Shown here: positions 1 to 64,000 of the stretch, in pieces
How positions within the stretch are numbered: position 1 is the stretch's first letter
How the letters are laid out: each line of letters starts with the position of its first letter
Source of the DNA: Granulicella sp.
Lineage (GTDB): Bacteria > Acidobacteriota > Terriglobia > Terriglobales > Acidobacteriaceae
Length of the DNA stretch: 64,000 nt
Assembly (NCBI GenBank): GCA_027450185.1
Contig: DAIDKF010000005.1
Span: 304 to 64,303, forward strand
Reading direction: 5' to 3'
Translations under genes and position numbers: made by a program
The notes under the pieces: model-generated
The model's input: the letters and a program-made list of their open reading frames with translations, nothing else
Databases searched by the model: none
What the model was told of the DNA's origin: nothing

Positions 1-1384
1 CGGCGACGAGGGCGTCGATGGCGGCGTCGGAGAGGCTGTCGGTGCCGAACTTTTCCAGGACCTCGGGGGAGACGTCGGCCATGCGGCCTTCGGTCTCGGC
101 CCAGGCGAGGGCGGCGCGGGTGAGGTCGGCGTCGCGGTCTTCGAGCACGGCAAAGACGGAGTCGAACTTGTTGAGGAGAGCGAGGGTCTCTTCGGCGTCG
201 GTGCGAGCGAGGCGTTGCTGGTCGGCGGCGGTGTTGACGGCGCGCAGGACGTCGAAGATGGCGGCGCGGGCTTCGGCGGTATTGAGGTCGTTGTTGAGCG
301 CGGCGGTGAAGTCGGCGTCGCCTTTGCGGATGAGTTGGGTGAGGGTGTCGTCGGCGGGTAGGGTGTCTGGCCATGCGCCTTTGCGGATGCGCTCATGGAA
401 GGTGCGCAGGCGCTCGATGGCGTTGGTGGACTCGGTGAGGCCGTCGAAGGTGAAGTTGAGCTGGTGGCGGTAGGGCACGCTGAGCAGAAGGAACCGGATG
501 GCGGATGCGCGATAGCCTTTGAGAAGGAGGTCGCGGAGGGTGAAGAAGTTGCCCTCGGATTTGGACATCTTCTTGCCTTCGACGAGCAGGAAGCGGACGT
601 GGAACCAGTGGCGCGCAAAGGGGTGATGCGTGGCGGCTTCAGATTGCGCGATCTCGTTTTCGTGGTGCGGGAACATGAGGTCTTCGCCGCCGGCGTGGAG
701 GTCGAAGGAGTCGCCGAGGTACTTCATGGCCATGGCGGAGCACTCGATGTGCCAGCCGGGGCGACCGGGGCCGAGGGGAGTTTCCCAGGATGCACCGCTG
801 GAGGCGTCTTCGGGTTTGGTGGCCTTCCAGAGGGCGAAGTCGCGGGCGGCGTCTTTGTCGTACTCGTCGAGGTCTACGCGGGCGCCGTCCTCGATGCCGT
901 GCAGGTCCTTCTTGGAGAGCTTGCCGTAGCCGGGGAAGCGGGCGATGCGGAAGTACCAACTGCCGTCCTCGGCTTTGTAGGCGATGTCCTGGTCGGCGAG
1001 ACGTTCGATGAGGGAGATCATGCCGGGGATGTTTTCGGTGGCTCGGGCGATGTCTTCGGGGCGTTCGATGTTGAGGGCGTCCATGTCTTCGAAGAAGGCG
1101 CGCTCATACCTGGTGGTGTATACGGCGATGGGCAGACCGGCGGCTGCGGCGTTGCGGATGATCTTGTCGTCGACGTCGGTGATGTTCATGACGTGGCGCA
1201 GGGCGAGGCCCTGGAGGCGGGCGGTACGGCGCAGGAGGTCGACGTGGAGGAAGGTGCGGAAGTTGCCGATGTGGCCGTAGTCGTAGACGGTGGGGCCGCA
1301 GCAGTAGAAGCGCAGGGTATGGCCGTCGGAGGCGAAGAGAGGTTCGATTTTTCCGGAGAGGGTGTTGAAGAGTTCGAGTGCCAC
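1..1384 (-). CDS. cysS: Cysteinyl-tRNA synthetase, 3' end outside the window
   Basis: This is a class I aminoacyl-tRNA synthetase that charges tRNA-Cys with cysteine in the cytoplasm. The frame is open from a GTG at 1384 to the left edge, about 461 codons, so only the last residues are missing (family length is roughly 460-490). The N-terminus reads VALELFNTLSGKIEP, followed by FYCCGPTVYDYGHIGN, which contains the HIGH-type signature and a zinc-ligand cysteine. Further on are GWHIECSAM (zinc site) and KMSKSEGNF, the KMSKS loop. The GTG start was chosen because it begins exactly where the family begins; the ribosome site is weak (AAGTGG). tsaD lies 152 bases upstream on the same strand. Long plus-strand frames across this gene are antisense shadows. 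Confidence 0.95.
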   Translation of the reverse strand, partial: MALELFNTLSGKIEPLFASDGHTLRFYCCGPTVYDYGHIGNFRTFLHVDLLRRTARLQGLALRHVMNITDVDDKIIRNAAAAGLPIAVYTTRYERAFFEDMDALNIERPEDIARATENIPGMISLIERLADQDIAYKAEDGSWYFRIARFPGYGKLSKKDLHGIEDGARVDLDEYDKDAARDFALWKATKPEDASSGASWETPLGPGRPGWHIECSAMAMKYLGDSFDLHAGGEDLMFPHHENEIAQSEAATHHPFARHWFHVRFLLVEGKKMSKSEGNFFTLRDLLLKGYRASAIRFLLLSVPYRHQLNFTFDGLTESTNAIERLRTFHERIRKGAWPDTLPADDTLTQLIRKGDADFTAALNNDLNTAEARAAIFDVLRAVNTAADQQRLARTDAEETLALLNKFDSVFAVLEDRDADLTRAALAWAETEGRMADVSPEVLEKFGTDSLSDAAIDALVA

Positions 1385-1536
1385 GCGTCGCCACTTGCCG
1401 CTGGGCAAGACGCTTGCGCGCCGCGCCACAGGCTACTTTCTGCTGTTGTCTATACTCATTTGATTTTAGCTGAGATAGAGACGCTGCCGAGGTGGAGCTA
1501 TCGACCGAGTGTTTGCCCTCAGTCGAGGCGGAGCCT

Positions 1537-2736
1537 TCAGCCTAATCTGAGTTGCGGCGTGGGTTCGAGGGTGCCGGGCGCGAAGTCGCGGGCGAAGAGT
1601 TTTGGGAAGGCCGCGGCGGCGATCATGGCGGCGTTGTCGGTGGAGAGAGCGATGGTGGGGAAGGCGACCGGGAGGTTGTGGCGGGCGGCCGTGGCGGCGA
1701 TGCTGCGGCGGAGTTCGCTGTTGGCGGAGACGCCGCCGCTGATGAGGATTCCGCGGACGCCGTAGTGCTCGGCGGCGTGGAAGGTGGAGCGGGCGAGATT
1801 CTTGACGACTGCGTTCTGAAAGCTGGCGATGAGGTTGAGAGTCTGGGAATCGAAGTGAGGCAGCGCACGGGCGAGGTTTGTGGTGTCCGGCTTTGCCTGG
1901 TGCAGGCCGATGGCGCGGAAAGCCTCGATACGGGCTGCGATCGCGGGTTGCATGTGGTGGAGTTCGACGTAGCGGCGAACAGCAGTTTTGATGCCGGAGA
2001 AGGACATGTCGAAACGGGCGGGATCGTCGTTGGGCGCGAGCACGGCCTCGCGGGAGAGCTTGGGAGCGGTGTTGCCGGTGGCCTTCTGCTTGATGTGCGC
2101 GAGGGGAAAAAGGTGAGTGTCGGTGGTTCCGTGGGGGGCGAGGGCGTCGATCCAGGGGCCGCCGGGGTAGGGCAGGCCAAGGAGCTTGGCAACCTTGTCG
2201 AAGGCCTCGCCGGCAGCGTCGTCGAGGGTCTTGCCGACGTTGCGGTAGCGCCAGGTTCGTTCGGGCGCGCGGGTGGCGAGGTAGAGGTGGGTGTGGCCGC
2301 CGCTGACGACCAGGGCCAGGAGTGGGGATGCGTCGGCAAAGGTTGTGTTTGCGTCCATCAGGACGGCGTGGATGTGGCCTTCGAGGTGGTTGACGGCGAT
2401 GAGGGGAAGATCGGCTCCGAAGGCCAGCGCCTTGGCGAAGCTGATGCCGACGAGCAGCGCTCCGGCGAGGCCGGGGCCTTCGGTGACGGCGATGGCGGCC
2501 AGATCGGAGTAGGCGACGCCGGCGCGCTGCATGGCCCCGCGGACAACCGGGACGATGGCGCGGAGATGCTCGCGCGAGGCCAACTCGGGGACGACGCCGC
2601 CGTAGCTGCTGTGGATGAGCTGCGAGGCGACGACGTTGGAGAGCACTTCAGCCTGGCCGCTGGCGCTGTGGCGGACGACCGCTGCGGAGGTCTCGTCGCA
2701 GGAGCTCTCAATTCCGAGGATGAGGGTGCTGGGCAT
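1537..2736 (-). CDS. tsaD: tRNA N6-adenosine threonylcarbamoyltransferase TsaD
   Basis: TsaD transfers the threonylcarbamoyl group from threonylcarbamoyl-AMP to A37 of tRNAs that read ANN codons, working with TsaB and TsaE in the cytoplasm. The 399-residue protein opens with LILGIESSCDETSAAVV and carries the metal-binding HLEGH at residues 117-121, PGLAGAL near 88-94 and the ASKHA-type VSGGHTHL near residue 150. The C-terminal third has the nucleotide-binding ISGGVSANSELR segment. It is longer than the usual ~340 residues; the extra length seems to lie in the middle (around KQKATGNTAPKLSREAVL). The start leaves a 43-base gap to the divergent cca gene. tsaB and tsaE are not in this window. Confidence 0.96.
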   Translation of the reverse strand: MPSTLILGIESSCDETSAAVVRHSASGQAEVLSNVVASQLIHSSYGGVVPELASREHLRAIVPVVRGAMQRAGVAYSDLAAIAVTEGPGLAGALLVGISFAKALAFGADLPLIAVNHLEGHIHAVLMDANTTFADASPLLALVVSGGHTHLYLATRAPERTWRYRNVGKTLDDAAGEAFDKVAKLLGLPYPGGPWIDALAPHGTTDTHLFPLAHIKQKATGNTAPKLSREAVLAPNDDPARFDMSFSGIKTAVRRYVELHHMQPAIAARIEAFRAIGLHQAKPDTTNLARALPHFDSQTLNLIASFQNAVVKNLARSTFHAAEHYGVRGILISGGVSANSELRRSIAATAARHNLPVAFPTIALSTDNAAMIAAAAFPKLFARDFAPGTLEPTPQLRLG

Positions 2737-2741
2737 TAAAC

Positions 2742-2783
2742 AGAGTGTAGAGGATAGAGTGGAGAGCGTAGAGGACCGGATGG
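2742..2783. repeat. Imperfect 21-base tandem repeat between tsaD and cca
   Basis: Two adjacent purine-rich 21-base units (2742-2762 and 2763-2783) share AGAG(T/C)GTAGAGGA and most remaining positions. They fill the short divergent promoter region and include the cca ribosome site and start codon. The 14-mer AGAGCGTAGAGGAC recurs at 23263-23276 after the metallophosphoesterase gene. Confidence 0.5.
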
Positions 2784-4174
2784 AGAGATCGAAGAATCGC
2801 GGGTATGAAGCTGCGCTGGGGATCGTGCGGCGGCTGCACGCTCTGGGGCATGCAGCGTACTTTGCCGGTGGATGTGTGCGCGATCTGCTGCTGGGCTTGG
2901 TGCCGCAGGACTTTGATGTGGCGACGTCAGCAGTTCCGGAACTGGTGCTGGCCGCTTTTCCGCGGACCGAGGCTGTGGGGGCGCACTTTGGCGTGGTGTT
3001 GGTGATCGATCGGGTGGGCGAGGAGCGCGTTGCGACCGAGGTGGCAACGTTTCGTCACGATGGAGCGTACAGCGATGGGCGACGGCCGGATGCGGTACGG
3101 TTTTCGCTGGACCCGCGCGAGGATGTGCTGCGGCGCGACTTCACCGTCAATGGGCTGCTGCTGGATGCGCTGGCGTATGACCTGGGCGACCGTGCTGAGG
3201 ATTGCGTGCTGGACTTTGTGGGCGGACGCGGAGATCTGGCAGCGCGGCTGATTCGGGCGATTGGCGAGCCACTGATGCGGTTTGCCGAGGACAAGCTGCG
3301 CATGCTGCGTGCGGTGCGATTTGCGGCACGGTTTGCAGCGCGGGGGTTCACGATCGAGCGGCGAACGATGGACGCGATCTGGCAGCAGGCGGAGACGGTT
3401 CATGCCGTGTCGGCTGAACGCGTGCGCGAGGAGTTGACGAAGATCCTGATCGAGGGTGGTGCTCGGCGCGGGTTTGAGCTGCTGGATGAGACGCGGCTGC
3501 TGGCCCAGGTGCTGCCGGAGGTGAAGCGATTGCAGGGCGTGGAGCAGCCACCGGAGTTCCATCCGGAGGGCGATGTGTGGGCGCATACGCTGATGCTGCT
3601 GGAACACCTGCCGGCAGGTGCGAGCGCGACGCTGGCCTGGGGGATGCTGCTGCACGATGTGGGCAAGCCGGCTACTTTTACGCCTCCAGACCCGCAGCGG
3701 CCGGGGGATCGGATACGGTTCAATGGGCATGTGGACGTGGGCGTTGCGGTGGCGAGGACGATTCTGACGCGGTTGCGTTTCAGCGGCGAGGACATGGAGC
3801 AGATTCTCTCGCTGGTGAAACACCATATGCAGTTTGGCGATGTGATGCAGATGAAGCAGTCCACACTGAAGCGGTTTTTGAGGCTGCCGAAGTTTGAAGA
3901 ACACCTGGCGCTGCATAAGGCGGATTGCCTGAGTTCGCATGGGAAGCTGGACCTGTATGCGTTCGCGAAGGAGAAGTATGAAGCGCTGGGAGAGGAGCAG
4001 ATTCGGCCGCCGCTGCTGCTGACCGGGAATGATTTGATTGCTGCTGGATATAGGCCGGGACCGCAGTTTCGGGTGATACTGGAAGCCGCCGAGGACGCGC
4101 AGTTGGAGGGCTCGGTTGCAAGCAAAGACGAGGCGCTTGGGCTGGTGCGGGAGCGGTTTGGTCAGCCCACCTAG
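2780..4174 (+). CDS. cca: CCA tRNA nucleotidyltransferase with HD domain
   Basis: This template-independent polymerase adds or repairs the 3' CCA end of tRNAs. The 464-residue protein is a class II nucleotidyltransferase of the poly(A) polymerase/CCA family: GGCVRDLLLG at residues 30-39, then the catalytic DFDVAT with its metal-binding aspartates near 44-49, then the RNA-binding helical region with RAVRFAARF. An HD domain follows, with HTLMLLEH and LLHDVGKP near residue 290, as in many bacterial CCA enzymes with phosphohydrolase activity. The ATG at 2780 was chosen over in-frame ATGs upstream because GAGGA sits six bases before it and the earlier starts run into tsaD. It is transcribed divergently from tsaD. 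Whether it adds all of CCA or only part cannot be told from sequence alone. Confidence 0.92.
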   Translation: MERSKNRGYEAALGIVRRLHALGHAAYFAGGCVRDLLLGLVPQDFDVATSAVPELVLAAFPRTEAVGAHFGVVLVIDRVGEERVATEVATFRHDGAYSDGRRPDAVRFSLDPREDVLRRDFTVNGLLLDALAYDLGDRAEDCVLDFVGGRGDLAARLIRAIGEPLMRFAEDKLRMLRAVRFAARFAARGFTIERRTMDAIWQQAETVHAVSAERVREELTKILIEGGARRGFELLDETRLLAQVLPEVKRLQGVEQPPEFHPEGDVWAHTLMLLEHLPAGASATLAWGMLLHDVGKPATFTPPDPQRPGDRIRFNGHVDVGVAVARTILTRLRFSGEDMEQILSLVKHHMQFGDVMQMKQSTLKRFLRLPKFEEHLALHKADCLSSHGKLDLYAFAKEKYEALGEEQIRPPLLLTGNDLIAAGYRPGPQFRVILEAAEDAQLEGSVASKDEALGLVRERFGQPT

Positions 4175-4210
4175 TCGGGGGCCTCGTGCGCGGGTCTGAG
4201 TTGGTTGGAG

Positions 4211-5347
4211 TTAGCGGGAGCGGGTTTTGGCGCTGGGGGCTGGGGGCGGATAGTTGGGTTTGCGCTTGGCTGGCTTGGAGATGGCCGGGGCGATGCTGGG
4301 TGGGGCGGTGAGGTCGATGGAGCGGTGGGCTTCCACGGCGTCGGCCAGTGCGTACTTGAGCTTCTCGATGCCCTCGCCGGTGACCGCGGAGATTAAGTAG
4401 AGGGGAAGTTTCTTGCGCTTGGCGAAGGTGGTGAGCTTTTTGAGCTTGTCGGGGTTGGCGACGTCGGCTTTGGCTGCGACCAGGATGGTGGGTTTGGCGG
4501 CCAGGGCAGGGTCGAAGGATTTGAGCTCGGCGGTGATGGCGTTGTAGTCGGCGACGGGGTCCGGGCGGGCGTTGCCGCTGGTGGAATCGGCGGCGTCGGA
4601 GACGTCAATGAGGTGGGCGAGGACGCTGGTGCGCTCGATGTGCTTGAGGAACTGGACGCCGAGGCCGGCGCCGAGGTGGGCGCCTTCGATGAGGCCGGGC
4701 ATGTCGGCTACGGTGAAGGATTTTTCGTAGGGATGGTCGCCGACCTGGACGACGCCGAGGTTGGGTTCCAGAGTGGTGAAGGCGTAGTTGGCGATCTTGG
4801 GGCGGGCGGCGGAGAGACGCGAGATGAGGGTGGACTTGCCGACGTTGGGGAAACCGACGAGGCCGACGTCGGCGAGTAGACGGAGCTCGAGGCGGAAGTT
4901 TTTGGCTTCGCCGGGGCGGCCGAGTTCGTGCTCGCGGGGAGCCTGGTGGGTGGAGGTGGCGAAGTGCTGGTTGCCGCGGCCGCCGCGACCGCCGCGGGCG
5001 ATGACGATCTCTTCGTTGGGGTGGGCAAAGTCGTGGAGGAGTTCGCCGGTGTCGTCGTCGTAGAGGAGGGTGCCGACGGGGACGTTGAGGGTGGTGTGCT
5101 CGCCGGCGTAGCCGCTCATGTTGGAGCCGAGGCCGTGGCCGCCGCGCTGGGACTTCCACTCGGGGTTGAAGCGGAAGTGGACGAGGGTGTTGTGGGAGAG
5201 GGAGGAGCGCATGAGGACGTCACCACCGTGGCCGCCGTCGCCGCCGGATGGGCCGCCGCGGGGGACGAACTTTTCGCGGCGGAAGGCCATGCAGCCATTG
5301 CCGCCGTCGCCGGCCTTGACCCGGATGCGTGCTTCATCGATGAACAT
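4211..5347 (-). CDS. obgE: GTPase Obg (CgtA)
   Basis: Obg is an essential GTPase that binds the large ribosomal subunit and links ribosome assembly to growth state. The 378-residue protein starts with the glycine-rich Obg fold ([18 protein letters not shown], then repeated GGxGG segments up to about residue 158). The G domain follows with GFPNVGKST (G1, near 165-173), DMPGLIEGA (G3) and AAKAD, a variant of the usual NKxD G4 motif. The C-terminal tail is a short basic, proline-rich stretch instead of a full OCT domain. It converges with cca (36-base gap). Confidence 0.96.
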
Positions 5348-5656
5348 TAACGTGCCTCATATCAGAGTTTACAGAAGCGGAAAGAATGAGTCGGGGGGAA
5401 TGGGGCGGGGGTCGATGCGAAAATTACAGGTCGTTCACAGGATTTCCATCGGATTTAAGGTAAGGTAAGGCTTCACATCGAAGGCTGCTGGTGCTGAGCA
5501 AGGCACCGGCTCTCTTGCTTATGGGGTTAAACCCACAGGGGATTGTTGTTTTAACACAAGGGAATGCAATCGAGGGAGGGTCGCGGCACCGGGCAGGACA
5601 CCGGGCTGCAGACTGAGGCTCGGATGGCGTCGTAACCAAACTTTCAGGAGGATTGA
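5348..5656. other. Intergenic region between obgE and the first Oar-like receptor gene
   Basis: This 309-base stretch separates two divergent genes, so it should hold promoters for both. I see no convincing ORF. Visible features are three close GGTAA copies near 5458-5470, a small interrupted palindrome GGGTT-A-AACCC at 5524-5534, and AGGAGG just before the ATG at 5657. No clear sigma70 hexamer pair was found. Confidence 0.4.
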
Positions 5657-8600
5657 ATGAGGCTACAGGGTAAGGTAACGCTGCTGGTAGCGGTCGCGGT
5701 GGTGTTGTTTGCGATAGTTTCCGGGACGACGTCGAAGGCGGCGGCGCAGACGGCGGTGGACGGAGCGGTGGCAGGAACGGTGGTGGACAGCACGGATGCT
5801 GCTGTGTCCGGTGCTGCGGTGGTAGTGCATAGCACGGCCACCAACGCAGACACGAAGGTGACGGCGGATGCGAGCGGGTACTTCCGCGCAACGCGACTGG
5901 TGCCGGGGGACTACACGGTGATGGTGAACGCGCCGGGCTTTGCCGGTTATGAGGCGGAGCATGTGATCGTGGAGGTGGGCAAGCTGACCGAGGTGACGCC
6001 GAAGCTGTCGGTGAGCTCGCAGGCGACAACGGTGGAGGTGAGCGCGGAGACACCGCTGCTGAACAGCGAGAGCTCGGACTTTACGACGGAGTTCAACCCG
6101 AAGGAGATGAATACGCTGCCGATCAACGGGCGGCACTGGACGTCGTTTGCTCTGCTGGCGCCGGGCGTGACGCTGGGCAATAGTTCGTTCGGGTTGGTGA
6201 CGTTTCGTGGAGCGAGCAACCTGCAAAATAATTTTCTGGTGGACGGCTCGGACGACAATCAGGCGTTTCAGTCGGTGGAGCGCGGCTATACGCGGGTGGG
6301 CTACTCGACGGCTGAGGATTCGATTCTGGAGTTTCAGGTGCTGACGTCGAATGTGCCGGCGCAGTATGGACGCGCGGTGGGCGGCGGAGTGAATGCGGTG
6401 ACGCGCTCGGGGTCCAACACCTTCCACGGCGATGCGTTTGAGTATTACAGAGACAATGATTTTGGCGCGACCAACCCGTTCAATACGCTGGTGGTGGCTG
6501 GTCCGAACGGAGTGGGGACGCAGACGATCTTCATCAAGCCGAAGGACAAGCGGCACCAGTACGGCGGTAGTTTCAACGGGCCGCTGATCCACGACCGGCT
6601 GTTCTTTCTCTATGCGTTCGACCAGCAGAAGAGGAACTTTCCGGTGCTGGCGGTGCCGACGCCGCAGTTTCTGGATGCGAGCAACGTGGCGGACAACAAC
6701 TGCAAGGTGGCTGGCGGAACGACAACGACGGACGCAGTGACGTGCGCTCTGGACCGCGGCGTGAGTCAGACGCTGATCGATCAAGCGATGGCGTACATCA
6801 ACGGGCAGAGCGGCGTGGCGCCGCGGCAGGGTGACCAGATTCTGAACTTTCTGAAGCTGGACTACAAGATTAACGAGCGCAACAACGCGAGCCTGATGTA
6901 CAACCGGATGCGGTGGGATTCGCCGAACGGGACGCAGACGAATCCGGTGATCCGGCGCGGCATTACGTCGGTGGGCAATGATTACGTGAAGGTGGACTCG
7001 GTGATCGGCAAGATCGACACGCTGCTGACGCCGCGTACTTCCAATGAGCTGCGGGCAGAGTATGCGCGCGACTTTGAGTATGAGACGGGGGACACGCCGC
7101 TGGCCAATGAGCCGACCACAACAGCGGGCGGACTGCCGCCGGGTGTGATCATTTCGCCCAATGGGAGCTACTCGATGGGCACGCCGTACTATGTGCCGCG
7201 GGCGAGCTATCCGAATGAGTCGGAGACGGACCTGATCGATAATGTGACGATCTCGAAGGGGAATCAGACGATCACGGCGGGCGGAGAGTATCGCTGGGCG
7301 CAGGACAATATTACGGACGTGGACTATGAGCATGGACTGTTCACGTATGCGCAGTTGGCGGACTTTTTTACCGACTTTGCGCATACGGTGGGCGGGAGCC
7401 CAAGTGTGGGTTGCGATGCGGCGCGCGATACGGGGACGGGCAGCCTGCCCTGCTTCACCAGCGTGCAGCAGGCGTTCGGGCATCCGACGTTTGTGTTTCA
7501 CACCAACGAGTATGCGGCGTATGTGCAGGATGACTGGAAACTGCTGCCGTACCTGACGCTGAACCTGGGCTTGCGGTACGACTACGAGCAACTGCCGTCG
7601 GTGCAGATTCCGAATGCGAATGTGCCGCTGACGTCGCAGATGCCGAGCGACAAGAACAATATTGCGCCGCGCGTGGGCTTTGCGTGGGACGTGTTCCACA
7701 CGGGCAAGACGCTGATGCACGGAGGCTTCGGGCTGTACTACGGGCGCATCCAGAATGGAACGATCTACAAGGCGCTGGCTTCGACCGGATCCCCGTTGGC
7801 GCAGTTCCAACTGAATACGTCGGGGACATCGAACACGGTGTCGTATCCGAACCTGGTGTCGACGGCGACGCCGCCGGCGGTTTCGAATGTGCTGGCGTTT
7901 ACGCCGAACTTCCAGGCGCCGGTCGCGGATGAGATCGACCTGAGCGTGCAGCAGCAGCTTCCATTCCGGACAGTGCTGGGGATTGCGTATCTGGGATCGC
8001 TGGGCAAGAGCCTGCCGAACTTTGTGGATGCAAATATTGCGGTGCCAACGGCGACGAAGACTTACACGTTCAACGGCGGCCCGCTGGCTGGCGACCAGTG
8101 GACGGTGCCGGTGTACACGGCGCGGCTAAGCAACCTCTACAACGCAGAGACGCTGGTGCGGAGCGATGTGACGTCGAATTACAACGCGCTGGCGGTGACG
8201 CTGGATCACCAGTTCAGCCAGGGGGTGCAGTTCTCGGCGAGCTATACGTTCTCGAAGGCGCTGGACTACAACCTGAACCAGTCGTCGCTGTCGGATACGA
8301 ATGATCCGACCGATCCGTTCACGGTGGTTCCGGATTACGGGCTTTCGGCGAACGATATTCCGCAGCGGTTTGTGGGGAATATTACGTACCAGCCGACGTT
8401 TGCGATGAAGAACAAGGTTGCGTCGGCGCTTGCGAATGGGTGGATGCTGGCCCCGGTCTGGACGGTGCAGTCGGGTATTCCGTACAGCTATGGACTGAGC
8501 AGCGGCAGTTCGATTCCGGGCGGAGCGACGACGTTCAACGGATCGGGCGGGAGCAATTTTGTAAACTTCAGCGCGTATAAAAATCTGAACGCAAACCATT

Positions 8601-8884
8601 CCCTGCCGGGCATCCGGCGCGACAGCAAGCGGCAGACAACGATTGACGATGTGGATGTGCGTTTGGCGCGCAGCTTCAGCTTCAAGACGAAGTACAGGCT
8701 GATGCTGGCGGGCGAGGCGTTCAACGCGTTGAATCGGGAGAACTTCACCAGCTTCAACACGGGCGCGTACACGCTGAGCGGAACGACGGCGACATACCAG
8801 TCGACATTCGGCACACCGAATGCGGCAGGAAATACGATCTATCGCGAGCGGCAGATCCAGTTCGTTGGGCGGTTTGAGTTCTAG
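5657..8884 (+). CDS. Oar-like TonB-dependent outer-membrane receptor (first of three)
   Basis: This 1075-residue protein is predicted to be an outer-membrane beta-barrel transporter of the Oar-like family common in Acidobacteria. A signal peptide spans residues 1-31 (hydrophobic core LLVAVAVVLFAIV, cleavage after AAAQ). Next is a carboxypeptidase-regulatory-like domain (GAVAGTVVDSTDAAVSGA to about 115), then a plug with LPINGRHWTSFALLAPGV and FRGASNLQNNFLVDGSDDN, and a long barrel. The chain ends in FVGRFEF with the terminal phenylalanine typical of outer-membrane barrels. The start is set by AGGAGG five bases upstream. A strong terminator follows, so it is probably transcribed alone. The substrate is unknown; uptake of oligosaccharides or other large nutrients is a common guess for this family. 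Confidence 0.9.
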   Translation: MRLQGKVTLLVAVAVVLFAIVSGTTSKAAAQTAVDGAVAGTVVDSTDAAVSGAAVVVHSTATNADTKVTADASGYFRATRLVPGDYTVMVNAPGFAGYEAEHVIVEVGKLTEVTPKLSVSSQATTVEVSAETPLLNSESSDFTTEFNPKEMNTLPINGRHWTSFALLAPGVTLGNSSFGLVTFRGASNLQNNFLVDGSDDNQAFQSVERGYTRVGYSTAEDSILEFQVLTSNVPAQYGRAVGGGVNAVTRSGSNTFHGDAFEYYRDNDFGATNPFNTLVVAGPNGVGTQTIFIKPKDKRHQYGGSFNGPLIHDRLFFLYAFDQQKRNFPVLAVPTPQFLDASNVADNNCKVAGGTTTTDAVTCALDRGVSQTLIDQAMAYINGQSGVAPRQGDQILNFLKLDYKINERNNASLMYNRMRWDSPNGTQTNPVIRRGITSVGNDYVKVDSVIGKIDTLLTPRTSNELRAEYARDFEYETGDTPLANEPTTTAGGLPPGVIISPNGSYSMGTPYYVPRASYPNESETDLIDNVTISKGNQTITAGGEYRWAQDNITDVDYEHGLFTYAQLADFFTDFAHTVGGSPSVGCDAARDTGTGSLPCFTSVQQAFGHPTFVFHTNEYAAYVQDDWKLLPYLTLNLGLRYDYEQLPSVQIPNANVPLTSQMPSDKNNIAPRVGFAWDVFHTGKTLMHGGFGLYYGRIQNGTIYKALASTGSPLAQFQLNTSGTSNTVSYPNLVSTATPPAVSNVLAFTPNFQAPVADEIDLSVQQQLPFRTVLGIAYLGSLGKSLPNFVDANIAVPTATKTYTFNGGPLAGDQWTVPVYTARLSNLYNAETLVRSDVTSNYNALAVTLDHQFSQGVQFSASYTFSKALDYNLNQSSLSDTNDPTDPFTVVPDYGLSANDIPQRFVGNITYQPTFAMKNKVASALANGWMLAPVWTVQSGIPYSYGLSSGSSIPGGATTFNGSGGSNFVNFSAYKNLNANHSLPGIRRDSKRQTTIDDVDVRLARSFSFKTKYRLMLAGEAFNALNRENFTSFNTGAYTLSGTTATYQSTFGTPNAAGNTIYRERQIQFVGRFEF

Positions 8885-9189
8885 GCGCGTGATGCGATGG
8901 ACGGAATCGAAGAGGGCGATGGCTTCTTCAGCATCGCCCTGTTTTTTGTGCAGAAGTGTTGATAGCGTGCAAGTGCGCTCTGCAAAAAATGCGTATTAGC
9001 GCAGTTTTCACCGTGCTGACATGATGTACATTCATAGTAATCACAGACCTTGTACTTGAGTTGAGCTTCCACCGGCGCATGCGAGCGAATGGGCAGGACT
9101 GCTTTCAGACAAGAGTCGGAATTATCACGGGCCAGCACTACGCTGCGACCTGCGTTCGGTTGCATTCACTTTCAGGAGAGTCAGAATCT
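8885..9189. other. Intergenic region between Oar-like genes 1 and 2
   Basis: This 305-base spacer holds the terminator at 8913-8947, then a less GC-rich stretch (about 8950-9060) that is the likely promoter region of the second receptor gene. No hexamer pair stands out. The gene start at 9190 is preceded by AGGAGAG near 9174. Confidence 0.4.
8913..8947 (+). terminator. Rho-independent terminator after the first Oar-like gene
   Basis: A perfect 9-base stem (AGGGCGATG pairing with CATCGCCCT) with a 10-base loop is followed by GTTTTTT. It lies 29 bases after the stop codon. Confidence 0.88.
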
Positions 9190-12100
9190 ATGCGAAAAAT
9201 TCTTGCAGTGCTCATGTTCTGTTGCTTGATTCCTACGTTTGTCGCGGCGAGGGCGCAGCAGACCCTGGGTTCGCTGAATGGAACGGTGCTGGATAGTTCG
9301 GGGGCGGCGATTCCAGGGACGACCGTGACGGCGGCCGATGCGTCGATTGGCGTGTCGCGCACGACGAAGGCGCAGGACAATGGGTACTTCCAGATCTTCA
9401 ACCTGCCGGTGGGAACGTATGTCGTGACGGCCACGCACGACGGCTTCGATACGACGGAGCTGACGGGGATTGCGGTCCAGGAGGCCGGGGCGAAGACGCT
9501 GAAGGTGACGCTGAAGGTGGGACAGATTGCGACCTCGGTGACGGTGACGGCGAACCCGCTGCTGAATGCCACCGACGCCACCAATGGATACACGCTGGAC
9601 AAGACGCAGATTCAGTTGACGCCGCTGGCGACGGGCAGTTTTACGCAACTGGCGGTGCTGAGCCCGGGTGTGAGCGCGGAGTTGCTGGCGAATCTGGATT
9701 CGAACTCGGGCCTGGGCAACCAGCCGATCTGGGCGAATGGGCAGCGTGATACGTCGAACACGTTTCAGGTGAATGGCGTGGACGCGACGAACCTGTTCAA
9801 TGGCAAGAGTTCGAGCGGATCGAACTCGCAACGGTACGCGTTCAACATCGGCCAGACGCCGCAGGTGGGCGGCGCGGCGGGAGTGGGTACGTCCGTGTTC
9901 GGATCGAATGGCAACAGCCTGCCTTCGCCGCCGCCGGAGTTTCTGCAGGAGTTGCGCGTGAACACGTCGATGTATGACGCGCAGCAGGGAGCGACGAGCG
10001 GAGCGCAGATCGATGCGAATACAGCCAGCGGCACGAACACGTTCCACGGGCAGATGTATGGCAGCTTCGCGAACAACTCGATGAATGCGGATCCGTTCTT
10101 CTTCAAGCAGGAGGCGGAGCTGGCGGGTGAGGGTGTCGGCGCGTTCCCGGCGTCGCTGGCAAATCCGGCGCTGCACCGCTGGACGCTGGGTGGAACGTTG
10201 GGCGGCCCGATCATCAAGAACAAGCTGTTTTTCTTTGTGGCGTACCAGCACCGGTACAACGGCGACCAGGGGACGGGGTTGTCGCAGATGAATGTGCCGG
10301 CGGCGCTCTCGAACGACCGGTCGGTGGCGGGCCTGATTGCGGCGTCGACGAGCTATGGCCAGACCTATACGGGGACGATCGATCCGATCGCGATGGCGCT
10401 GTTGACGGCGAAGCTGCCCGATGGCTCGTATCTGATCCCATCGGCGCAGAACACGTCGGGCTACCAGTTTGGCATTCCGAACGTTACGCTGCAGGGAACG
10501 TCGGTGCTGACGTCGGACCAGGCGACGGCGGGTGTGGACTATGACGTGACGAAGGCCGACCGGCTTTCGGTGAAGTACTTCTACCAGACCGCGCCGGTGT
10601 CGAAGCCGTTTGGGTACTCGCAGACCGGCGGATTTCCGGTGACGCAGAGCAACGGTGCGCAGGTGGCGGCGATCGACAATACGATCTCGATCGGGTCACG
10701 GTTCAACTGGGAGCAGAGGCTGGGGTATGACCGGATGGGCTCGTACAGCTACTTTACGCAGACGTTGGCGGCGGACCCGACGCTGGGTGCGAACTACGGG
10801 ATCGATTCGGGGGTGAACCCCGGGGGTTCGTCGCTGGGCACGCTGTTCCAGCAGGGTGGACTGCCGGGGCTGTCGCTGCGGCAGTTTGCCAGCGTCAACA
10901 CCTCCGCACCGAACCTGTCGGTGGGACCGAACAGCTCCTTTGTGAACACGGGCTACTATCAGAACCGGCTGAATCCATCGACGAATGCGATTCTTTCGCT
11001 GGGCAACCACACGCTGGTGGTCGGCGGCGGCTACAGCTATACGCAACTGAACATCGAGAACAACCGGCAGGGAATTCCGCAGATCAATACGAAGGACTTC
11101 GACAGCTTCCTGGCGGGTGCGTCGCATGGAGCCAGTGTGCTGGAGTCGATCGACCCGCAGAGTGGGCGGAACAACTCGGACCGCTACTATCGGTCGAATG
11201 AGATTGCAGCGTATGTGCAGGACAAGTGGCAGGTGCTGTCGAATCTGAGCATCACGGCGGGCGTGCGTTATGACTACCATGGCGGACTGACGGAGAAGTA
11301 CGGCAACATGTTCAACTTCGACCCGAGCCTGTACAGCGTGACGGGTTCGTCCACCACGGGGTTCAATGTTGCGAACTCTGGTTTTGTGATTGCGGGCAAC
11401 AACAAGTATAACCCCACGGCTGGTACGTCGGACTCGACGTTGACGGGCCGGCAGTGGGGCTTCTCGCCGCGACTGGGGTTTGCATACTCGCCGAAGCGGT
11501 TCAACAACAAGTTTGTGATCAACGGCGGCGGCGGCATCTACTATGACCGCGGCGAGTTGTTCACGTACCTTTCGCAGCCCGCGGGCAGTGGCAATGGCGG
11601 GCCGTTTGGCGTAACGGAGTCGTCGCCGCTGACGACCTATGTAACGGGTTTCGGAAAGACCCTGTCTGACCCGTTTGGGTCGGCGTTCACACCCACCAGC
11701 GAGGGCGGCACCTATATTCCGCCGAACGCGAATCCGGCGACGATTACGCAGGCTCTGCAGAACGTGCTGGGTACGGGTCCAGGACAGCCCAACGGCATTA
11801 CCGGGACGGCAAGCCCGGGCTTCGGTCCGAGTTGCGGAGGTCTGGACAATCAGGCCAACTACACGGACTGCCCGGCGACGCTGGACTTCGGCGCCTACGA
11901 CAAGAACAACGTGCTTCCCTACACGATCAACTTCACGCTGAACCTGCAGTGGCAGCCGCGCAGCGATCTCGCGGTCACGATCGGCTACAGCGGCAACCGT
12001 GGGCGGCATTCGGTGATTCCGATTCCATTCAACGAGCCGGGGATTGCGACCGCATCGAACCCGATCCACGGGGAGACGTCGACATACGGGTTTGAGGTGC

Positions 12101-13350
12101 TCAACCAGAACAATACCTCAGAGGACTCGTATGGCGACTATGCGCCGATCCTGAGCGAACCCTGGAACACGCTAGACGGAGGTAACACGGACTTCCGCGC
12201 ACCGTATGTGGGCTATAGCCCAAATGCGGCGATGTTCAAGTCGGTGGGCGTATCGGCCTATGACGCTCTGGAGGTGCATGTGGAGAAGCGGATGTCGCAC
12301 CACTTCCTGGGCGGACTGAACTATACGTGGAGCCATGCGCTCGACGAGCAGTCGGACATCGGCCTGTTCTTCACGGGCAACAACCCCGACAATCTGCGGC
12401 AGTCGTATGCGTCGTCAGACTTTGACCGGACGCACATTCTGTCGGTCAACTTTGAGGGCGATATGCCGAACCTGGCGCGGGACTACTCGCTGGCGTCTTA
12501 CTTCGTGAACGGGTGGAGCCTGTCGGGCCTTGGCGTGGTGCAGAGTGGCGAGCCGTACTCGCTCTATGAGTTTTATGGTGCGGTGGGCAGCATCGCGTTC
12601 GGCAACTTCCCGACGCTGATGAACCCGGTGCTGCCGATCAAGAATCCGCAGACCGCGAAGACGACGTCGCTGACGGGAAATCCGGGCAACTTCCGCGGCC
12701 AGGACGGGCAGTACTACCCGACGGTCGACCCGAACCAGATTGATATCAACTACGTTACGCCGGGCAATAAGGGCGTTCCGACGGCGGCGATGGGCGCGGT
12801 GGGTGATCCGGTGGACATCTACGAGACGGATTTTGCGCCAAGCAACCAACGCAATATCTTCCGTCAGGCGATGCAGAAGAGGCTGGATCTATCGGTGCGG
12901 AAGTTGTTCCAGGTGAGCGAGCGGCTCAGTATCCGGTATGAGTTCAACGTGTTCAACGTATTCAACGAGACGAGCCTGGACATACCTCAGGATCAGGCGC
13001 AGATCCGGCAGAACTATGCCTGCTCGAACTCGGCGCTGGCAGCGGGCAACAACTGCGCGGCGCAGTTTCTGAACTACGGACAGATTGCAACCAGTCCCAG
13101 CACGGCGGACCAGCAGAGCGCGCTGGCAAACCTGGACCAGTTGCCGTACTCGACCGGGACAGGAAGGGCGCTTTCGCTGGCAACGGAGATTCCGTTGAAC
13201 ACGTACAACGCGAATGGCGCGAATTTGTGTACGTCGGGTAACGTGGTCAACTCCAGTGGTTGCCCGAATAATGCGGCGAACTTCGGTTCGGTGACGGGAA
13301 CGATTGGCGGCAACCGCGCAGTGACGATGGCGCTGCACGTGGTCTTCTAA
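9190..13350 (+). CDS. Oar-like TonB-dependent outer-membrane receptor (second of three)
   Basis: This 1386-residue protein has the same plan as the preceding receptor. It has a signal peptide (MRKILAVLMFCCLIPTFVAARAQ), a carboxypeptidase-regulatory-like domain with LNGTVLDSSGAAIPGTTV and a GYFQIFNLPVGTY segment, a plug with QFQVNGVD-like sequence (TFQVNGVDATNLFNGKSS), and a barrel ending in VTMALHVVF. It is about 310 residues longer than its neighbour, the extra length lying in the barrel. An in-frame GTG-type extension back to 9061 was rejected, because the ATG at 9190 has AGGAGAG at good distance and begins directly with the signal peptide. The ligand cannot be read from the sequence. Confidence 0.9.
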   Translation: MRKILAVLMFCCLIPTFVAARAQQTLGSLNGTVLDSSGAAIPGTTVTAADASIGVSRTTKAQDNGYFQIFNLPVGTYVVTATHDGFDTTELTGIAVQEAGAKTLKVTLKVGQIATSVTVTANPLLNATDATNGYTLDKTQIQLTPLATGSFTQLAVLSPGVSAELLANLDSNSGLGNQPIWANGQRDTSNTFQVNGVDATNLFNGKSSSGSNSQRYAFNIGQTPQVGGAAGVGTSVFGSNGNSLPSPPPEFLQELRVNTSMYDAQQGATSGAQIDANTASGTNTFHGQMYGSFANNSMNADPFFFKQEAELAGEGVGAFPASLANPALHRWTLGGTLGGPIIKNKLFFFVAYQHRYNGDQGTGLSQMNVPAALSNDRSVAGLIAASTSYGQTYTGTIDPIAMALLTAKLPDGSYLIPSAQNTSGYQFGIPNVTLQGTSVLTSDQATAGVDYDVTKADRLSVKYFYQTAPVSKPFGYSQTGGFPVTQSNGAQVAAIDNTISIGSRFNWEQRLGYDRMGSYSYFTQTLAADPTLGANYGIDSGVNPGGSSLGTLFQQGGLPGLSLRQFASVNTSAPNLSVGPNSSFVNTGYYQNRLNPSTNAILSLGNHTLVVGGGYSYTQLNIENNRQGIPQINTKDFDSFLAGASHGASVLESIDPQSGRNNSDRYYRSNEIAAYVQDKWQVLSNLSITAGVRYDYHGGLTEKYGNMFNFDPSLYSVTGSSTTGFNVANSGFVIAGNNKYNPTAGTSDSTLTGRQWGFSPRLGFAYSPKRFNNKFVINGGGGIYYDRGELFTYLSQPAGSGNGGPFGVTESSPLTTYVTGFGKTLSDPFGSAFTPTSEGGTYIPPNANPATITQALQNVLGTGPGQPNGITGTASPGFGPSCGGLDNQANYTDCPATLDFGAYDKNNVLPYTINFTLNLQWQPRSDLAVTIGYSGNRGRHSVIPIPFNEPGIATASNPIHGETSTYGFEVLNQNNTSEDSYGDYAPILSEPWNTLDGGNTDFRAPYVGYSPNAAMFKSVGVSAYDALEVHVEKRMSHHFLGGLNYTWSHALDEQSDIGLFFTGNNPDNLRQSYASSDFDRTHILSVNFEGDMPNLARDYSLASYFVNGWSLSGLGVVQSGEPYSLYEFYGAVGSIAFGNFPTLMNPVLPIKNPQTAKTTSLTGNPGNFRGQDGQYYPTVDPNQIDINYVTPGNKGVPTAAMGAVGDPVDIYETDFAPSNQRNIFRQAMQKRLDLSVRKLFQVSERLSIRYEFNVFNVFNETSLDIPQDQAQIRQNYACSNSALAAGNNCAAQFLNYGQIATSPSTADQQSALANLDQLPYSTGTGRALSLATEIPLNTYNANGANLCTSGNVVNSSGCPNNAANFGSVTGTIGGNRAVTMALHVVF

Positions 13351-13371
13351 GGCTCGCGCACGGATAACCCG

Positions 13372-13402
13372 GGGTGGCGGCTGCGGCTGCCACCCTTTTT
13401 TT
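13372..13402 (+). terminator. Rho-independent terminator after the second Oar-like gene
   Basis: A 7-base GC stem (GGGTGGC with GCCACCC) around a 10-base loop is followed by seven T residues. It is 22 bases after the stop codon. Confidence 0.88.
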
Positions 13403-13560
13403 GCTGGGGGAGGGTGTCAAGGGCGGTGGTCGCGCTTTGCGCGGACGAGTTCCAAAATGGGAATGAGACTTGGCTTCCCAAAACGGAAATTCTTCGCTAG
13501 GCTCAAGTTACAGAGCTTTTCTGCGTGTTATTCGACCGCTGGTGATGATCTGGCGGACAC

Positions 13561-13638
13561 ACATTGAACAGGTCACCTCTGTAGTGCTTCAGAATCGGCC
13601 ACGTTTGTAGCGTCTTAGAATCGGTCACTCCTACTGAG
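13561..13638. repeat. Three tandem 26-base repeats, probable IS21-family end relic
   Basis: Units at 13561-13586, 13587-13612 and 13613-13638 align without gaps around the core GAA(C/T)(A/C)GG(T/C)CAC followed by a T-rich part and GTAG-type end. Multiple terminal repeats of about this size, containing GAATCGGCCAC-like cores, are typical of IS21-family ends as I recall them. No istA or istB sequence was seen nearby, so this would be a solo end. The alternative is a set of regulator-binding sites for the receptor gene that starts 86 bases downstream. Confidence 0.55.
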
Positions 13639-13723
13639 TATCAGGAGCCTCGGCCTTCCCCGGGGCGGGGTTCGGCTGTTGAGTTCATTTTTTCACCGCT
13701 CTGCGGCTACGGCCGCACCATCC

Positions 13724-16700
13724 ATGTCAACCAATGCTCTTCAGACGGGCGTGCGCGATGCGCTGCGTGAGCGGGCTTGCGTGTGGGGACATTCGAAGGC
13801 GCTGGTGGCGGGAGTCGCGCTTGGGGTGGGGCTTGTGGGTGCGGGTGCGGTGGCGCAGGGGCCGGTGGATGCAGCGATCCGCGGGCACGTGGCGGTGGCG
13901 TGCGCGGGGGATGGGGATCGCTGCGATGCGAGTGGGGTGAGGATTCATCTGACCTCGTCGGACCTGGGTGTGGAGCGGGATGTGGATGCGGACAGAGCGG
14001 GGGATTTCTTGATGCTGCGGCTGCCTCCAGGGGAGTATCAGCTTCATGCGGTGTCGCAGCGTGCGGACCGGGCGGCGGCGGTGACGACGTTCGAGCTGGA
14101 AGGCGGGGACCTGGACGATGTTGTGCTGACGCTGCGGCCCCGGGGAGGGCCGGCGATGGAGAGTGCGACGGCGGGGCTGCGGTTGGCGCCGTTTGCGGTG
14201 CAGGCGCGGGAGGATGCGTTGCCGATCGAGTCGCGGCAGTGGGAGAACCTGGCGCAGTTGGATTCGGCGGTGAATGCAGAGCCATCCGCGACGCAGGCGG
14301 AGGGGGATGAGGACGACGGGGAGGGCGATACGGGGAGCCGCGCGAGTGGGAGCGACGGAGCGGCGGCGACGGGGCTGAGCTATGCGGGACTGCCGGCGGT
14401 GCAGGGGACGATCTCGGTGGATGGGCTGTCCGGGGAGCAGAGCTTTCGTGCGGGGCCGCGGGGATCGGCGACAGGGGGAGCGAGTTCGGGATCGAGTTAC
14501 AACCAGGGGTCGGTGCGGAGCTTTCGGGTGTTGCCGCAGAACTTTTCAGCGCAGTATGGGATGGTGGGCGGGATGGCGGTGGTGACGCGCGCAGCGGGTG
14601 CGCAGTGGCACGGCGATGTCTTTTTTCGTGCGCGCAGAAGTGGATGGGCGGCGGCGAATCCATTTTCGATGGAGACGCACTATCGGGATGGTGTGGTGAC
14701 AAGTGGGGTGGTGAAGCCGAAGGGGTCGTTGATTCAATTTGGCGGATCGGCGGGCGGGCTGCTGTGGGCAAAGAGTGGCGCAGCGGCGAAGGCGCGGCGC
14801 TTGAGATATGTGCGGGCGATGGGTGGACGCGCGCCGGTATCGATGTTTGCGTCGCTGGAGGTGATGCTGCATGACGACAAGATTGTGTCGACGCCGGAGA
14901 TGGCGAACTTCTATGATCTGTCGGCGGACCAGCTTGCTCTGTTGGCGAATCGCGGGGTGAGTACGGGAGCGACGAATGCAGCGCTGGATTTTCTGGACAG
15001 CCTGACGGGAACGACGACGCGGCATGCATACAGAGTGCAGGGGACGGTGCGGGCGGATGCTTCGCCGACGGCACGGGACCAGGTGACGCTGATGTATGCG
15101 GGCAATCGGTATGATGCTCCGGGGGGAGCGGCGCTGGGCCAGGCGTCGGATGCCGTGGTGGCGCGTGGAATGGGGAGCCTGGGTGACAACGTGGTGGATG
15201 TGGATGTGGGAAGTGCGCGCTGGGTGCACGTATTTTCGAGGCGATGGAACAATGAGGTAAGGGCGCAGGGAGCGCACGACCTGGACTACCAGACGCCACA
15301 TGCGCCGCTGGCGCAGGAGCCCGCGATTGGGCCGGGAGGGTATGCGCCGCAGGTGTCGATTGCGCCGTATGGATTTGCTTACGGGACGCCGTACAGCCTG
15401 TCGCCGGGAGTGAATGGCGGGCGGAGCGCGTATCCGGATGAGCTGCGGATTGAGCTGGCGGACACGATGCAACTGCACCTGGGAAGACATCTGGTGATGC
15501 TGGGGGCGGACTGGAGCCGGGTCCATGATCGAATTGATGCGCTGAGCGGGCAGGAGGGGTCGTTCCACTACGACAGCGGGACGACCAACGGCAAGGATGG
15601 CGGGCTGGTGGACTGGATTACGGACTACACGTTCAGCGCGAATGCGTATCCGAACGGAGGTTGCCCGAGCATCGATGCGACGGTGCATTATTTCTGCTTT
15701 CGCAGCTTCACGCAGAGCTTTGGGAATCTGGATACGCAGTTTGTTACGCATGATTTTTCCGGGTTTGTAGAAGACGCGGTGCGCCTGCGGGACAATCTTA
15801 CGGTGACCCTGGGGATGCGCTACGACTACATGCTGCTGCCCAAGCCGCAGCTCGCGAATCCGCTGCTGGATGCGAATATTGCGATGATCGGCGGGCCGAT
15901 TCATGGAGCTACTGCGACGTTTCCGGAGGACAGGAACAACTTTGGGCCGAGGTTGGCGGCGGCGTGGTCACCACGCTCCGTCTGGGGTCTACCGGCGCGG
16001 TGGGAGCCGAAGAGCGGGCAGTTGTTCACGATGCGGCTGGGTTACGGATTGTTCTACGGCCACATACCGGGAGCGACGATGCGTGCGGCGCTGATTGACA
16101 CGGCGATGGATACGACCGCGATGCATGTGCGGATACGGCCGACGACGATTACGGACTGTCCGCAGGTGACGGTGGTGCAACAGGGGTTTGGGTATCCGTG
16201 CGATTACACGTCGGCGCCACCGTCGGCGGTTGCGGAGACCACGTCGGCGACGGTGTTTGCAAGCAACTACAGGGTGCCGATGGTGCAGCGAGGGATGTTG
16301 TCGGTGGAACGGGCACTGGGACGGCGGACGAGCGTGCGGTTGAGCTACGGAATGGCGCTGGCGAGGCAGTTACCGGGGAGCACGGACATCAATATTTCGC
16401 CGTCGCCGGGGATGGTGAGCTATCAGTTGCAGAGCGTGGATGGGGTACTGAACAAGTACAAGGGGCTGCATGAGGGCGAGACGTTTGTGGTGCCGCTGTA
16501 TGATCAGCGACCGATACTGAACTTTGGTGCGGTCACGGCACTGGTCTCGGATGCGAATGCGACGTACAACGCGTTTACTGCGGAGGGGCAGATGCTGGGG
16601 CTGCGCTGGCGGGGGTTCAGAGAGTTGGAGCTGCGGGGCAGCTATACGTACTCGCGCTCGATTGATTATGCGCCGCAGACCTCGGCGATTCCACGCCTGG

Positions 16701-17317
16701 ATAGTCAGTTCGACCCGTTTCATAACGGGTATGACAAGGGACTTTCGAACCAGCAGTTTCCGCAGCGGTTCTCGGGAATGCTTGCGGCGCCGTTGCATGA
16801 ACGGCATGGGCCGAGGGCGGTGCGGCTGGTGCTGGACGGGTGGCGTGTGGCGGCGATTGCGACGGCCGGCAGTGGCAGGCCGTACAGCTACATGGTATTT
16901 GGCGGATCGTATATGAGAGGTGGGCACAAGACGCTCAATGGCTCTGGGGGCGCAAACTACCTGCCGACGGTCGGGCGGAATACGTTGCGGCTGCCGCCGC
17001 GCGGCAATGTGGATGTGCGGGTGGAGCGAGAGGTGAAGGTTGGGCGGGCGACGCACCTGAATGCGTTTGCTGAGGCGTTCAATCTGTTCAATGCGCAGAA
17101 CATCTCCGGCGTGGAGACGCGTGCGTTTTTGCTGGGGACGCCGCAGACGATCGGGAATTCGTCGGCTACCGGGCCGACGCCGCTGATCTTCCAGGACGCG
17201 GCGGGGATTGCGACTGAGGGGCTGACGACAGATATTCCGTTTGGGACACCGAACTCGACGACGTCAGGGGTAGTTCGGGAGCGGCAGATTGAGGTGGGAG
17301 TGCGGCTGCAGTTCTGA
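13724..17317 (+). CDS. Oar-like TonB-dependent outer-membrane receptor (third of three)
   Basis: This 1197-residue protein is the most divergent of the three receptors. A long n-region with arginines precedes a hydrophobic signal segment (ALVAGVALGVGLVGAGAVAQG, near residues 31-51). Then come a regulatory-like beta domain (AIRGHVAV, YQLHAV), an acidic, glycine/serine-rich linker (EGDEDDGEGDTG), the plug motif VQGTISVDGLSGEQSFR, and a barrel ending in EVGVRLQF. The barrel shares SGGYS-type and QRFSG segments with the first receptor (PQRFVGNI there, PQRFSGML here). An in-frame TTG at 13679 is also possible, but ATG 13724 is preferred. It converges with the flavoprotein gene, with a 22-base gap. 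The acidic linker is not present in the two neighbours. Confidence 0.87.
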   Translation: MSTNALQTGVRDALRERACVWGHSKALVAGVALGVGLVGAGAVAQGPVDAAIRGHVAVACAGDGDRCDASGVRIHLTSSDLGVERDVDADRAGDFLMLRLPPGEYQLHAVSQRADRAAAVTTFELEGGDLDDVVLTLRPRGGPAMESATAGLRLAPFAVQAREDALPIESRQWENLAQLDSAVNAEPSATQAEGDEDDGEGDTGSRASGSDGAAATGLSYAGLPAVQGTISVDGLSGEQSFRAGPRGSATGGASSGSSYNQGSVRSFRVLPQNFSAQYGMVGGMAVVTRAAGAQWHGDVFFRARRSGWAAANPFSMETHYRDGVVTSGVVKPKGSLIQFGGSAGGLLWAKSGAAAKARRLRYVRAMGGRAPVSMFASLEVMLHDDKIVSTPEMANFYDLSADQLALLANRGVSTGATNAALDFLDSLTGTTTRHAYRVQGTVRADASPTARDQVTLMYAGNRYDAPGGAALGQASDAVVARGMGSLGDNVVDVDVGSARWVHVFSRRWNNEVRAQGAHDLDYQTPHAPLAQEPAIGPGGYAPQVSIAPYGFAYGTPYSLSPGVNGGRSAYPDELRIELADTMQLHLGRHLVMLGADWSRVHDRIDALSGQEGSFHYDSGTTNGKDGGLVDWITDYTFSANAYPNGGCPSIDATVHYFCFRSFTQSFGNLDTQFVTHDFSGFVEDAVRLRDNLTVTLGMRYDYMLLPKPQLANPLLDANIAMIGGPIHGATATFPEDRNNFGPRLAAAWSPRSVWGLPARWEPKSGQLFTMRLGYGLFYGHIPGATMRAALIDTAMDTTAMHVRIRPTTITDCPQVTVVQQGFGYPCDYTSAPPSAVAETTSATVFASNYRVPMVQRGMLSVERALGRRTSVRLSYGMALARQLPGSTDINISPSPGMVSYQLQSVDGVLNKYKGLHEGETFVVPLYDQRPILNFGAVTALVSDANATYNAFTAEGQMLGLRWRGFRELELRGSYTYSRSIDYAPQTSAIPRLDSQFDPFHNGYDKGLSNQQFPQRFSGMLAAPLHERHGPRAVRLVLDGWRVAAIATAGSGRPYSYMVFGGSYMRGGHKTLNGSGGANYLPTVGRNTLRLPPRGNVDVRVEREVKVGRATHLNAFAEAFNLFNAQNISGVETRAFLLGTPQTIGNSSATGPTPLIFQDAAGIATEGLTTDIPFGTPNSTTSGVVRERQIEVGVRLQF

Positions 17318-17339
17318 GCCACAGCAAGCGCGAGCGGGG

Positions 17340-18614
17340 TCAGGTGGTGAGTTTTGCGAGGGCTGAGATGAGGCTGGTGTGGGGCAGCCCGTCGGCGTAG
17401 GTCTTGAGGATGAGGGAGCGCATGAAGGGGGTGCGCATGGCTTTGAAGCCGCGCTCGGGGTGGGCATAGAAGGCTCGGGCGGCACGGTGGGAGAAGGCCA
17501 GGGTCTTGAGAAGTGGGCTGAGGTGGCGCGCGTAGGCTGCGGCGATGTCGGGCTGGTTGTAGAGGTCGCAGTCGAGGATGGCGGCGGCGGCGGCCTGACC
17601 GCTGACGATGGCGGAGTGGATGCCCTCGCCGGTGAGGGGGTCGACGAGGCCGGCGGCGTCGCCAACAAGGAGGACGCGGCCGCGGGGGACATATGCGTGA
17701 CCGCCCATGCCGAGTTGCTGGCCGGTGATGTGGGGAAGGGTAGTGACGCCGAGTTTTTGCTGCGCGTAGTTGAGAAGCAGGGCGCGGGTGACGTGCTTGA
17801 TGTCCTGCTGCGCGGGGTCCTTCGCGGACGGTAAGCGTTTTTGCGACGAGGGCGCGGCGAAGCTGGGGGCGAACGCGCCGACGCCGATGTTGATGTGGTC
17901 GGCCTTGGGGAAGAGCCAGCCGTAGCCGCCGGGGAGGGGCGCGAAGTCGAAGACGAGGTCGTGAGGAGATGCTCCGTTGGGGAGGGTGGAGGGGAGCGAG
18001 GCGTAGGGGACGGTGGCTTCGAGTGCGAAGCCGTCCTGTGAGGGGGCGCCGTTGTCCTGATGGGTGAGGCGGCGGGTTTGGCCGTTGGAGCCGTCGGCGC
18101 CAATGAGAATGGAGGCGCGGAGGGTTTCGGGGCCGCGGGGTGTGGCGACGTCGAGCTCGATGGCGTCGGGGAGTTCGCGCAGTGTGGTGATGCGGTCGAT
18201 CTTGCGAAGTTCGATGCTGCCGCCCTGGCGCGCGGCAAGCAGGGTTTGCTGGAGGCAGAAGCTGTCGAAGACCTCGCGCACGGCCATGGCGCAGATGGGA
18301 TTGCGGGTCTTAACGCGGACGTTGGCGGATTTATGGGTTGCGGTGGAATGGGCGGAATTCACTGCTCCGGAATCGCCACCCTCCGTCGTGGGTTGGAGGA
18401 CGATCTCGTGGCAGACGCGCTCGATGACGGGGTCAACGGAGTAGCGGAGAGCTTTGAGCGTCTTGCGGGTAAGGCCGCAGGCGCAGGGTTTTTGGCGCGG
18501 GAAGGTGCGCTTGTCGAGCAGGATGACCTGCTTGCCGGCCTGGGCGAGATCGTAAGCCGCAGCGCAGCCGGCGGGTCCTGCACCGGCGATGAGGATGTCG
18601 CAATCAAGTGTCAT
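17340..18614 (-). CDS. Geranylgeranyl-reductase-family FAD-dependent oxidoreductase
   Basis: This 424-residue flavoprotein belongs to the geranylgeranyl reductase/aromatic hydroxylase-like group, which reduces isoprenoid double bonds or oxidises ring substrates. The N-terminal Rossmann motif DILIAGAGPAGCAAAYDLAQ is at residues 6-25, with the FAD ribose acidic end at LLDKRTFPR. A PCACGL segment follows, as in this family, then IGADGSNGQTRR (second FAD motif) and GDAAGLVDPLTGEGIHSAI (third FAD motif). Start at ATG 18614, since the upstream extension has a low-complexity proline/arginine composition of a shadow reading. It lies 32 bases after the luciferase-like gene on the same strand, so the two probably form an operon. 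Exact substrate unknown; membrane-lipid or quinone side chains are possibilities. Confidence 0.87.
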   Translation of the reverse strand: MTLDCDILIAGAGPAGCAAAYDLAQAGKQVILLDKRTFPRQKPCACGLTRKTLKALRYSVDPVIERVCHEIVLQPTTEGGDSGAVNSAHSTATHKSANVRVKTRNPICAMAVREVFDSFCLQQTLLAARQGGSIELRKIDRITTLRELPDAIELDVATPRGPETLRASILIGADGSNGQTRRLTHQDNGAPSQDGFALEATVPYASLPSTLPNGASPHDLVFDFAPLPGGYGWLFPKADHINIGVGAFAPSFAAPSSQKRLPSAKDPAQQDIKHVTRALLLNYAQQKLGVTTLPHITGQQLGMGGHAYVPRGRVLLVGDAAGLVDPLTGEGIHSAIVSGQAAAAAILDCDLYNQPDIAAAYARHLSPLLKTLAFSHRAARAFYAHPERGFKAMRTPFMRSLILKTYADGLPHTSLISALAKLTT

Positions 18615-18646
18615 GTGCTGTGACCAGTTTAGCGGCTGCGATGGCT

Positions 18647-19723
18647 CTAGCGGGAAAGTTCCATAGCATCGGCCAGGAGGGTGTAGCTGCGCAGACGGGC
18701 CTGGTGGGAGTGGGTGATGGTGTTGATGATGATCTCGTGGAGGTGCAGGTCTTCGGCGAGGTTGCGGAGTTGGGTGGCTACGCGGTCGGGGGTGCCGACG
18801 AAGTAGCGCGGCCACTCGCTGATCTCGGCAATGCCCGGGAGGCCGTCGAGGGGTGAGGCGAGGGCTTCGAGCTCGCGGAGGGCGTCGTCGGGGGCGGCGA
18901 TGGGGCGACGGTCGTCCATGCGGATGCGGCGCTGCATGAGGTGGACGGAGGCGTGGAGGTGTTGGGCTTCAGCGTCAGTGTCGGCGCAGATGACGCCGAT
19001 GGCGAGCGTGGCCTCAGGGGTGGAGCGGTCAGGCGAGGGGGTGAAGTTGCGCTGGTAGTCGGTGATGGCGTCGCGGGTGGCAACGGGGGAGAAGAAGTGC
19101 GCGAAGGCGTAGGGCAGGCCCTCCTGGGCGGCGATAACGGAGGACCAGAGGGAGGAGCCGAGGAGCCACAGGTCAGGGGCCCCGGGCGCGCTGGGTGCGA
19201 CGCGGATGGTGGCGAGGGGATGGTCTGGGCCGAGGAGAGCGGGGAAGCGCTCGGGGTGGAGGAAGGCGCGGAGTTCGGCGAGTTGCTGGAGGAAGTCGTC
19301 GGGTGCGGTGGTGGCGATGTTGGAGGAACGGGTGCGGCGGAGGGCGTAGGACTCAAGATGGCCGCCGCCGGGAGCGCGGCCGATGCCGAGATCGATGCGG
19401 TTGGGGAACATGGCGTGAAGGGTGCGGAAGACTTCGGCGACCTTGAGGGGGGCGTAGTGCTGGAGCATAATTCCCCCGGAACCGATGCGGATGCGGGAGG
19501 TTTCGGCGGCCGCGCGTGCGATCAGGATCTCGGGCGCGGTGCAGGCGAGCATGTCCATGGAGTGATGTTCGGAGTACCAGAGTCGGGTGTAGCCAAGGCG
19601 GTCGACGTGGCGGGCGAGGTCAAGGGAGTTGGCGAGCGCCTGCGCGGGCGTGCAGCCGGCGGGGACCGGGGACTGGTCGAGAACGGAGAGACGAACAGCG
19701 GAGTTGTGAGCGGTGGATGCCAT
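18647..19723 (-). CDS. Luciferase-like (LLM class) flavin-dependent monooxygenase
   Basis: This 358-residue protein is an FMN- or F420-type TIM-barrel oxidoreductase of the bacterial luciferase-like superfamily. The beginning, RLSVLDQSPVPAG, then RLWYSEHHSMDMLACTAPEI and RIRIGSGGIMLQHYAPLKVAE, match the MsnO8/YhbW-like subgroup, and FPNRIDLGIGRAPGG is the usual glycine-rich stretch. Start is ATG 19723, giving MASTAHNSAVRLS; the in-frame extension to 19852 was rejected. It is the first gene of a likely two-gene operon with the FAD-dependent reductase. Its substrate cannot be assigned from sequence. Confidence 0.9.
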   Translation of the reverse strand: MASTAHNSAVRLSVLDQSPVPAGCTPAQALANSLDLARHVDRLGYTRLWYSEHHSMDMLACTAPEILIARAAAETSRIRIGSGGIMLQHYAPLKVAEVFRTLHAMFPNRIDLGIGRAPGGGHLESYALRRTRSSNIATTAPDDFLQQLAELRAFLHPERFPALLGPDHPLATIRVAPSAPGAPDLWLLGSSLWSSVIAAQEGLPYAFAHFFSPVATRDAITDYQRNFTPSPDRSTPEATLAIGVICADTDAEAQHLHASVHLMQRRIRMDDRRPIAAPDDALRELEALASPLDGLPGIAEISEWPRYFVGTPDRVATQLRNLAEDLHLHEIIINTITHSHQARLRSYTLLADAMELSR

Positions 19724-19844
19724 GCTGGTTCGATGATAGCGGTAGGATGAGCGTGGGGGTGTGATGTGCTGCACGGCGTTTGCGGGCGTGGGGCGTCCAA
19801 GATTGCAGGGGACTAGACTGAAGGCGTTCGGGAGCGGAGGAGGC

Positions 19845-21524
19845 GTGATCACCAGGCGGTGCAGGTCGGGGATACTGGGGGCGCTGCTGCTGGCCTGTGC
19901 CGGTGGGTTGCGGGGACAGGGTGGTGGGCAGGCTGCGCCTTTGACAGCCCTGGGGCATGGGCGGCTGATTGTGTGGTTTGTTGGAGCTCAGGCTGGTCCT
20001 CCGCAGTCGAATCTGAATGTGGTGGCGGCGCTGCATGATGCGACGCCGCTAACGTATCAGCAGCAGACGGCGGGCAGCTTTGGGCAGAACGCGGCCGGGT
20101 TTGGCGAGGATGCGGGAAGCTATGGGGTGGATGCGGACAGCCGCAGCATCAGTGTGCCGTCGATACCGGCGGACCGGAATGCGACGACGGCAACGCCGAA
20201 TGGAATTGGGTATCGGCAGCAGGAGGCGAGCACGTTTGGGCAGAATGCAGCGAGCGTTGGAACGGCTGCCGGCAACTATGGGATGGAGGGAAGTGCGCTG
20301 GGCCAGAACGCGGCGGGGTTTGGCACCCAGTCGAGCAAGTATGGCACCGAGGCGAGCAACGTTGGAGAGGACTCGTCCAACTTTGCGGAGGAGCAGAGTG
20401 CGGCTGCTCCAGCGGAAGCGGGCGGCGCTGTGCAGCAGACGCTGAGCAGCCCTGAGGCGGACCAGATTCGCGTGGGCTTGGAGCAGGCGTATCCGGATCT
20501 GCGGTTGAGATTTGTGGTGGTGGATCCGAATCATTTGAAGGACCTGCTGGTGGCGGCACGGGGTACGACGGAGTATCCGGACGTGCTGGTGGGGACCATG
20601 CCGGCAGCGTGGTGGAATGGCATGGACGGCGAGTTTGGGCTGACCATGCTGCGGCCCGCGGCATTCTATCCGAATGGCGTGACCAACAATCCGCGCGATA
20701 CCGAAGAGGTTGCGATCCTGGCGCGTGCGCAGCATATGGAGGCGGCCCGCGCGTTTACGCTGTGGATGAGCGAGCCGTACTCGGGCTGCCCGGGGTGCGT
20801 GCAGGGAGGGCTCTCGGGGAAAGATGCTGCGGTGGCGGCGGTGGCGGTGAAGGCGGTGCAGCGGCTGGTGAGTGGCGAGCCGCTGGGGAGCGAGGCCGAT
20901 CCTGAACTGGCGCCGGGCTCGTCGGAGGGAGTGCAGCGAATGCTGGCGACGATGGGAAATACGGTGTCCGATGATGAGGGCGTGCGCGTGCAGGTGGAGG
21001 ATGCTTCGACCAATGGGAGCCTGGCGGCGGTGGCGCTGCGGGTGGTGGTGTCGTCGTCGGGGGTGTATGGCGTGGCGCATCCGCTGGTGGTGCTGCGCGA
21101 GACGCCGGACAACCGGTGGAGGGTGTTGCAGTTGTCGCTGAACATGCCGCAGTTTGAACAGGCGACGGAGAGGCGGACTCTGATGGAGACGAACCCTCCG
21201 TCGGAGGCGGAGCAGCGCGGAGGGGTGAAGGGTGTGGTGCTTACCGCGCCGCCGGATGGGCAGGCGGTCGTGCAGATGCCGGAGTTGGTGTGGGACAATC
21301 GCGGCGGTGCTGGATTGCAGGTGGTGGAGTGGCAGCGGAGTGTGAGCGGCGGATGGTCCGAGGCCCGGCTCTATATGGTGGAGGACCGCAACCCAACGCT
21401 GCGCACGCATGTGCTGGCGGAGTTTGCCGATGGGCTGGGACACTATCGGTGGCGCGTGTGGAGCGTGGGCATGCATGGTGAGGTGAAGATCAGTGCGTGG
21501 CGTTCGTTCAGCATTGTGCATTGA
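19845..21524 (+). CDS. Exported protein with FG-type heptad repeats, function unknown
   Basis: I do not recognise this 559-residue protein. The GTG at 19845 is preceded by GGAGGAGG and begins a signal peptide (ITRRCRSGILGALLLACAGGLRGQ), so it is probably exported. Residues 76-97 and 128-183 are built from seven-residue units of the form small-small-small-aromatic-Gly-x-polar, such as AGFGEDA, GSYGVDA and AGFGTQS: about three units in the first block and eight in the second. The middle part (DLRLRFVVVDPNHLKDLLVAA, YPDVLVGTMPAAWW) hints at a solute-binding-protein-like fold, and the C-terminal part looks like beta-sandwich sequence (WDNRGGAGLQVVEWQRS). An OppD-type ATPase gene begins 81 bases later on the same strand. 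A longer start at 19761 exists but has no ribosome site. Confidence 0.72.
   Translation: MITRRCRSGILGALLLACAGGLRGQGGGQAAPLTALGHGRLIVWFVGAQAGPPQSNLNVVAALHDATPLTYQQQTAGSFGQNAAGFGEDAGSYGVDADSRSISVPSIPADRNATTATPNGIGYRQQEASTFGQNAASVGTAAGNYGMEGSALGQNAAGFGTQSSKYGTEASNVGEDSSNFAEEQSAAAPAEAGGAVQQTLSSPEADQIRVGLEQAYPDLRLRFVVVDPNHLKDLLVAARGTTEYPDVLVGTMPAAWWNGMDGEFGLTMLRPAAFYPNGVTNNPRDTEEVAILARAQHMEAARAFTLWMSEPYSGCPGCVQGGLSGKDAAVAAVAVKAVQRLVSGEPLGSEADPELAPGSSEGVQRMLATMGNTVSDDEGVRVQVEDASTNGSLAAVALRVVVSSSGVYGVAHPLVVLRETPDNRWRVLQLSLNMPQFEQATERRTLMETNPPSEAEQRGGVKGVVLTAPPDGQAVVQMPELVWDNRGGAGLQVVEWQRSVSGGWSEARLYMVEDRNPTLRTHVLAEFADGLGHYRWRVWSVGMHGEVKISAWRSFSIVH
20070..20394 (+). repeat. Coding heptad (21-base) repeat region, two blocks
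   Basis: Within the exported protein gene, 21-base units encode heptads with F/Y/V/L-G at fixed spacing. The blocks are 20070-20135 (about three units) and 20226-20393 (about eight units), separated by a non-repetitive proline/serine linker. Units have drifted at the DNA level but keep period at the protein level. Confidence 0.7.
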
Positions 21525-21605
21525 TGCGTGTAGCTGCGGGTGTAGCTGCGTGTGGTGATTTGGGCGTGAGCGGGTGCGATCGGCTATGCTCGGAGGGTGG
21601 CTTGC

Positions 21606-22457
21606 GTGGAACAGGATGAGGTGTCGCCGCTGCTCTCGGTGCGCAATCTGCGGGTTGCGTTCTCCGGACAGGAGGCGGTGCGTGGCGTGTCGTTCGAGAT
21701 GGCGCAGGGCGAGACGCTGGGGCTGGTGGGCGAGTCGGGCTCGGGGAAGTCGGCGACCTCGCTGGCGCTGCTCCGACTGCTGCCGGCGAGTGCGGCGATC
21801 AGCGGCAGCATGCGGTTTACTCGCGCGGATGGCATGGCGGAAGAACTGCTGAGTCTGCCAGAAGAGGCGCTGCGGCGGTATCGCGGACAGACGATGGCGA
21901 TGATCTTCCAGGAGCCGATGACGGCGCTGAATCCGGTGATGACGGTGGGACGGCAGATCGGGGAGGCGCTGCTGGCGCATGCTCCGCGTACGCCAGGTCG
22001 CGTGGTGCGGGAGCGGGTAATAGCGGCCATGCGGGAGGTCGCACTGCCGGAGCCGGAGCGGCGGATGAAGGATTATCCGCACCAGTTCTCGGGCGGGCAG
22101 CGGCAGCGCATCGTGATTGCAATGGCGCTGATCAACAAGCCGCGACTGCTGATTGCAGACGAGCCGACGACGGCGCTCGATGTGACGGTGCAGGCGCAAA
22201 TTTTGGAGTTGCTGAAGAAACTCAAGCAGGAGCACGGGCTTTCGATGCTGTTCATCTCACATGATCTGGCGGTGGTGGCACAGGTGGCGGACCGCGTGGC
22301 TGTGATGCGCAGCGGCGAGATTGTGGAGCAGGGCAGCGTGGCGCAGGTGTTGACGCGGCCACAACATGAGTACACGCGTAACCTTCTGGATTCCGCACCG
22401 ACGATGCAGACGGCGCGGGATCGTCCGCTTGCTACGATGGTGCGGTCGGGCGTCTAA
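21606..22457 (+). CDS. Orphan ABC transporter ATP-binding protein, OppD/DppD type
   Basis: This 283-residue ATPase would power a peptide/nickel-type ABC importer at the inner membrane. Walker A is GESGSGKS (residues 42-49), the Q-loop lies in [17 protein letters not shown], the signature is FSGGQRQRI, Walker B is [12 protein letters not shown], and the switch histidine is in LFISHD. The last part, [14 protein letters not shown], matches the C-terminal extension of OppD/DppD proteins, but the cysteine cluster sometimes seen there is absent. GTG 21606 lies eight bases after GGAGGG; a GTG at 21597 is also in frame but too close to it. No permease or binding-protein gene of the usual kind is adjacent, and the metallophosphoesterase starts 21 bases downstream. 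Confidence 0.88.
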
Positions 22458-22478
22458 TGCTCTTCAGACTGGCTGTTT

Positions 22479-23258
22479 ATGCGCGCGCTCGTAATCTCGG
22501 ATATCCACGGCAATTTACAGGCTCTTGAGGCGGTCCTTGGAGTAGCGCAGAGCCGCATCGGTGGAGGGTTTGATCAACTGTGGAACCTGGGCGATGTGGT
22601 GGGATACGGAGCTCGGCCCAACGAGGCGATCGATGTGCTGCGCGCGCTGCCGACAGAGAGAACGATCCATGTGCGTGGCAATCATGACCGCGTGTGCTGC
22701 GGGCTGAGCAGCTCGATGGGATTTAATCCGATCGCGGCGCAGGCAGCCGCGTGGACGCGGCAGCATCTGCGGCCGGACAATCGGCAGTGGCTGCGCGCGC
22801 TGCCGATGGGACCGGTCTACGCAGCGGAACGAGCACTGTGCGCGCATGGCTCGCCGCTGCATGAGGACCAGTACATTGCGTCGATGCGCGATGCGTGGAC
22901 TCCGCTGCAACGGATGGAGTTGGAGATTACTTTTTTTGGGCACACGCACTTACAGGGCGGCTTCTCGCGGCGCAACGAGGATTGGGCGGAGGACCGTCCG
23001 GCCTATGTTGGCCACAACGGCGACGTCGTCGAACACTTCACGATGGAGGTGCCGGTGGGCTCGCGGCATCTAATCAATCCGGGAGCTGTGGGGCAGCCAC
23101 GCGATGAAGACTGGCGCGCAGCGTTTGCCATCTACGATGATGCCGTCGAGCAGGTCACGTTCTTCCGCACGCCGTACGATATTGCTGCGGCGCAGGCTGC
23201 GATCCGCGAGGCTCAGTTACCGGAACGGCTGGCGGCGCGGCTCAGCACAGGACGGTAA
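22479..23258 (+). CDS. Metallophosphoesterase, YfcE/MJ0936-like
   Basis: This 259-residue protein has the complete calcineurin-like dimetal phosphoesterase motif set: DIHGN at residues 8-12, GDVVGYG, GNHD and GHTHLQGG. The GDVVGYG form is typical of the small bacterial/archaeal group that hydrolyses phosphodiesters or nucleotides in vitro; physiological substrates are mostly unknown. There is no signal peptide, so it acts in the cytoplasm. It starts 21 bases after the ABC ATPase stop codon and is probably co-transcribed with it. Confidence 0.88.
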   Translation: MRALVISDIHGNLQALEAVLGVAQSRIGGGFDQLWNLGDVVGYGARPNEAIDVLRALPTERTIHVRGNHDRVCCGLSSSMGFNPIAAQAAAWTRQHLRPDNRQWLRALPMGPVYAAERALCAHGSPLHEDQYIASMRDAWTPLQRMELEITFFGHTHLQGGFSRRNEDWAEDRPAYVGHNGDVVEHFTMEVPVGSRHLINPGAVGQPRDEDWRAAFAIYDDAVEQVTFFRTPYDIAAAQAAIREAQLPERLAARLSTGR

Positions 23259-23262
23259 GAGC

Positions 23263-23283
23263 AGAGCGTAGAGGACGGAGTGA
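23263..23283. repeat. Third copy of the intergenic AGAGCGTAGAGGAC element
   Basis: This 21-base purine-rich stretch lies in the convergent gap after the metallophosphoesterase gene and shares an exact 14-mer with the repeat between tsaD and cca. It may be a chance match or a dispersed intergenic element. Confidence 0.3.
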
Positions 23284-23327
23284 GTTCCTTTACTGCCTGT
23301 CCTCTGTTGTCTGCAGGCTGTCTCTAG

Positions 23328-25688
23328 CTAAAAGAACTTGCCGATGGTGAAGACTACTTTACGTTCGTTGCCGGTGCCGATGGCAGGGCCGATGGAGATG
23401 ACGCCGAGGGGTGTCTCCGCCATGACACCGAAGAAGACGTCCTGCATGGTGAGGGTGGGGCCATCCGGTGAGCACATCTGGCCGGCTTCGTAAAAGCCGC
23501 CGAGGTAGAGGGTGTTGCCGAGTGGAGCCGGCAGCGATTTGATCCGGCGCATGTAGCCGGGCGTGACGAGGAAGTAGTCGGTGCCGCGATATTGATCGAT
23601 GGCGACAGCGCCGAGGCGCAGCGGGCCTCCGAGGGTGAAGCGGAAGGGCTGCGCGACGTCGCGGTTAAGCATGGTTCCGCCTTCCATCTTCATCAGCAGC
23701 AGGTTGCTCTCTGCGAAGGTGTGGGAGAACGCGATCTGGCTGGAGATGCGTGGAGCGCTGGGGCTGTTGGGCGTGGCGTAGAGATACCCCACGTCGGTCT
23801 GCGAGCGAACGCCGAATCGCGGCACCATCGCGCGGTCCTGAGAGTCGAAGACGTATTGTACGCGGGCAGTCTGCGCGTTGCCACGATAGTCCGGGAGACT
23901 GTCGGAGCCGGTCGTGACGTACCAGCGAACGTTCTGGAGTTGCCATCCGGCGCGGACTTCCTGCGTGCTGCCATTGCTCCAGCCGAGGTCCGCGCCGGTG
24001 CCGGCGAACTGTGCGAGCCTCTCCGACAACTGCGTGTCTCCGCTGTAGATGTAGTAAGGCATGCGCGTGATGCCGGCGCGCGGAGCCGCGAAAAAGCCCG
24101 CCCAGTTGAGCTTGCGGTAGTATTCGCTCTCGAAATGGGTGAAGAAGCCGAAGTCGATCTCTGTGCGCAGCTCTGATCCGTAGCCGCCGAGATCCTGATC
24201 GAGCAGAATGGTATTGACCGTGGCGCGGGTGACACCACTGCTCTGCACTTCCAGATTGAACCCTAGATCGAGGAACGGAGGTCCGGTGGCTTTATCTCCG
24301 ACGGTGATCAGAAGGACGGGTCGCCGCTGCTGCTGCGTGTGGTCGTAGCCGACGGTGTAATCGGCCTCATAGCGGCCATCGCTGCGCAACTCGGAGAGCA
24401 GCGTGACGATGCGTTTGGTATCGACGGGCTGATCCACCAGCGGGGCGAAGATGCGCTCGGCCGCAGCCTTCACTGCTGCGTTGGGAGCCTCCACTTCTAC
24501 GCGGAGAATATTGCCCGGAGGTCCGTGCAGACGGGCTTCGCGCTGGGCGAGATACTGCTGCCACTGCGCTTCGCTGAGGGCGTACTTGAGCAACTGGGCC
24601 TTGTCGGACTCAGCGGCTGCGTAGCCCTGCTCGGACAACTGGTAGGCCTTTAGATAGCTGCCCGCGTTGAAGGCGCTGACGTCGGGCGTGATGACGACGT
24701 TGGCAAGTTTGCGGTCGCGGGCTTCGTTGAACTCGATGCCGACGGCGAAGGCGCGCTGCAGGACCTGGAGGATAGAGTTGAGATCGCTCTGGCTGGTCGG
24801 CTCCAGCTTGAGGCTGACGGCGAGAATCACGTCGGCGTTCATGGCTTTGACGTCGGGCGTGGGAAGGTTTTCCAGGATGGCGCCATCGACATACTGGTGT
24901 CCATTCAACTCAAAGGGCCGGAAGACTCCGGGGATCGAGGCGGAGGCGAGCACGGCGTCGCGTAGCGATCCGCGTGCGAAGGTAACGGTCTTTGCATCAT
25001 TTAGGTCGGTGGCCTGGCTGCGGAAGGGGATGGGCAGATTGTTGAAGTCGGTCTGGTCGTTGTAGCGTAGAAATTCCTTTTCGAGAAGCTCGTTCAGGCC
25101 CGCGTCGGTGAGCAGGCTGTTGCGAAACTTCAGACCGTGCCTGAGGCCGATGGTAATGGCGTTGGGAATGTTGCGGCTGTCCTCGCGGCGGCGAAAGCTC
25201 TGCGCACTGTAAGCTGGCTCGATGCGGAAGACGGAGTTGATGGAGTCCTCGGACATGATCTGCTTCATCTGCTCGGGCGTGTGGCCGGTGGCGTAGAGCG
25301 CACCGATGATGGAGCCCATGCTGGTGCCGGCGATGACGTCGACGGGAATGCGATGCTCCTCGAACCATTGCAGTACGCCGATTTCACTCATGGCCTGCGC
25401 TCCGCCGCCGCCCAGCGCGAGGCCGATCACGGGACGATCGGTGGGCAGATCGGATGGCGGCGTGGAAGGATCGAGCGGCCCCAGCGATAACTGTGTGGCG
25501 CTGGCTGCCTGTGCGCCGGAAGCAGATCGATTTGCTGCAGTGGTGTGTTCGGCAGAGGTCTGCGCGCACCCTGGAAGACTGAGCGCCAGAGCTGCAACGG
25601 CGAGTGACGCGCTCAGAATGGAGAGACGGTGGACGCTGCGGCTATAGAGATTGCGCAGAGTGCGTTTCGGTCGCACAAGGATTTGCAT
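23328..25688 (-). CDS. Patatin-like phospholipase fused to POTRA and Omp85-type barrel (type Vd-like)
   Basis: This 786-residue protein has the architecture of PlpD-type (type Vd) autotransporters. An N-terminal export signal ends in LSLPGC (cysteine 41), which resembles a lipoprotein box. The patatin domain follows, with the oxyanion loop GLALGGGGAQAM, the nucleophile elbow GTSMGS (serine near residue 123) and the dyad aspartate in DGAILENLP. About residues 390-470 look like a POTRA domain (RVEVEAPNAAVKAAAERIF), and the rest is a 16-strand-type surface-antigen barrel ending in VVFTIGKFF. Predicted role: a lipid acyl hydrolase carried to the outer membrane. Start ATG 25688 was preferred to a GTG at 25718. 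The lipobox is unusual for a barrel protein and may only be a Sec signal. Confidence 0.88.
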   Translation of the reverse strand: MQILVRPKRTLRNLYSRSVHRLSILSASLAVAALALSLPGCAQTSAEHTTAANRSASGAQAASATQLSLGPLDPSTPPSDLPTDRPVIGLALGGGGAQAMSEIGVLQWFEEHRIPVDVIAGTSMGSIIGALYATGHTPEQMKQIMSEDSINSVFRIEPAYSAQSFRRREDSRNIPNAITIGLRHGLKFRNSLLTDAGLNELLEKEFLRYNDQTDFNNLPIPFRSQATDLNDAKTVTFARGSLRDAVLASASIPGVFRPFELNGHQYVDGAILENLPTPDVKAMNADVILAVSLKLEPTSQSDLNSILQVLQRAFAVGIEFNEARDRKLANVVITPDVSAFNAGSYLKAYQLSEQGYAAAESDKAQLLKYALSEAQWQQYLAQREARLHGPPGNILRVEVEAPNAAVKAAAERIFAPLVDQPVDTKRIVTLLSELRSDGRYEADYTVGYDHTQQQRRPVLLITVGDKATGPPFLDLGFNLEVQSSGVTRATVNTILLDQDLGGYGSELRTEIDFGFFTHFESEYYRKLNWAGFFAAPRAGITRMPYYIYSGDTQLSERLAQFAGTGADLGWSNGSTQEVRAGWQLQNVRWYVTTGSDSLPDYRGNAQTARVQYVFDSQDRAMVPRFGVRSQTDVGYLYATPNSPSAPRISSQIAFSHTFAESNLLLMKMEGGTMLNRDVAQPFRFTLGGPLRLGAVAIDQYRGTDYFLVTPGYMRRIKSLPAPLGNTLYLGGFYEAGQMCSPDGPTLTMQDVFFGVMAETPLGVISIGPAIGTGNERKVVFTIGKFF

Positions 25689-25818
25689 CAGGCCATCATT
25701 CCATTTGGGTCGGCGCACAGACCGGAGACAAGTCTCCTGCCAACCCTAGCATGAAGCATAGGCTGTCTGTTGCATGGATGGGCGAGAGCAATCGCAGAGG
25801 GAAATCCTGCTGCTTCTT

Positions 25819-26442
25819 TTATCGCACGTATTCCTGAAATAGATCGGGGAACTGCTGTTCAAGGTCTGCAATCTTGGGCAGATCGCAGACCTGAATGTAA
25901 GGATTGTGTGGATTCTTGATGGCGTAGTCCTGATGATATTCTTCGCCGCGATAGAAGGCTACGAGTGGAACGAGCTGCGTGACGATCGGCTTGTCGAAGA
26001 CCTGAGCGGCGTCCAGTTGCTCGATGTAGGCGCGGGCGATCTCGCGCTGCGGCTCGGAGGTGTAGAAGATTACGGACCGGTAGCTGGTGCCGACGTCGGC
26101 GCCCTGGCGGTTGAGTTGCGTGGGATCGTGCACGACGGAGAAGAAGATGCGAAGCAGGGTTCCATAGCTGATGATCGAGGGATCGAAGACGATCTCGAGG
26201 GCTTCGGCGTGGTTTGTCTCCTCGCTGCAGACGGTGCGGTAGTTGGCGGTCGCGGCCGCACCGCCGGAGTAGCCGACGGCGGTCCGGACGACTCCCTTGA
26301 CGCGTTGAAACACGGACTGTACACCCCAGAAACATCCGCCGGCTAAGACTGCGGTTTCGCGCTGTTCGGTGGCGGCATCGGCGGCCGGTGCTGCGCTGTC
26401 GTGAAGTGGAGCCGGGATGGGCTGCCTGAGAGTTGTTGCCAT
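25819..26442 (-). CDS. msrA: Peptide methionine sulfoxide reductase MsrA
   Basis: MsrA reduces the S-epimer of methionine sulfoxide in oxidised proteins. The 207-residue protein has the catalytic motif GGCFWGVQ with cysteine 37, followed by GVVRTAVGYSGG and the conserved SEETNHAEALEIVFDP segment. The C-terminal part has EYHQDYAIKNPHNPYI. An N-terminal extension of about 30 residues precedes the motif, without a convincing signal peptide, so it is likely cytoplasmic. ATG 26442 has GGAGG eleven bases upstream. No msrB is adjacent. Confidence 0.96.
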   Translation of the reverse strand: MATTLRQPIPAPLHDSAAPAADAATEQRETAVLAGGCFWGVQSVFQRVKGVVRTAVGYSGGAAATANYRTVCSEETNHAEALEIVFDPSIISYGTLLRIFFSVVHDPTQLNRQGADVGTSYRSVIFYTSEPQREIARAYIEQLDAAQVFDKPIVTQLVPLVAFYRGEEYHQDYAIKNPHNPYIQVCDLPKIADLEQQFPDLFQEYVR

Positions 26443-26788
26443 GGTTCGAATGCCTCCGGGAGTGATGTCACGGGGTAGTACAACGCTTCCAACGCTACAC
26501 GGCGATTATCGTACAGCGTTTTGCGATTCTGGCGAGCATCCCATTTTGGGAAGCACCAGAGCATTGGACGCAGGTGGAGGGAAGAATGACATCTAAGGGT
26601 GCTCAGGGAGCGGGTTTCAGAGGTGGAACCACGGTAGTTAACGCCCCCTCAAGCCCCACTTGAAGTGTTAGAAATCGCTAAGTTTCAGGGGTTACTGTGT
26701 GGCGTTTGGAGGTTACCTTGCAAGCGGAGTAAGCCGTTACTCGGAGCTGCTTTTCGTAACCGCGCGGGAGTGACCCCGGCGAGAGATT
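26443..26788. other. Intergenic region without a supported gene
   Basis: This 346-base stretch lies between msrA and the HIT gene, both on the minus strand. It is less GC-rich than its surroundings around 26630-26720. It holds a small palindrome CCCATTTTGGG at 26540-26550. No ORF has family-like sequence or a good ribosome site, and no clear terminator or promoter was found. Confidence 0.4.
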
Positions 26789-27127
26789 TTAGCCCGGAGG
26801 CCAGCTCATGTGTCGTCCTCCCAACAGGTGTACGTGGAGGTGGCCGACGGTCTGGCCGCCGTCGGGACCGGTGTTGATGACGAGGCGGTAGCCTGCTGCA
26901 AGCTGCTGCTGCTGGGCGATCTCGGCGGCGGCGGTGAGGAGTTGGCCGAGCAGCCCGGCTTGCTCGGAGGTGGTGTGGGCGAGCGAGCTGAAGTGCAGCT
27001 TGGGGATGATGAGAATGTGCGTGGGAGCCTGCGGGTTGATGTCGGGGAAGGCGAGCAACTGATCGGTTTCGAAGAGATGCGTGACGGGGATACTTCCGGA
27101 AGCGATCTTGCAGAAGAGGCAGTCCAT
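26789..27127 (-). CDS. HIT-family nucleotide hydrolase
   Basis: This 112-residue protein belongs to the histidine-triad superfamily (HinT-like), which cleaves nucleoside phosphoramidates and related adducts. The triad is HLHVHLLGG with histidines 96, 98 and 100. DCLFCKIASGSIP at the start has the paired cysteines 3 and 6 that bind zinc in some members. FPDINPQAPTHILIIPK is the usual second block. Length matches the family. The M48 peptidase gene lies 133 bases upstream on the same strand. Confidence 0.95.
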   Translation of the reverse strand: MDCLFCKIASGSIPVTHLFETDQLLAFPDINPQAPTHILIIPKLHFSSLAHTTSEQAGLLGQLLTAAAEIAQQQQLAAGYRLVINTGPDGGQTVGHLHVHLLGGRHMSWPPG

Positions 27128-27260
27128 AGGCCGTGAGTAGAGGGTAAGGAGTACGGAGGGAAAAAAGCAAGGAGCGCGTGGGAAAGAAGCACGGAGGAGC
27201 GGTGTAGGTCAGGCGACGCGAACTCTGGTTGTTACGTGTTCTTCCTTGCTCCTTGATGGG

Positions 27261-28586
27261 CTACTTCTTGAAGTATTTTGGCTTCATTCCGGGAGCCCAT
27301 GGGTTGTAGGCACTGCCAAAGGCTGCGCGGCGGCCGGTGGACGGATGGTTGTAGATCCAGAACTCGACCCAGGGGCTGGGATTGGGATCATCGAGGGCGC
27401 GGAGGCCGTCGCTGTCGCAGGCATTCTTCACGGCTAGCTGAGGGGCTGTGACGAGGCCGTGGATGGCCTCTTCGCCATAGATGTCGGCGTGATGCTCGAT
27501 CTGGCGGGAGATGGTGTTGCTGACGGGTTCGCTCATGGCGCTGAGGATGCTGGCTGCCAGCAGGATAATGGCGAGCGCGCCCCAATCGGCGGGCGATGGG
27601 ATGCGCCAGCGGGCGCCGAAGCGGCGGATGGCCCAGGTGAGGAAGCGGTAGCAGAGATAGAGCAGGGGGAGCAGTCCGGCAAGGGTGAGCAGTGTGCCCT
27701 TGAGGACGTGGCGTAGAACGTAGTGTCCGCACTCGTGGCCAACCATCCAGAGGACCTCGGGAGAGGGGGACTGGCCCGGCGCGAGCGAGGTGTCCCACAC
27801 GACGATGCGCTTGGAGTTGGCTAGGCCAGTGACGTAGGCATTGGGCGTGGTGACCTTGGCGCTGGCTTTCATCAGGAATTGGCGGCTGGCGGGGACGCCC
27901 ATGTGTTCGAGCTGCGCGGCCAGATCTGGATGGTGCAGCGCGAGAGGCTCGAAGTGGTCGAAGAGCGGATCGACGAGGATGGGGGAGAGATAGAGACCTG
28001 TCAGCACGATGGGGACGGCCGCAATCCAGAAGACAAGCCACCAACGGCCAGGGGTTCTGCGAATGAGGGCGAAGAGAAGCAGCAGAAGAAGGCCGCCGAT
28101 GAGCCATTCGAGGATGAGGCCCTTGCCAAAATCGGCGAACCAGCTCGGCCATGGTTGGATGGATAGGCCGTAGTGCAGGCCGAGGTGATGGCCGTAGAGA
28201 CTCAGTGGCAGATTGAGCAGCGCGCGCGCGAGCAGAAACAGTAAGAGGAAGATGTAAGCCTGTAGCCAGCGATGACGGGTGAGCCGGACGGCGGTGTCGC
28301 GCATCCACGCAATGACGCCGAGCGCGAGCAGCAGGATGAGTTGGAGGATGGCCCATGCCTCCGCGCCGAAGTGAAGCCGGAGACGCAGAGAGGCGAGGTG
28401 CCGCGCCTGGGCGAGTTGGGCGGGTGGCAGAGAGTAATCGGGCAGGTTGCCGTTGAGCGGAGCTGCAGCCATCTCCCGCGTGGCGTAGACGTCTGCCGCG
28501 TGTTCGGCTGGAGTGGTCGACGCGAGTCCTGAAGCGTCAATGCAGGGCAGCAGGCAAAGCGCCAGGACGAGGCTGCGCAGTCTCAT
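27261..28586 (-). CDS. M48-family membrane metallopeptidase
   Basis: This 441-residue zinc peptidase resembles CAAX prenyl protease 1/Ste24-type M48 enzymes. It has a signal-like N-terminus (MRLRSLVLALCLLPCIDASG), several membrane segments (AWAILQLILLLALGVIAW, YIFLLLFLLARALLNLPLSLY, LILEWLIGGLLLLLLFALI, and others near 290-330), the zinc motif VGHECGHYVLRH near residue 280, and the third-ligand segment EHHADIYGEEAIHGL. The KVTTPNAYVTGLANSKRIVVWDT region is typical. Start ATG 28586 has AAGGAAG upstream; the frame is open to 28676, but that extension lacks a ribosome site. Probable role: turnover of membrane proteins at the cytoplasmic membrane. Confidence 0.92.
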   Translation of the reverse strand: MRLRSLVLALCLLPCIDASGLASTTPAEHAADVYATREMAAAPLNGNLPDYSLPPAQLAQARHLASLRLRLHFGAEAWAILQLILLLALGVIAWMRDTAVRLTRHRWLQAYIFLLLFLLARALLNLPLSLYGHHLGLHYGLSIQPWPSWFADFGKGLILEWLIGGLLLLLLFALIRRTPGRWWLVFWIAAVPIVLTGLYLSPILVDPLFDHFEPLALHHPDLAAQLEHMGVPASRQFLMKASAKVTTPNAYVTGLANSKRIVVWDTSLAPGQSPSPEVLWMVGHECGHYVLRHVLKGTLLTLAGLLPLLYLCYRFLTWAIRRFGARWRIPSPADWGALAIILLAASILSAMSEPVSNTISRQIEHHADIYGEEAIHGLVTAPQLAVKNACDSDGLRALDDPNPSPWVEFWIYNHPSTGRRAAFGSAYNPWAPGMKPKYFKK

Positions 28587-28719
28587 AGACTTCCTTGTAC
28601 AGCATGGGGGCAGTCGGGTGCGAGCCGGGTTACGGGCGAAAGCGTGGCGACGAGCGGAGGGTAGAATTCGATACACTCGATGAACGACACGCTTTGTCGA
28701 TGGAAGCTGGTTTGCCTTG

Positions 28720-30648
28720 ATGAATTCGGATTTGTACGGTTCTGCTGTATCCCCTGTTGATGTGTCTCAGCGATCGTCGCAGCGCGCCGTGGTCGCTGGG
28801 GTGCGCGTGATGGCGCTGGTGTTGGCTGCGTCGACGGCGGCGTGGGCTGTGGGTCCTGTGGCGAAGACTGCTGCGGAGGTGAAGTCCGCGGATATGATGC
28901 AGTCGGCTGCAACGCAGCAGGTCGCAACGCAGCAGGTCGCAACGCCAGCCGTCCAGGGGCCGGTGTTGATGCAGGCGATGGAGACGGAGCTGCAGCGCGC
29001 GATTACGGAGTTGGGCAGCGCGATGACGCCGATCGTGTCCACGAACGAGAATGCGGCTGGGAGCGAGAAGACGCCGGGGCAGAAGCCGTACTTCATCAGC
29101 TACTCGGTGTCGGATGCGGAGAGTGTCACGATCAGTGCGCAGTACGGGGCGATTACGAACTCCGCGGAGAACCGTGGGCGAGCGGCGGACGTGCAGGTGC
29201 GGCTGGGTTCGCCTGGGCTGGACAATACGCACGACGCGCATCGGGCAAGCGCTCTGACGACGATGGCGCTGCCGCTGACCGATGATCGTGCGGCGATTGA
29301 GCGAACCCTGTGGTTTGCGACGAATCGTGGTTATGGGAAGGCACTCGACTCACTGGAAAAGGTGAAGACCGAACAGCAGGTGCGCGCCAGGGAAGAGGAT
29401 GGGTCGGCAGACTTCTCGGAGGAGAAGCCGCAGGTGGAGATTCTTCCACGCGAGGCGCCGCTGGCGATTGACCGCAGCGCATGGGAGACTCGGCTGCGCG
29501 AGATCTCCGGCATCTTCCGCAACCACCCGCATATCTTCTATGACATGGTGGTTCTGCAGGTAACGCACGAGACGGATTACTTTGTCTCGAGCGATGGCTC
29601 GCGGGTGGTGTCGCCGAACCATGTGGCGCGACTGGTGGTCGTGGCGCGAACGCGTGCGGCCGACGGGATGGATATGTTCCGTGATCAGACGTTTGAGGCA
29701 GATTCGGTGGGCAATTTGCCCAGCCAGGCAGAGGTGATCGAGAAGACGGAGGCGCTGGCCAGGGGGCTGGACGAACTGCGCGTCGCTCCCATTACCGAAC
29801 CTTACAATGGGCCGGCGATTCTGTCCGGGCGTGCGGCTGCGGTGTTCTTTCATGAGGTGCTGGGTCATCGGCTGGAGGGGCAGCGGCAGCGCGGCGATGA
29901 AGAGGGTGAGACGTTTACCAAGCTGATCGGCAAGTCGATTCTGCCGAACTTTCTCTCCGTCGCCGACGATCCTACGCTCACAAAGTATGACGGGTATTCG
30001 CTGAGCGGCCACTATCAGTTTGACGATGAAGGGCAGCCGGCACAGCGTGTGCAACTGGTGGACAAAGGTGTGCTCAAGACGTTTCTGATGTCGCGGCTGC
30101 CGATCGCGGATTTCTCGCAGTCCAATGGACATGGCCGCGCCGAGAGTGGCAAGATGCCCACCGGCCGCCAGGGAAATCTTATCGTGACCTCGACCAAGAC
30201 AGTCTCCGATAACAAGCTGCGGCAGATGCTGAAGGGCGAGGCCAAGCTGCAGGGCAAGGCCTATGGGCTCTACTTCGAAGACATCAGCTCGGGCTTCGCG
30301 GTGACGACGCGGAGGTCGCCACAGGCCTTCCAGGTGATTCCGCTGGTGGTGTACCGGGTGTACGTGGACGGAAGGCCGGACGAGTTGGTGCGCGGGGTTT
30401 CGATCGTGGGAACGCCGCAGGCTGCGCTCAGCAGCATCCTTGCGACGGATGATCATCCAGCGATATTCAACGGACTGTGCGGGGCGGAGTCGGGCACGAT
30501 TCCGGTGAGCGCAGTTGCGCCGGCGATGCTGGTCTCGGACATTGAGACGCAGCGCCAGGCACAGGGCACCTCACGCCCGCCGATTGTTCCGCCGCCGCCA
30601 CTGGACGATGCGAACCCTGCGTCGAGTTTGTCGAAGGGGGACCGCTGA
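28720..30648 (+). CDS. Exported TldD-like metalloprotease
   Basis: This 642-residue protein belongs to the TldD/PmbA family, which forms heterodimeric zinc proteases that trim unfolded peptides. The metal site is complete: FFHEVLGHRLEGQ with H378, E379 and H383, and a C-terminal CGAESGTIPVSAVAPA whose cysteine 587 corresponds to the third ligand of TldD. Unlike cytoplasmic TldD, it has an N-terminal hydrophobic segment (VMALVLAASTAAWAVG, about residues 31-46) behind a basic stretch, which looks like a signal peptide, followed by a low-complexity ATQQVATQQVATPAVQ run. The next gene overlaps its stop codon by one base and encodes the probable partner. Start is ATG 28720; a TTG three bases earlier is also in frame. 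Confidence 0.86.
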   Translation: MNSDLYGSAVSPVDVSQRSSQRAVVAGVRVMALVLAASTAAWAVGPVAKTAAEVKSADMMQSAATQQVATQQVATPAVQGPVLMQAMETELQRAITELGSAMTPIVSTNENAAGSEKTPGQKPYFISYSVSDAESVTISAQYGAITNSAENRGRAADVQVRLGSPGLDNTHDAHRASALTTMALPLTDDRAAIERTLWFATNRGYGKALDSLEKVKTEQQVRAREEDGSADFSEEKPQVEILPREAPLAIDRSAWETRLREISGIFRNHPHIFYDMVVLQVTHETDYFVSSDGSRVVSPNHVARLVVVARTRAADGMDMFRDQTFEADSVGNLPSQAEVIEKTEALARGLDELRVAPITEPYNGPAILSGRAAAVFFHEVLGHRLEGQRQRGDEEGETFTKLIGKSILPNFLSVADDPTLTKYDGYSLSGHYQFDDEGQPAQRVQLVDKGVLKTFLMSRLPIADFSQSNGHGRAESGKMPTGRQGNLIVTSTKTVSDNKLRQMLKGEAKLQGKAYGLYFEDISSGFAVTTRRSPQAFQVIPLVVYRVYVDGRPDELVRGVSIVGTPQAALSSILATDDHPAIFNGLCGAESGTIPVSAVAPAMLVSDIETQRQAQGTSRPPIVPPPPLDDANPASSLSKGDR

Positions 30649-32303
30649 TGCGTATACATGCTCTGCTGCTGACGCCCCTGCTCTGCACGTTTGCTCTTGG
30701 CCAGTCGCCACAGGTGAATGATGCGGTGTCCTCCGATCCGATTCTGAATGCGATGCAGCAGGAGCTGGCGCGCGAGAAGACCGATCTGGTAATTCCCGGT
30801 TTGCAGCGGCCGTACTTCATACAGTACCGGCTGGAGGATATTCACACGTACAACGCGGTGGCGAGTTATGGTGCGCTGACGCGGGAGACGGAGAACCATC
30901 AGCGCGTGGTGCGGGTGGAGGTGCGCGTCGGGAACAATACCTCCGACTCCAGCTCGGCGCGGGGCGATGGATCGCTGGAGCTTGCGCCGACCGACAACGA
31001 TGCTGCGGCCCTGAGGTATGCGCTGTGGTCCGCGACCGACGACGCATACAAGAATGCGCTGCGTGCGTATGCCACCAAGCAAGCGGCGCTGAAGACGTTT
31101 CAGAGCGCACCGACTGCGGAAGACTTTACATCGTCCAGGCCGGTAACACTCATTGAGGCCATCGTAACACTGACGCTCGACCGCGATGAGTGGAAGCATC
31201 GGCTGATGGAAGCCAGTGGGCTGTTTGAGACGTCCTCGCAGACGCGGAGCTTTGCCGATGCGGTGCAGTACAGTTCTGCGAGTTTGAGTGCGCTGGCGGT
31301 GAATCGGTATACGGTCAACACGGATGGAACAGTTCTGCGGCACGGCTACGCGGGGTATTCGGATGATGTGAACGTAGGCGGGCAGGCCCCGGACGGCATG
31401 GACCTGGCGCGCAGCAACGGCTCGACGGCAACCACGGCGGCGGGGCTGGAGAGCGCGGCTGCGCTGAACAAGCGCACACTTGATGACCTGATCAGCTTCA
31501 ACGAACTGCGCAATGCGCCGGTTGTTGGGTCGGAGGATTATCACGGACCGGTGCTCTTCTCTGGCGATGCTGCGGCGGACGTATTCAACCGGCTGTTCGT
31601 GCCAAATGTGGAGGCCGACCGGCCCGATATCGGCACCACTGCGCGCACGCAGGGCGCGTATCAATCGAGCTTGAGGACGCCGGTGCTGCCGTCGTTTCTG
31701 TCTGTTGTCGACGATCCGACGCTACGCAGCTTTGAGGGCCACGCGCTGCTTGGAGCCTACAAGGTGGATGATGAGGGCGTGCCGGTTGCGCCGGTAGATA
31801 TTGTCGAGCACGGCAGACTGATGAACTATCTGATTGGCCGCGAGCCGGTGAAGGATTTTCCGGAGTCGAATGGCCATGGACGGGCCGCGCTGGGGCAGGG
31901 TGCACACCCGCGCGCTGGGGTGATCGTTATCCGGTCCACGGAGCCGCTGTCGACTGAGGCGATGCGAACGAAGCTGCTTGGGCTGGCAAAAGAACAGGGC
32001 CGCGAGGTGTATGCGGTGGAGACGCTGGGCGGCGAGTTGCTACCGCGGTTGCTGTACCGCGTTGCACCGGATGGCACGCGGACCCTGGTGCGCGGTGCGG
32101 TCTTCAGCGAGCTGGATCAGCGAGCAATTCGCAGCGGCATTCTTGCGGCGGGCGGGAAGCCATATATTGCGCAGCAGATCGTCCCGGTGCCCGAGACCAC
32201 AATTGCACCCCCGATCCTGTTCGCGGATATTACCGTGAAGCGTGCAAGCCAGGAGCAACAAAAGCTGCCGTACTACCCGCCGCCGGCCTTGCCTTCGGAA
32301 TAA
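30648..32303 (+). CDS. Exported TldE/PmbA-like partner without metal ligands
   Basis: This 551-residue protein is homologous in layout to the preceding TldD-like protease (SDPILNAMQQELAREK, PYFIQYRLEDIHTYNAVASYGAL, VDDPTLRSFEGHALLGAYKVDDEG, FPESNGHGRAALGQ). It lacks the HExxxH motif: the matching region reads GDAAADVFNRLF. The C-terminal cysteine is also missing (RAIRSGILAAGG). It is therefore the likely non-catalytic TldE-type subunit. A clear signal peptide, MRIHALLLTPLLCTFALGQ, points to the periplasm. Its ATG shares one base with the upstream TGA, implying translational coupling and co-assembly. It converges with the RlpA-like gene, with only two bases between stop codons. Confidence 0.85.
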   Translation: MRIHALLLTPLLCTFALGQSPQVNDAVSSDPILNAMQQELAREKTDLVIPGLQRPYFIQYRLEDIHTYNAVASYGALTRETENHQRVVRVEVRVGNNTSDSSSARGDGSLELAPTDNDAAALRYALWSATDDAYKNALRAYATKQAALKTFQSAPTAEDFTSSRPVTLIEAIVTLTLDRDEWKHRLMEASGLFETSSQTRSFADAVQYSSASLSALAVNRYTVNTDGTVLRHGYAGYSDDVNVGGQAPDGMDLARSNGSTATTAAGLESAAALNKRTLDDLISFNELRNAPVVGSEDYHGPVLFSGDAAADVFNRLFVPNVEADRPDIGTTARTQGAYQSSLRTPVLPSFLSVVDDPTLRSFEGHALLGAYKVDDEGVPVAPVDIVEHGRLMNYLIGREPVKDFPESNGHGRAALGQGAHPRAGVIVIRSTEPLSTEAMRTKLLGLAKEQGREVYAVETLGGELLPRLLYRVAPDGTRTLVRGAVFSELDQRAIRSGILAAGGKPYIAQQIVPVPETTIAPPILFADITVKRASQEQQKLPYYPPPALPSE

Positions 32304-32305
32304 GG

Positions 32306-33127
32306 TTAGTTGAGGCGGACGAGATACGGAACAACATGCGGGAGGGGATTGCCGATCCAGGCCATGATGGCCGAGGCTTCGGTGTGATCGTGGCGAAGCG
32401 GGTCGATGCGGACCCAGTAGCCCGTGGCTCCGGCGAACTCGATGACGCGTGAGCCGGCGTAGCGACGGGCCAAAGCGCTCTTGAGGTCCAGCGCGTCCTG
32501 TTCGGTCTTGAAGGCGCCGGTCTGGACGCACCACTTGCCGGCGGTGCTGGCGGCGGAAGTGGTAAAGGCCTCGATGCGCACCTTGGCCACCCCCATGCGA
32601 TAGAGGCCGATCTGCTTGGCGGCGCTTTCGGAGAGATCGAGAATGCGGCCGTTCGAAAAGGGTCCGCGATCTGTGATGCGTACCGTGACGGACTCGTCAT
32701 TGGCGAGATTGGTGACGCGCGCGATGGAGCCTAGCGGAAGCGTCTTGTGCGCGGCGGTCATGCCGGTGCCATCGTAGGCGGAACCGTCCGCAGCACGGTG
32801 GCCGCTGGGCCCGTACCAGCTAGCCATTCCGGTCTCGACGAAGTCCGGACGGCCTTGAGGTGCGGGGATGGGAGCGCGATCTGCGCGGGTTGCGTTCTGT
32901 TCTGCCTGGCGGCGCGAGGACTGGCTCTGCAGCGGTGGAGGTGGAGGAGCAGATGTGCGCCGCCGCTGGTGATGGCAGCCGGTGGAGAGCAGTGTCAGCG
33001 TTGCGGCCAGGACCAGGCTGGCGAGTCGGCGGCGACGGAAACGTGCGGACGATTCGCAGTCTCTTGTGGTGCTGTCGATCTGTGGAGCGGGGATGCTGCG
33101 CATCTGTTTCTCTGCAATGCTCGGCAT
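32306..33127 (-). CDS. rlpA: RlpA-like septal ring lipoprotein with SPOR domain
   Basis: This 273-residue protein is a rare-lipoprotein-A-type lytic transglycosylase or peptidoglycan-binding protein of the division septum. A basic stretch and hydrophobic segment (RLASLVLAATLTLLSTGC) form a lipoprotein signal with a cysteine acceptor. A proline/glutamine-rich linker follows. The double-psi barrel RlpA domain has TGMASWYGPSGHRAADGSAYDGTGMTAAH (partly), LPLGSIARVTN and VRITDRGPFSNGRILDLSESAAKQIG. The C-terminal SPOR-like domain is GKWCVQTGAFKTEQDALDLK, which binds denuded septal glycan. Start ATG 33127 was chosen since AAAGGG lies nine bases upstream; the frame stays open to 33319. Confidence 0.9.
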   Translation of the reverse strand: MPSIAEKQMRSIPAPQIDSTTRDCESSARFRRRRLASLVLAATLTLLSTGCHHQRRRTSAPPPPPLQSQSSRRQAEQNATRADRAPIPAPQGRPDFVETGMASWYGPSGHRAADGSAYDGTGMTAAHKTLPLGSIARVTNLANDESVTVRITDRGPFSNGRILDLSESAAKQIGLYRMGVAKVRIEAFTTSAASTAGKWCVQTGAFKTEQDALDLKSALARRYAGSRVIEFAGATGYWVRIDPLRHDHTEASAIMAWIGNPLPHVVPYLVRLN

Positions 33128-33460
33128 CGACGAGTCCCTTTCGCTGAAGATCCAACCTTCATGATTGGGTGCTGTGGATGCCGGAGTCAACGCTGGAGAG
33201 TATGCGATGTGCCAAGGTGGTAACTCGTATCGAGATGCGTTCCGATGCGATTCTGGTGTCGAAGCACTGTGCGTGATGTGGGCTTCTTTGCTGGCGTGCG
33301 TTCGGTTGACCTCGGCCAAAATGAGTGGACGGACAACCCCGGTCTGAGCAGAAGTCTGACAATAAGAAGAGATGAATGACGGGAAGGGATGCGGTGCGCA
33401 ATCGGGTTACCGTAGGATCAGGCAGATACTTTGCGCGAAGAAGGGAAATAGAACTTCGAT
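33128..33460. other. Intergenic region between rlpA and an unknown exported protein gene
   Basis: This 333-base divergent spacer should contain promoters in both directions. TTGACC at about 33304 is the only good -35-like hexamer on the plus strand and has no convincing partner. AAGAAGGGAAAT precedes the gene at 33461 and supplies its ribosome site. No ORF here looks real. Confidence 0.4.
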
Positions 33461-34573
33461 ATGAGTGAGTTGGTGCGGCTGGGCGGGTGGAACGCATGGA
33501 GGCGGCTGCCGAAGCATGCGGCTCTGGGGATCCTGACGACAGCCTGTTGCCTGCTACCCTTGACCGCTGATATGCACGCTCAATTCTCAGAGGATTTGCC
33601 GGATGCGCCGAGCGCGCTGCTGTCTGGGGGAGCGGCTGGACATCCGGATGCAGTGGCAGTCAAGGCGCGGGATGTGGCACTGAGTGTACCGGACGCTGCA
33701 CCACAGAACGCGGCGCAGCAGACACCGCAAAATCCGAAGACGCCGACCAATCCGGCGGAGAGTCCGGCGCCGCTTCTTCCCGGGGCTGCGCCGTCTGCGG
33801 TGCCGGTTGCGCCGTCAGGCTCGCAGATTTTTGTTGAGGGCTCGCAGACTCCTTCGGGTCAGGCCGAGTCCGCCAAGTTGCCACCGTGTCCGAAGCACAT
33901 GCATTCCAGGCATCTGCCGATCATCTTTCTGCCCGAGACGCAGCCAGGCTGCGAGGACCAGTTGCAGTTGATCGTCGAAACCGAAAACGTAAAGCCCCTT
34001 TCGGTCCGGGAGAAAGGGGTGCTGGCCGTCCGTTCCGTGATCGACCCATTCAACCTGCTCACGATTGCAGGCTTTTCGGCCATCTCGACTGCGGCGGATG
34101 CGCACACGGCGTATGGTCCGGGCTTTCCCGGATGGGGCAGGCTGAGTGGATACAGCCTTGCGGAAGATATTCAGGGAACGTTCACCGGAGTCTACCTGAT
34201 TCCGGTTCTGGTGCATGAGGATCCGCGCTATCACCGCATGCCCCGAGCGACGATCCGCCGACGCATTGAACATGCTCTGATTCATACCTTCATCGCGCAG
34301 CATGATGATGGCTCGCTGATGCCGAACTATGCGACGCTGATCAATTACCCGCTGAGCGCTGAGATCTCTAATCTGTACGTTCCGGATATTGGGACGAATG
34401 CCTCCTCGACGGCCAAGCGCGTCTTGGCGGGATATGCTACCGATCCGGTCGGTCCGATAGTCGCCGAGTTTCTTCCCGACGTCGCTAAGCGCATCCACAT
34501 CCATATCATCTTTGCGCAGCAGATCCTTAACGCGATTGCCCTTGGCTCTGGCGCACAGCCCTCATCGTACTGA
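33461..34573 (+). CDS. Exported protein of unknown function
   Basis: This 370-residue protein has a signal peptide (HAALGILTTACCLLPLTADMHAQ, cleaved near residue 41), a proline/alanine-rich low-complexity linker to about residue 140, and a better-conserved-looking C-terminal half. The latter has LSVREKGVLAVRSVIDPFNLLTI, HEDPRYHRM and GYATDPVGPIVAEFLPDVAKRIHIHI. The same general plan, an exported protein with a DPFN-type segment, is familiar from acidobacterial genomes, where I know of no assigned function. ATG 33461 is preceded by AAGGGAAAT. It converges on bamA through a shared hairpin, so the two genes are separate units. Confidence 0.78.
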   Translation: MSELVRLGGWNAWRRLPKHAALGILTTACCLLPLTADMHAQFSEDLPDAPSALLSGGAAGHPDAVAVKARDVALSVPDAAPQNAAQQTPQNPKTPTNPAESPAPLLPGAAPSAVPVAPSGSQIFVEGSQTPSGQAESAKLPPCPKHMHSRHLPIIFLPETQPGCEDQLQLIVETENVKPLSVREKGVLAVRSVIDPFNLLTIAGFSAISTAADAHTAYGPGFPGWGRLSGYSLAEDIQGTFTGVYLIPVLVHEDPRYHRMPRATIRRRIEHALIHTFIAQHDDGSLMPNYATLINYPLSAEISNLYVPDIGTNASSTAKRVLAGYATDPVGPIVAEFLPDVAKRIHIHIIFAQQILNAIALGSGAQPSSY

Positions 34574-34587
34574 ACCGGCCCAAAAGA

Positions 34588-34631
34588 AAACTCGTGTGGC
34601 AGCGAAGGGGTCTTCGCCAACACACGAGTTT
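34588..34631. terminator. Probable bidirectional terminator
   Basis: An 11-base stem AAACTCGTGTG/CACACGAGTTT encloses a second short stem GCGAAG/CTTCGC with a GGGGT loop. It lies between the convergent stop codons of the unknown exported protein gene and bamA. A-rich sequence on one side and TTTGG on the other give modest tails in both directions. Confidence 0.75.
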
Positions 34632-34667
34632 GGTTCTGGGTTGAACGCCCGAGAAGGGGCGGGTGAT

Positions 34668-37600
34668 TTAGAACGAGGTGCTGATGGTTAGGCGGAACGT
34701 CTTGCGCGGCTCGCGCAGGATGTAGTCCGCGCCGTAGTATTGCAGCGCCTGCTGATAGGTGTAAGCCGCTGCCGCCGGAGAGGTGGCGAACGGGAAGAAG
34801 TCCTTGAAGCAGTTGATGGCCGTACCCGAACAGGCCGCGCCGCTGGGTGCAACGAGCTGCTGGGGCAGATCGCGGAACAGGCGCATCGGGTTGTAGGCGT
34901 AGTAGATGATGAAGGGTGCGTTGATGATCGGCATGATCACCTGAAGATACGCACCGTCCGACATGCGGGGCACGACGTTGGTGTTCGGTACGTTCTTGAG
35001 GTACTCGGAGAACGGCGGCAGTTGATAGCCTCCGACGCAGTTGCCGTTGACCACCTGCGGGCAACCATAGAGCGGGCTGTTGAGTGTGGTGATGCCCTCC
35101 GGGCTCTGGCGAAGTTGGGTTGGCTCGGCGTTCATCGTAACGCCGAAGTCAGAGAAGAAGGCGAAGGTGACCTCGTTGGAGATGGGGAAGCGATACTCCA
35201 GGTTGGAGGTCAGGGAGAGGTCGCCGCCAATTGGCGCCAGGCGATAAATGGGCAGAGGAATCTGCACATTGCCCAGTGTTGGATTGCTGGGATCGCGCGG
35301 TACTTGCGAGCCATCGGGGTTGGTCAGGTTGTACATGACCTTGATGGGAAGGAAGGTGTAGGGCGAGATGGAGCGGATGTCGAAGCCGCGCAGGTCGTTT
35401 TCACCGCCACCGTAGATACGCGAGAAGGGTGGCGCCACCTGGCCGCCATAACCGGCGATGTTTGCGATCTGGACACGGTAGCCCAGCACGTTGTGGCCTT
35501 CCTTGTTGATCTTCAAGCCCTTCATGGGGAAGAACTGACGCCACGAGGCAACCGGCGAGTAGTACTTCGTGTTGCCGCCCACACCGGCGAGCTGGAAGGC
35601 GAGGCTGAAGTCCTTGCCGCTGTGGGGGCCAATGGCACGATCCAGGGTCGAGAAGCTGAAGCTGGGCGTGATGACCGACGTGATGATGCCATTCAACTGG
35701 TTGGGGCCGGCAATGCCCGACCGGAACGCCAGGGTCTGGAAGACGCTGAGCGTGTTCTGGTTGAACGCCGCGATGCCGGAGCTGGAGTACGAGTAGGACA
35801 GCCCGATACGGGCCACGCCGCTGCGCCGGAATAGCTTGCGGAGCGCCTCGCTGGTGGTGATCGTGATGCCCTTCGACGACTGGTTGTAGTTGTTCAGCAG
35901 AGACTGCTCGGCGTTGGTCAGGTTCGTGCTTTGACCGCTGGTGATGGCGTAGCTCTTCGACGGGTTGAAGTCCGTCTTGCGATCGAAGACCTGGATCCCC
36001 AGCGAGATGGGCTTGTTGTACAGATAGGGCTCGGTGAAACCGAAGCTCAGGTTGCGGGAGAGGTCGCCGATATTAGCCGCCACATCCAGCGTTTCTCCCA
36101 GTCCGAGGAAGTTGTTGGTCTGGTAGTTGAGGCCCAGGAAGGAGCCCGACAAGCCGCTGACGCCGCCATTGATGCCGATCGAGTTCTTGCCCTTCTCGTG
36201 CAGTTTGACGAGCAGATCGACTGTCCCGGCGTCCGCATTCTGCTGGGTCTCGACGTCCTGGTCGGTCTTGAGGGTGTCGAAGTAGTTGAGCTGATTCAGG
36301 CGCAGGAGCGAGAGGTCGACCAGCCGGCTGTTGTAGACCTGGCCTTCTTCGACCAGCATCTCGCGGCGGATGACGCGGTCGCGGGTGAGCGTGTTGCCGG
36401 TGAACTCGATGCGTGAAACGTAGAACTGCTTGCCCTCGTCGATATCGACGTTAAGATAGACCAGCTTCTTGGCCTCATCGGTATGCGGAATCGGCGTAGG
36501 CACCATGTTGATGTAGCCGCCCTCGCCGTAGGCCTTGCGCAGGTTCTCAATGCCTTTGCCGAATAGCGTGGCGTTGAACCACTCGCCATCCTTCTGCGGG
36601 AACTGGGCGCGCAGGGCCTTGGCATTCTGATAGGCCTTGTTGCCGGTAAAGGTGATGCCGCCGAGGCGATAACGATCGCCTTCTTCGATGGGGATCACGA
36701 TGTCGACACGCTTGCCGTGCGATGGGTGCAGGGTAAAGATGTTGATACCGCCGGCGTTGCGGACGTTGGTCTGCGGTTCGGCCGTAATGGCGTGAAAGTA
36801 GCCCTTGTCGCGGTAGGCCTGGCGCACGCGGTCCGCGTCCTCATCGAGCTTGCTGGCGTCGAAGGTGCGGGGGAAGAGGTCCTCGAAGATGATGGAGTGC
36901 GGAATGCCGATGGGGCGCAGGTTCCGCATAGCCGCTACGAGTTGGCGGTGAGTGAGGGCCGTATTGCCGGTGAAGGCGATCTTGCCCACCTTCACGGTCG
37001 GTCCTTCCTTGATGATGAAGGTCAGCGCAACGCGCGCGGGCGGAATCGTCTTGACCTCGGTCTTGATGACGGCGAACTGGTGGCCATGCTCGCCCAGCAT
37101 CTCCTGGAGGACGACCTCGGCTCGCTTGACGCGAGTCTCGTCGAACTGGCTCTCGACGGTGAGGCCGACCTTCTCCTTCTTCATGCGCTCCATGGCGTCG
37201 GAGACGGAGAACGAGTTCAGGCCCTTATACTCAATCTCGCTGATGGTGGGCTTCTCGCGGACATAGACCTCCAACTGGAGGCAGCCGTCGCCGGGAACCT
37301 TCTCGATGCGCACGTTGTCGAAGTAGCCGGTGTTCCAGAGGGAGTTAAAATCACGCTCCACTACGGCCGGATCGTAGGGGTCACCGGCGTGGCTGAACAG
37401 TCGGGCGACGATCGACTCCTTGGGGATGCGGCGGTTGCCGATGACCTGGATCGGGCAAAGGATCTGCGGCGCGGACTCGGCCGAGAACTGCGGCGTAACC
37501 TGAACCTGCGCTCCGGCGGTGGAGACCAGCGCCGGGACAGCAGCCAGGATTGCCGCGAGGCTCAGGCTCGAAAGGCCCCAGCGGGGAACGCGGTTCAAGC

Positions 37601-37691
37601 CGGAGCGGTTCTGGCCGAAGCCAAGGATGCCCAATCGGCTCGAGCGCGTGCGCACAGGCTGGGTCGTACACTTCAGGGAGCTTGCGCTCAC
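34668..37691 (-). CDS. bamA: Outer-membrane protein assembly factor BamA
   Basis: BamA inserts beta-barrel proteins into the outer membrane. From the preferred GTG at 37691 the protein has 1007 residues. A long basic n-region precedes a signal segment (LSSLSLAAILAAVPALVSTAGA). Five POTRA domains follow, beginning IQVIGNRRIPKESIVARLFSHAG, with repeated VRIEKV-, VGKIAFTGNTALTH- and ISRIEFTGN-type segments. The Omp85 barrel (GGVSGLSGSFLGLNYQ, ending RLTISTSF) contains the conserved loop-6 VRGF-like sequence as LRGFDIRS. The frame stays open to 37784, and GTG codons at 37784 and 37715 are alternatives, so the start is uncertain. It is longer than proteobacterial BamA (about 800), mainly through larger barrel loops. 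Other Bam genes are not nearby. Confidence 0.94.
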   Translation of the reverse strand: MSASSLKCTTQPVRTRSSRLGILGFGQNRSGLNRVPRWGLSSLSLAAILAAVPALVSTAGAQVQVTPQFSAESAPQILCPIQVIGNRRIPKESIVARLFSHAGDPYDPAVVERDFNSLWNTGYFDNVRIEKVPGDGCLQLEVYVREKPTISEIEYKGLNSFSVSDAMERMKKEKVGLTVESQFDETRVKRAEVVLQEMLGEHGHQFAVIKTEVKTIPPARVALTFIIKEGPTVKVGKIAFTGNTALTHRQLVAAMRNLRPIGIPHSIIFEDLFPRTFDASKLDEDADRVRQAYRDKGYFHAITAEPQTNVRNAGGINIFTLHPSHGKRVDIVIPIEEGDRYRLGGITFTGNKAYQNAKALRAQFPQKDGEWFNATLFGKGIENLRKAYGEGGYINMVPTPIPHTDEAKKLVYLNVDIDEGKQFYVSRIEFTGNTLTRDRVIRREMLVEEGQVYNSRLVDLSLLRLNQLNYFDTLKTDQDVETQQNADAGTVDLLVKLHEKGKNSIGINGGVSGLSGSFLGLNYQTNNFLGLGETLDVAANIGDLSRNLSFGFTEPYLYNKPISLGIQVFDRKTDFNPSKSYAITSGQSTNLTNAEQSLLNNYNQSSKGITITTSEALRKLFRRSGVARIGLSYSYSSSGIAAFNQNTLSVFQTLAFRSGIAGPNQLNGIITSVITPSFSFSTLDRAIGPHSGKDFSLAFQLAGVGGNTKYYSPVASWRQFFPMKGLKINKEGHNVLGYRVQIANIAGYGGQVAPPFSRIYGGGENDLRGFDIRSISPYTFLPIKVMYNLTNPDGSQVPRDPSNPTLGNVQIPLPIYRLAPIGGDLSLTSNLEYRFPISNEVTFAFFSDFGVTMNAEPTQLRQSPEGITTLNSPLYGCPQVVNGNCVGGYQLPPFSEYLKNVPNTNVVPRMSDGAYLQVIMPIINAPFIIYYAYNPMRLFRDLPQQLVAPSGAACSGTAINCFKDFFPFATSPAAAAYTYQQALQYYGADYILREPRKTFRLTISTSF

Positions 37692-37960
37692 TCGGATTCC
37701 GGTAAAGATAACCACACCCTCACTGCTCTTTGAATCTGTCAAAGCTTGTTGGATTCTGCTGTTGATTCCAGCCCTGCGATACACGAAGGGGAGAGCTTTG
37801 ATTATAGGCGACTCACGGCAACCGATGCGAACCCGGGGATTGGCAAACTTGAGCTTGGGCCATTCTTTTGGGATGGGCCGATGGATTTGGGCCGGGATGC
37901 AGCCGAAAGAATGGTGGCGCGAAGTGGCGGTCGAGAGCCGAGCCGCCGCCGCATTCGGCG

Positions 37961-39610
37961 TTACCGTTTGCCGTAGGGGGCGGTCAGGGAGAGCAGGTCG
38001 GCACCCTTGAGAAACGTGGTCAGCGTGGCCGTCAGTTGCGGCTGGATGACGCTTAGGGGGGCCATGGTGTCAAGACTCTCCACCTTGAGCAGGATCGGAA
38101 TGGGGCGCGTCGTATCGGCCTGCAGGGGAACGCCGCGGTGGGGCCAGGCGTAGACCAGGGTCATGTGCTGGGTGGTTTGGGAGAATTGGCGGCAAGCGCC
38201 CTTATCGCACACGGTCGAGGCTTCGAGTTTCTGAATCGCGCCATTATTGTAGGTTGCTGCGGTCAGTTCCACCTGCCCGCCGGCGGTTGCGGCAACGATT
38301 TGCCCATGCCAGGTGGGGTCTTCTCCGCGTGCAATATGGCAGACCTCGGCGTCATGGACGGTTTGTGGCGAGACGCCGAGCATGACCTGCTTGCCCGCTG
38401 TACCATTCGCATCTGCTGGAGCCGCATACACGCCCCAAGCGTAGATTAGCACTCCCAATTGGGTCTCGTTCCATGTCCGTTGCAGCGTGAAGTTGCCTAT
38501 GTGCTCAGGAAATTGGGGCATCTCCCTTGCAGATGCCGCTGCCACTGCTGCGTCCACCCGATGTTCATGTATTACATCCACGCCGAAGATCGCTGCTATA
38601 GCCAGCATAGCGGCAACCTTGCTAAGAATTGGCCAGGCTCGAACGCGATCTGGTTGCATGAGCGACGGAGAGGAATCAACAGGGGGTCGCTTTAATTTCT
38701 CAATGGCGGTAAAGAAGATTGCCAGGGCAATCACAAAGATGCAAGCACCCACGATGTGATCGGCCAGTTCCTCATGTGGTCCCAATCTCGGATAGCTGAC
38801 CGAGATCCTGTCATAAATGACCATGCTGCACAGCCGCAGAAAGTTGAAGACATACCCCAGTAACACGCCCGCGACGACTACGGGAAAAAAGACGAACCAG
38901 CGGAAACGGTAGTAATACGCGATCACAATGGCAGTCAGTCCCATGGTGATGGAGCCGCGTAGACCATCGCATCCGGGAGCGATGAACATCCCCGTAGTAG
39001 GCGAAAACATGAGCCGGAGATCCACGGCGTTGAGATGGACACCGATCACATGCGCGAAGTTCCGTGCAACGAGGGCCCCAGCGTGCTGCAATGGCACATC
39101 CACGCGGCGGCTGAATGTTTGCGGAACCGGAATGACAGCCCACATCAATAGAACGGGGAACCAGGCGGCGCGCAGCAACCGCATTCCCCCGAACAACAGG
39201 ACCAGGCTGGCAGCATACAACACGGCGACTAGTGGCAGTGGCGGCAGTTGCAGCAGCCAATCCTTGTTCACGGTCACGATGAACAGCATCTGATCGCGAA
39301 TGAATACCAGGAAAACTCCGCCCGCCAGAAGGACGAAGCCCCACCATGTGCCCTCTGTCTCCCAGCCAATGGCGCGCCAGTCACGCAGGATAAGGGCAAA
39401 GCATACAAAGGGGACAGCAAGGCCGACGGACTTTAGCGCGTCCGTTTGCCATATGCTCAAAAGCGCCTGAACGGTGCCATAAATAGCAAACAATCCCACC
39501 GCAGCGCACAAACACGCGAGCGCAACTACGACTTTCGGCTTCAGCCCAAAAGAAACGGGACACACCACAAGTCCCGCGGTGCTATCGGAAGTGTGGGTCT
39601 CAATGGTCAC
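37961..39610 (-). CDS. Exosortase (XrtJ-like) with fused C-terminal EpsI-like domain
   Basis: Exosortases are polytopic membrane cysteine proteases/transpeptidases that process proteins carrying a C-terminal motif-helix-basic tail. This 549-residue protein has about eight membrane segments, the active-site segment IAPGCDGLRGS with cysteine 214, an arginine in NFLRLCSMVI, and the histidine in ADHIVGACIFV. After about residue 330 a separate soluble-looking domain follows (IGNFTLQRTWNE, GVSPQTVHDAEVCHIARGEDPTW), which resembles EpsI, usually a separate protein. The start is uncertain: GTG 39610 avoids overlap with the upstream small gene, but no strong ribosome site is seen and the frame is open to 39733. 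The neighbouring PExPT-type protein is its likely substrate. Assignment to the XrtJ subtype is from recall of that pairing in Acidobacteria. Confidence 0.85.
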   Translation of the reverse strand: MTIETHTSDSTAGLVVCPVSFGLKPKVVVALACLCAAVGLFAIYGTVQALLSIWQTDALKSVGLAVPFVCFALILRDWRAIGWETEGTWWGFVLLAGGVFLVFIRDQMLFIVTVNKDWLLQLPPLPLVAVLYAASLVLLFGGMRLLRAAWFPVLLMWAVIPVPQTFSRRVDVPLQHAGALVARNFAHVIGVHLNAVDLRLMFSPTTGMFIAPGCDGLRGSITMGLTAIVIAYYYRFRWFVFFPVVVAGVLLGYVFNFLRLCSMVIYDRISVSYPRLGPHEELADHIVGACIFVIALAIFFTAIEKLKRPPVDSSPSLMQPDRVRAWPILSKVAAMLAIAAIFGVDVIHEHRVDAAVAAASAREMPQFPEHIGNFTLQRTWNETQLGVLIYAWGVYAAPADANGTAGKQVMLGVSPQTVHDAEVCHIARGEDPTWHGQIVAATAGGQVELTAATYNNGAIQKLEASTVCDKGACRQFSQTTQHMTLVYAWPHRGVPLQADTTRPIPILLKVESLDTMAPLSVIQPQLTATLTTFLKGADLLSLTAPYGKR

Positions 39611-39650
39611 AGACAAGGATGAGCACTCTGCTATCGAATAGCGAAAGCGG

Positions 39651-39842
39651 CTACTGCTTCTTAGGTGCGCGGCGCGCACGAATGCGCGTACGCACGTTCG
39701 TGACCGCGAACACTCCGCTCGCCAGACCAGCAAGAATCAAAGTCGGATTCTCGGGCGTGTCGGGGCAGCCGCCCTGAGCACGAGCCGGTATGGCAGCGAT
39801 CAATGCAAATGCGAGAGCAGTGAGGAGAAAGGTCTTCTTCAT
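39651..39842 (-). CDS. Tiny PExPT-CTERM-type exosortase substrate
   Basis: This 63-residue protein has three parts. Residues 1-22 are a signal peptide (KKTFLLTALAFALIAAIPARA). Residues 23-34 are a very short core, QGGCPDTPENPT, with one cysteine and the PENPT motif. Residues 35-63 are a membrane helix (LILAGLASGVFAVTNV) with a basic tail (RTRIRARRAPKK). This is the layout of an exosortase sorting signal, and PENPT fits the PExPT form reported for acidobacterial exosortase partners. AGGAT lies about seven bases before the ATG. The exosortase gene begins about 40 bases downstream on the same strand. If both cleavages occur, only about 12 residues remain, so the product may be a peptide, a lipid- or glycan-linked tag, or a regulator instead of a normal surface protein. 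Confidence 0.86.
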   Translation of the reverse strand: MKKTFLLTALAFALIAAIPARAQGGCPDTPENPTLILAGLASGVFAVTNVRTRIRARRAPKKQ

Positions 39843-39867
39843 TGGGAGATCCTATTTCCGCCGCGAC

Positions 39868-39930
39868 CCGGGGGCCCTTGGCTGTCAAGCGATGATTTGA
39901 GTCCGCCCCCGGTGATTGTGGTTCAATCAC
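39868..39930 (-). promoter_or_regulatory. Structured 5' leader of the exosortase mini-locus
   Basis: Two stems can form in the leader just upstream of the small gene's ribosome site. One is 39868-39875 with 39905-39912 (CCGGGGGC/GCCCCCGG). The other is 39912-39918 with 39924-39930 (GTGATTG/CAATCAC, five-base loop). They share position 39912, so they may stack or compete at that base. The first stem ends about 15 bases before the AGGAT ribosome site. This is a possible cis-acting control element; no known riboswitch class was recognised. Confidence 0.45.
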
Positions 39931-39965
39931 GTGTAGGTGGAGGGCAGGTGTATATCTCCTCTGAG

Positions 39966-39993
39966 AATATAGGGGATCGACTGAGCAAGTCAA
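39966..39993 (-). promoter_or_regulatory. Sigma70-like promoter of the exosortase mini-locus
   Basis: On the minus strand TTGACT (39988-39993) is followed after 16 bases by TATATT (39966-39971). This is the best hexamer pair seen in the window. It points at the PExPT-type gene and would give a leader of about 115 bases. Confidence 0.65.
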
Positions 39994-40143
39994 CGATTGT
40001 CAGCACGAAACCCGTTCCTTTTGAAACACCCTTTCGGTTGTCATCGCCTCTTTGTGGCGGCGATGCGCCAGCAACTGGCATCCGGCTGTAAAATCAGGCC
40101 TTGGAGCCGGAACTTCCGGCAGATTCAGGAGGCTGCGAACACC

Positions 40144-40728
40144 ATGGCATCGGCAATGGCAGGTATGGAGGCCCTTACGGGCGTATATGACGGTCTGAAG
40201 ACGCGGATGACGAAGACGGTCGATGACTTTCGCGCCAATCTGGTAAGCGTGCGCACGGGTCGCGCCTCGGTCCACATGCTGGACGGCATCAAGGTTGACT
40301 ACTATGGTACTGAGACGCCGATTTCTCAGGTGGCGCAGATCACGACCCCGGAGGCGAACCTGATTCTGGTCCAGCCGTGGGAACAGCCGCTGGTCCCGGC
40401 GATTGAGAAGGCCATCCGCACCAGCCAGCATGGGTTCAACCCGATGCATGACGGCAAGATCATCCGCGTGCCGGTGCCCCCAATGACCGAGGAGCGGCGC
40501 AAGGAGACGGTCAAACTGCTGGCCGGAACCGTGGAGGACCACAAGACCTCGCTGCGGAACATTCGACGCGAAGGCAACGAGACGGTGAAGAAGGCCGCCA
40601 AGGAGAAGCTCATCTCCGCCGATGATGAGAAGCGCGCCATCGCCGAGATCCAGGAGCTCACCGACGTAGAGATCAAGCGCATCGACGAGCTGTTCCGCGC
40701 CAAGGAAAAGGAAGTGATGACGATCTGA
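40144..40728 (+). CDS. frr: Ribosome recycling factor
   Basis: RRF acts with EF-G to split the post-termination ribosome. The 194-residue protein shows the family's domain order: a helical start (YDGLKTRMTKTVDDFRANLVSVRTGRASVHML), then YYGTETPISQVAQI, the ASN-like TTPEANLILVQPWE block, IRVPVPPMTEERRKE and the long C-terminal helix ending ELFRAKEKEVMTI. ATG 40144 is taken as start; AGGAGG is 11 bases upstream, and ATGs at 40156 or 40165 are alternatives. The first residues (MASAMAGMEALTG) are a short extension. pyrH, a common neighbour in other phyla, is not adjacent. Confidence 0.96.
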   Translation: MASAMAGMEALTGVYDGLKTRMTKTVDDFRANLVSVRTGRASVHMLDGIKVDYYGTETPISQVAQITTPEANLILVQPWEQPLVPAIEKAIRTSQHGFNPMHDGKIIRVPVPPMTEERRKETVKLLAGTVEDHKTSLRNIRREGNETVKKAAKEKLISADDEKRAIAEIQELTDVEIKRIDELFRAKEKEVMTI

Positions 40729-40833
40729 GCGGGATTCAACGAGGCTCAGGCGTTCGGGGCGGAGGTCGACGGGCACAACGAAGAACCCTCCGCTCTTCCA
40801 GCTTTGAGCCGCTTCGCTTACACCTCCTTCCGC

Positions 40834-41817
40834 TTACGACTCCTTGTCCCCTGCGCTCAGCACCGCGTCGGCGACTGCTGCCGCCTCGCGCGTCGCCTGT
40901 AGATCGTGTACGCGCAGCACGTGGGCTCCGGCGAGGATAGCTGCGACATTGGCCGCTACGGTGGCCATCCGCCGGGCTTCGCCGAGGTCCGGATTTTCAT
41001 CCTGCACCTGCCTCACGGCTTCGCCGAGAAAACCCTTGCGCGAGAGCCCGATCAACAGCGGCCGGCCCAGTTCGCGCAGACGGCCGAGGCCGGCGAGGAG
41101 GGCGAAGTTTTCCGCGCCGCGTTTGCCGAAGCCGAAGCCGGGATCGACGACGATCCGTTCGGTGCGGATGCCGACGGCCTCGGCTTGCGCCAGTTGCTCG
41201 CAGAGCCCGGCGAAGACGACCGGCAAGACCGTGTTGCTATCGAGCGCAGGCAGGGACTTCCACTCTCCGGAGCGTCCGCGCGCATGCATCAGCACCAGAC
41301 CGCAGCCGCTCTGCGCGACGACGTCGGCCATGGCGTTATCCCAGGTCAGGCCGGAGACGTCGTTGATGATCTCGGCGCCGGCACGCGCCGCTGCACGTGC
41401 AGTCGGTGCATGATAGGTGTCCACCGAGACGACGGCCTGGGGCCGCTCGCGCAGCAGTTGCTCCAGCACGGGCAGTAGACGCGCCTGCTCGGCTTCGCTG
41501 CTGAGCGGGACAGCGTCGGGCCGGGTCGACTCCGCACCCAGATCGATGATGTCGGCTCCGCCATCGACGGCCTCTATGGCTGCGGCGACAGCTACTTTGG
41601 CTTCGGCTGCGGCCATTCCGCGCCGCGTTCCGGATCCGGTGGCTCCCGCCAGTCCGTCGCCGGAGAAGCTGTCCGGTGTCAGGTTGATGATCGCCATCAA
41701 CCGGGTGCGCTGTCCGAGTGCCAGCTTGCGCGTGCGCAACTGCCAGTCGAAGTGCGGCCTGTAGTGACTGCGGGTCATCGCGGCATGCTCGGATTCCGTT
41801 ACGTGTCGATGCGTCAT
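40834..41817 (-). CDS. folP: Dihydropteroate synthase
   Basis: FolP condenses p-aminobenzoate with hydroxymethyl-dihydropterin diphosphate in folate synthesis and is the target of sulfonamides. The 327-residue protein has LMAIINLTPDSFSGDGL (first signature and phosphate loop), GADIIDLGAESTRPDA (second signature), VSVDTYHAPTA, IINDVSG and ERIVVDPGFGFGKRGAENF, with LIGLSRKGFLG near the C-terminus. ATG 41817 is preferred since GGGAAG lies just upstream; ATG 41778 is possible, and the open frame to 41979 overlaps dacB. It is divergent from dacB with a 77-base gap. Confidence 0.95.
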   Translation of the reverse strand: MTHRHVTESEHAAMTRSHYRPHFDWQLRTRKLALGQRTRLMAIINLTPDSFSGDGLAGATGSGTRRGMAAAEAKVAVAAAIEAVDGGADIIDLGAESTRPDAVPLSSEAEQARLLPVLEQLLRERPQAVVSVDTYHAPTARAAARAGAEIINDVSGLTWDNAMADVVAQSGCGLVLMHARGRSGEWKSLPALDSNTVLPVVFAGLCEQLAQAEAVGIRTERIVVDPGFGFGKRGAENFALLAGLGRLRELGRPLLIGLSRKGFLGEAVRQVQDENPDLGEARRMATVAANVAAILAGAHVLRVHDLQATREAAAVADAVLSAGDKES

Positions 41818-41894
41818 GAACTTCCCGGCGCAATTGTAGGCCATCGGAGGGGGAGCGCCATACATAATTGCACCAGATTCTGTAGACTTTCGCC

Positions 41895-43604
41895 ATGCAG
41901 ATCTCTGCACAATTTGCACTGATTTTGTGGCTACCGTTGGCGGCGGCAGGGCTGCCGGCCGGGCAGGCTCAGGAGACAACTCCCGCGCCGGCTGCGGCTG
42001 TTGTTCTTCACCCCTCCTATCCTACGGGGTCTGGAACACCGCTGGGTGAGCAGATCAGGGAGCTGCTGGCGGACCCCTCGGTTGCCCGCGCGCACTTTGG
42101 GTTCGCGGTGACGACGCTGGAGGGTGCTCCGGTGTATGGATTCAACGAGGGCCAGCTCTTTCGCCCGGCTTCGAACAACAAGATCTTCACCACGGCGACG
42201 GCGATGGCGCTGCTCGGACCTGCAAAGACCTTCGACACGCGCATCTTCGGCCAGCTTGATGCGGCAACCGGAACGGTAACCGGGGATCTCGTCCTACTGG
42301 GCGGCGGCGATGCGAACTTCGGCGCGGATGACCTGCCATACGTGCCGCGTTCGGAGCGTGCGCAGTCGCCAGGCGTCGCGGGGGCACGGCCGGCAATCCC
42401 GCAACCGCCTGCGCTGGCCGATCTCGCGTCTCTTGTCGATCAACTGGTAGCCAAGGGGGTCAAGCGCATCAGCGGGGATATCGTTGGCGACGACAGGTTG
42501 TTCCCCTACGAACCGTACGCGGAGTCGTGGGCGCAGGACGACCAGGTGTGGGGGTATGGGGCCCCGGTGAGCGCGCTCAGCATCGACAACAATCAGGTCA
42601 GGCTGATCGTGACGCCGGGTGATGTTGCAGGGGCGTCCGGCAGTGGAGACTCCGTCCGTGCAACGGTGCAGCTTGAGCAGAATGTACCGTACTACAAGCT
42701 TGAGTCGGACGTGCGGACTGTCGCGGCGGGTGCCCATGCGGAGGGGGTCCAGGTGGAGCGTCTAACCGGTGCGCGCGTGATCCGTGTCTATGGAGAGATT
42801 GCGGCAGACGAGCATCCGGACATTGAAGAGCTGGCCGTTGCCGATCCTGCTGAGTACGCGGCGATGGTGCTGCGCAGCATGCTGGAAGAGCGCGGCATCG
42901 TCGTCACCGGCACAGCGCGGGCTGCGCACTGGCCGCCAGGCGATGCAGAGGGCTACATCACTGAACTGCTCACGCCGGTGCCATGCGACGCTGCGATCGT
43001 CGCGGGCGGAAGGTGTGCCGGGCAATGCGTGGCGAGGCTCGATCCTGCTGCACCGCTGCTCGCGTCGCACACCTCGGCCCCTCTGGCTGAAGACGTTGTG
43101 TTGACCAATAAGGTCAGCCAGAATCTTCATGCGGAGATGCTTCTGCACAACCTTGGACGCTTCGCATCCTGCGGGAACGGCTCGATCGTTGATGGCGCAG
43201 GGATGATCCGTGCGAACCTGCTCCATGCGGGCCTCGATCCTGACGATTTCATCTTCTTTGATGGCTCGGGACTGAGCGAGCACGACCTGGTGGCGCCGCG
43301 GGCTATGGTGACGTTTCTGGCCTACGCTGCCAAGCAGCCCTGGTTTGCGCAGTGGAAGGCGTCGCTGCCGGACGCTGGCGAAGATGGGACGCTTGATGCG
43401 CGGTTCCCTGATCCGCCGCTGAAGGGTCACCTGTTCGCGAAGACCGGAACGCTGGGCGAAGCGAATGCGCTCTCGGGTTATCTGGACGCTGCCAGCGGAC
43501 GCACGCTGATCTTTTCGATCTTCGTGGACGATCACTCGCCTGCCACTCACGCGGCACGGGTCACCATGGACAGGATTGTCACGGCGATTGCCGCGGCTGA
43601 GTGA
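41895..43604 (+). CDS. dacB: D-alanyl-D-alanine carboxypeptidase/endopeptidase, PBP4 type (S13)
   Basis: This periplasmic enzyme trims or cuts peptidoglycan cross-links. The 569-residue protein has a signal peptide (FALILWLPLAAAGLPAGQAQ). The penicillin-binding motifs are present: RPASNNKIFT with serine 93 and lysine 96 (SxxK), NKVSQNLHAE (SxN) and FAKTGTLG (KTG). The region between SxxK and SxN carries the large insertion of S13 enzymes (GGGDANFGADDLPY, IVGDDRLFPYEPYAESW). Start ATG 41895 is directly followed by the signal. Length is somewhat above the usual ~480 because of proline/alanine-rich parts at the N-terminus and a loop near residue 155. Confidence 0.94.
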   Translation: MQISAQFALILWLPLAAAGLPAGQAQETTPAPAAAVVLHPSYPTGSGTPLGEQIRELLADPSVARAHFGFAVTTLEGAPVYGFNEGQLFRPASNNKIFTTATAMALLGPAKTFDTRIFGQLDAATGTVTGDLVLLGGGDANFGADDLPYVPRSERAQSPGVAGARPAIPQPPALADLASLVDQLVAKGVKRISGDIVGDDRLFPYEPYAESWAQDDQVWGYGAPVSALSIDNNQVRLIVTPGDVAGASGSGDSVRATVQLEQNVPYYKLESDVRTVAAGAHAEGVQVERLTGARVIRVYGEIAADEHPDIEELAVADPAEYAAMVLRSMLEERGIVVTGTARAAHWPPGDAEGYITELLTPVPCDAAIVAGGRCAGQCVARLDPAAPLLASHTSAPLAEDVVLTNKVSQNLHAEMLLHNLGRFASCGNGSIVDGAGMIRANLLHAGLDPDDFIFFDGSGLSEHDLVAPRAMVTFLAYAAKQPWFAQWKASLPDAGEDGTLDARFPDPPLKGHLFAKTGTLGEANALSGYLDAASGRTLIFSIFVDDHSPATHAARVTMDRIVTAIAAAE

Positions 43605-43629
43605 AGAGATCGTCAGTGGCCGCTGAGAA

Positions 43630-43887
43630 CTATCTTGGCGTATGCAGCTTGATGTACTCGCGGAGTTGGAGATTCAGTTCGAGAGCCTTGCTTACGCCGG
43701 AGTCGAGCATGCGCAGCCAGTCGTTGGCGGGCTCCTTCAGTTCGGCCATATTGAGCAGGTAGCTGGTCTGCACGATGATCTCCAGGGCATTCGACAGGTC
43801 ATGCGCGAGACGCCGAATCTCCAGCGCAAGCGCCTCGGGGATCTGCTGCTGCGCGATCGGTTCGTTGCTGGTCGAAGGCTCACTCAT
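43630..43887 (-). CDS. Small HisKA-like helical protein
   Basis: This 85-residue protein (ATG 43887, AGGAG fifteen bases upstream) looks like an isolated histidine-kinase dimerisation/phosphoacceptor helix pair. EIRRLAHDLSNALEIIVQTSYLL has the H-box pattern with a histidine followed by D-L-x-N, as in HisKA-type domains. No ATPase domain follows in any frame. It could be a phosphotransfer or decoy partner of a two-component system, or a degenerated remnant. The in-frame extension to 44079 has a non-protein-like composition and was left out. The stop codon faces the dacB stop (25-base gap). Confidence 0.68.
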   Translation of the reverse strand: MSEPSTSNEPIAQQQIPEALALEIRRLAHDLSNALEIIVQTSYLLNMAELKEPANDWLRMLDSGVSKALELNLQLREYIKLHTPR

Positions 43888-44226
43888 CGTGCTTGGGGCT
43901 GCTCCTGCAATGGGCTGGTGGGTTGGACGAAGTATTCTGCTTCCAGGACTCGGCCAGTGTAACCCGCCTGCACGCCAGCCGCATGCGGGACCTGTTTCCG
44001 GCGCAGAACGAGCCCGCAGGAGCCGGAGCGGGCAGGCTACGCGGCACATCCCGCAGCGCGCGTACGAAGCGTACGGCAAGGTGGAGTTCTCGCGGCTGGC
44101 CCGGGCTCGGCCTCAACCCGCAAAACGTGTGGCGCCATGCAGGCATTGACAGGCCGCGCCTGCTCTGGGAGACTAAGAGTTCAAGCAGTTCTCGCGGCTG
44201 GATACAGCCTGAGCCTCTGATTGTGA
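43888..44226. other. Intergenic region between the HisKA-like gene and tRNA-Leu
   Basis: This 339-base region is the upstream region of both the minus-strand small gene and the plus-strand tRNA. Apart from the TTGACA-based promoter candidate at 44146 I see no gene; a plus-strand frame crossing the whole region and the tRNA is spurious. Confidence 0.4.
44146..44174 (+). promoter_or_regulatory. Possible promoter of tRNA-Leu
   Basis: A perfect TTGACA (44146-44151) is followed after 17 bases by GAGACT (44169-44174), which is a weak -10. It would start transcription about 45 bases before the tRNA. Confidence 0.45.
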
Positions 44227-44313
44227 GCCGAAATGGCGGAATTGGCAGACGCGCATGGTTCAGGTCCATGTACTCGCAAGGGTGTGGAGGTTCGAGTCCT
44301 CTTTTCGGCACCA
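44227..44313 (+). tRNA. tRNA-Leu (anticodon CAG)
   Basis: The 87-base gene folds as a class II tRNA. The acceptor stem GCCGAAA pairs with TTTCGGC and the CCA end is encoded. The anticodon stem CATGG/CCATG encloses loop TTCAGGT with anticodon CAG, reading CUG leucine codons. The long variable arm (around TACTCGCAAGGGTGTG) and the T arm with GGTTCGAGTCC are typical of tRNA-Leu. Confidence 0.96.
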
Positions 44314-44410
44314 AACTTACTCTAATGCAGGTTGATGATCCACGCGATGGCAGCGTGGATTTTTCGTTTGCTGGCCAGGTGCGGTCGCTAGTAAATTTCC
44401 TCCTCGCGGC

Positions 44411-46519
44411 ATGTCTGCACTGTGTACGATGATTGGCAGGAGTTTCTCACTAGTGATTAAGCTGCCGCGTGTCGCTGCTCCCGTCCTGGCGCTTGTTTTC
44501 GCCGCCTCTGTGTGCCTCGCTCAGCAACCCGCGCCGCAGAGTGCGCCGCAGCCCTTGCAGGCGATGCCGTATACGCCGTCGCTCGACCTTGCCAGCCTGG
44601 ACCGCAGCGTGGGGCCCTGCGTGAACTTTTACAAGTACGCCTGCGGAGGCTGGCAGAAGCGTAACCCGATTCCGTCCGACCAGGCGGGCTGGGACGTCTA
44701 CTCGAAGCTGGCCAATGAGAACCAGCAGTTTCTATGGGGCATTCTGGAGCAGGACGCGAAGGCGAAGGATCGTACGCCGGTGCAGCAGAAGGTGGGCGAC
44801 TACTTCGCGGCGTGCATGAACACATCGGCGATCAACGCCGCTGGGGATAAGCCGATCCAGCCGGCGCTGGCGCGCATTGACGCGCTCGCCACCCGGCCTG
44901 AGCTGTTCGCCGCCATTGGCACGCTGCATCGCGATGACCCGGGCAACTTCTTCTTCCGCTCCGGCACGACGCAGGATGCAGTGGACTCTTCGACGGTGAT
45001 CGTGGAACTGGATGCCGGCGGGCTCGGCCTGCCAGACCGCGATTACTACCTCAAGAGTGATGCGCGCAGTGTCAAGCTACGCGAACAGTATGCCGCGTAT
45101 ATTGCGCAGTTGCTGGCACTCAGTGGCGAGACATCTGCGCAGGCCGGCGCCGACGCGGCCAGCATCCTGCACATCGAGACGGCGCTCGCCAAAGCGTCGC
45201 TCACCCGTGTCCAGGAGCGTGATCCGCATAACCTGTATCACATGATGCCGGTGGCGGAGGTCGAGAAACTCACGCCCGCGATCGACTGGTCTGCGTACTT
45301 GGCCGAGCAGGGAGCGCACGATGTCACCAGGCTCAACGTGTCGCAGCCGGCGTTTCTCAAGGCCATGCAGTCTGAACTTGCGACGGAAGATGTGGCTGCG
45401 TTGCGCGCGTACCTGCGGTTTCATTTGTTAAGCGCCTCGGCGCCGTATCTTGCACATCCCTTTGAGCAGGCCAACTTCGATTTTTACTCCACCACGTTGC
45501 GCGGCGTCCCGGCGATGCCGCCGCGGTGGAAGACGTGCACCCGTGCCGTCGATCGCAACCTTGGCGAGGCGCTGGGCCAGGAGTTTGTCGCGCGTACGTT
45601 CTCGGCCGACATGAAGGCCCGCACTCAACTCATGACCGAACAGATTGAGACTGCGATGCAGCAGGAGATTGAGAATCTTGGCTGGATGAGTCCGGCGACC
45701 AAGGCAGAGGCGCTGCGCAAGCTGCATGCGATCCGCAACAAGATCGGATACCCCGACCACTGGCGCGACTACACCGCACTTGAGGTGACGCCTGGCGACT
45801 ACTTTGGTGACGTCGATCGAGCGTATCGCTTCGAGCAGGCATACGAGTGGAACAAGCTGGGCAAGCCGGTGAACCGCGACGAATGGGGCATGACGCCGCC
45901 TACCGTGGACGCCTATTTCGATCCGCAGATGAACGACATCAACTTCCCGGCTGGCGTGTTGCAGCCACCGCTCTATGATCCCAGGCTGGATGACGCGCCG
46001 AACTATGGGAACACGGGCGCGACGATCGGTCACGAGCTTACGCACGCCTTCGATGATGAGGGACGGCAGTTCGACTCCAAGGGCGACCTGCGCGACTGGT
46101 GGACGCCCGAGGATGCGAAGGGCTTCGAGAAGCGTATCAACTGCGTGCGCGACCAGTACGCTGGCTTCACCATCGTCGACGACATTCACATCAACTCCAG
46201 GCTGACCAGCGGAGAGGATGTGGCGGACCTGGGCGGAACGCTGCTGGCTTACATTGCGTGGAAGCACCAGACTGCGGGTGAGCATCTGCCGGATGTCGAT
46301 GGCTTCACGCCTGACCAGAGGTTCTTCGTGGGCATGGCGCAGTGGGCCTGCTCCAACGAGCGTGCGCAGAACGAGCGCGTGCAGGCGGCCACCGACCCAC
46401 ACTCGCCGCCCGTCGCGCGCATCAACGGTGTGGTGTCGAATCTGCCGGAGTTCCAGAAGGCCTTCGGTTGCAAGGCCGGGCAGCCGATGGTGCATACGCC
46501 TGCCTGCAAGGTGTGGTAG
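44411..46519 (+). CDS. M13-family (neprilysin/PepO-like) zinc metallopeptidase
   Basis: This 702-residue peptidase has a signal segment (VAAPVLALVFAASVCLAQ) and is expected in the periplasm or outside the cell. The mature start LDRSVGPCVNFYKYACGGWQKRNPIP is the classic M13 N-terminus. The zinc site is TIGHELTHAFDDEGRQFD, with histidines 541 and 545, and the third ligand is in SGEDVADLGG about 60 residues later. The ending DPHSPPVARINGVVSNLPEFQKAFGC and C-terminal W match the family, as does the length of about 700. Start is ATG 44411; ATG 44429 is also possible. It starts 97 bases after tRNA-Leu. Such enzymes cleave small peptides; the substrate here is unknown. Confidence 0.95.
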   Translation: MSALCTMIGRSFSLVIKLPRVAAPVLALVFAASVCLAQQPAPQSAPQPLQAMPYTPSLDLASLDRSVGPCVNFYKYACGGWQKRNPIPSDQAGWDVYSKLANENQQFLWGILEQDAKAKDRTPVQQKVGDYFAACMNTSAINAAGDKPIQPALARIDALATRPELFAAIGTLHRDDPGNFFFRSGTTQDAVDSSTVIVELDAGGLGLPDRDYYLKSDARSVKLREQYAAYIAQLLALSGETSAQAGADAASILHIETALAKASLTRVQERDPHNLYHMMPVAEVEKLTPAIDWSAYLAEQGAHDVTRLNVSQPAFLKAMQSELATEDVAALRAYLRFHLLSASAPYLAHPFEQANFDFYSTTLRGVPAMPPRWKTCTRAVDRNLGEALGQEFVARTFSADMKARTQLMTEQIETAMQQEIENLGWMSPATKAEALRKLHAIRNKIGYPDHWRDYTALEVTPGDYFGDVDRAYRFEQAYEWNKLGKPVNRDEWGMTPPTVDAYFDPQMNDINFPAGVLQPPLYDPRLDDAPNYGNTGATIGHELTHAFDDEGRQFDSKGDLRDWWTPEDAKGFEKRINCVRDQYAGFTIVDDIHINSRLTSGEDVADLGGTLLAYIAWKHQTAGEHLPDVDGFTPDQRFFVGMAQWACSNERAQNERVQAATDPHSPPVARINGVVSNLPEFQKAFGCKAGQPMVHTPACKVW

Positions 46520-46663
46520 GCCGTGCAGAGGGTTGGTACAGGTGATTGGGTGTGAGCGCAGTCGCCATTCTATGATCGCAGTGGGCGCTTCCGATGTAGA
46601 CTGGCAGCGCTTCACCGTAGCGCATCCTAAATCTTGCCTAAATTCCCGATTATCGGAGGTATC

Positions 46664-47419
46664 ATGCAGGTCTCTCTTCAGAAGCGCTGTATTGCTGAGT
46701 TTTTCGGCACGTTCTGGCTGGTCTTCGGAGGCTGCGGCGCAGCTCTCTTTGCGGCTGCATTTCCTTCGCTTGGTATCGGATTCCTCGGCGTCGCGTTTGC
46801 GTTTGGCCTGACGGTGCTGACGATGGCCTACGCCATTGGACACATCTCGGGCTGCCATCTGAACCCGGCAGTTACGCTGGGTCTGGTGGCTGGCAGGCGC
46901 TTTCCGGCCCGGGAGATTCTGCCATACTGGATCGCACAGGTGGTGGGTGCAATGGCCGCTGCGGGCGTACTGTATCTGATCTTCACTGGCCGCGACACCT
47001 GGACCGTGGGAGGCTTCGCTTCGAATGGATACGGTGCGCTGCACTCGCCTGGCGGCTACAGCATGGTTGCGTGCCTGGTTGCGGAGATGCTGCTGACTTT
47101 CTTCTTCCTGATGGTCATCCTCGGTGCGACGGACGAGCGTGCTGCCAAGGGGCTGGCTCCGGTCGCTATCGGACTCTGCCTCACGCTGATCCACCTGATC
47201 AGCATCCCGATTACGAATACGTCGGTAAACCCGGCTCGATCGACCGGCCCGGCTATCGTCGTCGCGGCCAGCGGAGACATGTGGGCGGTGCAGCAGTTAT
47301 GGCTTTTCTGGGTGGCTCCGCTGGTTGGCGCGTTGCTGGCAGGACTGTTCTACAACGCCGTTCTGGCTGAGCACCAGCCGCCCCCGGTGGCAGAGAAACC
47401 CATCACGTACTCGGCCTGA
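46664..47419 (+). CDS. aqpZ: Aquaporin Z-like water channel
   Basis: This is an inner-membrane aquaporin of 251 residues with six membrane helices and the two half-helix signatures HLNPAVTLG and [12 protein letters not shown]. The N-terminus [21 protein letters not shown] is typical of AqpZ. The residues near the filter (RSTGPA with arginine after NPA) favour a water-selective pore over a glycerol channel. ATG 46664 has GGAGG five bases before it; the in-frame TTG at 46634 was rejected. A strong hairpin follows the gene. Confidence 0.95.
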
Positions 47420-47440
47420 TCGCCGAAGCGAATTGCGGCT

Positions 47441-47479
47441 GGCAAAGGCCCCGAAACTACACGTTCCGGGGCCTTTGCC
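47441..47479 (+). terminator. Hairpin terminator after aqpZ
   Basis: A perfect 13-base stem (GGCAAAGGCCCCG with CGGGGCCTTTGCC) with a 13-base loop lies 22 bases after the stop codon. It has no following T-run, so termination would rest on the very stable stem. Confidence 0.7.
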
Positions 47480-47631
47480 ATGGCCACGTTCGGGCCTCGC
47501 GCGAGGTGCCTGCCGGGGCTCGTTCCGGGGGTGAAAGCGGGCTCCAGACGTGCTATACTTGGGAGTCGGGAAAACTCGCCAATCGCCAGTCTTTTCAAGG
47601 GTTTTTGCCCCTCTTCCCGGCCCTAGCCTGA

Positions 47632-50340
<2,709 letters not shown>

Positions 50341-50855
50341 TGGTTGAGTGTCTTGCAGGCTTGGTGTGCAAGTTTGCAGAAGAGTTCTCCCGCTGCGGTA
50401 GTGAGTCGGTTTGAGCCTGGCAGAACAGGTTCATCAACTCTTCATCGTCCACTCTGAGCGCAATGGGCATACGCGGCATGATCGCCACCATGACCCACTA
50501 GGCGGCCGCCGATGCCGAGATCTTCCTCGCATACCTCGACCATGTCCTCTGTCCACAGCCTCAGCCCGGGCACGCGGTGGTCATGCACAACCTCAGTGCG
50601 CACAAGGTTGCCGGCGCGCACAAACGGATCGAAGCCGTTGGAGCATCGCTGCTCTATCATCCACCTTACGCGCCCGATCTCAACCGCGGAACCAGACCAT
50701 CACAGAACTGTTCTTTGCCATCCTCTGCACATGCAGTGGCCAAGGCAACGCCAGCGGGCTGTGCGCAGAGCCGCGCCTCGCTCGGGAGGGCGGTGATTCG
50801 GGCAGCGGGTTGATACGATGAGGGGGAATGACTTTGCTCAGGCCGGGTGGTCGTA
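50341..50855. other. Intergenic region holding an IS630-type relic
   Basis: This 515-base region follows gyrB. It has a short hairpin CTTGCA/TGCAAG at 50352-50372 that may be a weak gyrB terminator, the transposase remnant at 50461-50693, and a stretch to 50855 in which only the flippase upstream region could be recognised. Confidence 0.5.
50461..50693 (+). pseudogene. IS630-family transposase remnant
   Basis: One frame encodes an internal piece of an IS630-type DDE transposase: GMIATMTH, an in-frame TAG at about 50497, then AAADAEIFLAYLDHVLCPQ, VVMHNLSAHKVAG, and GASLLYHPPYAPDLN. Working copies have VVMDNLSAHK with a catalytic aspartate, here histidine, and continue NPIE after PDLN, which is lost here. 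Both ends of the gene are missing and no terminal repeats were found. It is a decayed fragment. Confidence 0.82.
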
Positions 50856-52277
50856 ATGGATGATCGGACGAAACGGCGGCTGTTTATTGGGTTCGCTACG
50901 ACGCTGGTGAGCAAGGCTGCGTCGACCGTGATCCAACTGGTGCAGGTGCCGGTGCTGATGCACTTCTGGGGCGTGACGACCTATGGCGTCTGGATGGTGT
51001 TGACCGGGCTGCCGACGTATCTGAGCTTTTCGAATGCTGGATTCGGCCAGGTTGCGGGCAATGACATGACGATGCTCATGGCGCGCAAGGAACAGGATGC
51101 CGCGCTGGGAGTGTTCCAGAGTTGCTGGTGGTGGATCACGCTGGTCATGGGGTTGACGGGTGCGGCGATGTCTGTGGCGCTGTGGTTGCTGCCGATGGGC
51201 CGGCTGCTGAACATCAGCGCAATCAGTGAGCGGGATGTGAGCTGGGTGCTGTTCTGGCTGGGGCTGGCGGTGCTGTTTGGGCAGTTGGAGCTGCTGCTGC
51301 AGTCGGCGTATCGATGCATTGCGCGCTACTCGTATGGAAATTTTTTGAAGAGCGGGCTGTCGCTGGCTGCGTTTGGCGCACAACTGGTGCCGGTGATGAT
51401 GGGGTATGGGCCGCGCACTACGGCGATGGTGTTTGCGCTGGCCAACATTACGGTCACGCTGATCCTGTGCGTGATGGTGAAGCGGGATATTCCGTGGATC
51501 AGTTATGGGTGGGGGCACGCGTCGTTCAAGGAGATCAAGCGGCTGACCCGGCCATCGCTGGCGTTCATGGGATTCCCGCTCGGCAATGCGTTCAATATCC
51601 AGGGGTCGCAGATGGCGGTGAACTATGCGCTGGGCGCGAGGGCGGTGGCGGTGTTTGCGACGGCAAGAACGGTGTCGCGGCTGGCGCTTCAGGCGGTGGA
51701 GATGGTGAAGAATACGGTTTGGCCGGAGCTTTCGATCGCGTTTGGCGCTGGCAATATGGACGTGGTGCGGACGCTGCACCGGAGGGCGTGCCAGATCGCG
51801 CTGTTCATGAGCCTGAGCGTGGTGGCGATTGTGGCGACACTGGGGCCAACGTTCCTGCATAAGTGGACGCTGGGAAAGGTGCCCTCGAGCCCCGGGCTGG
51901 TGGGACTGCTGCTGGTGGTGGTGGTGTTTTATTCGCTATGGTCGACCAGCTCGACGCTGGTGGCGGCGATCAATCTGCATGAGCGGCTGGCCACGGTGTA
52001 CTCGATGGCGACCGGCGTAACGGTGGTGGTGACGTACTTTGCCGCGCGCAGGTTCGGACTGTTTGGGGCCGCCGGGTCGCTGCTGCTGAGCGAGATGATC
52101 ATGGACGCATATGTGCTGCCCGCGTCGCTGAAGATTGCGCATGATTCGTGGGGAGGATTTTTGCGCGCGATGGCGCACTATCCGCACTCGCTGCGGCCGA
52201 AGGAGTTGCGGAAGCGGCTGCGGAAGAGGACGCGGGAGGTGGAGGCGGCGCTGGAGGAGTCGGGGACGGAGATTTAG
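50856..52277 (+). CDS. Polysaccharide flippase of the MOP superfamily (Wzx/MATE-like)
   Basis: This 473-residue membrane protein has about 12-14 helices and the layout of lipid-linked oligosaccharide flippases. The start, FIGFATTLVSKAASTVIQLVQVPVLMHFWGVTTYGVWMVLTG, contains the conserved first two helices of that family (LxVPLLLxxLGxExYGLW type). Further helices include ITLVMGLTGAAMSVALWLLP, LFWLGLAVLFGQ and GLVGLLLVVVVFYSLWSTSSTLVAAIN. The C-terminal tail (about 40 residues) is basic/acidic and cytoplasmic. ATG 50856 is preferred, with GTG 50847 also in frame. No glycosyltransferase genes are adjacent, so the transported glycan cannot be named. Confidence 0.85.
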   Translation: MDDRTKRRLFIGFATTLVSKAASTVIQLVQVPVLMHFWGVTTYGVWMVLTGLPTYLSFSNAGFGQVAGNDMTMLMARKEQDAALGVFQSCWWWITLVMGLTGAAMSVALWLLPMGRLLNISAISERDVSWVLFWLGLAVLFGQLELLLQSAYRCIARYSYGNFLKSGLSLAAFGAQLVPVMMGYGPRTTAMVFALANITVTLILCVMVKRDIPWISYGWGHASFKEIKRLTRPSLAFMGFPLGNAFNIQGSQMAVNYALGARAVAVFATARTVSRLALQAVEMVKNTVWPELSIAFGAGNMDVVRTLHRRACQIALFMSLSVVAIVATLGPTFLHKWTLGKVPSSPGLVGLLLVVVVFYSLWSTSSTLVAAINLHERLATVYSMATGVTVVVTYFAARRFGLFGAAGSLLLSEMIMDAYVLPASLKIAHDSWGGFLRAMAHYPHSLRPKELRKRLRKRTREVEAALEESGTEI

Positions 52278-52330
52278 AGCTGTGGGCTGGCGGGGAGAGC
52301 GCCCGTTGGCTGGCGCAAACAAGGTCCACC

Positions 52331-52355
52331 ATCGCGACGATGAAGCGGTCGCGAT
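52331..52355. terminator. Possible shared terminator hairpin
   Basis: An 8-base stem ATCGCGAC/GTCGCGAT with a 9-base loop lies between the convergent flippase and acyl-CoA dehydrogenase genes. There is no T-run on either side. Confidence 0.4.
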
Positions 52356-52402
52356 GATGGAGCACTCGGGCTCTGTGCGGAGGCCGCGTGTTGGTAGCGT
52401 GG

Positions 52403-53599
52403 TTAGTAGGCGGCGATGCCGGTGATGCTTTGGCCGACGATGAGGGTGTGGATGTCCTGGGTGCCTTCGTAGGTCTTTACAGACTCCAGGTTCATCATGT
52501 GGCGCATGATCGGGTAGTCGTCGGCGATGCCGTTGGCGCCAAGAATGTCGCGGGAGATGCGGGCGCATTCGAGGGCCATCCAGACGTTGTTCCGCTTGGC
52601 CATGGAGATGTGCTGGAAGCCGGCTTTGCCCTTGTCCTTCAGGCGGCCTACCTGCAGCACCAGGAGCTGCGCCTTGGTGATCTCGGTGATCATCCAGGCG
52701 AGTTTCTCCTGGACGAGCTGGTGGCTGGCGATGGGCTGATTGCGGAACTGCTTGCGCTGCTTGGCGTACTGGAGCGCGGTGTCATAGCAGGCCATGGCCG
52801 CGCCGACGGCTCCCCAGGCAATGCCGTAGCGGGCCTGGCTCAGGCATTCCAGCGGGGACTTAAGGCCATCGGAGCCGGGCAGGAGGTTGGACGCGGGGAT
52901 GCGCACGTTCTGCAGCGAGAGGCCGGAGGTGACCGAGGCGCGCAGGGACCACTTGCCGTGGACATCCTGCGCGGAGAAGCCGGGGCGGTCGGTTTCTACC
53001 AGAAAGCCGCGGATTCTGGGCTCTTTGCCCGCCTCGGCGGAGGGATCTTCCAGCTTGGCCCAGATCACGGCGACGTGGGCCAGGGTGCCGGAGGTGATCC
53101 ACATCTTTTCTCCGTTAAGTATGTAGTCGTCGCCGTCTTTGCGGGCGCGGGTGCGCATGCCGCTGGGGTTGGAGCCGAAGTCGGGTTCGGTCAGACCGAA
53201 GCAGCCGATCTTTTCGCCGGTGGCGAGCTTGGGCAGCCAGTGGGATTTCTGCTCGTCGGAGCCGAAGGCGTGGATGGGATACATGACCAGCGCAGACTGT
53301 ACGCTGGCGAAGCTGCGAATGCCGGAGTCGCCGCGCTCTAGTTCCTGATAGACGAGGCCCGCCTCAACATTGTTCATGCCGGCGCAGCCGTAGTCCGGGA
53401 GGGTGGCTCCGAAGAGGCCCAGCTCGCCCATGGGGCGGATCAGCTCGGTGGGGTAGCGGGCGTCGCGGTTGCACTGCTCGATGATGGGGATGAGTTTGTC
53501 TTCGATGAAGGAGCGGGTGTTGGTGCGGACCAGAATCTCGTCTTCAGAGAGAAGGGAGTCGAACTCGATGAAATCAACGCCTTGATATTTGAATGCCAT
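52403..53599 (-). CDS. gcdH: Glutaryl-CoA dehydrogenase-like acyl-CoA dehydrogenase
   Basis: This 398-residue flavoprotein of the acyl-CoA dehydrogenase family most resembles glutaryl-CoA dehydrogenase, which converts glutaryl-CoA to crotonyl-CoA in lysine, tryptophan and glutarate breakdown. It has DYGCAGMNNVEAGLVYQELERGDSG (partly), the FAD-binding CFGLTEPDFGSNP, the WITSGTLAHVAVIWAK block, RYGIAWGAVGAAMAC and the C-terminal TYEGTQDIHTLIVGQSITGIAAY, where the glutamate is the catalytic base. ATG 53599 begins the family-like sequence; the longer open frame to 54001 runs into the GH30 gene and was rejected. Related acyl-CoA dehydrogenases cannot be fully excluded. Confidence 0.9.
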   Translation of the reverse strand: MAFKYQGVDFIEFDSLLSEDEILVRTNTRSFIEDKLIPIIEQCNRDARYPTELIRPMGELGLFGATLPDYGCAGMNNVEAGLVYQELERGDSGIRSFASVQSALVMYPIHAFGSDEQKSHWLPKLATGEKIGCFGLTEPDFGSNPSGMRTRARKDGDDYILNGEKMWITSGTLAHVAVIWAKLEDPSAEAGKEPRIRGFLVETDRPGFSAQDVHGKWSLRASVTSGLSLQNVRIPASNLLPGSDGLKSPLECLSQARYGIAWGAVGAAMACYDTALQYAKQRKQFRNQPIASHQLVQEKLAWMITEITKAQLLVLQVGRLKDKGKAGFQHISMAKRNNVWMALECARISRDILGANGIADDYPIMRHMMNLESVKTYEGTQDIHTLIVGQSITGIAAY

Positions 53600-53661
53600 A
53601 GCCAACTTAGTGTAGATGACGCGATCAATGCATGTCGCGCGATTAGCGGATGTTGCGAGGG

Positions 53662-55068
53662 CTACCAGACATAGGTGCCCACGGAGCCCGCGTTGAGGGA
53701 TGTGGAGAAGTGCCTGGTACCGGCTCGGACGTCGAAGGCCTGCGTGCTGCCGGTGATGTTGGAGACGATCAGGACCCTCTGGCCGGTGGGGGTGCGGAAG
53801 GCTACGTTGGGCAGGGTGTCGAGGTCGTTGGAGGCGATGCGGACGGAGTTGGGCGGAACGAATTTGGAGACGACCGCGAGCGTGTAATAGGCGACGTTGC
53901 GGCGGACGTGGTTGCCGTCCAGGGTGAGTGCTCCGGAGCAGTCGGTGCAGCCGCCGTTGTTGGTGTGGGGGCCGTTGTCGGGGTCCGCGGCGAGATTCCA
54001 TAGCAGAATGTTCTTGCTCCAGTTGCGGCTGACGCCGACGATGACGCGGGCGACGGCTTCGGTAATGTGCAGAGGCGCGTCGTTGTCAGGCTGGGTAATG
54101 GACTGCTCGGTGAAGTAGATGTTCTTGTTGGGGAAGGCGTTGTGAACCTCGGTCATCGCGTCCACGGCGCCGCCGTAGAGGTGAAAGCCGGAGCCGGCCA
54201 CGTACTGGGCGGCAGCGGGGTCGCGGAGGATGGAGAGCGGATAGAGGGGGTGGTCGAGGTTGTGGTCGTAGAGAACGATTCCCGTGTGGATGCCGGCCTT
54301 GCGAAAGTCGGGCCCCAGGTCGTCTTTGATGAAGATGTCCTGCTCGGGAGAGAGCATGAGTATGCTGGGAGTGTTCTTTTCGTTGAGGGGCTCGTTCTGG
54401 ATGGTCAGGGTGTCGATGGGGATGCCTTCAGCCTTCATGCCCTGCACGTATCTGGTCAGGTAGTTGGCGTAGGCGGAGAAGTATTTGGGCAGCAGAACTC
54501 CGCCCTGAGCGACGCCGGTCGTCTTCATCCAGAGAGGAGCGGACCAGGGGGACGCCAGGGTCTTGATGTGGGGATCGATGGCCAGAATCTGATGCATCAC
54601 CGGGATGACGGTGTCGTGGTCGGGAGAGAGAGAGAAGTGGGCCATCGGCACGTCGGTCTCGCCGGGACCGACGTCGTCGTAGGAGTAGACGCTGGCGTTC
54701 ATGTCCGACGCGCCGACGGTGAGGCGAAGGTAACTCACTCCGATGCCGTCGCCGGTGCGGGTGAAGAGTTCGTGCAGCAAGGCGTCGCGCCGGGCGGGAT
54801 CCATCTGCATGAGGAGTTGAGCGCTGCCGCTGGTGAGCGCGAACCCGAAGCCGTCCATCGTCTGATAGGTCTTGGCTGCGTTGACATCGATGGTCTGCGT
54901 TGCCGTGGTGGGCGAGGTCGCGAAGGGAATGGGCGCCTGCAGTTGCAGCAGAGCGGAACGATCCGAGGTGGTCAGATAGAGGGAGACGTTGTGCGGGGCG
55001 GCGGTTTGCGCTGGAGCGGAGAGGGTGCTGCAGGCAAGGAGAAGAGCAAGGAGGGCGCAGACTTTCAT
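53662..55068 (-). CDS. Exported GH30-family glycosidase (glucosylceramidase-like)
   Basis: This 468-residue protein has a signal peptide (KVCALLALLLACSTLSAPAQ) and is predicted to act outside the cytoplasm on beta-linked glucosyl or xylosyl substrates. The barrel begins TYQTMDGFGFALTSGSAQLL, and YLRLTVGASDMNASVYSYDD and KTLASPWSAPLWMKT are characteristic GH30 blocks. The acid/base is in LTIQNEPLNEKN (near residue 225) and the nucleophile in IYFTEQSI (near 320). The C-terminal beta-sandwich ends in the last 90 residues. ATG 55068 has AGGAG upstream. A LacI-type palindrome lies 58 bases upstream, suggesting sugar-responsive control. Confidence 0.9.
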   Translation of the reverse strand: MKVCALLALLLACSTLSAPAQTAAPHNVSLYLTTSDRSALLQLQAPIPFATSPTTATQTIDVNAAKTYQTMDGFGFALTSGSAQLLMQMDPARRDALLHELFTRTGDGIGVSYLRLTVGASDMNASVYSYDDVGPGETDVPMAHFSLSPDHDTVIPVMHQILAIDPHIKTLASPWSAPLWMKTTGVAQGGVLLPKYFSAYANYLTRYVQGMKAEGIPIDTLTIQNEPLNEKNTPSILMLSPEQDIFIKDDLGPDFRKAGIHTGIVLYDHNLDHPLYPLSILRDPAAAQYVAGSGFHLYGGAVDAMTEVHNAFPNKNIYFTEQSITQPDNDAPLHITEAVARVIVGVSRNWSKNILLWNLAADPDNGPHTNNGGCTDCSGALTLDGNHVRRNVAYYTLAVVSKFVPPNSVRIASNDLDTLPNVAFRTPTGQRVLIVSNITGSTQAFDVRAGTRHFSTSLNAGSVGTYVW

Positions 55069-55382
55069 CGGGGGAGATCTCCTGGGGCACGGGGGGAACA
55101 GCGAAGTGTGAGCGTCGACCATTCTAGACAAGCGTTTGTCTGATAAGCAAGAGCATGGAACAGGAAAATTGGCTGATGCTGCGCCTGGATGCGGCGCGCA
55201 GGGTGCGGAGTTTGGCGGGCAAGCAACAGATGGTGTCCGAATACTCGTTTATCGCACGGGGCGTTCGATAAGTGAAGTGTCGCGGTAGTAGGATAGTGGG
55301 CGGATGAGAGAACGCGCCGACAGGGACATCGCGTTGCGTGCCACTGATCTCGATCGATAAATCTCTGGAGTCAATATCTATT
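55069..55382. other. Divergent intergenic region between GH30 and icd
   Basis: This 314-base region contains the candidate operator at 55126-55141 and the icd leader with GGAG near 55366. The remaining sequence shows no ORF or strong hexamer pair. Confidence 0.4.
55126..55141. promoter_or_regulatory. LacI-family-like operator upstream of the GH30 gene
   Basis: AGACAAGCGTTTGTCT is a near-perfect palindrome with a central CG and matches the AAnCGnTT core typical of LacI-family operators. One mismatch lies inside the core. It is located 58 bases before the GH30 start codon. Confidence 0.45.
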
Positions 55383-56783
55383 ATGCAGACCAGCTACAAC
55401 GGAATTCCAGTGCCGGCAGACGGCCAGCCCATTGAATACAGCAACGGCAAGTACACGGTGCCGGACCACCCGATCATTCCCTTCATCGAAGGCGACGGAA
55501 CCGGGCGCGACATCTGGAAGGCATCGCAGCGGGTGTTCGACGCGGCGGTGGAGAAGGCCTATGGCGGCAAGCGCTCGGTGAAGTGGTACGAGGTGCTGGC
55601 GGGCGAGAAGGCCTTTGCTCAGACCAGGAACTGGCTGCCGGACGATACGGTGAAGGCGACCATGGACTTCCGCGTGTCGATCAAGGGGCCGCTGACGACT
55701 CCGATTGGCGGCGGCATCCGCTCGCTGAACGTGGCGCTGCGCCAGTTGATGGACCTGTATCAGTGCATCCGCCCGGTGAAGTATTATGCCGGCGTGCCCA
55801 GCCCGGTGAAGCATCCGGAACTGATGAATATTGTGCTCTTCCGCGAGAATACGGAGGACATCTACGCGGGCATCGAGTTCCAGGAAGGAACTCCGGAGGC
55901 GGCGAAGATTCTCACGTTCCTGAACGACGACATGCTGAAGGGCACCAAGAAGAAGATCCGTCTGGACTCGGGCATTGGAATCAAGCCGATCTCCATTACC
56001 GGATCGAAGCGCCTGGTTCGTGCGGCGATTGCGTTTGCACTGAAGGAAGGCCGCAAGACGGTGACGATCGTGCACAAGGGCAACATCCAGAAGTTTACCG
56101 AGGGAGCGTTCCGCGAATGGGGCTACGAGGTTGCGGTGCAGGAGTTCCGCAATGAGATCGTGACCGAGCGCGAGAGCTGGATCCTGGGCAACCTGGAGTC
56201 GAATCCGAACCTGACCGCGGAGCAGAATGCGGAGATGATCGAGCCGGGCCTCAGCTTCGGATCGCAGGCGTTCCAGGATGCTGTGGTGAAAGAGGTTAAG
56301 GACACGATTGCCAGCATCGGCATCTCGCACGGCAACGGGCAGTGGAAGAAGAAGGTGCTGGTGAACGACCGCATTGCGGATTCGATCTTCCAGCAGATCA
56401 TCATTCGTCCGGCGGACTACAGCGTGCTGGCGACGACGAACCTGAACGGCGACTACATCTCGGATGCAGCGGCGGCGCAGGTCGGCGGTCTCGGGATTGC
56501 TCCGGGCGCGAACGTCGGCGACGGCTATGCGGTGTTCGAGGCGACGCATGGCACGGCTCCGAAGTATGCGGACCTGGATGTGATCAATCCGGGCTCGGTG
56601 ATTCTATCGGGCGTGATGATGTTCGACTTCCTGGGATGGAAGGAAGTTGCGCGGATGATCGAGTCGTCGATGGAGAAGACCATTGAGCAGAAGTATGTGA
56701 CGTATGACTTCGAGCGCCAGATGCCGGGCGCAACGAAGGTGAAGACGAGTGAGTTTGCGACTCGGATGATTCAGAACATGTAG
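55383..56783 (+). CDS. icd: NADP-dependent isocitrate dehydrogenase
   Basis: Icd oxidatively decarboxylates isocitrate to 2-oxoglutarate in the TCA cycle. The 466-residue protein has [14 protein letters not shown] at the nucleotide end, [24 protein letters not shown] (substrate loop with the regulatory serine), [37 protein letters not shown], the metal ligands in [28 protein letters not shown], and [18 protein letters not shown]. The last is followed by a tail with TYDFERQM, where lysine/tyrosine residues that favour NADP in E. coli Icd are expected. It is about 50 residues longer than the E. coli enzyme through a mid-protein insertion, as in some other phyla. Start is ATG 55383; the in-frame ATG at 55338 is less likely. 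Confidence 0.96.
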
Positions 56784-56806
56784 CAAACGGGCTTCGGCCA
56801 GTGAAG

Positions 56807-56850
56807 ACGCGCGTTCGGCGGTAGCACTCGTCGGGCGCGCGTTTGCTTTA
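56807..56850 (+). terminator. Possible terminator after icd
   Basis: ACGCGCG (56807-56813) pairs with CGCGCGT (56836-56842) around a 22-base loop, followed by TTGCTTTAA. An outer GCAAACG/CGTTTGC pairing can extend the structure. Confidence 0.45.
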
Positions 56851-56928
56851 ATGGGCGTGGGTTCGGGCCGTACTTCGCGCGCAATCGGCGGAGTGCGGCA
56901 CACGCTGGCGCGATGCAGGATACTGGTG

Positions 56929-58110
56929 ATGGCAACTAACAGATCTGACTTCGCAGGAATCGAGTGCATGGCGAAAGCGAACCCATCGACGGGCAGCAAC
57001 ACCAGCGGCAGGACGCGTGGCAGGACTGACGGCAAGCCGGCTCCGTCGGTGTTTGCGGGACGGGCCTGGCAGCAGGTGCTGGCGCGCGACGCGTCGGCCG
57101 ACGGGCAGTTTGTCTATGCCGTCAAGTCCACAGGCGTGTACTGCCGTCCGGGATGTCCGAGCCGACGACCCGAGCGCAAGAACGTCAGCTTCTTTCCTAC
57201 GCCTGCGCTGGCCGAGGCTGCGGGCTTCCGCGCCTGCCTGCGCTGCGAGCCCAACCGCGTCGTGCCACGGGCTGATCCGCAGGCCGAGGCCATCGGGCGG
57301 GCTGCCGAATTCCTCGCAGCGCATGCGGGTGAGCGAACGAAGCTGGACGATCTGGCCGCAGCCTCCGGGCTGGGCAAGTTCGCGCTGCAACGCGGGTTCA
57401 AGCGCGTGCTCGGCCTGACCCCCGGCGACTTTGCCCGCGAGCAGCGTAAGAACCGCTTTCGCGAGAAGGTCCGAACGCCGAAGCTCTCGATCACTGACGC
57501 TGTGTATGAGGCGGGGTTTGGATCTTCGTCTCGGCTGTACGAGCACGTCGATCAGACGCTGGGCATGACGCCGACGGCAATGAAGGCGGGTGGCGCAGGC
57601 GAGACAATCCACTATGCGGTGGTCGGTTCGCCGCTGGGGCGGTTGCTGGTTGCGACGACCGCGCGCGGGTTGTGCGCCGTGCTGTTTGCGGACTCCGACA
57701 CAGAGGCGTCGATCGAGTTGCGCCAGCGCTTTCCGCAGGCTGTACTGCGCGCTGCCAACGCAGACGCAGAGTTGGCCGAAGCTGTACGCTTTGTGCTCTC
57801 GCGGCTTACTGAGCACCCGACCGCCGCGATGCTTCCATTCCACGTCCGCGCGACGGCGTTTCAGCAGCGTGTGTGGCGGGCACTGCTGCAGATTCCGCGC
57901 GGCGAGACGCGGACCTATGCGCAGATTGCCGCGGCTGTCGGTTCGCCTAACGCGGTGCGCGCGGTCGGAACCGCCTGCGGGTCGAATCTGCTCGCAGTCG
58001 TGGTGCCGTGCCATCGAGTGGTGGGGGCGGATGGGAGGTTGGCAGGCTATCGCTGGGGCGTCGAGCGCAAACGCCAACTTCTTGAGATGGAAGGTGACGC
58101 GCGGAGTTGA
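56929..58110 (+). CDS. ada: Bifunctional Ada: AraC-type regulator and O6-methylguanine-DNA methyltransferase
   Basis: Ada repairs alkylated DNA and, once methylated, activates the adaptive response. The 393-residue protein contains three parts. The first is the N-terminal Ada zinc domain (STGVYCRPGCPSRRP with cysteine 72 as acceptor candidate, ACLRCEPN). The second is an AraC helix-turn-helix region (AASGLGKFALQRGFKRVLGLTPGDFAREQR, VYEAGFGSSSRLYE). The third is the methyltransferase domain, with IPRGETRTYAQIAAAVGSPNAVRAVG and the active site VVPCHRVV (cysteine 361). ATG 56929 follows AGGAT; the frame extends to 56851 but without a ribosome site. It starts 145 bases after icd; an alkA gene is not adjacent. 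Confidence 0.94.
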   Translation: MATNRSDFAGIECMAKANPSTGSNTSGRTRGRTDGKPAPSVFAGRAWQQVLARDASADGQFVYAVKSTGVYCRPGCPSRRPERKNVSFFPTPALAEAAGFRACLRCEPNRVVPRADPQAEAIGRAAEFLAAHAGERTKLDDLAAASGLGKFALQRGFKRVLGLTPGDFAREQRKNRFREKVRTPKLSITDAVYEAGFGSSSRLYEHVDQTLGMTPTAMKAGGAGETIHYAVVGSPLGRLLVATTARGLCAVLFADSDTEASIELRQRFPQAVLRAANADAELAEAVRFVLSRLTEHPTAAMLPFHVRATAFQQRVWRALLQIPRGETRTYAQIAAAVGSPNAVRAVGTACGSNLLAVVVPCHRVVGADGRLAGYRWGVERKRQLLEMEGDARS

Positions 58111-58352
58111 ACAGGTTGGCAGGCGAAGTGAAACGCGGTTGTTTCAGTCTCCCATCAAGCTGTAGAAAGACGCTGAATCCGCGCCTCGGTGCAGCAGAAC
58201 AGACAATGACAGGGGCAGAAGACAGCGGCTCTACGCTCCTCCGCGCGCAGAGCCGCAGGCTCAGGATGGAGTGATGGTTGGAGTCGATGGTCGCTCGACA
58301 CGCGTCTAAAATGGGTAAGAGGCGCTGCTGCGCCGGTGAAGGTTGCTGATCG

Positions 58353-59570
58353 ATGAAACTGCGTCCCGTGATTCTGGTTCTCGTGATCCTGTGCGGGTTT
58401 TATTTTCTCTCCACGCGCTGGGTTCCCTCCGGCGCGCTGGCCGGGCTGGTGCATCGCTCGCCAGCCGTCATAGACGGCGCCACAACCTCGAACAGCTCCG
58501 GCCCGCTTGGCGATTTCTCGTTGACCGAAGCCCATGCCGCGCCGCAGTTTGACTCCGAAGAGCAGCAGAATATTGCGGTCTACAAGAAGGCGCTGCCGTC
58601 GGTGGTGAACATCACGAGCACCGAGGTGGTGTGCTGCGACTTCTTCCTGCAGCCGGTGCCGCAGCAGGGCCAGGGCTCGGGCTTCATCGTCGACAATCAG
58701 GGGCACATCCTCACCAACAATCACGTTGTCGACAATGCGCAGACCGTCGAAGTGACCTTGTGGAACAAGAAGAAATTCAAGGCCACGGTGCTGGGCGTGG
58801 ACCATATTCACGATCTGGCGCTGCTGCAGATTCATGGGGCGCAGGACCTCCAGCCGGCGACGCTGGCGGACTCCACCAACCTTGTGGTGGGGCAGTTGGT
58901 GTACGCGATCGGCAATCCGTTTGGATTTTCGGGAACGATGACACGGGGCATCATCTCGGCCATTCGCTCGGTGCAGTTGCCGTCGGGCAATCGCATTGAG
59001 GACGCAATCCAGACGGACGCGTCGGTGAACCCGGGCAACTCCGGCGGCCCGCTGCTGGACTCGCACGGAAACGTGATTGGGATTACGACGGTGATTGCGT
59101 CGAACCCGAACGGAGGCGCGGACCAGTCAGCGGGCATTGGATTTGCGATTCCCATCTCAACGGCCAAGGCGGTGCTCGAAGACTTCATGCGCTATGGGCA
59201 CACGCGGCGGCCGTCGCTGGACATCGTGACGCTGCCGATTGGGCCGGATGAGGCGGAGCAGATCGGCCTGCCTGCCGACTACGGCATCCTGATCGAGCGC
59301 GTGCTTCCGGGCGGAGCGGCAGCGCGCGCGGGGCTGCGCGGCGGCAACCAACTGGCCTACAAGGGCAACACTCAGGTGATGCTCGGCGGCGACCTGATTG
59401 TGGGCTGCGATGGCCAGGAGATTACGACGCCGCAGGACCTGTCCAACGCTCTGAACGCGCACCACGCGGGCGATACGGTGGTGCTCACGATCTATCGCGG
59501 GCAGCAGCGGATGAACGTGAAGGTCACGCTCTCGGACGCGAAGGAAGTGCTTAACGGCCAGCAGGCGTAG
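58353..59570 (+). CDS. HtrA/DegP-like trypsin-type serine protease with one PDZ domain
   Basis: This 405-residue protein is a membrane-anchored or exported envelope protease for damaged or misfolded proteins. The N-terminal hydrophobic segment (VILVLVILCGFYFLSTRW) is probably a membrane anchor since it lacks a clear cleavage site. The catalytic triad is in ILTNNHVVDNA (His), DHIHDLALLQ (Asp) and VNPGNSGGPLL (Ser near residue 230). A single PDZ domain follows (IGLPADYGILIERVLPGGAAARAGLRGG). One PDZ and an anchor resemble DegS/HhoA-type more than DegP. An unusual CC dipeptide (VVCCDFF) sits just before the protease domain loop. Confidence 0.93.
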   Translation: MKLRPVILVLVILCGFYFLSTRWVPSGALAGLVHRSPAVIDGATTSNSSGPLGDFSLTEAHAAPQFDSEEQQNIAVYKKALPSVVNITSTEVVCCDFFLQPVPQQGQGSGFIVDNQGHILTNNHVVDNAQTVEVTLWNKKKFKATVLGVDHIHDLALLQIHGAQDLQPATLADSTNLVVGQLVYAIGNPFGFSGTMTRGIISAIRSVQLPSGNRIEDAIQTDASVNPGNSGGPLLDSHGNVIGITTVIASNPNGGADQSAGIGFAIPISTAKAVLEDFMRYGHTRRPSLDIVTLPIGPDEAEQIGLPADYGILIERVLPGGAAARAGLRGGNQLAYKGNTQVMLGGDLIVGCDGQEITTPQDLSNALNAHHAGDTVVLTIYRGQQRMNVKVTLSDAKEVLNGQQA

Positions 59571-59593
59571 GGTTAAAGCCAGTGTGGTCGACG

Positions 59594-59631
59594 CCAGCGC
59601 AGCGGCGTGATCCCAGCGCAGCGGCGTGATT
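59594..59631. repeat. Two 19-base tandem repeats
   Basis: Units CCAGCGCAGCGGCGTGAT(C/T) lie back to back at 59594-59612 and 59613-59631. A partial, diverged third copy (CTAGTGCAGTG) coincides with the last codons of the DUF2237 gene. This suggests the repeat grew by duplication at that gene's 3' end. Confidence 0.75.
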
Positions 59632-60030
59632 CTAGTGCAGTGTCTTGGGGATCACCGCGAACTGGAGCAGGATCTCGAAAGGAATGATATCGAGCGTGGC
59701 CTCGTGGGTGGCCTCGAGAACCACCGGGCAGGCGTGACCGGCGCGCTGCACCTGTAGCCAGCGGGCGGCGCAGACGCACCAGCGGTCGCCGGGCTTGAGA
59801 CCAGGAAAGCCGTACTGCGGCAGCGGTGTGGAGAGGTCGTTGCCTAGCTCGGCGGACGCGGCGAGAAACTCCGCCGTGACGATGCAGCAGACGGTGTGCG
59901 TGCCCAGGTCGTCGGGGCCGGTGTTGCAGCAGCCGTCGCGATAGAAGCCAGTAACGGGGTCGTTGCCGCAGGTCTCCAGCGGCTGGCCAAGAACGTTCTT
60001 CTGGGTTGCGAGCTTTGGGCCAGTGTCCAT
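59632..60030 (-). CDS. DUF2237 family protein
   Basis: This 132-residue cytoplasmic protein belongs to a cysteine-rich family of unknown function (DUF2237). Matching blocks are NVLGQPLETCGNDPVTGFYRDGCCNTGPDDLGTHTVCC, VTAEFLAASAELGNDLSTP, and FPGLKPGDRWCVCAARW followed by HEATLDIIPFEIL (each block broken here). Several conserved cysteines (CxxDP, GCC, CC, CVC) suggest metal binding or redox activity. It is convergent with the HtrA-like gene, its stop codon lying 62 bases away. Confidence 0.9.
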   Translation of the reverse strand: MDTGPKLATQKNVLGQPLETCGNDPVTGFYRDGCCNTGPDDLGTHTVCCIVTAEFLAASAELGNDLSTPLPQYGFPGLKPGDRWCVCAARWLQVQRAGHACPVVLEATHEATLDIIPFEILLQFAVIPKTLH

Positions 60031-60054
60031 GCAACGATTGTAGTCTTCGCGCGG

Positions 60055-61701
60055 CTACTTTGCCGTCATGGCCAGTTGCTGCTGATATTCCTCGTAGGGG
60101 CCCTTGTGGTCGGTGATGCGGAAGTCGGTGGGGCCGCCCTCGAAGTGCCATATGCGCGTTCCCGCTTCCTCGATGAGGTCCTGATCGTGGGTAACCAGGA
60201 AGACCGTCCCTTCGTACTTCTGGATGGCCTGGTTGAGCGCGTTGATGCTCTCGAGGTCGAGATGGTTGGTGGGCTCATCGAGCACCAGCACGTTGGGTTT
60301 GAGCAGCATGATCTTGCAGAAGAGCAGGCGCGCTGCTTCGCCGCCGGAGAGCGCGTCGGTCTTCTTGAGCCCCTCTTCGCCCTTGAACAGCATCTGCCCG
60401 AGGATGCCGCGGATGTCTTCTTTCACGGCCTTGGGGTCGTACTGGTGCAGCCAGTCCTGCGCCGTCATGCCAAGCTGGATGGAACCCTTGTGGTCCTGCG
60501 CAAAGTAGCCAATGGAGACCTCATGCCCCCATTTGACGGCGCCTGAGTCGATCGAGACGTCCTTCTCTTCGATGCCCGGAGCGTTGGCCAGCAGGGCCTT
60601 GAGCAGGGTCGTCTTGCCCTGGCCGTTGCGGCCGATCAGGACGACCTTCTCGCCGCGGCTGACCATTGCGGAGAAGTTGTGGATGACGTGCTCGGTCTTG
60701 CCGTCAAGCTGGGTGTAGCTCTTGTTGACGCCCTCGAACTCCAGGACGGTCTTGCCGGAGGGCCGCTCCATCTTGAATGCGATGTAGGGGCGGGCAATGT
60801 TCGAGCGTGCGAGTTCACTCGTGGCCAGCCGCTCGACCTCCTTCTTGCGCGAGTTTACCTGCGAGCTGCGCGTTCCGGCGGAGAAGCGGGCGATGAAGTC
60901 GTTGAGCTGCGCAATCTTCTTCTCGCGCTGTTCGTTCTGGCTCTCGATGCGGGTGCGGATACTGGTCTTCTGCAGAACCATGTCGTCGTAGCCGCCGTTG
61001 TAGGTGATGATCGTCTCGTAGTCGATGTCGGCGATGTGGGTGCAGACGTTGTTCAGGAAGTGACGATCGTGCGAGATGGTAATAACCGTCCCGTTGTAGC
61101 GGTTGAGGAAGTCCTGCAGCCAGTGGATCGATTCCAGATCGAGGTAGTTGGTGGGCTCGTCGAGCAGCAGCGCCTGGGGGTTGCCGAAGAGCGCCTGTGC
61201 GAGCAGCACGCGGACCTTCTGGCCGCCCTGGATCTCTGACATCTTGCGCTCGTGGAGTTCGTCGGGGATGTCGAGGCCCTGGAGCAGCACGGCGGCATTG
61301 GCCTCGGCCTCGTAGCCGTCCTCATCGCCGACGATACCCTCCAGTTCGCCGAGACGGGAGCCGTCGGCATCGGTCATCTCGGGCTTGGCGTAGATCAGTT
61401 CCCGCTCCTCCATGGCCGCCCACAGGGCCTTGTTGCCCATAATCACGGTATCGACCACGCGGTAGGCGTCAAACTCGTACTGGTCCTGCTTGAGGACACC
61501 GATCTTGCGGGGGCGCACGACCGTACCCTTCTGGGCGTCGATTTCCCCGGTTAAAACCTTCATAAAGGTAGACTTGCCGGCGCCATTAGGGCCGGTGAGG
61601 CCGTAGCGGCGGCCAGCCGTGAACGTCACTGAGACGTCTTCAAAGAGCAGCTTCGCGCCGTAGCGCATCGTTACATTCGAGACAGAGATCATCACTACCA
61701 T
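60055..61701 (-). CDS. ybiT: ABC-F ATPase, YbiT type
   Basis: ABC-F proteins have two fused ATPase domains and no membrane part; they act on the ribosome. This 548-residue protein has SVSNVTMRYGAKLLFEDV, Walker A1 GPNGAGKST, signature 1 EIQGGQKVRV (an SGGQ variant) and Walker B1 LLLDEPTNYLDL. The charged interdomain linker with RKKEVERLA follows, then Walker A2 GRNGQGKTT, LSGGEAARLL and VLVLDEPTNHLDL. The ESIHWLQDFLNRYNGTVITISHDRHFLNNVCTHIADIDY region (split here for length) is closest to E. coli YbiT. The start is ATG 61701, or ATG 61692, which gives MISVSNVTM as in relatives. It lies 24 bases upstream of the DUF2237 start on the same strand, suggesting an operon. Confidence 0.93.
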   Translation of the reverse strand: MVVMISVSNVTMRYGAKLLFEDVSVTFTAGRRYGLTGPNGAGKSTFMKVLTGEIDAQKGTVVRPRKIGVLKQDQYEFDAYRVVDTVIMGNKALWAAMEERELIYAKPEMTDADGSRLGELEGIVGDEDGYEAEANAAVLLQGLDIPDELHERKMSEIQGGQKVRVLLAQALFGNPQALLLDEPTNYLDLESIHWLQDFLNRYNGTVITISHDRHFLNNVCTHIADIDYETIITYNGGYDDMVLQKTSIRTRIESQNEQREKKIAQLNDFIARFSAGTRSSQVNSRKKEVERLATSELARSNIARPYIAFKMERPSGKTVLEFEGVNKSYTQLDGKTEHVIHNFSAMVSRGEKVVLIGRNGQGKTTLLKALLANAPGIEEKDVSIDSGAVKWGHEVSIGYFAQDHKGSIQLGMTAQDWLHQYDPKAVKEDIRGILGQMLFKGEEGLKKTDALSGGEAARLLFCKIMLLKPNVLVLDEPTNHLDLESINALNQAIQKYEGTVFLVTHDQDLIEEAGTRIWHFEGGPTDFRITDHKGPYEEYQQQLAMTAK

Positions 61702-61808
61702 TTTCTCACGTCCTGCGCAGACCTCGGGATCCTGCGCGAACGGTGAGCAATGTCTCTGTACAACCGATCAAACAGCGGTGCCGCAGTGCCATCGTCGCCA
61801 TGAGCGGG

Positions 61809-61842
61809 GGCGTAAAGATTGCAAAGGCGTAAAGATTGCAAA
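61809..61842. repeat. Perfect 17-base tandem duplication
   Basis: GGCGTAAAGATTGCAAA occurs twice without spacer (61809-61825 and 61826-61842) in the gap between the GH15 and ybiT genes. A nearby inverted repeat ATACAGG/CCTGTAT (about 61852-61874) lies just after the GH15 stop codon and may serve as a terminator. Confidence 0.85.
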
Positions 61843-61893
61843 CTTGTCGGCATACAGGATATTCCCCCTGTATCGTCGATAAGCTTGTAGATT

Positions 61894-64000
61894 CTAGCTT
61901 CTGGGGCGATCGGCCTCGGTGCCCTGGGAGGGGGATTCGGTGGCGATGGCGACCTCGCAGTTGTGGCCCAGCCAGCGGTTCTGCTCGGTCCAGTGCAGGG
62001 TGAAGATGATGCTTCCGGTCTGATCGGCGGCAATGGGGATGTCGACGAAGCATCCGACACGGCCGAGGGAGTGGGCTTCGCGGTCGATCTTGGTGGCCCA
62101 GTTGTCCGTCGAATAGACCAGCGAGAACAGGTCGGAGTCTACGATGCGGAGGGTGCCGCCCTGCACAACTGCAACAATGGGGCGGCCGATCTTGTAGATG
62201 CCGAGATGGCGGTGGAAGGTGTGCTTGGCGCGGTCGGAGACGTAGCGTGCGTGGACCACGGAGATGCGGTCGAAGACCTTGCCGTCGGCCACGGAGCGGA
62301 GGAGTTTCAGATACTCGGCGTGGGCCCACACCAGGGGCTGTGCGGAGCCGGCGGAGCGCCCGAAGTACATTTCCTCGGAGGGTAGGTCCTCACGGTCCCA
62401 TATCTGCTCGGGGAGCATGCCGCCGATCGAACTGAACTGTTCCATCGCTGTGATGTGGGCGTTGATCTCGCGCCCGGCTGCGAGTTCGTAGTGCGCTCGC
62501 TCGCCGGTGAGGATGGGCCACGCGCGGCCCTGTCCCCAGCCCATGTAGGGGCCGCCGTCCTTGCGCTGGCCGTAGCCGTCGTGGTTGTAGCGCCGCCAGC
62601 AGGGGCCATACGGAGTGTCAATCTTGAGAATGTGATCGACGACCTTGAGGGAGTCGACGATGAGCGGGTCGTCGGCGCGCCGTATGCCGTAGCGCACCAG
62701 TTCGAGGAAGCCGGGATCGATCACATCGCAGGACTCATAGTTGCATTGCTCGCCGGGTCCGCGGTTGGCAATGTGGATCATGCCGGGAGGAATCTTTTCG
62801 TTGTGGAAGGACTCGCCGACGGCTGGCGGGCGGATGCGCATGAAGTGGTGCGCAATGTCGGGGTGAAGGGTGCCGCGGGTGGTCGTGGTCCAACGCTCCA
62901 GGCGGATTTCAATCCAGTCGGCGAACTCTTCCAGAAAGAGGCCAACCTCCTCGGAGCCGTGGTGGCGCAGGATGTCCGCTGCGCAGATCAGTGCGGCGAT
63001 GACGGCGGCCAGCGTGGACGGGCTGTAGCCCGCGTTCTCCTCCCAGCGCTCCTGCTGCGTGATGGGAGCGTAGCGGACCAGAAAAGCCGCGGCCGAGGTG
63101 ACAAACGGGACCACGTCAAAGTTGCCCAGCCCCTCGATCTTCCACAGCCGCCACGCGAGCATGATGGGGAAGGCCACCTCGTCAAGCTGAATGCCGGACC
63201 AGTAGGGAACGCCGTTGATCCAGAAATTCTGCGCAAAGCCGCCGTCGGGATGCTGGGTGCAGGCCAGGTAGACAAGCGCTCCGCGAGCGGCTTCAATGCG
63301 TCCGCAGGCCAGCAGGGCGGTAGCGGACTGGACCATGTCGCGGGTCCAGACAAGATGGTAGCCGCCCAGGTCGTCGTCGGACTTCGATGCTCCCCAGGGG
63401 ATGGACGCCGAGGCGATGAAGGCGCCCGGGTAGGTCTTGTCTTCGTGCGCGAGGATGACGGCGTGGGAGGCGCGCATGAGTTTCCCCTCGTCGGTGGAGA
63501 ACTGCGCCAGCGCGGTGGGCGGGAGGGCGCGGTGCCACTCATTGATGAACCGAGCGCGGTGCTTGAGGTAGGGCACCGAGAGCGACTGCATCATGCTGGA
63601 GATGGCCGAGTGATGGCCGCGCCCCAGTGCGATGGCAATCGTGAACTCCCGGTGCCGGGACACATCGATCTCGCCCATCATGGCGATGTTGCCGTTGAGC
63701 GCCTGGCCGAAGTTCCAGGTCATGCGCAGGTGTTCGGAGAGGTCGGAGTACCCGTCGCTGGAGCCCACGTAGCCGCAACTGGAGCGCGTAAAACCGCAGT
63801 CCGCACCCAACGCGAGGGAGAACTCGTTCTTCCACGCGAGGACGCAGCGGTCTCCGGCAATGTCGATGGAGCGGGCCGAGTTGCCCGCGCCCCCGCCATC
63901 GAGATGCGGCGCGAGCAGTGCGTAACACTTCAATCGCGAGAGAATCGCCTCGTCGCCGGTGATCTTGACGTTCATCAGAACGACGGCGTGATGAGGGTCG
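61894..64000 (-). CDS. GH15 glucoamylase-like glycosidase, 5' end outside the window
   Basis: This is the C-terminal two thirds or more of a glycoside hydrolase family 15 enzyme that releases glucose from alpha-glucans. The frame is open through the right edge; the ATG at 63975 is internal because the preceding codons read DPHHAVVL, which continues family sequence. The (alpha/alpha)6 barrel has WTRDMVQSATALLACGR, GGFAQNFWINGVPYWSG, LDEVAFPIMLAWRLW, RWEENAGYSPSTLAA (general acid glutamate region), GPCWRRYNHDGYGQ and LPEQIWD (catalytic base). The C-terminal beta-sandwich ends near residue 693 of the visible part. No signal peptide can be judged. It may serve glycogen or maltodextrin breakdown. 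Confidence 0.93.
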   Translation of the reverse strand, partial: DPHHAVVLMNVKITGDEAILSRLKCYALLAPHLDGGGAGNSARSIDIAGDRCVLAWKNEFSLALGADCGFTRSSCGYVGSSDGYSDLSEHLRMTWNFGQALNGNIAMMGEIDVSRHREFTIAIALGRGHHSAISSMMQSLSVPYLKHRARFINEWHRALPPTALAQFSTDEGKLMRASHAVILAHEDKTYPGAFIASASIPWGASKSDDDLGGYHLVWTRDMVQSATALLACGRIEAARGALVYLACTQHPDGGFAQNFWINGVPYWSGIQLDEVAFPIMLAWRLWKIEGLGNFDVVPFVTSAAAFLVRYAPITQQERWEENAGYSPSTLAAVIAALICAADILRHHGSEEVGLFLEEFADWIEIRLERWTTTTRGTLHPDIAHHFMRIRPPAVGESFHNEKIPPGMIHIANRGPGEQCNYESCDVIDPGFLELVRYGIRRADDPLIVDSLKVVDHILKIDTPYGPCWRRYNHDGYGQRKDGGPYMGWGQGRAWPILTGERAHYELAAGREINAHITAMEQFSSIGGMLPEQIWDREDLPSEEMYFGRSAGSAQPLVWAHAEYLKLLRSVADGKVFDRISVVHARYVSDRAKHTFHRHLGIYKIGRPIVAVVQGGTLRIVDSDLFSLVYSTDNWATKIDREAHSLGRVGCFVDIPIAADQTGSIIFTLHWTEQNRWLGHNCEVAIATESPSQGTEADRPRS

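Follow-up and report, generated by a model that had tools for sequence, protein, structure and literature searches.

The tiny protein encoded beside exosortase J (XrtJ) in a genome of the soil acidobacterium Granulicella quite possibly acts as a stand-alone exosortase sorting tag in trans, providing a thiol peptide as linker or anchor in proportion to a surface partner, a reading we hold tentatively. It is favored because the tag is usually separate, its copies follow partner genes as much as the enzyme, its core is near-constant between phyla, and its thiol is matched by thiols in the enzyme. The reading is built on conservation, motif geometry, thiol co-conservation, and genome association, from which we infer all chemical steps.

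The window, i.e., the whole stretch of 64,000 nucleotides analyzed here, shows the gene order folP (presumably, as read from the ORF), frr (divergent), tag, xrtJ, and bamA, with the following features:

39651 to 39842, minus strand: PExPT-CTERM tiny protein of 63 aa, TIGR04200, target of exosortase J (profile match, pN/pS)
39777 to 39842, minus strand: signal peptide, residues 1-22, ending ARA|Q (AxA|Q type), with predicted cleavage (A-Q pattern across relatives)
39741 to 39776, minus strand: core and signature, residues 23-34, QGGCPDTPENPT, where constraint within the tag gene is highest (pN/pS 0.151)
39765 to 39767, minus strand: Cys26, near-invariant, four residues before PE (alignment of distinct tags)
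39696 to 39740, minus strand: hydrophobic helix of the sorting signal, residues 35-49 (sequence reading)
39654 to 39695, minus strand: basic tail, residues 50-63 (sequence reading)
37961 to 39610, minus strand: exosortase J, TIGR04199, 549 aa from a proposed GTG start (679.1 bits, cut-off 200)
34668 to 37784, minus strand: BamA, longest ORF with the true start inside, next gene on the same strand (profile match)
39997 to 40728, plus strand: ribosome recycling factor frr, longest ORF with the true start inside, divergent neighbor and synteny marker (profile match)

The 63-residue ORF reported by the first-pass annotation is present exactly at these positions, 40 nt 5' of the exosortase J gene, on the minus strand, which that annotation had omitted; an AGGA precedes its ATG by 7 nt. 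Its anatomy of signal peptide, short core, helix, and basic tail is as described there, with both cleavage sites predicted. Across 14 orthologous genes, pN/pS is 0.305 overall; the signal peptide (0.365) and the helix plus tail (0.346) lie above this value, and the core Q23-T34 drops to 0.151, in line with strong purifying selection. Thus, the tag gene is very probably translated, and the core is its most constrained part. By this selection pattern and its profile match, the ORF is a genuine gene, beyond chance. It matches NCBIfam TIGR04200 (targ_of_XrtJ, PExPT-CTERM) with 78.2 bits at a curated cut-off of 40, and exosortase J, the enzyme expected in a genome with this family, lies adjacent. 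With 78.2 and 679.1 bits, respectively, tag and enzyme pass both curated cut-offs and represent the already catalogued pair TIGR04200/TIGR04199, to which our sequence comparisons would add the signature Cys, the enzyme thiols, a lipoprotein partner, a PECPT subgroup, a split gammaproteobacterial form, and longer variants. Our literature search, with its limited coverage of subscription journals, returned no functional explanation of exosortase J or PExPT-CTERM and no paper on DUF3485.

The tag system shares with PEP-CTERM/EpsH (exosortase A) the tripartite C-terminal signal, the exosortase core, the EpsI association, and a link to exopolysaccharide genes (PMC1569441). The PEP-CTERM/EpsH signal is located at the end of larger proteins, of which a genome can have up to dozens, whereas in the tag it makes up nearly the whole exported peptide and contains an invariant Cys. 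Instead of the substantial cargo domain of canonical PEP-CTERM proteins, only about 12 residues lie between signal peptide and helix in the window tag. This tininess, pointed out before for the single substrate, holds family-wide: a signal model from the Cys onward (A4), run on 44 genomes at E<=1e-7, gives 65 strong matches in 37 genomes, 64 of which are tiny when the closest start that yields a signal peptide is taken. Longer PExPT proteins, which in large numbers would have contradicted the first-pass annotation, are rare (one of these 65 matches; three over all searches), and those found count against a tag in trans. The first, in G526 (L131:5063-5746), is collagen-like, rich in Gly and Pro, and about 190 residues long; it ends in GGGCSDSPENAT followed by helix and tail, and thus carries the tag in cis. 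In L263, about 45 residues separate the signal peptide from the helix, and the 128-aa protein of G517 has CTPSPENGT ahead of the helix. All three retain the Cys motif behind spacers, and none matches Pfam at E<=0.01. These longer versions would suit an ordinary or vestigial PEP-CTERM protein that has lost its cargo and has no special role. We consider this very improbable, as constraint on the gene peaks in the core, nearly all strong matches are tiny, and the tags are paired with partners in two phyla.

The tag signature reads C-x-[DN]-S-PExPT. Its Cys is found at -4 from PE in 100 of 102 distinct XrtJ-type tags, at -5 in one, and is missing from one; this set includes relatives from near-identical species and excludes an ordinary PEP-CTERM row (L056) and a false tag row (L012, PQPAT). 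As the spacing to PExPT is fixed and that to the signal-peptidase-like site varies among tags, the Cys belongs to the sorting signal. Judged by this geometry, it is part of the signal and not free cargo, and the earlier division of the approximately 12 residues into cargo plus signal is not supported, given the fixed spacing in 101 of the 102 tags.

The main rival explanation starts from the same Cys. In a MYXO-CTERM-like lipopeptide anchor, the Cys would be lipidated, exosortase J would remove the helix, and the resulting membrane lipopeptide would recruit the partner. Like the tag, MYXO-CTERM has an invariant Cys within its C-terminal sorting signal, located before the helix and an Arg tail and predicted to be lipidated (PMC11980579). 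Moreover, Gly precedes the Cys in 96 of the 101 Cys-bearing tags, and 21 of them fit a lipobox-like pattern with G also allowed at -2. The other 80 fail this pattern, and for most tags a lipobox reading of the Cys was rejected; Gln occupies -3 in 68 of the 101 and Thr -1 in two, and the window tag reads QGGC where the lipobox is [LVI][ASTVI][GAS]C. Further, eight residues lie between Cys and helix in the window tag, and the distance in MYXO-CTERM differs from that in the PExPT tag. The enzymes differ as well: MYXO-CTERM, which ends large cargo such as TraA, is served by a different protease family, and the enzyme adjacent to the tag is an exosortase and not a CPBP-type protease. Taken with these mismatches, a lipopeptide anchor appears unlikely.

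Exosortase J itself carries candidate partners for the substrate thiol. The catalytic-type residues of the exosortase core are present as C214 and R259, each kept in 30 of 31 relatives, and the His tested as candidate third catalytic residue is a Tyr in 26 of 31 exosortase J sequences. The window enzyme has an additional Cys, C261, and, in its C-terminal domain, H419, C424, C468, and C473. Both RLC, with the Cys two after the Arg, and the C-terminal CX4C occur in all 31 fused XrtJ sequences (29 of 29 in a recheck), and RLC also in four of four split forms. RxC is absent from all 19 ordinary exosortase rows of this phylum (18 genes; 21 loci given), and CX4C from all 17 ordinary EpsI/DUF3485 proteins, each of which has an HSP-Cys motif. 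Alongside the sole Cys-less tag, in G304, the exosortase reads RLF, and the EpsI there is a separate, canonical protein (DUF3485, 63 bits) that showed no CX4C on inspection. Since G304 loses both sides in the direction predicted, this one case suggests that the substrate Cys is matched by the exosortase J thiols.

The C-terminal domain of XrtJ gives no Pfam match to PF11984 (EpsI/DUF3485), and its profile comparison with EpsI is weak (probability 4.6, P 0.0087; FP, IG, H, and C align), so that we use "EpsI-like" as a label. A Foldseek search with the XrtJ model yielded no match at E<=0.001; an Eag chaperone or PsbP-like fold, indicated by weak matches (best 0.072), was set aside.

Tag and enzyme largely share their distribution. 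Of 297 phylum genomes, 13 exceed the XrtJ cut-off, and these are exactly the ones that exceed the tag cut-off. In a family sample of 300 genomes (E<=1e-6 for the tag, E<=1e-30 for XrtJ), the tag is found in 37, XrtJ in 36, and both in 34, leaving three with the tag only and two with XrtJ only. The latter are G419, with a match to the C-domain alone, and G517, with its longer tag. The former are G304, whose exosortase is diverged, G373 with one tag (L152), and G559 with seven (L102-L108). Neither G373 nor G559 yields an exosortase at E<=1e-5 despite these tags, which counts against the reading in trans; an assembly gap, contamination, or enzyme-free tag use may be the cause. In G434, a single contig of 6.2 Mb, three exosortase J genes and three tiny tags are present, with no other exosortase at E<=1e-5.

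By the clustering used, tag and enzyme lie within two genes of each other for 27 of 55 tags, a number that is too low, since the clustering missed some enzymes. Such proximity would be expected of a dedicated activator, chaperone, or occupancy sensor of exosortase J, a role that is improbable given that tags outnumber the enzyme in G147 (3 to 1), G202, G456 (5 to 1), and, with no exosortase found, G559. In G456, five tags of the same core lie beside lipoproteins, with one XrtJ; more generally, tags often have lipoprotein or polysaccharide-export genes as neighbors and no exosortase gene nearby.

Members of the lipoprotein family concerned are about 640 aa long and combine a lipobox with an N-terminal domain, in which four Cys are invariant, and an NHL propeller; the structure model (mean pLDDT 88.4) matches NHL propellers with a best E of 6e-15. 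As the four Cys are even in number, they may pair with each other, which would speak against the tag acting in trans. For L137:7110-9044 and its relatives (A1, A7), the best Pfam stretches lie in the propeller part (six members scanned), and the family reaches up to 35 copies per genome.

A gene of this family is located within two genes, on either strand, of 24 of the 55 tags, where about 1% would be expected (chance expectation 0.57 for the 52 tags with known copy numbers). These tags come from 61 stretches chosen for tags or XrtJ and not for the lipoprotein; from the 25 initially counted, L129 was dropped because its NHL protein is without the lipoprotein N-domain. A second scan, on genome contigs, places the lipoprotein beside 39 of 66 tags in 65 loci, with species overlapping those of the first. 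Both counts refer to chosen rather than random loci that are not phylogenetically independent. In the family sample, the lipoprotein occurs in 33 of 37 tag genomes versus 28 of 263 tag-less ones (Fisher 8e-23, not phylogeny-corrected; at most nine candidates scored per genome), and its presence in these 28 shows the family to be independent of the tag. Among the tag genomes, G000 (54% complete), G539, G304, and G341 lack it. The association also holds within genera: G559 has tags and lipoproteins and G007 and G171 have neither, likewise G373 versus G311. A C-terminal Pro was rejected as a system-specific mark of the lipoproteins, as it occurs in 22 of 23 complete ends in XrtJ genomes versus 13 of 17 in XrtJ-less ones.

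A PECPT subgroup of seven tags keeps different company: five of the seven lie upstream of, and within two genes of, an SLBB/Poly_export gene followed by a Wzz-type gene (OPX/Wzz), as assigned by gene clusters with Pfam on one locus. Ten of the 55 tags are without any of the four tested neighbors, which counts against the in-trans reading, as does the window locus: no beta-propeller lipoprotein adjoins the tag, where BamA is found instead, and none was detected in this genome, which is 54% complete. bamA lies within three genes of 12 of the 55 tags, the class to which the window tag belongs, a proximity that may be plain synteny within the genus. Next to bamA, a 370-aa protein (33461-34573) without Pfam or NCBIfam match at E<=1 recurs in related loci.

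ScyF, an NHL-repeat PEP-CTERM protein of cyanobacteria, likewise is a beta-propeller protein served by an exosortase, but it is annotated with the signal in cis, whereas the propeller protein described here is a lipoprotein whose gene is distinct from that of the signal. Over the propeller, the L137 and L273 lipoproteins score 51.7 and 62.7 bits with NF035926, far under its cut-off of 350.

The tag-lipoprotein pairing appears to recur in Gammaproteobacteria. Four records with this label, two of them Nevskia, contain eight tags at E<=1e-10. The tags are tiny where they could be read, one being cut by a contig end, and two Nevskia-labelled ones pass TIGR04200 with 41.5 and 52.2 bits. A lipoprotein sharing this N-domain lies next to six of the eight tags (two in G566, one each in G567 and G568, two in G569); the G568 protein has 946 aa and scores 107 bits with the N-domain model. 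As for the remaining two, one in G569 has a lipoprotein 3.6 kb off and one is without any. G566, G567, and G569 encode an XrtJ-type core of 264-299 bits (one ordinary exosortase scored 30), and no exosortase was found in the 2.3-Mb record of G568. All four records being metagenome bins, misbinning is possible, but unlike most acidobacterial exosortase J genes, those of the three genomes are split, with a separate adjacent domain that carries H-x4-C and CX4C and has weak profile scores of 10 to 24 bits. Two Rhodanobacteraceae-labelled loci (L233, L262) were rejected as an independent phylum, as they show the acidobacterial order peptidase-tag-xrtJ-lipoprotein and are probably misbinned.

The first-pass annotation had left a peptide signal, a linker, and a dedicated activator side by side. 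The partner genes without enzyme and the copies in G456 favor the linker; an activator and a diversifying pheromone fit poorly with a core that is near-constant between phyla. A short secreted peptide released by exosortase J would agree with the product size, the several tags per genome, and the exported precursor. The chance of such a signal is nevertheless small, considering the nearly identical core between phyla, the clustering of tags with lipoprotein and export genes, and recurrent neighbor clusters in which no receptor or kinase family is prominent (single neighbors are partly annotated).

For the tag as a linker or anchor in trans, we propose the following sequence of events. After export by Sec and trimming by signal peptidase I, the tag would be held in the inner membrane by its C-terminal helix. 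Exosortase J would then cut near PExP|T and pass the Cys peptide of about 12 residues to an acceptor, possibly a lipid or polysaccharide. The attachment partner of exosortase substrates is treated as open in two papers (PMC1569441, PMC12188702); a lipid is plausible, since archaeosortase substrates become lipid-anchored (PMC7157517). Subsequently, the invariant Cys would make or accept a second link, a disulfide or lipid, probably aided by the extra thiols of exosortase J. The resulting linker or anchor would be small and bifunctional and would be required in proportion to its surface partner: often the beta-propeller lipoprotein, the polysaccharide-export apparatus in the case of PECPT tags, and at the window locus presumably some client beside BamA. 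In its most specific form, with exosortase J conjugating a thiol peptide whose Cys, together with thiols borne by the enzyme, then serves to join it to surface lipoproteins or polysaccharide machinery, and the signal split from its cargo in at least two phyla, the proposal has a modest chance of being correct.

A natural substrate of about 12 residues would be an ideal probe for exosortase chemistry, as mass spectrometry could directly reveal its mature form and adduct. Should the tag indeed act in trans, protein sorting signals would need no fusion to their cargo.
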